Assembly (NCBI GenBank): GCA_944350305.1
Contig: CALVOO010000003.1
Span: 1 to 34,394, forward strand
DNA length: 34,394 bases
Source: an uncultured Bacilli bacterium
Lineage (GTDB): Bacteria > Bacillota_I > Bacilli_A > RF39 > UBA660
Direction: 5' to 3'
The notes beneath the pieces are model-generated. The model worked only from the letters and a program-made list of their open reading frames with translations, was not told the DNA's origin and ran no database searches. Positions 1 to 34,394 of this stretch are shown here, in pieces. The position numbers and the translations under genes were made by a program. Within the stretch, counting starts at the first letter, position 1. Each line of letters begins with the position of its first letter.

Positions 1-40
1 TCTTACAAATTTATTATATAACAAATTATCTAAACTAAAA

Positions 41-75
41 AGACTATTAACAAAATTTTACTTTGTCAACAGTCT
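41..75. repeat. Imperfect inverted repeat, possible operator
   Basis: AGACTATTAACAAA at 41-54 and TTTGTCAACAGTCT at 62-75 are reverse complements at 12 of 14 positions, with a 7-nt AT spacer. It lies beyond the 3' end of hsp20 and probably belongs to a gene left of the window. The half-site GTCAACAGT also occurs in the putative operator at 10515-10533. A repressor site is inference; there is no T-run on either side as a terminator would have. Confidence 0.35.
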
Positions 76-90
76 GATTAAAAAATATTA

Positions 91-117
91 AAAAATGCCA
101 ATAACTTGGCATTTTTT
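91..117 (-). terminator. Rho-independent terminator of hsp20
   Basis: AAAAATGCCA (91-100) pairs with TGGCATTTTT (107-116) around a 6-nt loop. The stem overlaps the hsp20 stop codon. A- and T-runs on both sides let it work in both directions. Confidence 0.8.
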
Positions 118-505
118 AATCAATGTTTATAAGTTTTTTTGTTTCTTTTTCTTCAACTTTTGGAATGACAATTTTTAAAGTTCCGTTTTTAAATTCTGCT
201 TTTGTTTTTTCGGTGTCTACGTTACCAACATAAAATTGTCTCTTTATTTGTCCATAAGTTCTTTCTCTTCTAATGTAATTTTTATCTTTTTCTTCTTTGT
301 CTTCTCCTTTAGTAGCTTCTACTGTAAGGTAACCATCGTTTATGTCGATTGATATATCATCTTTGTTAAATCCTGGTACATCCATCTCAACATGATATTT
401 GTTATCTTTTTCGTAGATATCACATTTCATTGCATTATTTCTTCTTTCATCTAAAAGGTCATCAAAGAAATTATCAAGATAAAATCTTCCTGGCAATAAA
501 CTCAT
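116..505 (-). CDS. hsp20: Small heat-shock protein, Hsp20/alpha-crystallin family
   Basis: 129 aa, the usual length of a bacterial Hsp20. The protein is an ATP-independent holdase that binds unfolding proteins in the cytoplasm as large oligomers. After a short N-terminal arm, the alpha-crystallin beta-sandwich runs from about residue 28 to 118. It contains the typical VEMDVPGFNKDDISI strand and the FKNGTLKIVIPK segment, and a C-terminal IPKVEEKE tail follows. The start is fixed by a strong GGAGGG (511-517) six or so bases upstream. A consensus SigA promoter overlapping a CIRCE operator lies directly upstream, so heat-shock control by HrcA is expected. It is monocistronic, with its own terminator. 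The family call is certain; the client range is unknown. Confidence 0.95.
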   Translation of the reverse strand: MSLLPGRFYLDNFFDDLLDERRNNAMKCDIYEKDNKYHVEMDVPGFNKDDISIDINDGYLTVEATKGEDKEEKDKNYIRRERTYGQIKRQFYVGNVDTEKTKAEFKNGTLKIVIPKVEEKETKKLINID

Positions 506-527
506 ATCTATCCCTCCTTACATTATA

Positions 528-556
528 AATATAACACTATTTTTAGCACTTGTCAA
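528..556 (-). promoter_or_regulatory. SigA promoter of hsp20
   Basis: On the minus strand, a perfect -35 TTGACA (551-556), a 17-bp spacer and -10 TATATT (528-533). The -35 is embedded in the CIRCE element, so repressor binding would occlude RNA polymerase. Confidence 0.85.
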
Positions 557-569
557 CATTGAGTGCTAA
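543..569. promoter_or_regulatory. CIRCE operator (HrcA site)
   Basis: TTAGCACTT - 9 nt - GAGTGCTAA, one mismatch from the CIRCE consensus TTAGCACTC-N9-GAGTGCTAA. HrcA represses class I heat-shock genes through this site. Here the site controls hsp20 rather than the usual groES/dnaK operons. Confidence 0.93.
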
Positions 570-614
570 TTTTTTTTTTATTTTACGTTTTTATTTTATG
601 CAAAAAAAAGAAAA

Positions 615-857
615 CTATTCTTCAAAAAAGTCTCCTAACTTTATTTCTAACTTATCCGCTATTAATTTAAGTGTCTCAATTGATATAGTTGCCCTTACTT
701 TAGATGATTCTAAATTTTTAATATAACCATATGATAAATTGCATAGTTCTGCTAATTCTTCACCTGTTAGTCCTTTTTGTTTTCTGAACTTTTGTATATT
801 CTTTCCAACTATTGTATATATATTTCTAGTTTTGGGCTTTTCTTTGATATATACCAT
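615..857 (-). CDS. XRE-family helix-turn-helix regulator
   Basis: 80 aa, essentially a single Cro/CI-type HTH domain (about residues 15-78). The motif GKNIQKFRKQKGLTGEELAE is followed by LSYGYIKNLESSK (recognition helix region) and IETLKLIADKLEIKLGDFF. It is a small DNA-binding regulator with no sensory domain visible. The start is supported by AGGTGA about 8 nt upstream. It is read toward hsp20 and divergent from the membrane protein at 1051, whose upstream region holds an AT-rich palindrome (970-992) that could be its operator (inference). Targets are unknown. Confidence 0.88.
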   Translation of the reverse strand: MVYIKEKPKTRNIYTIVGKNIQKFRKQKGLTGEELAELCNLSYGYIKNLESSKVRATISIETLKLIADKLEIKLGDFFEE

Positions 858-969
858 TGCATTTCACCTATTTAATTTTCTCATAATTTTAACATTATTT
901 TGGTCACTTGATGTATGACTTAATTGCTAATTTTATTTATTGATTATTATTTTACCATTTTTTGGCAAA

Positions 970-992
970 AATTTAATAATATTTATTAAATT
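970..992. repeat. AT-rich palindrome in divergent intergenic region
   Basis: AATTTAATAA - TAT - TTATTAAATT is a perfect 10-bp inverted repeat between the XRE gene and the divergent membrane-protein gene. It may be an operator for the XRE protein, but such repeats arise easily in sequence this AT-rich. Confidence 0.35.
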
Positions 993-1050
993 ATTATATT
1001 GTTTAATAATTAATGGTTTGATAAAATGTGGTTAAAGGAATGATTTTATT

Positions 1051-2097
1051 ATGCGCAAGAAGAAATTTTTGGAATTACTTAATAAAAAAATTGTAGATTG
1101 TGATGATATTCATAAGCAAAAATTATTGGATAAATATAATCAAAAAATTACTGTTAAAATGAGAAAATTATCTGAAAAGGACGCGGTTAGTTTATTTGAT
1201 TTAGACAAAATAGTAAAAAAAGAACTATTTATTTTAAAGGTTAAATTATTTTTTAAAAGGTTATTTAATGGTATATTTTCTTTTTTTAAGTTGATATTTT
1301 TAAAAATAAAAAATTTTTGTGAGATTTTATTTAAAAAATTAAGATTTAAAAAAAATAAAAAAGAAGTTAGATCTAAAAAAATAATTAACAGTGAACTTAA
1401 TTACGATAATAAAAAAGTTATTTGTAATAATCATTTTTTAATGTGTGTATTATCTATCTTGTATTTTTTAATGTTTATTGTGTTGTTTTTATTAGGAATT
1501 TTATTTTTTATTAATGTAATTGCTATTTTAGATGGTGTTAGGTTATTTAGTTTTATTTTAGCAACTGTTTTTGTTATTTTATTTGTCATTATGATTTTAT
1601 TGATTTTGAATTGTATTTTAAAGGGTAAAAATGTTGATTTTAAAAGTTTTATGGTATATCCAATTATTCTACTATTTTTATTAGGCTGTAGTGTTGGTTA
1701 TGTTTTTTATGATATATATAAACTGGAAGAAATTGATGATTTATCAGAGTTATATACGATGTCTAATGAATCAAATGTTTTTGATTTATTAGATGATGAT
1801 GTTTTGGATATTGAATTTAATTCTAATTATGATAATAGGTATTTTATAAAATATGATGAGTCACTTGATAATCAAGTTAAAATAGTAGTAAATTATTATA
1901 GAAATTATTATGATTGTTTAATTAAGAAAAGCCGTAATGATATTTATATTTCTTTTCATGATAATAAACGGAATATTGTAAGTACTTTTATTGAAGGATT
2001 GCGTGAAAATAAAATATTAAACTTTGATGAATTGAAAAGACATAATATTACTATTTATGTTAATGAAAATGATAAGAATAAAATAAATGTATATTAA
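1051..2097 (+). CDS. Lys-rich three-helix membrane protein, HAAS/DUF1700-like N-terminus
   Basis: 348 aa, not recognised as a named family. Residues 1-60 (KKKFLELLNKKI, then DKYNQKI, then IVKKEL) have the spacing of the HAAS/DUF1700 helical domain found in PadR-associated membrane proteins; the similarity is weak. Residues 60-125 are extremely rich in Lys and Phe. Three hydrophobic segments follow at about 128-152, 163-188 and 197-218. Then comes an acidic, Asn-rich C-terminal domain of about 125 residues that should face the opposite side of the membrane from the basic N-terminus. The SD is AAGGAA about 11 nt before ATG. It is monocistronic and ends at a strong terminator. The adjacent XRE gene may regulate it. 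No function is assigned. Confidence 0.7.
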   Translation: MRKKKFLELLNKKIVDCDDIHKQKLLDKYNQKITVKMRKLSEKDAVSLFDLDKIVKKELFILKVKLFFKRLFNGIFSFFKLIFLKIKNFCEILFKKLRFKKNKKEVRSKKIINSELNYDNKKVICNNHFLMCVLSILYFLMFIVLFLLGILFFINVIAILDGVRLFSFILATVFVILFVIMILLILNCILKGKNVDFKSFMVYPIILLFLLGCSVGYVFYDIYKLEEIDDLSELYTMSNESNVFDLLDDDVLDIEFNSNYDNRYFIKYDESLDNQVKIVVNYYRNYYDCLIKKSRNDIYISFHDNKRNIVSTFIEGLRENKILNFDELKRHNITIYVNENDKNKINVY

Positions 2098-2100
2098 ATA

Positions 2101-2127
2101 AAAAACTCTAGAAAATCTAGAGTTTTT
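2101..2127 (+). terminator. Rho-independent terminator
   Basis: CTCTAGA - AAA - TCTAGAG (2106-2122), flanked by AAAAA and TTTTT, 4 nt after the stop of the membrane-protein gene. The A-run makes it potentially bidirectional. Confidence 0.9.
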
Positions 2128-2203
2128 GTGTTGTTGAACACATTTGTGAATATTTGTTCTTTTATCAAGAACATAATAATTATAAACAAAAAAGTTGTTT
2201 TTG

Positions 2204-2219
2204 TAAACAAATTTGTTTA
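2204..2219. repeat. 16-bp perfect palindrome
   Basis: TAAACAAATTTGTTTA is perfectly self-complementary and lies in the 169-bp stretch between the terminator and tRNA-Asn that otherwise shows no gene. A second TATAAACAAA upstream (about 2181-2190) can pair with the right arm. It could be a regulator site or an mRNA/tRNA 3' hairpin; no function is assigned. Confidence 0.35.
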
Positions 2220-2296
2220 TAAATTTCTTTTTTTGCTAATAATTTATGAATTTTGGTAATAAAAAAACAATTCTTATGAATTGTAATTATCATAGA

Positions 2297-2372
2297 TGGC
2301 GCCTGATGCAGGACTCGAACCTGCGACCTAACGGTTAACAGCCGTGCGCTCTACCGACTGAGCTAATCAGGC
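2297..2372 (-). tRNA. tRNA-Asn (anticodon GTT)
   Basis: A 76-nt cloverleaf on the minus strand. The acceptor GCCTGAT pairs with ATCAGGC, the discriminator is G and CCA is encoded (2297-2299). The D-arm is GCTC/GAGC, the anticodon loop CTGTTAA gives GUU, and the T-arm is GCAGG-TTCGAGT-CCTGC. It decodes AAU/AAC and is a substrate of t6A37 modification by the Tsa proteins also encoded here. Confidence 0.97.
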
Positions 2373-2383
2373 ATTGCATTAGT

Positions 2384-2412
2384 ATTATATTAAATCTATT
2401 TTACAAAGTCAA
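2384..2412 (-). promoter_or_regulatory. Promoter of tRNA-Asn
   Basis: On the minus strand, TTGACT (2407-2412), 17 bp, TATAAT (2384-2389), with the tRNA 5' end 11 nt downstream of the -10. It lies back-to-back with the AAA+ gene promoter. Confidence 0.85.
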
Positions 2413-2429
2413 CAAGTTTATTAAAAAAA

Positions 2430-2458
2430 TTGTATTATTCTTATTTTTTTATTATAAT
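2430..2458 (+). promoter_or_regulatory. Promoter of the AAA+/glyA operon
   Basis: TTGTAT (2430-2435), 17 bp, TATAAT (2453-2458). The predicted transcript starts at about 2465, on the GGTGA Shine-Dalgarno, 12 nt before the ATG. Confidence 0.75.
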
Positions 2459-2476
2459 ATATTTGGTGAAATTAAT

Positions 2477-3430
2477 ATGAATGAGAATATGGAAGTTCTT
2501 AATTTAGAAAATATGAATTCTAAATTTAGTATTTTAGAGACTTATGGTGAAAATTTGTCAAAAAAAACGTATATTACTAATCCTGCAATTGGACGAGACA
2601 AAGAGATTGATGAAGTTATATTAATATTATTAACTCCGGAAAAAAGCGCTTTATTAACTGGAAAACCAGGAATAGGAAAAACTGCAATCGTTGAAGGTTT
2701 AGGCTATAGGATGCAAAAAGGTGATGTTCCTGATGCTTTAAAAAAATATGAATTAATAAAAGTTAATATTACTAGTTTGTTAGGCAATGCAGTTAGTGAA
2801 GGTAGAAACGAAAATAGATTGCAATTATTAGTAGATGAGTTGAAAGAAAAGTCAAATATTATTTTGTTTATAGATGAGGTCCATTTATTAGTTAGTAGAA
2901 ATACAACTAATCTAAATGTAGATTTTGCAAATATGTTAAAGCCCGGGCTGGATAGGGGAACAATTAAAATGATTGGGGCAACTACTACTGAAGAGTATGA
3001 ATATTATATTTTAAGAGATCGTGCGTTTTTAAGACGTTTTCAAAGAGTTGATGTCGTTGAACCTACACAGGAAGAAACAGTAGAAATTTTAATGGGCACG
3101 ATGCCTAAAATTGAAAGACAGACTGGTGTTTCTGTTAAATATACTGAATTTGTTAAAAAAAGAATTTGCGAATTTATTGTACAAATGACTGACGAATATA
3201 AGAGAATATATGAAATTGGAAATAGATATCCAGATATTGCTTTGGCTTTGCTAGGAAATGCCTTTTCGAATGCTGTATTTGAGAATATGAATGTTCTAAA
3301 AATACATCATGTATATAATGCTATTAAAAATACTAAAAATGTTTATGATGATGTTAAAGTAAAAGAATTGGTAAAATTTAAAGAATTTTTTAAAGATGTT
3401 ATTAGTGATGAAAATGCAAACTTAAATTGA
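2477..3430 (+). CDS. Single-module AAA+ ATPase, ClpA/B D1-like
   Basis: 317 aa. Residues about 35-235 match the first AAA+ module of ClpB/ClpC. An '[11 protein letters not shown]' entry motif is followed by Walker [10 protein letters not shown] (62-70), Walker [10 protein letters not shown] with D133/E134, sensor-1 region GATTTEEY and the paired arginines LRRF (185-188). A helical lid follows, with [15 protein letters not shown] near the sensor-2 position. The Clp N-domain, the M-domain coiled coil, the second AAA+ ring and any obvious substrate or ClpP-binding loop are all missing, so it is not a full disaggregase. It may remodel a specific partner or be an orphan ATPase; no partner is evident. 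The SD GGTGA is 7 nt before ATG. It is followed after 8 nt by glyA, whose SD overlaps its stop codon, so the two are translationally coupled. Confidence 0.85.
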
Positions 3431-3438
3431 GGAGTAAA

Positions 3439-4659
3439 ATGGCAAAAAAAGATATTTTTGAATTAATAGAGTGTGAAGTAAAACGTCAAAATAATAATGT
3501 AGAATTAATTGCATCAGAAAACTTTGTCTCCGTTGATGTAATGAAGGCTCAAGGAAGTGCATTAACTAATAAATATGCAGAGGGATACCCCGGTAAAAGG
3601 TATTATGGTGGCTGTGAGTTTGTTGATGAAGTAGAGAAAATTGCTTGTGAAAAATTAAAACAACTTTTTAATGTGAAATTTGTTAATGTACAACCCCATT
3701 CTGGAAGTGCCGCTAATATGGCTGTTTATAAGTCATTATTAAAGGTTGGGGATAAAGTTCTTGGTATGAATTTAAATGCAGGTGGACATTTAACTCATGG
3801 ACATTCAGTTAATTTTAGTGGTTTAGAGTATAATATTATTTCGTATGGTGTTGATAAAGATACTGAATGTATTGATTATGATGAAGTTGAGAGGATAGCA
3901 AGATTGGAAAAACCTAAAATGATTATTGCTGGTGCTAGTGCATATTCGCGTATAATTGATTTTAAGCGTTTTCGTGAAATTGCTGATAAAGTAGGTGCTT
4001 ATTTAATGGTTGATATGGCACATATTGCAGGTTTGATTGTTGCTGGTCTTCATCCTAATCCTTGTAAATATGCCCATGTTGTTACTAGTACTACACATAA
4101 AACTTTACGTGGTCCTCGTGGGGGGATTATTTTGACAAATAATGAAGAGATATCAAAGAAAATTGATAAGATGATTTTTCCGGGAATTCAAGGCGGACCT
4201 TTGATGCATGTGATAGCGGCTAAAGCTATTTGTTTTGCGGAAGCGCTTGATCCAAGTTTTATCGTTTATCAAAAGCAGGTAATTAACAATGCAAAAGCTT
4301 TATCTGAAAGGTTGAAATTGAGAGGTTTAAGAATTGTTACGGGTGGAACTGATAATCATTTGCTTTTAGTTGATGTTACATCATTGGGTATAAATGGAAA
4401 AGAAGCCGAAAAAATTCTGGAAGGTGTAAATATTACTTGTAATAAAAATAGCATACCTTTTGATACTGAAAGTCCGTATAAAACTAGTGGTATAAGGCTT
4501 GGCACACCTGCCATGACAACTAGGGGATTTAAGGAAACGGAGTTCGAATTTATTGCTGATTGTATAGTTGATGCTTTGGAAAATAGAAATAATGTTGAAG
4601 TTTTAAGCGATATAAAAAGCAAAATTTTAAACTTGTTAAAAAAGTTTAATTTATATTAA
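3439..4659 (+). CDS. glyA: Serine hydroxymethyltransferase
   Basis: 406 aa, close to the usual 410-420. This PLP enzyme interconverts serine + tetrahydrofolate with glycine + 5,10-methylene-THF, the main one-carbon source for thymidylate and purines. Recognisable signatures are [10 protein letters not shown], the [13 protein letters not shown] loop, [13 protein letters not shown], the DMAHIAGL segment and the PLP-lysine motif [13 protein letters not shown] (Schiff-base Lys at residue 221). The start is ATG 3439, preceded by AGGAG (3430-3434) that overlaps the TGA of the AAA+ gene. An upstream in-frame TTG at 3427 would lie on the wrong side of that SD and is rejected. A terminator follows. 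Coupling of glyA to a Clp-like ATPase is unusual. Confidence 0.96.
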
Positions 4660-4693
4660 AATTTATTTTTTGATAATTTAATGATTTATAAAA

Positions 4694-4727
4694 ATGAATA
4701 TTTGTTATGCAATATTTATTTTTTTTT
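4694..4727 (+). terminator. Probable terminator after glyA
   Basis: ATGAATATT (4694-4702) pairs with AATATTTAT (4711-4719), with one G-T wobble, and is followed by a run of T to 4727. The stem is AT-only and therefore weak. Confidence 0.6.
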
Positions 4728-4797
4728 GTACAAAATATAGCTTTTGCTAATTTGAATGTATAAATTATTTTTGTTATATTTCATTTTGGGAGGTTTT

Positions 4798-5484
4798 ATG
4801 AAAAAATATTTGGTAATTAAAAATTTAAGAAAGCAAATTAGAGATAATGCTATTTTGCAAAATATAAATTTGCAGGTTAAAAAGGGCGAGATAGTAGGTA
4901 TCGTCGGTTTGAATGGTAGTGGTAAAACAACTTTATTAAAATGTATTTTGGGTTTTGTTAATTATGACGGTGGTATATTTATTGATGGGAAAAACGTTTT
5001 GTGTAATAAATTGCATAATTTTGGTTTTATTATTGAAAACCCGAATCTATATTTACATTCAAGTGGTTGGGATAACATTAAATTTTGGTCAAAGTTTTAT
5101 AAGAATGTTGATTTAAAATACGTTAAAAGTTTATGTGATTCATTTAATTTGGATTTAAGAAAAAAGGTTAATAAGTATTCATTAGGTATGAAACAAAAGT
5201 TAGCTATTATATTGTCGCTTATTAATAAACCTGAATTGTTATTATTGGATGAACCAACCAATGGTTTAGATATGAAAAATATTTTTCTTTTACGTAATGT
5301 TTTACTAACTTTAAAGGATACAACTATTTTAATTTCCTCACATGACATAAATGAATTGTGTAAAATTTGTAACAGGTTGATATTTATTAATAAAGGAAAA
5401 ATTGTTAAAGTTTTGGATAAATCTAGTTTTTTAGTTTATTCAGAAAGTGAATTAATTAATTTCTTGGAGAGTAATTATGCTTAA
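4798..5484 (+). CDS. ABC-2 type transporter ATP-binding protein
   Basis: 228 aa from the ATG preceded by GGGAGG (4788-4793). A start at 4756 is in frame but has no SD. Walker A GLNGSGKT (38-45), signature YSLGMKQKL (127-135), Walker B LLLLDEPTNGLD (147-158) and the H-loop SSHD (H182) are all intact, so it is an active NTPase. The sequence type (MLLK-free, single NBD, YSLGMKQK) is that of BcrA/CcmA-like ATPases that pair with ABC-2 permeases in peptide or antibiotic export and immunity. The stop overlaps the next gene's start by 8 nt, so it forms an obligate pair with the permease at 5477. The substrate cannot be told from sequence. Confidence 0.92.
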   Translation: MKKYLVIKNLRKQIRDNAILQNINLQVKKGEIVGIVGLNGSGKTTLLKCILGFVNYDGGIFIDGKNVLCNKLHNFGFIIENPNLYLHSSGWDNIKFWSKFYKNVDLKYVKSLCDSFNLDLRKKVNKYSLGMKQKLAIILSLINKPELLLLDEPTNGLDMKNIFLLRNVLLTLKDTTILISSHDINELCKICNRLIFINKGKIVKVLDKSSFLVYSESELINFLESNYA

Positions 5485-6436
5485 GTTTATTAGTATTTTA
5501 CTGACTAGAGAATTTAAAAAAATTTATTTTATTTTTTTTATATTGATTATTTTGTTTGTTTCTTTAATTGTTTGTTATTTTTCATATAAAGATTATAGTT
5601 TTAATAATCATCAAAATATTGTTGTTCAAAATAAATTAACTGAAGACGAATATTATGAAATATATTCTAATGGTTCCTATAATAATTATTTGCTTTATTA
5701 TGAATCTTATATCAAAGAAAGTATGAACAAAGTTAAATTATCGAATTTATTTAGTGATAATAATTTATTTTGTTTTGAAAATATTTATAAAGTTCAAGTT
5801 TTTTTATCCGTTTTCTCTATTGTTATTGGTTCTTCTATTTTGTTAAGTGAATATAAAAATGGTACAATCAAGTTGTTTTTAAATGTTGGTGCGTCAAGAT
5901 TTAAGGTTTTTCTTAGTTTTCTTATTTCTTGTATTTTTTTAATTATTATTTTAAATTTGATTTTATTTCTAGCTTTTACATTGTTTTTAATTATTTTTAA
6001 TAATTCTTTTGAGTTATTTAAATTAAAAGTACCGATTATTTTTAATGATGATGTTATTTATGTTAATTATTATTTAAAGTCTTTTCTTGAATTTATTCTT
6101 AATATGCTACCAGTTATATTTATTGGCTCATTTTCGTTCTTTATTTCTATTATATTTTTAAGTCAGTTGTTTTCTTTGTGTTTATCGTTTTTTTTAAATG
6201 TTTTTGGTTTAGTTGTTTTTCAGTGGTTACTTGAATATAAAATTCGTTTTTTAATGTATAGTTTTATTCCGTATTTAGATTATACTATTTTTGATGATAA
6301 ATTGAATATTGTTTTGTTTAATATTGAACATGGTACAAATTTATCGATATTTAATGGAAATGTTATGTTAATGTTATATTTTGTGATTGCATTTTTTGTT
6401 TCTTTGTGGTTTTTTTTGAAAAGAGACGTAAATTAA
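5477..6436 (+). CDS. ABC-2 type permease subunit
   Basis: 319 aa. About six transmembrane segments: residues 15-35, 108-128, 145-175, 210-235, 235-255 and 293-313, with an extracytoplasmic loop between the first two. The SEYKNGTIKLFLNVGASR segment after the second helix is typical of ABC-2 permeases (cytoplasmic coupling region). It is translationally coupled to the upstream ATPase (8-nt overlap) and ends the operon. The coding strand is exceptionally T-rich, as expected for Phe/Leu/Ile-rich helices in this genome. Together with the ATPase it probably exports a hydrophobic or peptide substrate (family inference). Confidence 0.85.
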   Translation: MLKFISILLTREFKKIYFIFFILIILFVSLIVCYFSYKDYSFNNHQNIVVQNKLTEDEYYEIYSNGSYNNYLLYYESYIKESMNKVKLSNLFSDNNLFCFENIYKVQVFLSVFSIVIGSSILLSEYKNGTIKLFLNVGASRFKVFLSFLISCIFLIIILNLILFLAFTLFLIIFNNSFELFKLKVPIIFNDDVIYVNYYLKSFLEFILNMLPVIFIGSFSFFISIIFLSQLFSLCLSFFLNVFGLVVFQWLLEYKIRFLMYSFIPYLDYTIFDDKLNIVLFNIEHGTNLSIFNGNVMLMLYFVIAFFVSLWFFLKRDVN

Positions 6437-6455
6437 AAGAGTTATAAAACTCTTT
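6436..6455. terminator. Bidirectional hairpin between convergent genes
   Basis: AAAGAGTT (6436-6443) pairs with AACTCTTT (6448-6455) around ATAA. It lies across the stop codons of the permease (+) and tsaE (-). The T-tail is better on the minus side. Confidence 0.6.
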
Positions 6456-6891
6456 CGCATAAATCTTCGTATTTTTCGCCGTGAGGTATAATTTTAAATA
6501 TTCTTGTGTTTTCATCAATTATGTTAATTTTAATGTCTAGTCTATTTTTAGGTAAAATGTCTTCAATTAAATCAGACCATTCTATTATACAAACACCTTT
6601 TTTACTAAAATATTCTGTAATTCCAATGTCTTCTTTTATATCGTTTAATCTGTATACATCCATGTGAAATAATTTTATATCTCCGTCATATTCTTTAATA
6701 ATTGTAAATGTTGGAGAAGTAATATTTTCTTCTATTCCCATTGATGCAGCAAATGCTTTTGCAAATACGGTTTTACCACTTCCTAAGTCTCCTTGCAAGC
6801 AAATAACCATGTTAGGAAATTTTTCGCTCTCTATATTCTGAGCTAATTCTATAGTTTCTTCTTCGCTATTTGTTGTTATTTTGTATTCCAT
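6442..6891 (-). CDS. tsaE: tRNA t6A biosynthesis ATPase TsaE
   Basis: 149 aa, the normal TsaE length. It is a P-loop ATPase that works with TsaB-TsaD to reset the complex making N6-threonylcarbamoyladenosine at position 37 of ANN-decoding tRNAs. Walker A GDLGSGKTVFAKAFA (about 34-48), the characteristic SPTFTII strand, HMDVYRL and IIEWSD (Walker B-like region) are all present. The SD GGTGA lies 5-6 nt upstream of ATG. TAAAAT at about 6912-6917 and TTGTTT 18 bp further upstream make a plausible promoter with a short leader. tsaB and tsaD are 5.5 kb away on the other strand; tsaC is not in the window. Confidence 0.95.
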   Translation of the reverse strand: MEYKITTNSEEETIELAQNIESEKFPNMVICLQGDLGSGKTVFAKAFAASMGIEENITSPTFTIIKEYDGDIKLFHMDVYRLNDIKEDIGITEYFSKKGVCIIEWSDLIEDILPKNRLDIKINIIDENTRIFKIIPHGEKYEDLCERVL

Positions 6892-7025
6892 AAAATCACC
6901 ATAATTTTATTTTATCATTAAAAATATATAATAAACAATATATTTTTTATTCTTTACATATAAAGACATGTTATTCGCCTTTTCATAGTATAAAAGTCTA
7001 CATATTATACAGTGGGAGGTATATT

Positions 7026-7553
7026 ATGTATTTTGATGAAAGGGAAAATTTTTTGGATTATGTAGGCGAAGAAGTAAATAATTATATTAAGGTAGAAGAT
7101 GAAGAACATACTGAACTTAGTAATCATGAAAATTACCATTTTAAAAATAATAAGATTTATGATATTAATAATATAAGCATTAATAACTATAGGGCTAATA
7201 TGTCCAGTGATTTGAGTCTACCTAAAGATGCTTTAAATAAAGGCGGCATATTTAAAAATATTTATGATCCTTATAAAAACTATATTTATAAAGTTGTTGT
7301 TAGTGGTGAAAGGGATGAAATGTTATTAAAAATTCAAGAGTTAACTTTTGCTATGAAGGATTTAGGATTATATTTGGATGTTTATCCAAATGATGGTGAT
7401 ATTTTTGATAAGTTTAAGAATTATTCAAAAGATTTAGATAAAATTAAAAAAACTTACGAAGCAAAATATGGCCCACTAAATGCTTTTGAGATTGAAGGTA
7501 ATAAATATGATTGGTATATGAATCCATGGCCATGGGATAAAGGGGGTAATTAA
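7026..7553 (+). CDS. CotJA-CotJB fusion, spore-coat-type protein
   Basis: 175 aa. Residues 95-171 match CotJB: a helical LLKIQELTFAMKDLGLYLDV, then YPNDGDIFDKF and KYGPL, ending with the diagnostic MNPWPWD (166-171). Just ahead, residues 66-83 (PKDALNKGGIFKNIYDPY) match the core of the small CotJA protein, which is normally encoded by its own gene. The N-terminal 60 residues are acidic and unassigned. Fused here, CotJA and CotJB precede CotJC by one base, the usual cotJABC order. In Bacillus these are assembled into the spore coat with a manganese catalase. Whether this organism sporulates is unknown. The SD GGGAGG lies 7 nt upstream. No good SigA promoter is seen; CATATTAT at 7001-7008 is only loosely like a SigE -10. 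Confidence 0.82.
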   Translation: MYFDERENFLDYVGEEVNNYIKVEDEEHTELSNHENYHFKNNKIYDINNISINNYRANMSSDLSLPKDALNKGGIFKNIYDPYKNYIYKVVVSGERDEMLLKIQELTFAMKDLGLYLDVYPNDGDIFDKFKNYSKDLDKIKKTYEAKYGPLNAFEIEGNKYDWYMNPWPWDKGGN

Positions 7554-7554
7554 T

Positions 7555-8115
7555 ATGTTTAAATATGAAAAAATGTTAGAATATCCTGTGAATATTAGAA
7601 AAAAAGATTTGAGGATGGCAAAATTGTTAATGGCACAGTTGGGTGGGCCGGATAGTGAACTTGCAGCATCCTTAAGGTATTTCTGTCAAAGATATACTAT
7701 GCCTGATGCTAAAGGTAAAGCATTATTAACTGATATTGCAACAGAAGAATTTGGACACATAGAAATGATACAGACAATGGTTAATCAGTTAACAAAAGAT
7801 GCTTCATTGAAAGAATTAAAAGAAGCTGGACTTGATACATATTTTGTACAACATAAAAAGGGAATTTATCCTGCTGATGCAAATGGTGTACCATTTACTG
7901 CATCTTATTTTCAATCAACTGGAGATCCAATAGTCGATTTACAAGAAGATATGGCTGCTGAGGAAAAAGCAAGGGCTACATATGAAAACTTAATGGATTT
8001 GACAGATGATGCTGATTTATTAGCGCCGCTTAGCTTTTTAAGGCAAAGAGAAGTTGTGCATTTTAATAGATTTAAAGAGTTACATGATGAATATAAAAAG
8101 AATGGTTTAAAATGA
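7555..8115 (+). CDS. cotJC: CotJC, manganese-catalase-family protein
   Basis: 186 aa, the length of CotJC rather than of full manganese catalases (about 270-300). It has the ferritin-like four-helix fold with the di-manganese ligands expected in ELAASLRYFCQRY, ATEEFGHIEMIQT (E-x-x-H) and EDMAAEEKARATYE...REVVHFNRF (E and E-x-x-H). So the metal site looks intact and peroxide dismutation is plausible. The gene begins 1 nt after the CotJA-JB stop, with GGGGG/GGTAA as SD, and ends with TGA. The pair is probably a dedicated oxidative-stress or coat operon. The terminator follows 8 nt after the stop. Confidence 0.92.
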   Translation: MFKYEKMLEYPVNIRKKDLRMAKLLMAQLGGPDSELAASLRYFCQRYTMPDAKGKALLTDIATEEFGHIEMIQTMVNQLTKDASLKELKEAGLDTYFVQHKKGIYPADANGVPFTASYFQSTGDPIVDLQEDMAAEEKARATYENLMDLTDDADLLAPLSFLRQREVVHFNRFKELHDEYKKNGLK

Positions 8116-8122
8116 ATTTAAG

Positions 8123-8150
8123 TACTATAGTTAATCTATAGTATTTTTTT
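8123..8150 (+). terminator. Rho-independent terminator of the cotJ operon
   Basis: TACTATAG (8123-8130), loop TTAAT, CTATAGTA (8136-8143), then seven T. The end of the T-run doubles as the start of the sufC -35 box. Confidence 0.88.
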
Positions 8151-8177
8151 GACTTAATGTGTTATATATTATATAAT
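8149..8177 (+). promoter_or_regulatory. Promoter of the sufC-sufB pair
   Basis: TTGACT (8149-8154), 17-bp spacer, perfect TATAAT (8172-8177). The predicted start, near 8184, leaves a leader of about 13 nt carrying only the GGTGA SD. Confidence 0.85.
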
Positions 8178-8196
8178 TTTTTTGTTGGTGAATTAT

Positions 8197-8910
8197 ATGT
8201 TAGAGTTAAAAGATATTTGTTATAAAATTGATAATAAAGATATATTAAAAGATATAAATATAGTAATTAAAAGTCACGAATTCGTTTTGATTACTGGACC
8301 TAATGGAAGTGGTAAGAGTACTTTAGTTAAAATAATCATGGGTTTGATTAAACCTACAAGTGGAAAAGTTTTGCTTGATGGAGTAGACATAACTGATAAA
8401 AGAGTGTATGAAAGGGCTAGACTTGGTATAACTTTTACGTTTCAAACGCCAGTTATTTTTAAAGGTTTAACTGTGAGAGATTTGTTGTGTATAAGTCGTG
8501 ATTATTATTATGATGATTATGTTGGAAGAGAATTGTTAAAGAAGGTTGGTTTATGTGCTCAAGAATATTTGGATAGAGAGGTTAACAATAGTTTAAGTGG
8601 TGGTGAATTAAAGAGGATTGAACTTGCTTGTGCTTTGGGAAAGCAGGGAAAATATATGCTTTTTGATGAACCAGAGGCCGGTATAGATTTGTGGAGTTTT
8701 GAAGATTTAACTAATATTTTTAAAGATGTAAAAAAATCAAAATGTAGTGGACTTGTAGTGATTTCTCATCAAGAAAAGTTGTTTAATATAGCGGATAAAA
8801 TCATTGTTCTTGAAAATGGTAGTATTATAGAATTTGGTAATAAAAATAAGATTAATAAGTATTTAAAAAATTCTAAGTGTGAGAAATGTATGAGGGATAA
8901 TAATGAATAA
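8197..8910 (+). CDS. sufC: SufC-type Fe-S assembly ATPase (minimal SUF system)
   Basis: 237 aa from ATG 8197 (SD GGTGA 8188-8192). An in-frame upstream start at 8182 has no SD. It has Walker A GPNGSGKST (34-42), the SufC-like LGITFTFQTP Q-loop (77-86), signature SLSGGELKRIELA (132-144), Walker B MLFDEPEAGIDLWSF (154-168) and H-loop H191. The DEPEAGIDLWSF form is typical of SufC proteins in two-gene minimal systems rather than of transporters; there is no permease nearby. A CEKC pair sits at the extreme C-terminus (228-231). It powers Fe-S cluster building on the SufB-like partner, whose start overlaps by 8 nt. Clients here would include the hydrogenase at 30932. Confidence 0.9.
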   Translation: MLELKDICYKIDNKDILKDINIVIKSHEFVLITGPNGSGKSTLVKIIMGLIKPTSGKVLLDGVDITDKRVYERARLGITFTFQTPVIFKGLTVRDLLCISRDYYYDDYVGRELLKKVGLCAQEYLDREVNNSLSGGELKRIELACALGKQGKYMLFDEPEAGIDLWSFEDLTNIFKDVKKSKCSGLVVISHQEKLFNIADKIIVLENGSIIEFGNKNKINKYLKNSKCEKCMRDNNE

Positions 8911-9820
8911 TGAAGATAAAGATATTCTTTTTAATATTTTAAACGAAGAAATTGATGATAATAGTGTTCATAATATAAGAAAAAATGGCAAAACGATTAG
9001 TAGAAATGATTCAGATGAAATTAAGATAATTTCTAAAAAAGATAAACAAGGAATTGAAATATTTGTCAAGTCTTCGGTCAAAAATCAGACTATTCAGGTT
9101 CCGGTTTTATTAACTACTGAAGGATTTAATGACACTGTTTATAATGATTATAATATTGAGGCTAATGCTGAAGTTACAATTGTAGCTGGGTGTGCTATAC
9201 ATAATGATTGTGAAATTACTAGTATCCATTCTGGTGTTCATAAATTTAATATTGGTAAAAATGCTAAAGTTAGATATATTGAAAAACATTATGGGTGTGG
9301 TCAAGTTGATTCAAATAAAGTTATTAACACTGACACTATAATTAATTTATCTGAAAGTTCTAGTTTAACTATTGAAACTGTTCAAATAAGTGGTGTTGAT
9401 AAATCTTTAAGAAATACAGTTGCGGTCTTAGAAATGAATAGTGTATTAGAAATTTCTGAAAAATTAATGACTGCTTCTAATGATGAAGTTATCTCTAATT
9501 ATAAAATTGATTTAAAAGGAATGAATAGTAAAGTAAATTTAATTTCAAGAAGTATTGCTAAAAGTAATAGTTCTCAAAATTTTGTTAGTGAATTAGTAGG
9601 TAACAATAAATCTTTTGGACATATTGAGTGTGATGCAATTATAATGGATAATGCTAAAGTTTCTTCTACACCTAAAATTGTTGCAAAAAATGTTGAGGCT
9701 GAACTTACTCATGAGGCTGCTATTGGAAAGATTAGTGGTGAACAGATTTTGAAGTTGGAAACTTTGGGTTTAACTAAAGAAGAAGCTGAGGCAGAAATAA
9801 TAAAAGGATTTATGAAATAA
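8903..9820 (+). CDS. sufB: SufB/SufD-family scaffold, short form
   Basis: 305 aa, much shorter than SufB (about 470) or SufD (about 420). It has the right-handed beta-helix core (about 60-260) and the conserved C-terminal block: HIECDAIIMDN (240-250), ELTHEAAIGKI (267-277) and a helical GLTKEEAEAEIIKGF (289-303) that binds SufC. Cys residues at 97, 103, 132 and 243 and H270/E271 are candidate cluster ligands. The Cys that classical SufB carries in the CDSM..C stretch is partly replaced (AKVSSTP after 250). With SufC it makes a two-gene system like the minimal SUF (SMS) machinery described in archaea and anaerobic bacteria; no SufS, SufU or second SufB/D is adjacent. A terminator follows directly. 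Confidence 0.85.
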   Translation: MNNEDKDILFNILNEEIDDNSVHNIRKNGKTISRNDSDEIKIISKKDKQGIEIFVKSSVKNQTIQVPVLLTTEGFNDTVYNDYNIEANAEVTIVAGCAIHNDCEITSIHSGVHKFNIGKNAKVRYIEKHYGCGQVDSNKVINTDTIINLSESSSLTIETVQISGVDKSLRNTVAVLEMNSVLEISEKLMTASNDEVISNYKIDLKGMNSKVNLISRSIAKSNSSQNFVSELVGNNKSFGHIECDAIIMDNAKVSSTPKIVAKNVEAELTHEAAIGKISGEQILKLETLGLTKEEAEAEIIKGFMK

Positions 9821-9842
9821 GACACATTACGTTATGTGTCTT
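9819..9842. terminator. Bidirectional terminator
   Basis: AAGACACAT (9819-9827), loop TACGTT, ATGTGTCTT (9834-9842), between the convergent sufB-like and tetR genes. T-rich tails follow on both sides. Confidence 0.85.
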
Positions 9843-10397
9843 TTAATTTGCAATAAGATTATTACATAAGTTAATAATTAATTTTGATATTTCTCCGGGT
9901 GAGTCTTTGAAGTTTTCTTGAATCCATTTTTCTATAATTCCGATACTTCCAAACGCAAAAAAGTTAAAAATATAGTCTATTTCTGATGTTGAAAATTTTG
10001 TTAAATGATTTTTCCATTCAGTTGCACTTTTTATGTACGCAAGATAAACAATTTTTCTAATAAATTCTTTGTTACCATACGGACCAAATAATACTTTACA
10101 AGCATCTTGATTTTCATAGATTATTTTTATTATGTTATATATAAAATGATTAATGTTTTCTTTACTTTCAGTTAATTCTATACTTTCTTTTAATTTGTTA
10201 TATAATTCTAATTCTATTTTTTCTACTAAATCATATATATCAACATAGTATTTATAGAAAGTAGCGCGGTTTATTTCTGCTAAATTGCATAATTCTGTAA
10301 CTGTTATTTTGCTAATTTCTTTTTGTCCCATTAATTTTAATATACTTTCTTTAATGGTATTTAATGTGTATTTTGTTCTTCGGTCTATTTTTTTCAT
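9843..10397 (-). CDS. TetR-family regulator, DhaS/TetR_C_7-like
   Basis: 184 aa from the ATG at 10397, which has a strong AGGAGG SD. An earlier in-frame start at 10451 lacks one. The N-terminal HTH (about 1-55) reads DRRTKYTLNTIKESILKLM, then ISKITVTELCNLAEINRATFYKYYVDI, the classic TetR recognition helix. The C-terminal ligand domain carries Phe/Tyr-rich helices as in the DhaS group. It is divergent from the acyl-CoA ligase (157-bp gap), suggesting it represses that gene and responds to an acyl-CoA or fatty acid (inference from context). A GTCAAC-N5-GTTGAT repeat lies just downstream of the ligase promoter. Confidence 0.9.
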   Translation of the reverse strand: MKKIDRRTKYTLNTIKESILKLMGQKEISKITVTELCNLAEINRATFYKYYVDIYDLVEKIELELYNKLKESIELTESKENINHFIYNIIKIIYENQDACKVLFGPYGNKEFIRKIVYLAYIKSATEWKNHLTKFSTSEIDYIFNFFAFGSIGIIEKWIQENFKDSPGEISKLIINLCNNLIAN

Positions 10398-10470
10398 ATG
10401 GCCTCCTGCGTTTATATACAAATTAAAGCTAAGTTGTATGTTTCTAAACAAATTATATGTATTTTGATTA

Positions 10471-10499
10471 TTGTAAAACTGTTATACAAAAAGTATAAT
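10471..10499 (+). promoter_or_regulatory. Promoter of the acyl-CoA ligase gene
   Basis: TTGTAA (10471-10476), 17 bp, perfect TATAAT (10494-10499). An AACTGTT heptamer (10477-10483) lies in the spacer and its inverse AACAGTT at 10519-10525. Confidence 0.7.
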
Positions 10500-10514
10500 T
10501 TATTATGTAAAGTT

Positions 10515-10533
10515 AGTCAACAGTTTGTTGATT
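10515..10533. promoter_or_regulatory. Putative TetR operator
   Basis: AGTCAAC-AGTTT-GTTGATT is an inverted repeat immediately downstream of the predicted ligase transcription start. That is a classic roadblock position for the divergently encoded TetR protein. Assignment is by position and symmetry only. Confidence 0.45.
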
Positions 10534-10554
10534 ATTGTGAAAGGAAAATGAAAA

Positions 10555-12249
10555 ATGTTTGATAAATTAAAAAAGTTATTTAAGTCTAATGAAGATTTAC
10601 CTTGGTTTAAATATTATGGTAGAATGCCTAAAAAACTCGAGTATTTTGAAGGCAGTTTATATGAATATATGGAAAATACTGCAATTAAGTATCCTAATTA
10701 TTGTGCGCTTGAGTTTTTTAATAAAAAAATGAATTATAAAACTTTGCTAGAGGAAATTGATGGTGTTGCTTTAAGTTTATTGGATGATGGAGTTAGGGAA
10801 AATGATATTGTTACAATTTGTATGGCTAACTGTCCAGAAGCTGTAATTGCATTTTATGCTATTAATAAAATAGGGGCAATTTCTAATATTATTCACCCTT
10901 TAAGTAGTGAAAATGAAATTAAAAATTTTATAGAAAATACTAATTCTAATGTTGTCTTTGTTTCTGATATTTTATATGATACTATGATTAAAATTTGTAA
11001 GGATTTAAAAATTAAAAGTGTCGTAGTTTGCACTATTTCTAATAAGATGGATACTGTGCATAAGTTTTTGTATAATGTTTTTAAAGCACCTAAGTTAAAT
11101 GATTTTCCTGAGAATTTTATTTTATATAATGATTATATTAACATATCTTTAGATACTTGTGAAACGGTTCATAGAAATTATTATGATGATGCTGTTATTT
11201 TGTACAGTGGTGGCACTACGGGTACTCCAAAAGGTGTTGTATTAAGTAATCTATGTTTTAATTCTATTCCACTTCAATATTCTCATGTTATTGAAGCACA
11301 TCCTGGGGATTCTATTTTGAGTTATTTACCTATTTTTCATGGTTTTGGCCTATGTGTTTCGATTCATACTCCTTTAACTTATGGGATGAGATGTGTTTTG
11401 GATCCTAAAATTGATGTTAAAAAGATTAATAGTATTTTAAAAAATAAAAAGATTAATTTTTTACCTGTAATTCCTGCTTTATTAAATGTTATGATTAAGG
11501 ATAAAACATTGAGTAAAACTGCTTTTAAGAATTTGAGGTATATTGTTAGCGGTGGTGATTTTTTAAGTTTAGAATTAAAACAATCTGCAGAAAAATTTGT
11601 TAATAGTCATGGATCTAGTGCTAAAATAATTGTGGGTTATGGTTTGACTGAAGCTATGGCTGCTGTGTGTGCTAGTATAGAACCTAATTATAAAAAGAAA
11701 AGTGTTGGGGTTCCTCTCCCTGATGTTCGTTATAAGGTTGTCAAGAATGATACTCATATACCTTGTGAAAAAAATGAAGTTGGCGAAATATGTTTGTCTG
11801 CGCCAAGTTTAATGACTCGTTATTATAAAAATGAAGAAGAAACATTTAAAATTTTGCAAATGCATGATGATGGTATTTTGTGGCTTCATACAGGAGATTT
11901 AGGATATGTTGGAGATGATGATGTTTTATATTTTGAAACTAGAAAGAAACGTGTTATTATTTCTAATGGATTTAATATATATCCAAATTATATTGAAGAG
12001 GTCTTGAATAAACACCCTTATGTTGAAACGTCAATTGTTGTAGGGCAAAAGGATAAATCAAGAGCGCAAGTTGCTAAGGCTGTTATTGTTTTAAAAGATG
12101 ATGTTATGGAGTCTGAAAAAGTTAAGGATGAGATTAAGGATTATTTAAAAGATAATATTAGTAAATATGCAGTGCCTAAAATATATGAGTTTACTAAGGA
12201 GTTACCTAAGACTAAAGTTGGTAAGGTTGATTTTAAGGCATTGGAATAA
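10555..12249 (+). CDS. AMP-dependent (fatty) acyl-CoA/ACP ligase
   Basis: 564 aa, the usual length of the ANL superfamily. It activates a carboxylic acid as acyl-AMP and passes it to CoA or a carrier protein. The P-loop A3 motif YSGGTTGTPKG is at 217-227. GYGLTEAMA, the LWLHTGDLGYVGDDD stretch (hinge Asp region), RKKRVIISNGFNIYP and the C-terminal catalytic lysine in TKVGKVDF (K557) are all present. The head group (LPIFHGFGLC) resembles long-chain acyl-CoA synthetases or acyl-ACP ligases; the exact acid is not readable. SD AAAGGA at 10540-10545, 9 nt before ATG. It is divergent from a TetR repressor. The terminator at 12256-12289 closes the unit. Confidence 0.9.
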   Translation: MFDKLKKLFKSNEDLPWFKYYGRMPKKLEYFEGSLYEYMENTAIKYPNYCALEFFNKKMNYKTLLEEIDGVALSLLDDGVRENDIVTICMANCPEAVIAFYAINKIGAISNIIHPLSSENEIKNFIENTNSNVVFVSDILYDTMIKICKDLKIKSVVVCTISNKMDTVHKFLYNVFKAPKLNDFPENFILYNDYINISLDTCETVHRNYYDDAVILYSGGTTGTPKGVVLSNLCFNSIPLQYSHVIEAHPGDSILSYLPIFHGFGLCVSIHTPLTYGMRCVLDPKIDVKKINSILKNKKINFLPVIPALLNVMIKDKTLSKTAFKNLRYIVSGGDFLSLELKQSAEKFVNSHGSSAKIIVGYGLTEAMAAVCASIEPNYKKKSVGVPLPDVRYKVVKNDTHIPCEKNEVGEICLSAPSLMTRYYKNEEETFKILQMHDDGILWLHTGDLGYVGDDDVLYFETRKKRVIISNGFNIYPNYIEEVLNKHPYVETSIVVGQKDKSRAQVAKAVIVLKDDVMESEKVKDEIKDYLKDNISKYAVPKIYEFTKELPKTKVGKVDFKALE

Positions 12250-12255
12250 TTTAGT

Positions 12256-12289
12256 GGGAAAAGTGATTTTGAACTTTTCTCTTTTTTTT
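12256..12289 (+). terminator. Terminator after the ligase gene
   Basis: GAAAAGT (12258-12264) pairs with ACTTTTC (12273-12279), extended by G-T and G-C pairs, followed by eight T. The tsaB -35 box lies inside the right arm. Confidence 0.8.
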
Positions 12290-12297
12290 GGTAAAAT
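12269..12297 (+). promoter_or_regulatory. Promoter of tsaB-(rimI-tsaD)
   Basis: TTGAAC (12269-12274), 17 bp, TAAAAT (12292-12297). The predicted start, near 12304, coincides with the GAGGG SD. Confidence 0.7.
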
Positions 12298-12314
12298 GGT
12301 TTTGAGGGATGTTT

Positions 12315-12881
12315 ATGTATACATTATTTATTGATTCTCATAGCAGTAATATATGTCTAGCTCTGTATAATGGCAAAGTATTGATAAAAAAAGAAAAAGA
12401 AAGTATTGAATCTCACTCTATTTTTCTTGTGCCTATGTTAAAGGAATTATTGGATGAAAATAATATTTCTTTTGATGAGATTGCAAATGTTGTTGCTGTG
12501 AATGGGCCAGGTAGTTTTACTGGTATTAGGATAGGGTTAAGTGTAGCTAAAGCTATTTGTTATTCTCTAAAAAAACCTATTTATTTAATTTCTAGCTTAA
12601 CTTCTTTGTTGGTTAGTGTTGATTCTGATACTTGTAAAATGGCGGTTATTCCTGATAATAAGGGTTTTTATGTAAGTGTTTTTGATGAAAATAATAATAG
12701 TGTTGTTGATGAAAGATATCAAGAAAATATTGATGAGTTTTTGGCAAAATATAAAATTGTCGATGGCGCTTTGAATGTTGAAAAAGTTATTAAATATGCT
12801 TTAAAGCAAGAACCGGTAAATGTTTTTAAGGTAAAAGCTAATTATGTTAAAGTTATTGAGGTTATGGATGATAAAAAGTAA
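12315..12881 (+). CDS. tsaB: t6A complex dimerization subunit TsaB
   Basis: 188 aa from ATG 12315, which sits 6 nt after GAGGG. The ATG at 12309 touches the SD and is disfavoured. It has the ASKHA-fold N-terminal lobe: LFIDSHSSNICLAL, then HSIFLVPMLKELL and the highly conserved NGPGSFTGIRIGLSVAK (about 64-80). The C-terminal lobe is shorter than in typical TsaB (about 220-230 aa). It has no catalytic centre of its own and dimerises with TsaD to form the threonylcarbamoyl-transfer platform. Its 3' end contains the SD (GAGG 12858-12861) and start of the next gene (14-nt overlap), so TsaB and the TsaD fusion are translationally coupled. Confidence 0.93.
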   Translation: MYTLFIDSHSSNICLALYNGKVLIKKEKESIESHSIFLVPMLKELLDENNISFDEIANVVAVNGPGSFTGIRIGLSVAKAICYSLKKPIYLISSLTSLLVSVDSDTCKMAVIPDNKGFYVSVFDENNNSVVDERYQENIDEFLAKYKIVDGALNVEKVIKYALKQEPVNVFKVKANYVKVIEVMDDKK

Positions 12882-14205
12882 ACAGCTTAAGGACTATGAA
12901 TTTGAAATTGATTATTTTAATGGTAATTGTGTTGTAGGTTATTTGAAGTATGAAGTTACTTTTGATGTTGTTAATATTGTTGATGTGTTTGTTGATGAAA
13001 ATTTTAGGCGTCAAGGTATTGCAACTGAACTTTTTGTTTTTTTGTTTGAAAGTGTTAATCCGGATAGGTTTATGCTGGAAGTTAATGTAAATAATTTTAA
13101 AGCCATAAAGTTATATGAAAAGTTTGGATTTGTTACTATTCATGTTAGAAAAAAATATTATAAGGATGGGGATGCATTAATTATGGAATTAAAAAATAAT
13201 AAGGATGTGTATATATTAGCTATTGAATCTTCTTGTGATGAAACGAGCGTAAGCATTGTTAAAAATGGTGTTGTTGATGTTTCAACTACAGTTAATTCTC
13301 AAATAGATGTCCATAAAAAATATGGTGGTGTTGTTCCTGAAGTTGCTTCAAGAATGCACTTGGAAAATATTACTTTTGTTTTGGATGAAACTTTGTCTAA
13401 GGCTAATATGAGGCTTGAGGATATGGATGCTTTCGCTTGTACTTATGCACCAGGGCTTTTAGGTAGTTTATTGGTTGGCCTTGAAACTACTAAAACTTTG
13501 AGTTTAATATATAATAAGCCATTTATTAAAGTTAATCACATGATGGGACATATTTATGCTAATAATATTGGTAGCAATATGAATTATCCGTTGCTTGCTT
13601 TAATTGTTAGTGGTGGCCATACGGATTTGATTTATATGGAAGATGAAACAACTATAAAATATATTGGCCAAACTTTAGATGATGCAGTAGGTGAATGTTT
13701 TGATAAAGTGGCTAGAATTGTTGATTTGCCTTATCCGGGCGGACCTAATGTTGAAAAACTTGCACTAAATGGTAATCCTACTTATTTGATGCCTAATTTG
13801 TTGAGTGATGGAAGTACTAATTTTAGTTTTAGTGGAATTAAAAGTCATGTTGTTAATTTAGCCCATAATGAAAAGCAAAGAGGAAATGAAATTAATAAAG
13901 AGGATTTGTGCCGTTCTTTTCAAGATGCTGTTACTAAGTCGCTTGTAGATAAAACTTTGCTTGCTTTGAATAAAACTGGCGCTAAGAATTTGGTTATGGC
14001 TGGGGGTGTTGCTAGTAATAGTTTTATTAGAGAGTCAATAAGGAAAATGTGTGAAGAAAATAATATTAATTTTAGTGTTCCAGATAAAAAATATTGTACT
14101 GATAATGCGACTATGATTAGTGCTGCTGCATATGTGCTATATAAAAATAATAAATTTGCTGGACTTGATACAAATGCAAAAAGTCATGAGTTGTTAACTT
14201 TATAA
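12868..14205 (+). CDS. tsaD: RimI-TsaD fusion: GNAT acetyltransferase + t6A transferase
   Basis: 445 aa in one uninterrupted frame. Residues about 1-110 are a RimI-type GNAT: acetyl-CoA loop VFVDENFRRQGIATELF, then MLEVNVNNFKAIKLYEKFGF and the RimI-like RKKYYKDGDALIMEL. It is about 40 residues shorter than RimI and lacks much of the N-terminal beta1-alpha1-alpha2 part. Residues 113-445 are a full-length TsaD: ILAIESSCDETS, the metal site HMMGH (H224, H228), SGGHTDL, FSFSGIKSHV and VMAGGVASNS. TsaD transfers the threonylcarbamoyl group to A37; RimI acetylates the N-terminus of ribosomal protein S18. They are usually adjacent genes, or RimI is joined to TsaB; here RimI is joined to TsaD. ATG 12868 is chosen for its SD; 12844 is in frame but has none. 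Confidence 0.92.
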   Translation: MIKSKQLKDYEFEIDYFNGNCVVGYLKYEVTFDVVNIVDVFVDENFRRQGIATELFVFLFESVNPDRFMLEVNVNNFKAIKLYEKFGFVTIHVRKKYYKDGDALIMELKNNKDVYILAIESSCDETSVSIVKNGVVDVSTTVNSQIDVHKKYGGVVPEVASRMHLENITFVLDETLSKANMRLEDMDAFACTYAPGLLGSLLVGLETTKTLSLIYNKPFIKVNHMMGHIYANNIGSNMNYPLLALIVSGGHTDLIYMEDETTIKYIGQTLDDAVGECFDKVARIVDLPYPGGPNVEKLALNGNPTYLMPNLLSDGSTNFSFSGIKSHVVNLAHNEKQRGNEINKEDLCRSFQDAVTKSLVDKTLLALNKTGAKNLVMAGGVASNSFIRESIRKMCEENNINFSVPDKKYCTDNATMISAAAYVLYKNNKFAGLDTNAKSHELLTL

Positions 14206-14250
14206 TTGACTTTTTTTGTTTTCATTATAAAATTAAAATAGTGGGAGCAT

Positions 14251-14745
14251 ATGAAAAAAGTTATATTTAAAAATATGGTTGTTTCAATTTTTATGGTATC
14301 TATTTTGTGTGTATCTTTTTTTTGTGTTACTTGGGCCTGGTCAAGTGACTTTTTAAATAGTAATAATTTTAATGATGATAATTTAGCAATTTCAGTTAAT
14401 TATGTTGACGGTTCTATGCTTAATCTAAGGTGTGATATAAGTAGTCAAAATAAAAGTTTTGTCGTCACTAATGTTTCAAAAAATACTGAGTTTTTTAATG
14501 TTAAGTTGTTAGTTGATAATGTTTCTAGTGATGAAATTGGTAAATATTTGTATTATGAATTATTGGATGAAAATAATGTGGTTTTAACTTATGGTAGTTT
14601 TGCTGATATTGAAATTTCTAATGAGTTAATTTTGCTTTCTCATAAGGAAATTTTGGCTAATGAAAGTTATGAGTTTGTTTTAAAAGTTTGGAGTGAAAAT
14701 TGTGATTTAAGTGGAGCTATAAGTTCTCATTTAATTGTAAATTAA
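14251..14745 (+). CDS. Secreted or anchored protein, TasA/SipW-like leader
   Basis: 164 aa with an N-terminal hydrophobic leader (about 8-28) preceded by KK and ending in CVTWAWSSDF. The 'TxAW(F/S)S' ending of the leader recalls the SipW-dependent TasA/camelysin proteins. The rest is a beta-rich, Ig-like domain (FVVTNVSKNTEFFNVKLLV, then LLDENNVVLTYGSF), but no family can be named with confidence. It probably sits outside the membrane. SD GGGAG 7 nt before ATG. It lies between tsaD and the P-type ATPase as its own small unit. No SipW-type peptidase is seen in the window. Confidence 0.6.
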   Translation: MKKVIFKNMVVSIFMVSILCVSFFCVTWAWSSDFLNSNNFNDDNLAISVNYVDGSMLNLRCDISSQNKSFVVTNVSKNTEFFNVKLLVDNVSSDEIGKYLYYELLDENNVVLTYGSFADIEISNELILLSHKEILANESYEFVLKVWSENCDLSGAISSHLIVN

Positions 14746-14794
14746 AATTTATTCTTTTTTTTTGTTTTTTTAATATACTTTATTGGTGATACTA

Positions 14795-17368
14795 TTGAAC
14801 TATAATAAAACAGGTCTTACGGATAAGGAAGTAGTAGCAAGTAGGCAAAATCATGGTAGTAATAGGATTGTTAGTAATAAAAAAAATAGTTTTCTTAAGT
14901 TACTTATTGAGTCTTTAAATGATCCGATTATTAAAATATTACTTATTGCATTAGGGGTAAAAGTAGTATTTTTATTTCGTGATAGTGATTTTTATGAGTT
15001 GGTTGGAATTATTTTATCGATTTTAGTTGCAAGTATTATTAGTAGTTTAAGTGAATATGGAAGTGAAAAAGCTTTTCAAAAGTTGGCTGAAGAAAATAGT
15101 AAAGTTAATGTTAAGGTTTTTAGAAATTCAAAACTTGTTAATATTGATATTGATGATGTTGTTGTCGGTGATGTCGTTTTACTTGAAAGTGGCGATAGAA
15201 TTTGTGCTGATGGGGTTCTTATTGATGGTGAAATTTATGTTGATGAGTCTATGTTGACCGGAGAGACAAAGGAAAAGTTAAAAGAGGTAAATGATAAGGT
15301 TTTTAGAGGAAGTGTGATTACCAATAAGCATGGTGTTATGAAAGTTTACGATGTTGGTGCTAATACTTTTTATGGTAATATTGCTAAAAGTATTGAGGAA
15401 GCTAGTCCTGTTAGCCCTTTAAAATTGAGACTTAGAAATTTGGCTCAGATAATTAGTAGAATAGGATATTTTTGTGCTTTGTTGGTTATGTTATCGTATC
15501 TTTTTAATGTGATTGTTGTTGAAAATAATTTTGAACTTTCTAAAATTATTTTAATGTTTCAAAATTATAAAATTTTAATTCCTCATTTGTTATATTCTCT
15601 TACATTGGCAGTGACAATTATTGTAGTTTGTGTTCCAGAAGGTTTACCTATGATGATTACTTTGGTATTAAGTTCAAATATGAAAAGAATGTTAAAAAAT
15701 AATGTTTTGGTAAGGAAATTGGTTGGTATTGAAACTGCTGGTAATATAAATATTTTGTTTAGTGATAAAACTGGAACTCTTACAAGAGGCATGTTTAGTG
15801 TTGTTGGTTTGTGTTTATATGATGGAACTTTTTATAATAAATTTAATGATGTTAAATCCGATAAATTAAAAGAAATTTTGAATTTTGCTTTGATATATAA
15901 TAATGCTGCTTTTTTTAATGGTGCTGAGATAATAGGTGGTAATGTAACTGATCGAGCAATTATGGAGTTTGTCGGTAAAAATGAACGAGGAAAATATAAA
16001 ATTGTTGAAGAAGAACCTTTTGATAGTAAAATTAAATATTCTAGTGTTACTGTTGAAGTCGATGGTAAAACAACATTTTATAAGGGTGCATATGAAAAGT
16101 TTAAAGATAAATTAAGTTTTTGTTATAATGCAGATGGTATGAAAAAAATAATTAATGTTAATAATTTAAATAATGTAATTAACAAATATTCTAAAAATGG
16201 TTATAGAATTATTACTTTGGTTAGTAAAAATGGAAATAGTTATACTTTTATTGGATTTGTTCTGATTAAAGATGAGGTTAGAAAAGAAAGCATTGATGCT
16301 ATAAAGTTAGTTAATGAAGCTGGTATTCAAACAGTTATGTTGACCGGTGATTCTTTAGATACTGCAAAAAATATTGCTCGTGAAATAGGGCTTGTTAATA
16401 ATGAAAATGATTATGTTATTACCAGTGATGAATTAAATAAAATGTCTGATGAAGAAGTTAAATTGATTTTGCCTAGGTTACGTGTGGTGGCAAGAAGTTT
16501 GCCAAATGATAAAAAAAGACTTGTTTTATTGTCTCAAGAATTAGGGTTGATAGTTGGAATGACTGGGGATGGTGTTAATGATGCTCCTGCTTTGAAAAAA
16601 GCTGATGTTGGTTTTGCTATGGGTAGTGGCACAGAAGTTGCAAAGGAAGTTAGTGATATTGTTATTCTTGATGATAATTTTTTGAGTATTACTAAAACTA
16701 TTCTTTTTGGTAGAACAATTTTTAAAAGTATTAGAAAATTTATAATTTTTCAATTGACTGTTAATTTATGCGCTGTTGGGTTATCTGTTATTGGACCGCT
16801 TATTGGTATTGTTACACCTGTTACTGTTATTCAAATGTTGTGGGTTAATATGGTTATGGATACGCTGGCTGGAATTGCTTATGCTTATGAAGCTCCTATT
16901 AAAGATTATATGAAGGAAAAACCTAAGAGAAAAGATGAACCAATTATGAATAAATATATGTTGAATGAAATTTTTGTTACTGGTTTGTTTAGTACTTTTA
17001 TTTGTATCTTTTTTTTAAAGTCTAGTTTTATTCATGAGCTTTTTAGAATTGATAATAATGATAAGTATGTTATGACCGCTTTTTTTGGACTTTTTATATT
17101 TTTGGCAATTTTTAATTCTTTTAATGCTAGAACTCATAGGTTAAACTTACTAGCTAATATTTTTAAAAATAAAGTTTTTCTTTGCGTTATTGCTTTGATA
17201 GCTGTTGTCCAACTTGTTTTGATTTATTTTGGCGGTAGTGTTTTTAGAACAACTGGTTTGACTTTTTTAGAGTTTCAGATAATGGTATTTCTTGCTTTTT
17301 TGGTTATTCCTTTTGATCTTTTTAGAAAAATTATACTAAAAAAATTTAATAAATTAAGTGGTTGTTAA
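14795..17368 (+). CDS. P-type Ca2+-transporting ATPase (P2A/P2B)
   Basis: 857 aa from the TTG at 14795, placed after GGTGAT as in other genes here; the upstream TTG 14783 and GTG 14786 overlap that SD. It exports Ca2+ driven by ATP. Order: N-terminal cation-ATPase segment (GLTDKEVVASRQNHG), actuator loop SMLTGETKEK (TGE present, the usual TGES Ser is Thr), M4 VCVPEGLPMM carrying the Ca2+-site PEGLP, phosphorylation site DKTGTLTRG (Asp324), FxSxxKYSSV nucleotide site, MLTGDSLDTA, hinge MTGDGVNDAPALKKADVGFAMG and M6 WVNMVMDTLAGIAYAYEAP. About ten TM helices. The PEGLP and NxxMD motifs favour Ca2+ over other cations. It is convergent with the RNB gene 11 nt away. Confidence 0.93.
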   Translation: MNYNKTGLTDKEVVASRQNHGSNRIVSNKKNSFLKLLIESLNDPIIKILLIALGVKVVFLFRDSDFYELVGIILSILVASIISSLSEYGSEKAFQKLAEENSKVNVKVFRNSKLVNIDIDDVVVGDVVLLESGDRICADGVLIDGEIYVDESMLTGETKEKLKEVNDKVFRGSVITNKHGVMKVYDVGANTFYGNIAKSIEEASPVSPLKLRLRNLAQIISRIGYFCALLVMLSYLFNVIVVENNFELSKIILMFQNYKILIPHLLYSLTLAVTIIVVCVPEGLPMMITLVLSSNMKRMLKNNVLVRKLVGIETAGNINILFSDKTGTLTRGMFSVVGLCLYDGTFYNKFNDVKSDKLKEILNFALIYNNAAFFNGAEIIGGNVTDRAIMEFVGKNERGKYKIVEEEPFDSKIKYSSVTVEVDGKTTFYKGAYEKFKDKLSFCYNADGMKKIINVNNLNNVINKYSKNGYRIITLVSKNGNSYTFIGFVLIKDEVRKESIDAIKLVNEAGIQTVMLTGDSLDTAKNIAREIGLVNNENDYVITSDELNKMSDEEVKLILPRLRVVARSLPNDKKRLVLLSQELGLIVGMTGDGVNDAPALKKADVGFAMGSGTEVAKEVSDIVILDDNFLSITKTILFGRTIFKSIRKFIIFQLTVNLCAVGLSVIGPLIGIVTPVTVIQMLWVNMVMDTLAGIAYAYEAPIKDYMKEKPKRKDEPIMNKYMLNEIFVTGLFSTFICIFFLKSSFIHELFRIDNNDKYVMTAFFGLFIFLAIFNSFNARTHRLNLLANIFKNKVFLCVIALIAVVQLVLIYFGGSVFRTTGLTFLEFQIMVFLAFLVIPFDLFRKIILKKFNKLSGC

Positions 17369-17379
17369 TTCCTTAGTTT

Positions 17380-19236
17380 TTAACTATCTATGGGTTTAAA
17401 TGTTTTTATGTAAGCTTGTTCGTATTCGTCTTCAAACATTTTTAATTCTTTTTCTTTTTTGTTAGCATATTCTACAAATTCTATTGCAGTGTGTTCTAAT
17501 TCTTTTAATTGTTCAATAGTCAATTGTTGTTGTGATAAAAAGTAAAGTCGTTGCATAAAAATATCTGTATATCGTCTTATTGGTGAACTAGAGTGTGAAT
17601 ATGTATCAAGTTTTAGTCCGTAGTGGCCTATGTTATCAAGAGAGTAATATGCTCTTGGGTAACATTCTTTTAAAATGTTTATAAGATCACTATTTATTAG
17701 TTCTTTTTTTTCATTAAATATTTCTATACTTGTTGGTTGTGGTTTGTCGTGTACTCGATATATTACCGGTAAATTATGAAACTGTGAAAGATATTCTGCA
17801 AATAATCTGTTATATAAAACCATGCTTTCGTTTATTATTTTTTCTGAAATAGGATCTTCTGGTACAGTTATTTCCCTAATTAATTCTTTTATTAATCGGT
17901 ATTCGTTTCTTTGCGAATTACTTATTAGTGATGTAGCGTGTTCAAGTAATTTTAAATTATAATCAGTATCATTGGGGAGTGAGATTTCATGTCTTAGAAT
18001 TTTGTCGGCAAGTGTATATGATAAGTTTTGGTTAATATTAATTGTTTCTTCTAAAAATGTATAGCTTTCTATTTCGCCAGATTCACTAATTTTAGCATAT
18101 AAACTTATTACATTGCGCTTTTTTCCTGCATCTAATGATAAATAATTTTTTGAAATATTTGGTGAAATCATGTGTAGCACTTGATCCGGTAAATATAATG
18201 ATTTGAATTTTTGCTTAATATTTTCATCTAATGGTGAATTAGGTATTATAAAGTTTCCAACATCAGCTATGTGTATTCCAAGTCTATATCCATTTTTTTC
18301 TTTTTTTATTGATAGTGCATCGTCTTTTATAGTGCTTTTCGCATCACCATCAATTGTTAAAGCTACTGGCTGTGACTCTTTATATATTAATATTTGAAAG
18401 TTATTTGAATCTATGACTGTATTTTCACAAAAATTATAATTAATATCATATTTTATTAATGTTTCTTCTGGTGTATTGTTTGTTTTTTTCATTTTTAAAA
18501 TTTTTTCTAATTCTTTTAAAATTATTTGGTATTTTCTAGTCAAATGTTCAGATTTTGGATTAGTTATTTTCTCTAAATATGATGAGTCAATTTTATTGTA
18601 ATTGATCTTTTCTGATAGAATATGTAATAAGTTTAAATAATAGTAAATATCACGATTTTCTAATTCAATGCTTTTAAAACATTTATCTAAAATTTGAGTG
18701 AATATTTTACAATTTTCTTTTTCTTGTTGCGCTTTTATTTTGATTTTGTTTTCTTCGAGTAGTTTTAATAGCCTTTTGCCTTCTATAATTTTTTCTAATT
18801 CAGATATTTGTGATTGAAATTTCTTTTCTAAATTTTTTTCATTTTTAAATTCAAGTTTATTGATTTTTTCTTTTAATAATATTAAATTATTTTCTATTTC
18901 TTCATGTAAAAACTCGCCAATCAAACCAGTAATTTTGATTAATAGGCGAGCTTGTTTGTATAAATGTATGTGTGCATCATTTTCACTAAATATACAATTG
19001 TTGGTAAACATTTCTAATAGTGAAACTATTTTTAATGCATTAGAAAAATTTATTTCATCTTCAGTTTTAACATAATTTGTAATTTCAGTATCTAGTAGCT
19101 TAAATAAAATTCTTATTAGTTGTTTATGATTGTCAATTTGGGTGTCATAACCTATTTTTTTTTGCAACTCGTTAAGCATTATATTTAAATCACTATTTGT
19201 TTCAATTATTTTAGAAACTGAAATTTTTTTTGCCAT
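17380..19236 (-). CDS. RNB-domain protein with unusual N-terminus and altered catalytic loop
   Basis: 618 aa. Residues about 290-590 are an RNB (RNase II/R) domain: TIDGDAKSTIKDDAL, LGIHIADVGNFIIP, LSLDAGKKRNVISL and SSPIRRYTDIFMQRL. RNase II/R carry four catalytic Asp in D-x5-D-x-D-D. Here D296 and the pair D305-D306 are present, but the loop is one residue longer and no Asp lies immediately before the pair (S-T-I-K instead), so metal binding may differ. The N-terminal 290 residues are helical, with a long Lys/Glu coiled coil (about 115-185), and show no cold-shock OB domains. The C-terminal S1 domain is absent. It is probably an exoribonuclease relative with changed activity or partner; it is not a standard rnr. 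The SD is weak (GTGTAAAATG context). Confidence 0.75.
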   Translation of the reverse strand: MAKKISVSKIIETNSDLNIMLNELQKKIGYDTQIDNHKQLIRILFKLLDTEITNYVKTEDEINFSNALKIVSLLEMFTNNCIFSENDAHIHLYKQARLLIKITGLIGEFLHEEIENNLILLKEKINKLEFKNEKNLEKKFQSQISELEKIIEGKRLLKLLEENKIKIKAQQEKENCKIFTQILDKCFKSIELENRDIYYYLNLLHILSEKINYNKIDSSYLEKITNPKSEHLTRKYQIILKELEKILKMKKTNNTPEETLIKYDINYNFCENTVIDSNNFQILIYKESQPVALTIDGDAKSTIKDDALSIKKEKNGYRLGIHIADVGNFIIPNSPLDENIKQKFKSLYLPDQVLHMISPNISKNYLSLDAGKKRNVISLYAKISESGEIESYTFLEETININQNLSYTLADKILRHEISLPNDTDYNLKLLEHATSLISNSQRNEYRLIKELIREITVPEDPISEKIINESMVLYNRLFAEYLSQFHNLPVIYRVHDKPQPTSIEIFNEKKELINSDLINILKECYPRAYYSLDNIGHYGLKLDTYSHSSSPIRRYTDIFMQRLYFLSQQQLTIEQLKELEHTAIEFVEYANKKEKELKMFEDEYEQAYIKTFKPIDS

Positions 19237-19341
19237 TTTACACCTACAATCTGTTTTTATTTTATCATAGTTATTTTTTATTAATCAATCTAAACTTAGT
19301 ATTTTTATAAAAAATTTGTTATAATTATTTCGGGAGTTATT

Positions 19342-19770
19342 ATGAAAAGAAATTATTTATATTTTATATTTTTGATCATAACTATATTTTTTTGTCTTTT
19401 CACTTTATTTGAAATTTATAATTATATGTTTTTTAATTCAAATTTATTTGGTTTGATTTATTTACTTATTAATTGCTTTATTTCTTTTGGCTTAATTATT
19501 ATGTGTTATAACTTTAAAATTGCAAATGTTAAAATTAGGATTAGTAAAAATTTATTGACTATTATTTTAGGCTTGTTTTCAAGTTTTTTATTATATTATG
19601 TAGTTGTTGGTTTTTTGTCTTATGTTGATGAAAGTCAAGATTTTATTAATAGGATATTTTTGTCTGTAAAAGTTTTCAAACCTATTTTATATTTTGTTTT
19701 ATTGATTTTTTCGCTGTTAGAATATAAGTTTAAAATAGGTGTAAGGCTTAAAAAAACTTGTAATTTGTAA
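19342..19770 (+). CDS. Small four-helix integral membrane protein
   Basis: 142 aa with four predicted transmembrane segments (about 6-30, 33-53, 68-92 and 110-132). Short Lys/Arg-rich loops (KIANVKIRISK, EYKFKIGVRLKK) place the termini in the cytoplasm. It contains no recognised motif. TATAAT at 19320-19325 and the GGGAG SD (19332-19336) give a leader of about 11 nt. It is the first of a run of six same-strand envelope genes. No function is assigned. Confidence 0.65.
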   Translation: MKRNYLYFIFLIITIFFCLFTLFEIYNYMFFNSNLFGLIYLLINCFISFGLIIMCYNFKIANVKIRISKNLLTIILGLFSSFLLYYVVVGFLSYVDESQDFINRIFLSVKVFKPILYFVLLIFSLLEYKFKIGVRLKKTCNL

Positions 19771-19786
19771 TTTATTGTATTAAAAT
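19758..19786 (+). promoter_or_regulatory. Promoter of the thioredoxin-like gene
   Basis: TTGTAA (19758-19763), 17 bp, TAAAAT (19781-19786). The predicted start lies about 12 nt before ATG, next to GAGGTGA. It overlaps the 3' end of the preceding gene. Confidence 0.65.
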
Positions 19787-19804
19787 ATTTACGTGAGGTG
19801 AATT

Positions 19805-20266
19805 ATGAAGAAAATTTGGGATAAATATAAGGTTATTATTATTGTTATAATTCTTTTAGGAATGTTCGTTGGGCTTTCATTTTTGTTAGAAACTGATAGT
19901 GTAAAAAATGAAACTAATTCTTCAGGACCAAGTGTATCAGAATGGGTTAATGACAGTCTAGAAGAAAAGTTTACTATAGCAGTAATCGCACAAACAACTT
20001 GTAGTTTTTGTGAAATGTATAAACCTGTTGTTGAAAGTGTAGAAAATAAGTATGAGGATTTGAATGTGTATTGGTTCCATACTGATCAACTATCTAATGC
20101 GGATTATTCTACTTTAAGTGGAACATATGATATTTCGGATACTTTTAAAGGAACTCCTTATACGATGTTAACATATCATGGAGTATTAATTGATCATATA
20201 AGTGGTTATGTTGATGAGGAAACTTTGATTCAATTCTTAGTTGATAATGGAGTAATTAATGAATAA
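19805..20266 (+). CDS. Membrane-anchored thioredoxin-like protein
   Basis: 153 aa. One N-terminal membrane anchor (about 9-27), a Ser/Asn-rich linker, then a thioredoxin fold (about 50-150) facing outward. The active-site-like motif is TTCSFCEMY (C66-S-F-C69) and the conserved cis-Pro lies in FKGTPYTML. A C-x-x-C outside the membrane suggests thiol-disulfide exchange of secreted proteins. The partner oxidoreductase is not visible. SD GAGGTGA. The stop codon lies inside a terminator stem. It is related in style to bacterial thioredoxin/TlpA proteins, but the CSFC sequence is atypical, closer to thioredoxins of bacteriocin or competence loci. Confidence 0.85.
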   Translation: MKKIWDKYKVIIIVIILLGMFVGLSFLLETDSVKNETNSSGPSVSEWVNDSLEEKFTIAVIAQTTCSFCEMYKPVVESVENKYEDLNVYWFHTDQLSNADYSTLSGTYDISDTFKGTPYTMLTYHGVLIDHISGYVDEETLIQFLVDNGVINE

Positions 20267-20283
20267 TATTCATTAATTTTTTT
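20254..20283 (+). terminator. Terminator overlapping a stop codon
   Basis: AATTAATGAATA (20254-20265) pairs with TATTCATTAATT (20267-20278), followed by five more T. Both the last codons and the TAA of the thioredoxin-like gene are inside the stem. Confidence 0.75.
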
Positions 20284-20290
20284 GTATGTT

Positions 20291-21406
20291 ATGAAAAAGA
20301 AAATATGTTTTTTAATTTTTATTAGTTTATTGATCTTGTTTTTGTTAAAGTATTTGTTTTCTAATTATAAAATTACATATTCAATTAATGGATTTGATGT
20401 TTTGGAATCTTATGAAGATGGTAAATATTATTTTGAATTGGAAAATGATGATTTGGCTTTTAATGCTTTGTTTTATGCTGGTAAAAAAATTAATAGGAAA
20501 TTGTTAGATGATATAGGCGTTTTTGAAGGTGAAAATTATAATTGTTTAGATTTGAATTTTGATTTTTATACACATTATCCTATTTGTTATGATAAAAATG
20601 GTAATTTGTTACATTACTCATTGATTGATGATGAAGACGTTCTTTTATATTTGAATGATCTAGGGGTGACTTTATCTTCTGAGGTTGATTATGAAGATGA
20701 GTTTTATTTTACAAATAATTTGAATAAAGGTGAGTTTATAGCAGTTTGGAAATATGATGGATTTTATTTGCTTGATAGTAGTGGTGTAAAATCGATTGAT
20801 ATTTTTGACAATGATAGGTATAGTAATAATTTGAGTTATTTATATGATAATATTTTGTTTTTACCTAATTATGATGAAGATTTATTTTTTACTAAGTTTA
20901 TTCTACTTGATGTAACTGACGGTGATTATGAAATTTATGAAACTGATTATGAAATAAGCTATGATTCTTATATTTCTGGTACTAATGGCAATGATATTTA
21001 TTTGTTTGATAGAAAGAATGACTGTTTGTATGAAATAAATGTAAAAAAAGGAAAAATTGATTGTGTTGGTAATTCTGATATTGGGTATATAAAATATGAA
21101 AATGGTAAAAAAGTGGAAGCTTCTTTAAAGGAATATGACGAAGATTATATTATGTATTTTGATGTTAATTTTAATAATATAGTTGTGGATGGAATGAATT
21201 ATTATTATTCGTATAATGATGATATTGTGACTAAATTTATTAATGAAACTGATTTTAATATAGTTTATATTAGTAATAATGATGTTTATTATTTGGTTAA
21301 TGATAATTTATTTGTATTTAATCCTTTGTATGGTAATAAATTATTGTTACATTATTTTGAACTTAATTTTAATGATAGTAATAGAATTTTTGTTTATAAT
21401 AAATAA
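20291..21406 (+). CDS. Anchored extracytoplasmic protein of unknown function
   Basis: 371 aa from ATG 20291; the in-frame TTG at 20282 is in the T-tract of the preceding terminator and is rejected. KKK followed by a single hydrophobic helix (about 5-23) anchors it. The rest is acidic and very rich in Asp, Asn and Tyr, with alternating short beta-strand stretches (FYLLDSSGVKSI, DIYLFDRKNDCLYEI, DNLFVFNPLYGN). These are compatible with a beta-propeller-like fold, but no repeat motif is firm. No SD is obvious. It may be made at low level or by read-through. No function assigned. Confidence 0.6.
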   Translation: MKKKICFLIFISLLILFLLKYLFSNYKITYSINGFDVLESYEDGKYYFELENDDLAFNALFYAGKKINRKLLDDIGVFEGENYNCLDLNFDFYTHYPICYDKNGNLLHYSLIDDEDVLLYLNDLGVTLSSEVDYEDEFYFTNNLNKGEFIAVWKYDGFYLLDSSGVKSIDIFDNDRYSNNLSYLYDNILFLPNYDEDLFFTKFILLDVTDGDYEIYETDYEISYDSYISGTNGNDIYLFDRKNDCLYEINVKKGKIDCVGNSDIGYIKYENGKKVEASLKEYDEDYIMYFDVNFNNIVVDGMNYYYSYNDDIVTKFINETDFNIVYISNNDVYYLVNDNLFVFNPLYGNKLLLHYFELNFNDSNRIFVYNK

Positions 21407-21447
21407 ATCACTTTAATATAAAAATCATATATTATATTAGGTGATTT
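21405..21447 (+). terminator. Long hairpin that contains the next gene's SD
   Basis: Outer stem AAATCAC (21405-21411) / GTGATTT (21441-21447) and inner stem TAATATAA (21414-21421) / TTATATTA (21432-21439), followed by TTT. It is a terminator for the upstream gene, but its right arm includes GGTGAT, the SD of the LysM gene starting at 21451, and a TATATT at 21428-21433 that could be a -10. Confidence 0.6.
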
Positions 21448-21450
21448 TTT

Positions 21451-21780
21451 ATGTTATTAAAGGGTGATAGAGAAATGATTGAAACTCCATATTATAGTGT
21501 TTATGTTGTTTCAAGTGGAGATACTCTATTTAAAATTAGTAAGGAGTTTAATGTTAATCCAAAGCTTTTGGCTGAACTGAATGGTTTAAAAATGGATGAA
21601 TACATTTATCCCAATCAGGTTTTACTTATTCCTAAAAAGGGTGTTCAATTTTATATTACCAAAGATGATGATACTTTAAGGGATGTTAGTAAAATTTTTG
21701 ATGTTACTGAATTTGATGTTATTAAACAAAATAATAGTATTTATTTACTCCCTGGACAAATGATTTTTTATAAAGATTGA
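21451..21780 (+). CDS. Double-LysM protein without signal peptide
   Basis: 109 aa (101 aa if the ATG at 21475 is used, which has its own strong AGGGTGAT SD; the 21451 start has GGTGAT inside a hairpin). Residues about 16-60 are a LysM domain (YVVSSGDTLFKISKEFNVN, ending YIYPNQVLLIPKK). A second, more divergent LysM (about 64-107: FYITKDDDTLRDVSKIFDV, ending LLPGQMIFY) follows. LysM domains bind N-acetylglucosamine of peptidoglycan or the spore cortex. There is no signal peptide or membrane segment, as in cytoplasmically made SafA/SpoVID-type spore-coat LysM proteins. With cotJ genes also in the window, a coat role is possible (inference). Confidence 0.85.
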   Translation: MLLKGDREMIETPYYSVYVVSSGDTLFKISKEFNVNPKLLAELNGLKMDEYIYPNQVLLIPKKGVQFYITKDDDTLRDVSKIFDVTEFDVIKQNNSIYLLPGQMIFYKD

Positions 21781-21800
21781 CCTAGCAATTAGGTTTTTTT
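21780..21800 (+). terminator. Terminator after the LysM gene
   Basis: ACCTA (21780-21784), loop GCAAT, TAGGT (21790-21794), then T-run. The stem is short but closely follows the stop codon. Confidence 0.65.
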
Positions 21801-21859
21801 ATTGTAAAATATTTTTTTTTATTTTATAATTAACTTATAAAATAAAGGAGTTGTTAAGT

Positions 21860-23464
21860 GTGATTATAAGAAAACCTTATGCATTTTTAATTAAACATTT
21901 TCGCATGATACATCTATTTATGTTTGCATGTGTTTTGTTTGTTTCTTATAAATCTACTGCTTTATTAAATTTTTTTAATTCGTATGTTAAAAATGGTTAT
22001 TATTCTTATATTGATAATTTAGCCGGTTCTTTAATAAATTTTTATTTATTTTTATCGATTATTATTATAATTTTATTAGGATTAATTATTTATATATTGT
22101 TAAAATGGAAAGATAAAAAAAGAACTTTGTATATTTTTATATGTTGCTTCTATTTAATACTTTTTGTTGCATTTATTATATATTTTGGTTTTTTAAATGT
22201 TATAGAAAGTAATGTTATTGATGAACGTGCCTTACGTACTTATCGTGATGTAGTCCTTATTTTAAATTTACCTCAATATTTTTTTGTTATTATGACATTT
22301 ATAAGAGCAATAGGATTTGATATTAAAAAATTTGATTTTAAAAAGGATATTGAAGATCTTGAAATAGATACGTCTGATTATGAGGAAGTTGAAATTAATT
22401 TTGGACAAGATAATTATAAAATACGAAGAAAAGCTAGAAGAACTTTTAGAGAATTTAAATATTATATTTTGGAAAATAAGTTCTTTTTTGCAGTTATATG
22501 TGTTTTGTTGTTTGTTTCTTTCTCTTTTGCAATTTATTTGAATTTTGAAGTATATAATAAAAATTATAATGAAACTGAATTATTTTCTATAGATGGTATA
22601 AATTTTAAAGTTTTGGCTTCTTATGCTAGTAATGTTGATTATAGAGGTAATACAATACTTGAAGATAAAAAATATATTGTGATTTTACTTGATATTGTTA
22701 ATGTTTCAGATGAAAGAAAGACTTTAAAAACTGAAAATTTAAAGTTAATTGTCAATAATAAGCAATACTCTGTTAGTTTTTCAAAAAATAATTATTTTAT
22801 TGATTTAGGTGAAGGATATTATAATCAAATTTTATATCCTGGTGAAGAAAAACAGTATATTTTAGTTTATGAAATCCCAGAAAGTGAATCAACCACATCA
22901 TATGTTTTTAGATTGATGAGTGAAATTAATTATTTCGATGGTAAAATACGTTCTAATCATAAAGATGTAGTTATTAATCCAGTCAATTATTTAAAAAATG
23001 ATTATATTTATGATCTTAATTTAGGTAGTTTTGTTGATTTGAGTCTTTCTACATTGTCTGATACTAGTGCAATTGTTTTGGATTACGAGTTCAATGATTC
23101 ATATGTAGTTTATTATGATTATTGTGTGCTTGAAAATTGTTATACTGCTCAAAAAATAATTGAACCTGACATAGTTGGCAAAATTCCTAAAACTTTAATT
23201 AGATTAGAAATAGATTTTAATAATAACACTAATTTATATATTTATAAATATTTGAAGTCAAATGTGGATTTGGTAAGTATGTTTGGAAAAATTGTTTATG
23301 TAATTGATGGTGTAAAAAAGTCAACTTACCTTGAAACGTTTGATTATGATTTTTTAACTGGAAAGTATGTTTATGCAGAAGTTCCTTTAGAAATTTTAGA
23401 TGCTTCTAATATAAATTTTGCTATTACTATTAGAAATATTAGTTATAACATTAAGTTGAAATGA
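21860..23464 (+). CDS. Polytopic membrane protein with DUF4352-like extracellular domain
   Basis: 534 aa from GTG 21860, 9 nt after AAAGGAG; a TTG at 21851 is in frame but touches the SD. Membrane segments are at about 16-36, 58-81, 90-112 and 132-150, followed by a charged cytoplasmic linker (KKDIEDLEIDTSDYEE, 161-176) and a fifth helix (208-228). From about 243 to 345 a beta-sandwich resembles DUF4352/telokin-like domains: INFKVLASYA, YIVILLDIVNVSDERKTL, LYPGEEKQYILVYEIPES. The C-terminal 190 residues are a further beta-rich extracellular region. DUF4352 domains occur on many Firmicute surface proteins. TGA stop; 9 nt to the DUF1003 gene, so the two are an operon. No function is assigned. 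Confidence 0.7.
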   Translation: MIIRKPYAFLIKHFRMIHLFMFACVLFVSYKSTALLNFFNSYVKNGYYSYIDNLAGSLINFYLFLSIIIIILLGLIIYILLKWKDKKRTLYIFICCFYLILFVAFIIYFGFLNVIESNVIDERALRTYRDVVLILNLPQYFFVIMTFIRAIGFDIKKFDFKKDIEDLEIDTSDYEEVEINFGQDNYKIRRKARRTFREFKYYILENKFFFAVICVLLFVSFSFAIYLNFEVYNKNYNETELFSIDGINFKVLASYASNVDYRGNTILEDKKYIVILLDIVNVSDERKTLKTENLKLIVNNKQYSVSFSKNNYFIDLGEGYYNQILYPGEEKQYILVYEIPESESTTSYVFRLMSEINYFDGKIRSNHKDVVINPVNYLKNDYIYDLNLGSFVDLSLSTLSDTSAIVLDYEFNDSYVVYYDYCVLENCYTAQKIIEPDIVGKIPKTLIRLEIDFNNNTNLYIYKYLKSNVDLVSMFGKIVYVIDGVKKSTYLETFDYDFLTGKYVYAEVPLEILDASNINFAITIRNISYNIKLK

Positions 23465-23473
23465 GGTGTAAAA

Positions 23474-23983
23474 ATGGAGAAACCTAAAAGTAGAAAAGAG
23501 CTAGTAAAAGCTTTGATAAGTGCAGATTTAACTGAGGAAGAGCATGATGAATTATTGGAAATGTTAATTGATAATCCAATAAGTGTAAATTTGGAAAAAA
23601 ACGAAAATTTGAAATTTAGCGAAAAAATTGCAGATAAAATAACCGCGCTTGCTGGTAGCTGGTTTTTTATAATTTGTTTTGCTTGCTTTATAATTTTTTG
23701 GATAATTTTGAATACAATGATTATATTTGAAAATCCTGTTGATCCGTACCCATTTATTTTGTTAAATTTGCTTTTATCTTGTATTTCTGCGTTGCAAGCT
23801 CCTTTCATTATGATGAGTCAAAATAGGCATTCTAAAAAAGATAGTATGAGAAATGAAAATGATTATTTAACTGATTTGAAAAGTGAATTGATATTAGAAG
23901 AATTGCACAATCAAATGGATGAAATTTTAAAAAATCAACAAAAACTTTTAAAATATATAGAAAATGATAAAAGTATAAAATAA
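23474..23983 (+). CDS. DUF1003 family membrane protein
   Basis: 169 aa. Clear DUF1003 signatures: SEKIADKITALAGSWFFI, then FWIILNT, DPYPFILLNLLLSCISALQA, PFIMMSQNRHSKKDS and the coiled C-terminal ELHNQMDEILKNQQKLL. Two transmembrane helices (about 58-82 and 90-112). The N-terminal 45 residues (LTEEEHDELLEMLIDNP) form an acidic helical segment. The biochemical role of DUF1003 is not established. SD GAGGTG 7 nt before ATG; co-transcribed with the gene upstream. A terminator follows the stop. Confidence 0.92.
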   Translation: MEKPKSRKELVKALISADLTEEEHDELLEMLIDNPISVNLEKNENLKFSEKIADKITALAGSWFFIICFACFIIFWIILNTMIIFENPVDPYPFILLNLLLSCISALQAPFIMMSQNRHSKKDSMRNENDYLTDLKSELILEELHNQMDEILKNQQKLLKYIENDKSIK

Positions 23984-23985
23984 AA

Positions 23986-24017
23986 AACTTACATATAAAT
24001 TCGTAAGTTATTTTTTT
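23986..24017 (+). terminator. Terminator closing the envelope-gene run
   Basis: AACTTAC (23986-23992) pairs with GTAAGTT (24003-24009), then ATTTTTTT. It separates the host-like genes from the accessory region. In the 186 nt between it and the next start I see only a TAAAAT -10 (24178-24183) and the AGGTGAT SD. Confidence 0.85.
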
Positions 24018-24203
24018 ATGGAGCGATTGGTTAAGTTATTTTCAACTTTTCCATCACATTTAGGAATTAATACTATTTGTATCAATTTCTATATACATCT
24101 TACCATAATTTTATTTAAATACAAATACTTTTTATTTAAATTTTTATTAATTATGCTAAATTGGTCGAAATATATGATAAAATGGTATTGTAGGTGATAA
24201 TAG

Positions 24204-27200
24204 ATGGATTATAAATATCAAAGAAGACAAATATTTGGAAAAAGATTAAAAGTTCCAAGACATATTTTAAATAAAGTATATAATTGTACTCTTTCTTTTA
24301 ATGAATATATTGAGTATCAATTAGATGATAAGATTCCAACTTCATGTATTGCAGAATCAGATAGAAAAATAGTTGAAAAATTTGGTATAGATAAATGCAA
24401 AGAATTAGACTGGGAATTAATAAATAAACGAGTATATTATAATTACGATATTGATTTTAGAAATATACTAATGTCTATTGATTCACAATCTGAGGATATT
24501 AATAGTGCTTTGTATGAATTAGTGAAAGATAAAATAAGACCAATTGATTATTCTCCTAGAATGCGAGAAGTTTATTCTGATAGATTGTTTGATGTTTCAC
24601 AAAATAATGATGAAAATCTAAGATACATAATAAACGCATTTAATAGGGGTGAAGTTGGTTTAAAGGAAATAATATATAATTGGGAGTTGTTTAAGGACAA
24701 AGATTTGAGTTATTGTTTATTAAAAGATTCTGCAAACGAAAATCATATTACAGACACCATGTTAAAAGAATTTATGTTTAATTATGGTGATTTAGCATCT
24801 TTGATAGTAGAAAATAATGATATTTATACATTTATTGTTGATATATCAATCCTTAACTCAGGAGAAGAAAAACATGATTTCGTTAAGCGATTTACAGATG
24901 ATATATTAAGTAATACTTATAGAAAGTATGGAGATTCTAGACCAACTATTAAACTAACAGATGAGCAATATAAAGAAATTTTCAAGTATTCATCAATGGG
25001 AAATTATTTAAAGGTGTTTAATAAACAGAATGCTACACCTATAATTGAAGAATTAAAATCATTACCTCAAGACTATATTTTTAATATGTCTATTCCGTTT
25101 ACTGAATTATTAAATTATGATGTTTTACTTTTCATTGGAACTTATGGTTTGAAAAATATTGTTGATTTTGATAATGAATGTGGGCATTTTTTTACTAAAA
25201 ATAATTGCGAAATGTTGAAATTGATGAATGATATGTATTTACATTATGCGGCTAATGAACGTGATCCTAACAAAACTATTTATACTAAGAAAAGTATAGA
25301 TGAAAATGGAAATTATGTTGATAAACCATATACTAAAGATGAATTCTATGAAGCAATGAGAAGAATGATAATTTTTGGTCCAAGTAATGGGAATTATGCA
25401 GATAAAGCTCCTGATTATAGAGAAATGACAGGAGAATTTAGAGTTAGAAATGCAGAATTATTTATTTCAGAACAAGCCCCTGAAGAGTTACAAAAACTTT
25501 TTTACACGAAATCAATTACTCCTCAATTATTATTGGAACATCCAGAATATGTTCAATATTTAAACGGAAAAGATTTAAGTTCATGTTTTAAAAATATAAA
25601 AATACAAGTTGAAGGTAGCAATGCATTGTATGTCTATGAAAATATTTATAAATTTCTTAGTGGCAAAACAGATTTTAATGGCGTTATGAATTTTATTACA
25701 GAATATAGTGATGTTTTAGATATTGTTTTTGATAGAAGAATGTCTGATTATTATAAATATGAAATAAAGTTTTCAATTAATGATGATATAGACCAAATTC
25801 AAAATAGAATTCAGGAAACTTTAAGAAAACTCATTATTGAAAAAAGATTGACGTATCCTACACATATTCCTAAGAATTTTATCAAAAAATATCCATCTAT
25901 ATTTTTAGATAAAAATGCGCCACAAGAATTGCAAGAAGTTTTTTATAATAGAACAATATCATCTGAGTTTATTTTATCAAACCCTTCTTATAGAGAATAT
26001 TTGAAAAGTGTTGATTTGGAAGTTTTGTTTAAATATATGCCTGTAAATGTTATAAATGAAGAACTTAGATATGGACAAGTTAATTTAGTTAGTGGTATTA
26101 AACAAGTGTTTGGTTCAGATTATGCTTTTGATGTTATGCTTTTATATGGAAAATACATTGAAAAAGTTTTTGAAGATAATAAATTGCAAAATTTTAAGTT
26201 TAATCCAAATTTTTCAAAAGATGATTTACTAGATGAACTAGATAAAACAATTTTACAAAATATTATCTATGGAAATATGAAATATGATGAAAATATTCCT
26301 AGCCATTTTAAAAATAACCACCCAACATTATTTTTAGATGCAAATGCACCACAAGAATTGCAAGAAGTTTTTTATAATAGAACAATATCATCTGAGTTTA
26401 TTTTATCAAACCCTTCTTATAGAGAATATTTGAAAAGTGTTGATTTGGAAGTTTTGTTTAAATATATGCCTGTAAATGTTATAAATGAAGAACTTAGATA
26501 TGGACAAGTTAATTTAGTTAGTGGTATTAAACAAGTGTTTGGTTCAGATGATGCTTTTGATGTTATGCTTTTATATGGAAAATACATTGAAAATGTTTTT
26601 GAAGATAATAGATTGCAAAATTTTAAGTTTAATCCAAATTTTTCAAAAGATGATTTACTAGATGAACTAGATAAAACAATTTTAGAAAATATTATCTATG
26701 GAAATATGAAATATGATGAAAATATTCCTAGCCATTTTAAAAATAACCACCCAACATTATTCTTAGATGCAAATGCACCACAAGAAATTAAGGATAAGTT
26801 TTATAATAGAAAACTTACATTAAAGGACTTTAATGATAATACTGAATTATTAAATATATTTGAAAATACAAATATAGCATGTGCTTTTTCGGAAAAAATG
26901 TCTTGGATTATTCCACTATTTAATGATTCTGAAAATTTTAAAACTGCAAATTATAATCGTCTGAAAGTTATAACAGCATATTCTAAAATACAAGATGTTG
27001 AATTTCAAATAGCATTTAAAGAATATGTTATGGGATTTGGAACTAATATTGATGTAGAAAAAATTGAATATGTTTCAGAAGTATTATCGAGACTATCATT
27101 ATCAAATTCAAGTGAAATATTTACATTTAGAAAAGAACTTGCTACACAAATATTAAAATCAAAAGATCCTTTGGAAAATTTAGTCAAAATCGAAGATGTA

Positions 27201-29221
27201 TTCATAAGAAATAATATTCCTATAGTTGGAAAAATATATTCTTGTTTTGAAATATTACATCCTGATTTTCAAGGGTTCAATTTTGAAAGTTCAATGATAT
27301 CACCAGTATTAAAAAAATCATCAACAACAAGTAAAAAAGTAATAGTATTTTCAGATTTAATTAAATGTTCATTTGGATCTAATAATAGATCTGTTAATGC
27401 TTATTTAAAAAATATAGAATTTGGTTCTAATTTATATGAGAGTATAAAATATGGTCAAATCCAATTTGATTCACTTGGAGAAGCTGAAATGAAAGAGTTA
27501 ACTACTTTCTGTAGTCATTTAGCAACATTATATAATAATACAATGAAAGCTAAAAAAGGAAATGAAACTTTTGTATCAACTGGATACGTTTTAACAGATA
27601 TTTTGGAACTTTCAAAAAAATTATCTCCGGATGGTTCACTGGATTATAATTTGGCTGATAGAGTTATTAGAATGTTTTGTGGATTTACTGGAATTGATAC
27701 ATTAGAACAAGCTAAAGATTATATTGAAGGAAAAGTTAAAACAGCTGATTCAAGAAATAGAGATGCTTCTAATTCTGATATGATATTAGAACAAGGAGAT
27801 TTTGTAAAAGGAATTGGTGATATTACATATCTTAGAAACATTTTACAAAATGGTAGTGTTTCAAAAGAGTATTTAGGTTCGAGTGCAGGTAGTGATTTTA
27901 CTCCACTTGATACTGATATATCGATGATAATGAGTTCAGATGGAACAATAAGCGAAAAAATGAATGCAACTGATGCTTCAAGTTATGGTCCTATATGGTT
28001 TGTACTTAAAAATGATGATAGATTTATGATTACTAGAACTAGTAGTGAAACATTAGAAGCAAAACGCGATATGTCTAAAATGGAAGTATTTTATACAGGC
28101 GTTTTAGGACAAGGACATTATGGAATTAGAACAGGTTTTGCTTCAAGTGAAATAAATTATATTGTTATGGAAAACTATGATTCAAAAGTTGGGTTAGAGA
28201 TTGCAATGAATGGCTTTTATATTCCTGTAGCTAATAAGGAAGGTAAAATTGTATTTACTCCAAAAGACTACGATCAATTAAGAGAAAAAATGAGTGGGTT
28301 ATCATACTATGGAGAAGATAGATATACTTTCTCTGAAAATCTAATTACAGAAGAAACAGAATATTTTGCCCAACAAATAGAACAAAGTAATTTTGAAGTT
28401 CAGACCAAAAGAGAAAAAATAAATAGTATTATTAAAAAATCACTTGAAGAATTAGGGTTACATCTAAAAACAAATATTGATGGAGATTTAACTGAGGGAT
28501 TTGTCGAATTAATTGATACAGGTTCTACAGGAAGAGGAACAAATAAACCTGGTGATGGCGATTTTGATTTTATGATGAGATTAGATAAAACTATATTGTC
28601 AAATCCTACAAGATTAAATGAATTAAAACAAACTATATTAAGAAATTTAGGTAGAGAAAATTCTTCTGAATTAACTGGAACTGGAGACTTTAGATTAAAG
28701 AGTGTTCCAATAGATACTGATATGAGCGTAGATATTGATATTACATTTACTGAAAAAACAGATAAAGTATCATATTCTACTGATATGGCATTACAAGATA
28801 GACTTGCTACTATTCAAAGAAATGAACCTGAAAAGTATAAATATGTTGTTTCAAATATATTACTAGCAAAACAAGTTCTTAAAAAAGCTGAAGCATATAA
28901 ACCTAATCGTGGAGAAATACCTCAAGGTGGTTTAGGTGGCGTTGGAATTGAAAATTGGATTCTTCAAAATGGTGGTTCATTTATTGATGCTGCTAAAAGT
29001 TTTGTTGAGGCAGCTGATGGAAAAAGTTTTTCGGAATTCCAATCAACTTATCAAATATGGGATTTTGGCGATAATCATTTAGCCGAAAGAAGAGGACTAT
29101 ATGCACATGATAATTTTGTTACAAATAACATGAGTGAGGCAGGATATCAAAAGATGGTATATGCTTTAAAAGAGTATTTAAAATCTATGGAAATTACACA
29201 AGTAGATACTGAAACTATAAA

Positions 29222-29228
<7 letters not shown>
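24204..29228 (+). CDS. 1674-aa protein: repeat modules + C-terminal nucleotidyltransferase
   Basis: The largest gene here. The C-terminal quarter is a polymerase-beta-fold nucleotidyltransferase. GS (1440-1441), eleven residues, then D1453-F-D1455 fit the G[GS]-x9-13-DxD signature, and VDIDITF supplies a third Asp (D1510 or D1512). Downstream, GGLGGVGIENWILQNGGSF (about 1575-1593) resembles the substrate domain of archaeal CCA-adding or OAS-like enzymes. So it may transfer NMP to RNA, protein or a small molecule; the substrate is unknown. Residues about 1190-1425 are a separate conserved-looking block (LRNILQNGSVSKEYLG, FTPKDYDQLREKMSG), unassigned. Residues 426-900 hold four 143-147-residue modules, each opening with a 'NAPQELQEVFYNR' motif. 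The N-terminus is unassigned. Codons are more A-ending than in the neighbours (aca, tca, gga, cca), which suggests transfer. SD AGGTGAT. Confidence 0.85.
25920..26777 (+). repeat. Tandem duplication, 2 x 429 bp, in frame
   Basis: Two adjacent 429-bp copies (25920-26348 and 26349-26777; protein residues 573-715 and 716-858). By eye they differ at only four or five bases; four change amino acids (Y/D, K/N, K/R, Q/E). Diverged copies of the same module lie before (from residue 426) and after (from 859). The period is a multiple of three, so the frame is kept. Confidence 0.95.
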
Positions 29229-30119
<891 letters not shown>

Positions 30120-30148
30120 TAATCAATCACTCCTTTTTACTAAAAAAT

Positions 30149-30192
30149 AGGAGACAATAGTATTTAATAAAGTCTAAATACTACTGACTCCT
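30149..30192 (-). terminator. Attenuator-like hairpin before the recombinase gene
   Basis: Seventeen-base arms (30149-30165 and 30176-30192) pair at 15 positions around a 10-nt loop. On the minus strand the hairpin is followed by ATTTTTTA, so it reads as a terminator. It lies between the leader ORF and the recombinase SD, and the leader ORF runs through it. Confidence 0.75.
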
Positions 30193-30241
30193 CAATAAAT
30201 TCAATATTATAAATTTTGGGTAAATTGTGTTTATATTTCAT
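30164..30241 (-). CDS. 25-aa leader peptide upstream of the recombinase
   Basis: ATG at 30239-30241 with SD AGAGAGG about 9 nt upstream; the peptide starts MKYKHNLPKIYNIEF and ends VVFRLY, with TAA in the hairpin (30164-30166). An in-frame ATG at 30277 would give 37 aa but has no SD and lies at the predicted transcript start. The ORF crosses the whole 5' arm and loop of the terminator hairpin, so translating ribosomes would affect its folding. That is a typical attenuation layout, though the signal sensed is unknown. Confidence 0.55.
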   Translation of the reverse strand: MKYKHNLPKIYNIEFIEESVVFRLY

Positions 30242-30286
30242 AGATGTACCTCTCTTTCTAGAAAGTACCTCTTTCATTGGTTATTT

Positions 30287-30314
30287 ATAATATCACTTTT
30301 TTATGATTTGTCAA
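30287..30314 (-). promoter_or_regulatory. Promoter of leader-recombinase transcript
   Basis: On the minus strand, TTGACA (30309-30314), 16 bp, TATTAT (30287-30292). It starts the unit of leader ORF, hairpin and recombinase remnant. Just downstream lie two GTACCTCT repeats (30246-30253, 30265-30272) and the palindrome CTTTCTAGAAAG (30254-30265). Confidence 0.7.
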
Positions 30315-30343
30315 TTTCCTGATTAGGGAATAGTAGTATTAGT

Positions 30344-30677
30344 GAAGTTGATATTTAAATAACTATTTAATCTTTTTTATATAATCTTCTAAATCTTTTA
30401 TCTCAATAGAGTTTGATAGATTATTTATATATAATATTTTAGAATAATTAAATACTGGAAAAGTTATTCCTTTAATAATAACTCTATGTGGTTCAATATA
30501 AGATAGATTAGTATGTTCTATATTTCTGATATTTCCATTAATTATTTTAGGTTTAGTATTACAAAAATCACATATAAATTCAATTTTCTTTTTTAATTCA
30601 TAATCAAACTCTAACGGTTTACTAACAATATTAATCATAAAATCTGTCCTTTCTTAACACAAAAAAATATCAACTTC
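30344..30677. repeat. 13-bp inverted repeats flanking the 91-aa gene
   Basis: GAAGTTGATATTT at 30344-30356 is repeated inverted as AAATATCAACTTC at 30665-30677. They bracket the orphan gene. The right copy is also part of a terminator hairpin. Chance is possible in sequence this AT-rich. Confidence 0.4.
30363..30638 (-). CDS. 91-aa orphan protein with one CxxC
   Basis: Not recognised. It starts at the ATG preceded by AAAGGA (AAGAAAGGACAGATTTTATG context), a good SD, so it is likely expressed. The sequence is mixed alpha/beta with FICDFCNTKPKI (C23-x-x-C26), which could be half of a metal-binding site or a redox pair; no second pair is present. It lies between the recombinase leader promoter and tRNA-Cys, flanked by 13-bp inverted repeats, which suggests a passenger of the mobile element. 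No function assigned. Confidence 0.55.
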   Translation of the reverse strand: MINIVSKPLEFDYELKKKIEFICDFCNTKPKIINGNIRNIEHTNLSYIEPHRVIIKGITFPVFNYSKILYINNLSNSIEIKDLEDYIKKIK

Positions 30678-30696
30678 ATTTAGAAATTGATATTTT
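30661..30696 (-). terminator. Terminator downstream of tRNA-Cys
   Basis: TTGATATTTT (30687-30696) pairs with AAAATATCAA (30664-30673). On the minus strand it is followed by a T-run (A-run 30661-30667). It separates the tRNA transcript from the 91-aa gene. Confidence 0.65.
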
Positions 30697-30738
30697 CTAT
30701 ATTAAGTTCAAACATAAAAGTTCGAACAGGTTTCCCAA

Positions 30739-30813
30739 TGGAGGATCCGGCCGGAGTCGAACCGGCGATCGGGGAGTTGCAGTCCCATGCCTTAGCCTCT
30801 TGGCTACGGATCC
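30739..30813 (-). tRNA. tRNA-Cys (anticodon GCA)
   Basis: A 75-nt cloverleaf on the minus strand. The acceptor GGATCCG pairs with CGGATCC, the discriminator is T (U73, the cysteine identity base) and CCA is encoded (30739-30741). The anticodon loop CTGCAAC gives GCA, and the T-arm is GCCGG-TTCGACT-CCGGC. It forms the right border of the accessory region. Confidence 0.97.
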
Positions 30814-30823
30814 ATTTATATAT

Positions 30824-30852
30824 ATTTTAAAATATGTGATTTTCTATGTCAA
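30824..30852 (-). promoter_or_regulatory. Promoter of tRNA-Cys
   Basis: On the minus strand, perfect TTGACA (30847-30852), 17 bp, TAAAAT (30824-30829), 10 nt before the tRNA 5' end. Confidence 0.85.
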
Positions 30853-30931
30853 GTTTTATATTAATAAGATATGCGTAAATGCCGGTTTAATTAACTAGTT
30901 TTTTGTGTTAAAATGTAATAGGTGATAGTAA

Positions 30932-32383
30932 TTGAAAAAGTTTTGTTGTAATTTATGTGGATATATTTATGAATGTGAGGAATTACCTCTAGATTTTGTT
31001 TGTCCAGTTTGTGGTGTTGATTATTCTAATTTTAATATATACATGGAGAATAAGGTAGATAAAAAAGTAAAAATTAGTGTGAATAACCCTTCTATTTATA
31101 GGGTTAATGAAAAATGTATAAATTGTGGTCAGTGTAAAGATACTTGTGAAAATAAGGTCGGTATTAAATATGACTTTGATAAATCGCAAGAAGTAATATG
31201 TATAAATTGTGGTCAGTGTATTTTAGGTTGTCCGGCTGGGGCTCTAGTGCCAAAGTATAATTATAAAGAAGTTGATTCTATTATTAATAATAACGAAAAG
31301 ACTGTAATTGCGATTACTGCGCCTGCTGTTAGAGTTAGTTTGGGTGAAGAGTTTGGCTTAGATTCAGGTGCTTTTGTTGAAGGTAAAATGGTGAGTTCTC
31401 TTAAGATGTTGGGTTTTGATTATGTATTTGATGTTACATTTGGCGCTGATATGACAATAATGGAAGAGGTAAGTGAATTAATAGAACGTGTTAATAATAA
31501 TGGTAAGTTACCTATTTTTACTAGTTGCTGCCCTTCTTGGGTAAAATATGCGGAAATTTTTCATCCTGAATTGGTTTCTAATTTGTCCACTACTAAAAGT
31601 CCAATTGCTATTCATAGTATGCTGATAAAAAAATATTTTTCTAAATTGAAAGGCATTGATGAAAATGATATTGTGATTGTTGCTATTACACCTTGTACTG
31701 CAAAGAAAATGGAGGCTTCTAGAGAAGAACTTTATGGCACAGATTTTGTTTTGACTACTAGTGAATTGGCAATTTATATTAGAGAAAAAGATATTGATTT
31801 TAATAACTTGGTTGATTCTAAGTTTGACGAATTTATGGGCAAAGGTTCTGGCGGTGGTGTTATTTTTGGCAACAGTGGTGGAGTAATGGAATCTGCTGTT
31901 AGAACTTTAAATTATTTTGTGACTGGTGAAAAGATTAGTAATGAAAAATTGGAAAATTTGAAACAATTACATGGGCAAGAGGATTTTAAAGAAACTTCTA
32001 TTGAAATAGGAAATAAGATTTATAATTTGGCAGTAGTTTGTAGTATGCCTGCTTTGGAAAATTTTTTGATAAATATGAAACATTCTTCTAAACAATATCA
32101 TTTTGTTGAAGTTATGAATTGTCCTGGTGGTTGTATTGGCGGTGGCGGACAGCCTTTAAAGTCTATTGCTAAGTTGCATGAGATTAGAAATAAAAGAATT
32201 GAATCTTTATATAATGATGACGCTAGTTTGAATGTTAAAAGTAGTTTTGAAAATCCGGATGTTAAAAAAGTTTACAGTGAATATTTAGATTGGCCTTTAA
32301 GTGAGAAATCTGAGGAACTTTTACATACAAGATATTTTGATAAAAGTAATTTGTTGAATAAAGAAATTATTAATGTTAAATAG
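30932..32383 (+). CDS. hydA: [FeFe]-hydrogenase with rubredoxin and ferredoxin domains
   Basis: 483 aa, initiated at TTG after GGTGAT. Domain order: rubredoxin-like C6-x2-C9 and C24-x2-C27 (1-40); two [4Fe-4S] ferredoxin motifs CINCGQC (62-72 and 90-100); H-cluster catalytic domain from about 125. The H-cluster motifs are TSCCPSW (C199 proton-transfer, C200 ligand), TPCTAKKME (C255; the usual Met before Pro is Thr) and CPGGCIGGGGQP (C397, C401). All four cluster cysteines are present. It evolves or oxidises H2 with electrons passed through its own Fe centres, so it suits an anaerobic fermenter; maturases HydEFG are not in the window. The rubredoxin head is unusual and may take electrons from, or give them to, a peroxide/oxygen-detoxifying partner. 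A 22-bp repeat (31115-31136, 31199-31220) encodes the CINCGQC motifs. Confidence 0.94.
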   Translation: MKKFCCNLCGYIYECEELPLDFVCPVCGVDYSNFNIYMENKVDKKVKISVNNPSIYRVNEKCINCGQCKDTCENKVGIKYDFDKSQEVICINCGQCILGCPAGALVPKYNYKEVDSIINNNEKTVIAITAPAVRVSLGEEFGLDSGAFVEGKMVSSLKMLGFDYVFDVTFGADMTIMEEVSELIERVNNNGKLPIFTSCCPSWVKYAEIFHPELVSNLSTTKSPIAIHSMLIKKYFSKLKGIDENDIVIVAITPCTAKKMEASREELYGTDFVLTTSELAIYIREKDIDFNNLVDSKFDEFMGKGSGGGVIFGNSGGVMESAVRTLNYFVTGEKISNEKLENLKQLHGQEDFKETSIEIGNKIYNLAVVCSMPALENFLINMKHSSKQYHFVEVMNCPGGCIGGGGQPLKSIAKLHEIRNKRIESLYNDDASLNVKSSFENPDVKKVYSEYLDWPLSEKSEELLHTRYFDKSNLLNKEIINVK

Positions 32384-32412
32384 ACTAAGTCATATATTTA
32401 AATGGAGGAATT

Positions 32413-34394
32413 ATGTTAGAACTAAAAAATATAAGTAAAGTTTATGTAACCGATGCTTTTAAGCAAAATGCACTTGATGGAGTGAATATTATGTTTAGAA
32501 AAAGTGAGTTTGTTAGTATATTAGGCCCAAGTGGCAGTGGAAAAACAACTCTCTTAAATATAATTGGCGGATTGGATAAGTATACAAATGGCGATCTTTT
32601 AATTGATGGTATAAGTACTAAGAAATATAATGATAGGGATTGGGATACTTATAGAAATCATAGAATTGGTTTTGTTTTCCAAAATTATAATTTAATTGCG
32701 CATCAAAGTATTTTATCTAATGTTGAGCTTGCACTTACTCTATCTGGGGTGGATAAAAAGTCTAGGAGAAAAAAAGCGATTGAAGTATTAAATAAGGTTG
32801 GTTTAAAAGATCATATTTATAAAAAACCTAACCAGTTGAGTGGTGGACAAATGCAAAGAGTTGCAATAGCTCGCGCTCTTATCAATGATCCTGATATATT
32901 ACTTGCTGATGAACCTACGGGTGCTTTGGATACTAAAACTAGTAAACAAATAATGGATATTTTAAAGGATATTTCTAATGATAGGCTAATAATTATGGTA
33001 ACTCATAATTCTGAACTTGCTATGGAATATTCTACTAGAATTATAAACTTATTGGATGGTAAAATTACTAATGACTCCAATGCATATAATTTTAGCAAAG
33101 AAAAAGTATCTTCTAATATTAATCGTAAGACTTTTATGTCATTTTTAACTGCTTTAAGTTTAAGTATGAATAATCTTATGACTAAAAAGGGAAGAACTAC
33201 TTTAACTGCATTTGCTGGATCTATCGGCATTATTGGTATTGCTTTAATATTGTCGCTTTCTAATGGTGTTCAAGAATATATAAATGGTGTTGAAGAAGAA
33301 ACTCTTGCAAGCTATCCGATTACAATTCAAGAAGAAACTATTGAGCTAGCCGATTTCATGTTAACTTTAAAAAATAATAATAAAATTAATGATTATGATG
33401 AAAATAAAATATACTCAAATAATATTATGACTAATATGATGAGTACTATGTCTGCTAAGGTTCAAAGTAATAATTTGGAAGAATTTAAAAATTATATTGA
33501 AAATGGTGAATCAAGTTTGTTTGATTATTCGTCAGCAATTAGTTATTCCTATAATTTAGATTTGCAAATTTTTAAAGATGAAACAGAAAATATAGTTCAA
33601 GTTAATCCAAATGATGTTCTTGATAAAATTGGTATGGGAAATATGAATATGATGTATATGTCAACAAGTGTATTTGCAGAGTTGTTTGATAATGCTGAGA
33701 TGAATAATGAAATGTATGAGGTTGTTTCTGGTAGATGGCCTCAAAAATATAATGAAGTTGTTCTGCTTGTTGATGAAAATAACCAAATTATGGATTACAC
33801 CCTTTATGCTTTGGGTTTAAAAGATAGTTCTGAACTTAGTGATATGTATGATAAGATTTTGAAAGGTGAAGAATTTGAGGTTAATAATGACATTTATAAT
33901 GTCGATGATTTTATTGGGATGAAATTTAAATTCTTGTTAAATTCTGATTATTATGTTAAAGAAAATAATATTTGGATCAATAAAAGAAATAACGAAGAGT
34001 TTTTAAAAGATAAACTTAGCGATGCGGAAGAACTAATTATTACTGGCATTATAAAACCTTCTGAAGGTTCTTTAATAAATCAAACTTCTGGTGGAATTCT
34101 TTATTTAAAGGATTTAAAGGAATATGTTATTAATAAAATTAATGATTCTGAGATTGCTAAAGATCAAATTAATAATCCTGATATAAATGTTTTTACTGGA
34201 AAAGAATTTAATAATGATAAATTTGATATGAGTTCTTTGTCTTCTGAACAACTCGCTTATTTGCAAAGTTTATCACCTACTGAAATGGCCGAAGTTATTG
34301 AAAATTTTAAAAATCAGGCTGGGATTACTTATGAGGAGGTTCTTTCTCAAATTGGAATAATAGATTTAAGTAAACCTTCTGCTATTAATATTTA
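32413..34394 (+). CDS. ABC ATPase-permease fusion (MacB/BceAB-like), truncated at window edge
   Basis: 660 codons are open to the end of the window with no stop, so the gene is partial. ATG 32413 follows GGAGG (32404-32408), and the gene lies 29 nt after hydA. Residues 1-225 are an ABC ATPase: Walker [11 protein letters not shown]-loop [12 protein letters not shown], signature [16 protein letters not shown], Walker [14 protein letters not shown]-loop VTHN. A linker leads to a transmembrane helix (about 261-281, [19 protein letters not shown]), then a large extracytoplasmic domain (about 290-660) rich in Asn/Asp/Met. The remaining helices would be beyond the edge. It resembles FtsX/MacB-type exporters of antimicrobial peptides or lipoproteins; the substrate is unknown. 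Confidence 0.9.

What the first reader, a model, noticed from the sequence alone, without database searches (positions are those of the whole stretch)
17380..19236. RNB-family protein without OB domains and with a changed catalytic Asp loop
RNase II/R use D-x5-D-x-D-D. Here the sequence is D296-G-D-A-K-S-T-I-K-D305-D306: one residue longer and with the Asp before the DD pair missing. The N-terminus is a 290-residue helical/coiled-coil region instead of cold-shock domains, and no S1 domain follows. It may be a distinct RNB subfamily with new substrate rules or a non-catalytic role.
Basis: partly seen in the sequence, partly recalled or inferred. Interest (0 to 1): 0.6.

Follow-up and report, generated by a model that had tools for sequence, protein, structure and literature searches.

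The report
Eroding RNase R-derived paralog family
This gut-bacterium gene belongs to an apparently undescribed family of RNA-degrading-enzyme look-alikes in which the RNA-gripping side domains were replaced by a helical domain and the cutting site has worn away repeatedly, so it probably grips RNA more than it cuts it, much like the fungal protein Ssd1.

Summary
The 618-aa ORF at 17380-19236(-) is a clear RNB protein (Pfam RNB 194.5 bits, residues 292-564), far below the RNase R cut-off, with an all-helical N-terminus, no cold-shock or S1 domain, and the loop D296-x8-D305-D306. All six sampled species of the genus share the extra residue and lack a conserved acid at the second-Asp position; D298 is not conserved.

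Relatives are not ordinary RNase R. About 80 genomes, all in one Bacilli family, carry a ~600-680-aa paralog with the same architecture, usually beside a normal RNase R. The family is monophyletic against 33 RNase Rs. Its active site is graded: 7 of 80 keep D-D-D-D, 25 have E in second place, 17 have lost a metal-binding Asp (seven or more changes). Both domains remain under purifying selection.

In 49 of 78 genomes the gene directly follows dnaI (helicase loader); in two genomes of one genus it is fused to RNase R.

Best explanation: an RNase R duplicate turned RNA-end-binding scaffold. The window protein keeps three metal Asps, both substrate tyrosines and the RNA-binding Arg, so nuclease activity is not excluded. 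No assay was possible.

The parts
17380..19236 (-). whole gene, 618-aa RNB-family paralog
   Evidence: ORF; Pfam RNB 194.5 bits against cut-off 29.3; dN/dS about 0.2 within the genus
18472..19236 (-). residues 1-255: all-helical N-terminal domain in place of HTH, CSD1 and CSD2 of RNase R
   Evidence: AlphaFold helices 7-262; no Pfam family shared by members; no PDB match outside RNB entries better than E 0.24; profile A3 finds it only in one Bacilli family
18367..18471 (-). residues 256-290: pre-RNB linker of RNase R type (KY-x-I...F motif)
   Evidence: hhalign of the family N-terminus with the RNase R N-terminus, E 9.6e-6 over 56 columns
17533..18366 (-). residues 291-568: shortened RNB domain
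   Evidence: Pfam; AlphaFold pLDDT about 90 over most of it; Foldseek best 7did RNase R E 3.5e-18
18319..18351 (-). residues 296-306: altered catalytic loop D296-GDAKSTIK-D305-D306; equivalents of D201, D209 and D210 kept, D207 missing, one residue inserted
   Evidence: alignments
18193..18195 (-). Y348, equivalent of the substrate-clamping Tyr253 of RNase II
   Evidence: invariant in the genus; assigned by alignment to RNase R and the spacing given in PMC12320835
18016..18018 (-). Y407, equivalent of Tyr313 of RNase II
   Evidence: invariant in the genus; assigned by alignment and spacing
17575..17577 (-). R554 in SPIRRY, equivalent of Arg500 of RNase II
   Evidence: invariant in the genus; kept in 77 of 80 family members
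17398..17517 (-). residues 574-613: C-terminal helix where RNase R continues into S1
   Evidence: AlphaFold (low confidence at the very end); no S1 match

Best explanation
The gene is a member of a lineage-restricted RNB paralog family that arose by duplication of an RNase R-type gene. The HTH and two cold-shock domains were replaced by a helical domain, the RNase R pre-RNB linker was kept, and S1 and parts of the RNB shell were lost. In many members the protein has become a pseudonuclease: it holds a single-stranded RNA 3' end in the old RNB channel, through the conserved Arg500 and Tyr253/Tyr313 equivalents, without efficient hydrolysis, and uses the helical domain to dock onto a partner. 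The partner is most plausibly in the RNase R or replication/helicase-loading machinery, given fusion to RNase R in one genus and tight linkage to dnaB-dnaI in most. Shown by sequence: architecture, monophyly, graded loss of the active site, purifying selection, gene neighbourhood. Inferred: RNA binding, partners, and that the window protein hydrolyses RNA poorly.
For: Architecture: RNB only in Pfam, RNase R model 159.8 bits against a cut-off of 597.85, helical N-terminus, RNB fold, RNase R linker. Family: the N-terminal profile matches 91 of 291 genomes of the same GTDB family, 58 of 150 genera, and no convincing RNB paralog elsewhere in 296 genomes of the class. It coexists with RNase R. Monophyly with support 0.989; 7 of 80 D-D-D-D, 25 D-E-D-D, 63 keep all three metal Asps, 17 do not, at least 7 parsimony changes. 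Retention is uneven: D201 79/80, Arg500 77/80, D210 72/80, Tyr253 66/80, D209 64/80, D207 7/80, against 33/33 in RNase R. Purifying selection also in eroded members, for example G006b/G175 dN 0.146, dS 0.801. In the window genus, RNase R-invariant residues that remain are far more constrained than other RNB residues (34/46 against 68/207 invariant, Fisher p 6e-7). Direct dnaI linkage in 49 of 78. Fusion to RNase R in G007 and G176. Precedent: fungal Dis3L2/Ssd1 lost the site at least four times while the protein persisted (PMC8097288).
Against: The window protein keeps the three metal-binding aspartates, both tyrosines and the arginine, all invariant in the genus, which fits retained catalysis. 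Dss1 is active with E in second place (PMC8097288), so the 25 D-E-D-D members may be active. No RNA binding was tested. In the window's genus the gene has left the dnaI operon, so the replication link is weakest exactly here.
Confidence: 0.55

Rival explanations
1. The window protein is an active 3'-5' exoribonuclease with a remodelled loop. Three Asps bind Mg as usual, and a hydroxyl (T302, T or S in all congeners) or water replaces the second Asp, which only contacts the 3'-OH; the helical domain gives a different substrate or partner preference.
For: D296, D305, D306, Y348, Y407, H538, R554 invariant in the genus; retained RNase R core positions significantly more constrained; Asp209, reported as the most critical residue (PMC3293843), is kept; second-position change to E is tolerated in Dss1 (PMC8097288).
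Against: All 33 RNase Rs compared keep the second Asp. The loop is one residue longer and variable between D296 and T302. The changed LSNGICSL segment, N469 for the conserved Glu and missing RNB segments are all atypical. Mutating the conserved Asps abolished activity in several family members according to PMC8097288.
Confidence: 0.33
2. It is a replication-associated factor: the family works with the DnaI/DnaB helicase-loading machinery, the RNB fold serving as a single-stranded nucleic-acid grip, loosely parallel to Dss1 with the Suv3 helicase. This overlaps with the best explanation (it names the partner) and its probability is not exclusive of it.
For: Directly downstream of a DnaI-type AAA+ gene in 49 of 78 genomes, median printed gap 6 bp, with DnaB_2 upstream in 27 and thrS nearby in about 40. 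Even more decayed copies sit in the same slot in G035 and G064, and a protein of similar length in G015. Dss1 also replaces its cold-shock domains with domains that bind a helicase (PMC5758563).
Against: Operon position may reflect only co-expression. The dnaI-linked slot is inherited, so the 49 cases are not independent. The window genus and several other clades have the gene elsewhere; in a congener an AbiEii-type nucleotidyltransferase follows dnaI. The N-terminal domain shows no homology to DnaI or DnaB.
Confidence: 0.2
3. It is a decaying duplicate without function (pseudogene in progress).
For: Active site erodes repeatedly; genomes are small.
Against: Open full-length frames of mostly 600-680 aa; dN/dS about 0.1-0.28 in every pair tested, including eroded ones; persistence in about 58 genera.
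Confidence: 0.03

Closest known systems
Bacterial RNase R (TIGR02063; B. subtilis 8CDU, M. genitalium 7DID)
   Same: RNB fold, pre-RNB linker, D201/D209/D210, Tyr253, Tyr313, Arg500 equivalents; probable ancestor
   Different: No HTH, CSD1, CSD2 or S1; second Asp missing; RNB segments missing; helical N-terminus
Fungal Ssd1/Dis3L2 pseudonucleases (7AM1)
   Same: RNase II paralogs with repeated loss of the active site while the protein persists; an RNA-binding role is the proposed analogy
   Different: Ssd1 keeps CSDs and S1 and has lost all four Asps; fungal; independent origin
Dss1 of the mitochondrial degradosome (6F3H)
   Same: CSDs replaced by other domains; E tolerated at second Asp, as in 25 family members; partner is a helicase
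   Different: Has beta-barrel, WH, HTH and S1 domains; active nuclease; no sequence relation of the N-terminus found
Deinococcus DrII (2R7D)
   Same: Short bacterial RNB protein whose CSDs are replaced
   Different: Replacement is an HTH domain (PMC5758563), much smaller than the 255-residue helical domain here

Membership tests
RNB superfamily (Pfam PF00773) | RNB domain above curated cut-off | tested here: met
   194.5 bits against 29.3; all Foldseek hits up to E 0.001 are RNB proteins
RNB superfamily, catalytic members | D-x5-D-x-D-D metal site | tested here: not met
   D-x8-D-D, no conserved acid at the second position in six congeners
RNase R (TIGR02063) | Full-length equivalog score | tested here: not met
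   159.8 bits against cut-off 597.85
RNase R (TIGR02063) | HTH, two CSDs and S1 around RNB | tested here: not met
RNase R (TIGR02063) | 3'-5' degradation of structured RNA | not testable with these tools
   needs an assay
Ssd1-type pseudonuclease | Loss of metal-coordinating residues | tested here: inconclusive
   window protein keeps three of four Asps; 17 of 80 relatives have lost at least one metal Asp
Ssd1-type pseudonuclease | CSDs retained as RNA-binding surface, descent from Dis3L2 | tested here: not met
   no CSD; carries the bacterial RNase R linker
Dss1 | beta-barrel, WH, HTH and S1 around RNB | tested here: not met
   AlphaFold N-terminus all helix, no S1
DrII | HTH in place of CSDs | tested here: inconclusive
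   N-terminus is a 12-helix region without a PDB match of its own; a buried HTH is not excluded

The most novel reading that the evidence does not exclude
A bacterial counterpart of the fungal RNase II pseudonucleases: an RNase R duplicate that became a non-catalytic RNA 3'-end-binding adaptor, ancestrally coupled to the DnaB-DnaI helicase-loading operon, with a helical domain type not seen elsewhere.
Probability: 0.25. Interest if true: 0.8.

Novelty: new variant of a known kind. Interest (0 to 1): 0.57.

Why it matters
Inactive RNase II-type proteins are documented in fungi, and the searches made here found no report of a bacterial counterpart. One bacterial family here offers a graded series, from intact to fully eroded sites on one architecture, in which the order of loss and the role of the retained residues can be tested directly. 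If the RNA-binding adaptor reading is right, it adds a new role for RNase R duplicates in small gut Bacilli and may link RNA ends to helicase loading or to RNase R itself.

Tried and rejected
YtxC (PF08812), which I recall from memory as sitting between dnaI and thrS in B. subtilis, was tested as the origin of the helical domain or of the slot: no match in 98 relatives and only one sub-threshold match in 120 phylum genomes, with the control ringing in B. subtilis. Descent of the helical domain from DnaI, DnaB or the neighbouring M23 peptidase: no signal. Pfam hits to the N-terminus are scattered single-member chance matches. No PADLOC defence family. A first AlphaFold run on seven genus sequences was poor (pLDDT 48.7); adding RNB segments of RNase Rs from viral contigs gave 76.9. 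Viral contigs held no family member with the single-protein query used. D298 as a substitute for the missing Asp was rejected because it is not conserved. True loss of RNase R from this genome was considered: none is found, but all five congeners have one, in G001 within a gatA-gatB-rnr-smpB-efp block, and neither that DNA nor GatB is found in this 89.7%-complete assembly, so an assembly gap is more likely. The GatB search had no positive control.

Full report
Observation. The ORF at 17380-19236 on the minus strand encodes 618 aa. Pfam sees only RNB above its cut-off, 194.5 bits, residues 292-564. The RNase R equivalog model scores 159.8 bits against a cut-off of 597.85. The loop reads D296-GDAKSTIK-D305-D306. 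The AlphaFold model (44 sequences, mean pLDDT 76.9) shows 12 helices in residues 7-262 and a confident RNB fold. Foldseek finds 44 PDB chains at E up to 0.001, all RNase R, RNase II, Dis3, Dss1, Ssd1 or DrII; the helical part has no match of its own.

Origin. A profile of the N-terminal part of 79 members aligns at its end with the RNase R region just before RNB (E 9.6e-6, 56 columns). So the new domain covers about residues 1-255, and the linker plus RNB are RNase R-derived. Within RNB, segments conserved in RNase R near positions 402-436 and 466-523 are missing or shortened, and LSNGICSL has changed in essentially all members.

Distribution. The N-terminal profile finds matches in 91 of 291 genomes of the same family, about 80 of them strong, in 58 of 150 genera. 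In 296 genomes across the class nothing convincing appears outside that family; four weak hits in another family are to frames of about 294-300 aa. Named congeners are 'uncultured Bacilli bacterium' MAGs, one 'uncultured Clostridia'. That the family is RF39/UBA660 is my inference, not tested. RNB is present in 284 of 291 family genomes, and nearly all genomes with the paralog also have a ~700-aa RNase R.

Phylogeny and erosion. Against 33 RNase Rs from genomes of the same family or class the 80 paralogs are monophyletic, FastTree support 0.989. The four-residue signature is DDDD in 7, DEDD in 25; 63 keep all three metal Asps and 17 do not, with 7 or more parsimony changes. Retention: D201 79, D207 7 as D, D209 64, D210 72, Tyr253 66, Tyr313 62, Arg500 77 of 80. 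The count of losses depends on an alignment of diverged sequences and a single RNB tree, so it is approximate; one of the 80 (G016) is a doubtful member. dN/dS lies at about 0.1-0.28 in ten pairs, also in eroded members, which speaks for pseudoenzymes rather than pseudogenes. In the window genus the RNase R-conserved residues that remain are significantly more invariant than other RNB residues.

Neighbourhood. In 49 of 78 genomes the preceding same-strand gene is a DnaI-type AAA+ protein, with a median printed gap of 6 bp; four of those gaps came out as large negative numbers because my script mishandled overlaps. A DnaB_2 protein lies before it in 27, and a threonyl-tRNA synthetase follows within a few genes in about 40. 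In the window genus the gene instead lies convergent with a P-type ATPase gene (14783-17368, recognised by its DKTGT motif) and divergent from a 142-aa ORF, and the dnaI of a congener is followed by an AbiEii-type nucleotidyltransferase. Some genomes hold a still more decayed protein in the dnaI slot: G035 794 aa with no Pfam RNB hit, G064 557 aa with a weak one, and in G015 an 809-aa frame not recognised by the family profile. G035 has both this and a DEDD copy elsewhere. In genus g3 (G007, G176) the paralog is fused in frame to a complete RNase R, 1273-1283 aa, while a separate RNase R is present.

Mechanism. Established knowledge: Asp201, Asp209 and Asp210 coordinate Mg and the second Asp contacts the 3'-OH (PMC8097288); Asp209 is the most critical and Arg500 is important for activity and RNA orientation (PMC3293843); two tyrosines clamp the substrate (PMC12320835). 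The most economical reading of a family that keeps D201, Arg500 and the tyrosines well and D207 worst is a protein that still engages an RNA 3' end but no longer needs to cut it. The helical domain would supply the partner. For the window protein itself, activity is open: I give 0.55 to a mainly binding role and 0.33 to an active enzyme.

Comparison. Ssd1 is the closest functional analogue, with at least four fungal losses of the site (PMC8097288, PMC8934651). Dss1 is the closest for replacement of CSDs and E at the second position, and its partner is a helicase (PMC5758563). DrII is the closest short bacterial form. The window protein is a member of the RNB superfamily, but not of RNase R, Ssd1 or Dss1. 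Searches of the held open-access library found no bacterial RNB pseudonuclease family; papers outside that library were not searched.

RNase R in this genome. None is found, but the block that carries it in G001 is also unseen, GatB included, so an assembly gap is the likelier cause. The window protein should not be assumed to replace RNase R.

Noticed in passing
L046:4609-8460 and L097:3014-6835: In-frame fusion of the eroded RNB paralog to a complete RNase R in two genomes of one genus, beside a separate normal RNase R.
   Followed up: partly
L235:1745-4129, L237 minus strand to 2429, L236:3922-5595: Long, very decayed relatives (or likely relatives) directly after dnaI in G035, G015 and G064, suggesting a hidden larger family in the dnaI-thrS slot.
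   Followed up: partly
window 12309-14205: TsaB-like ORF overlapping a GNAT-TsaD fusion (RimI-type domain in front of TsaD).
   Followed up: no
window 7026-8115: CotJB spore-coat protein (weak CotJA match in front) followed by a Mn-catalase family protein, in a 0.8-Mb genome; possible sporulation remnant.
   Followed up: no
window 24204-29228: 1674-aa ORF without any Pfam match, next to a resolvase gene (29230-30015).
   Followed up: no
L124-L203: At least 80 viral contigs of IMG/VR encode RNase R relatives, some on contigs over 300 kb.
   Followed up: no
L242:2771-3607: AbiEii-type nucleotidyltransferase directly after dnaI in a congener, in the slot where other genera have the RNB paralog.
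   Followed up: no
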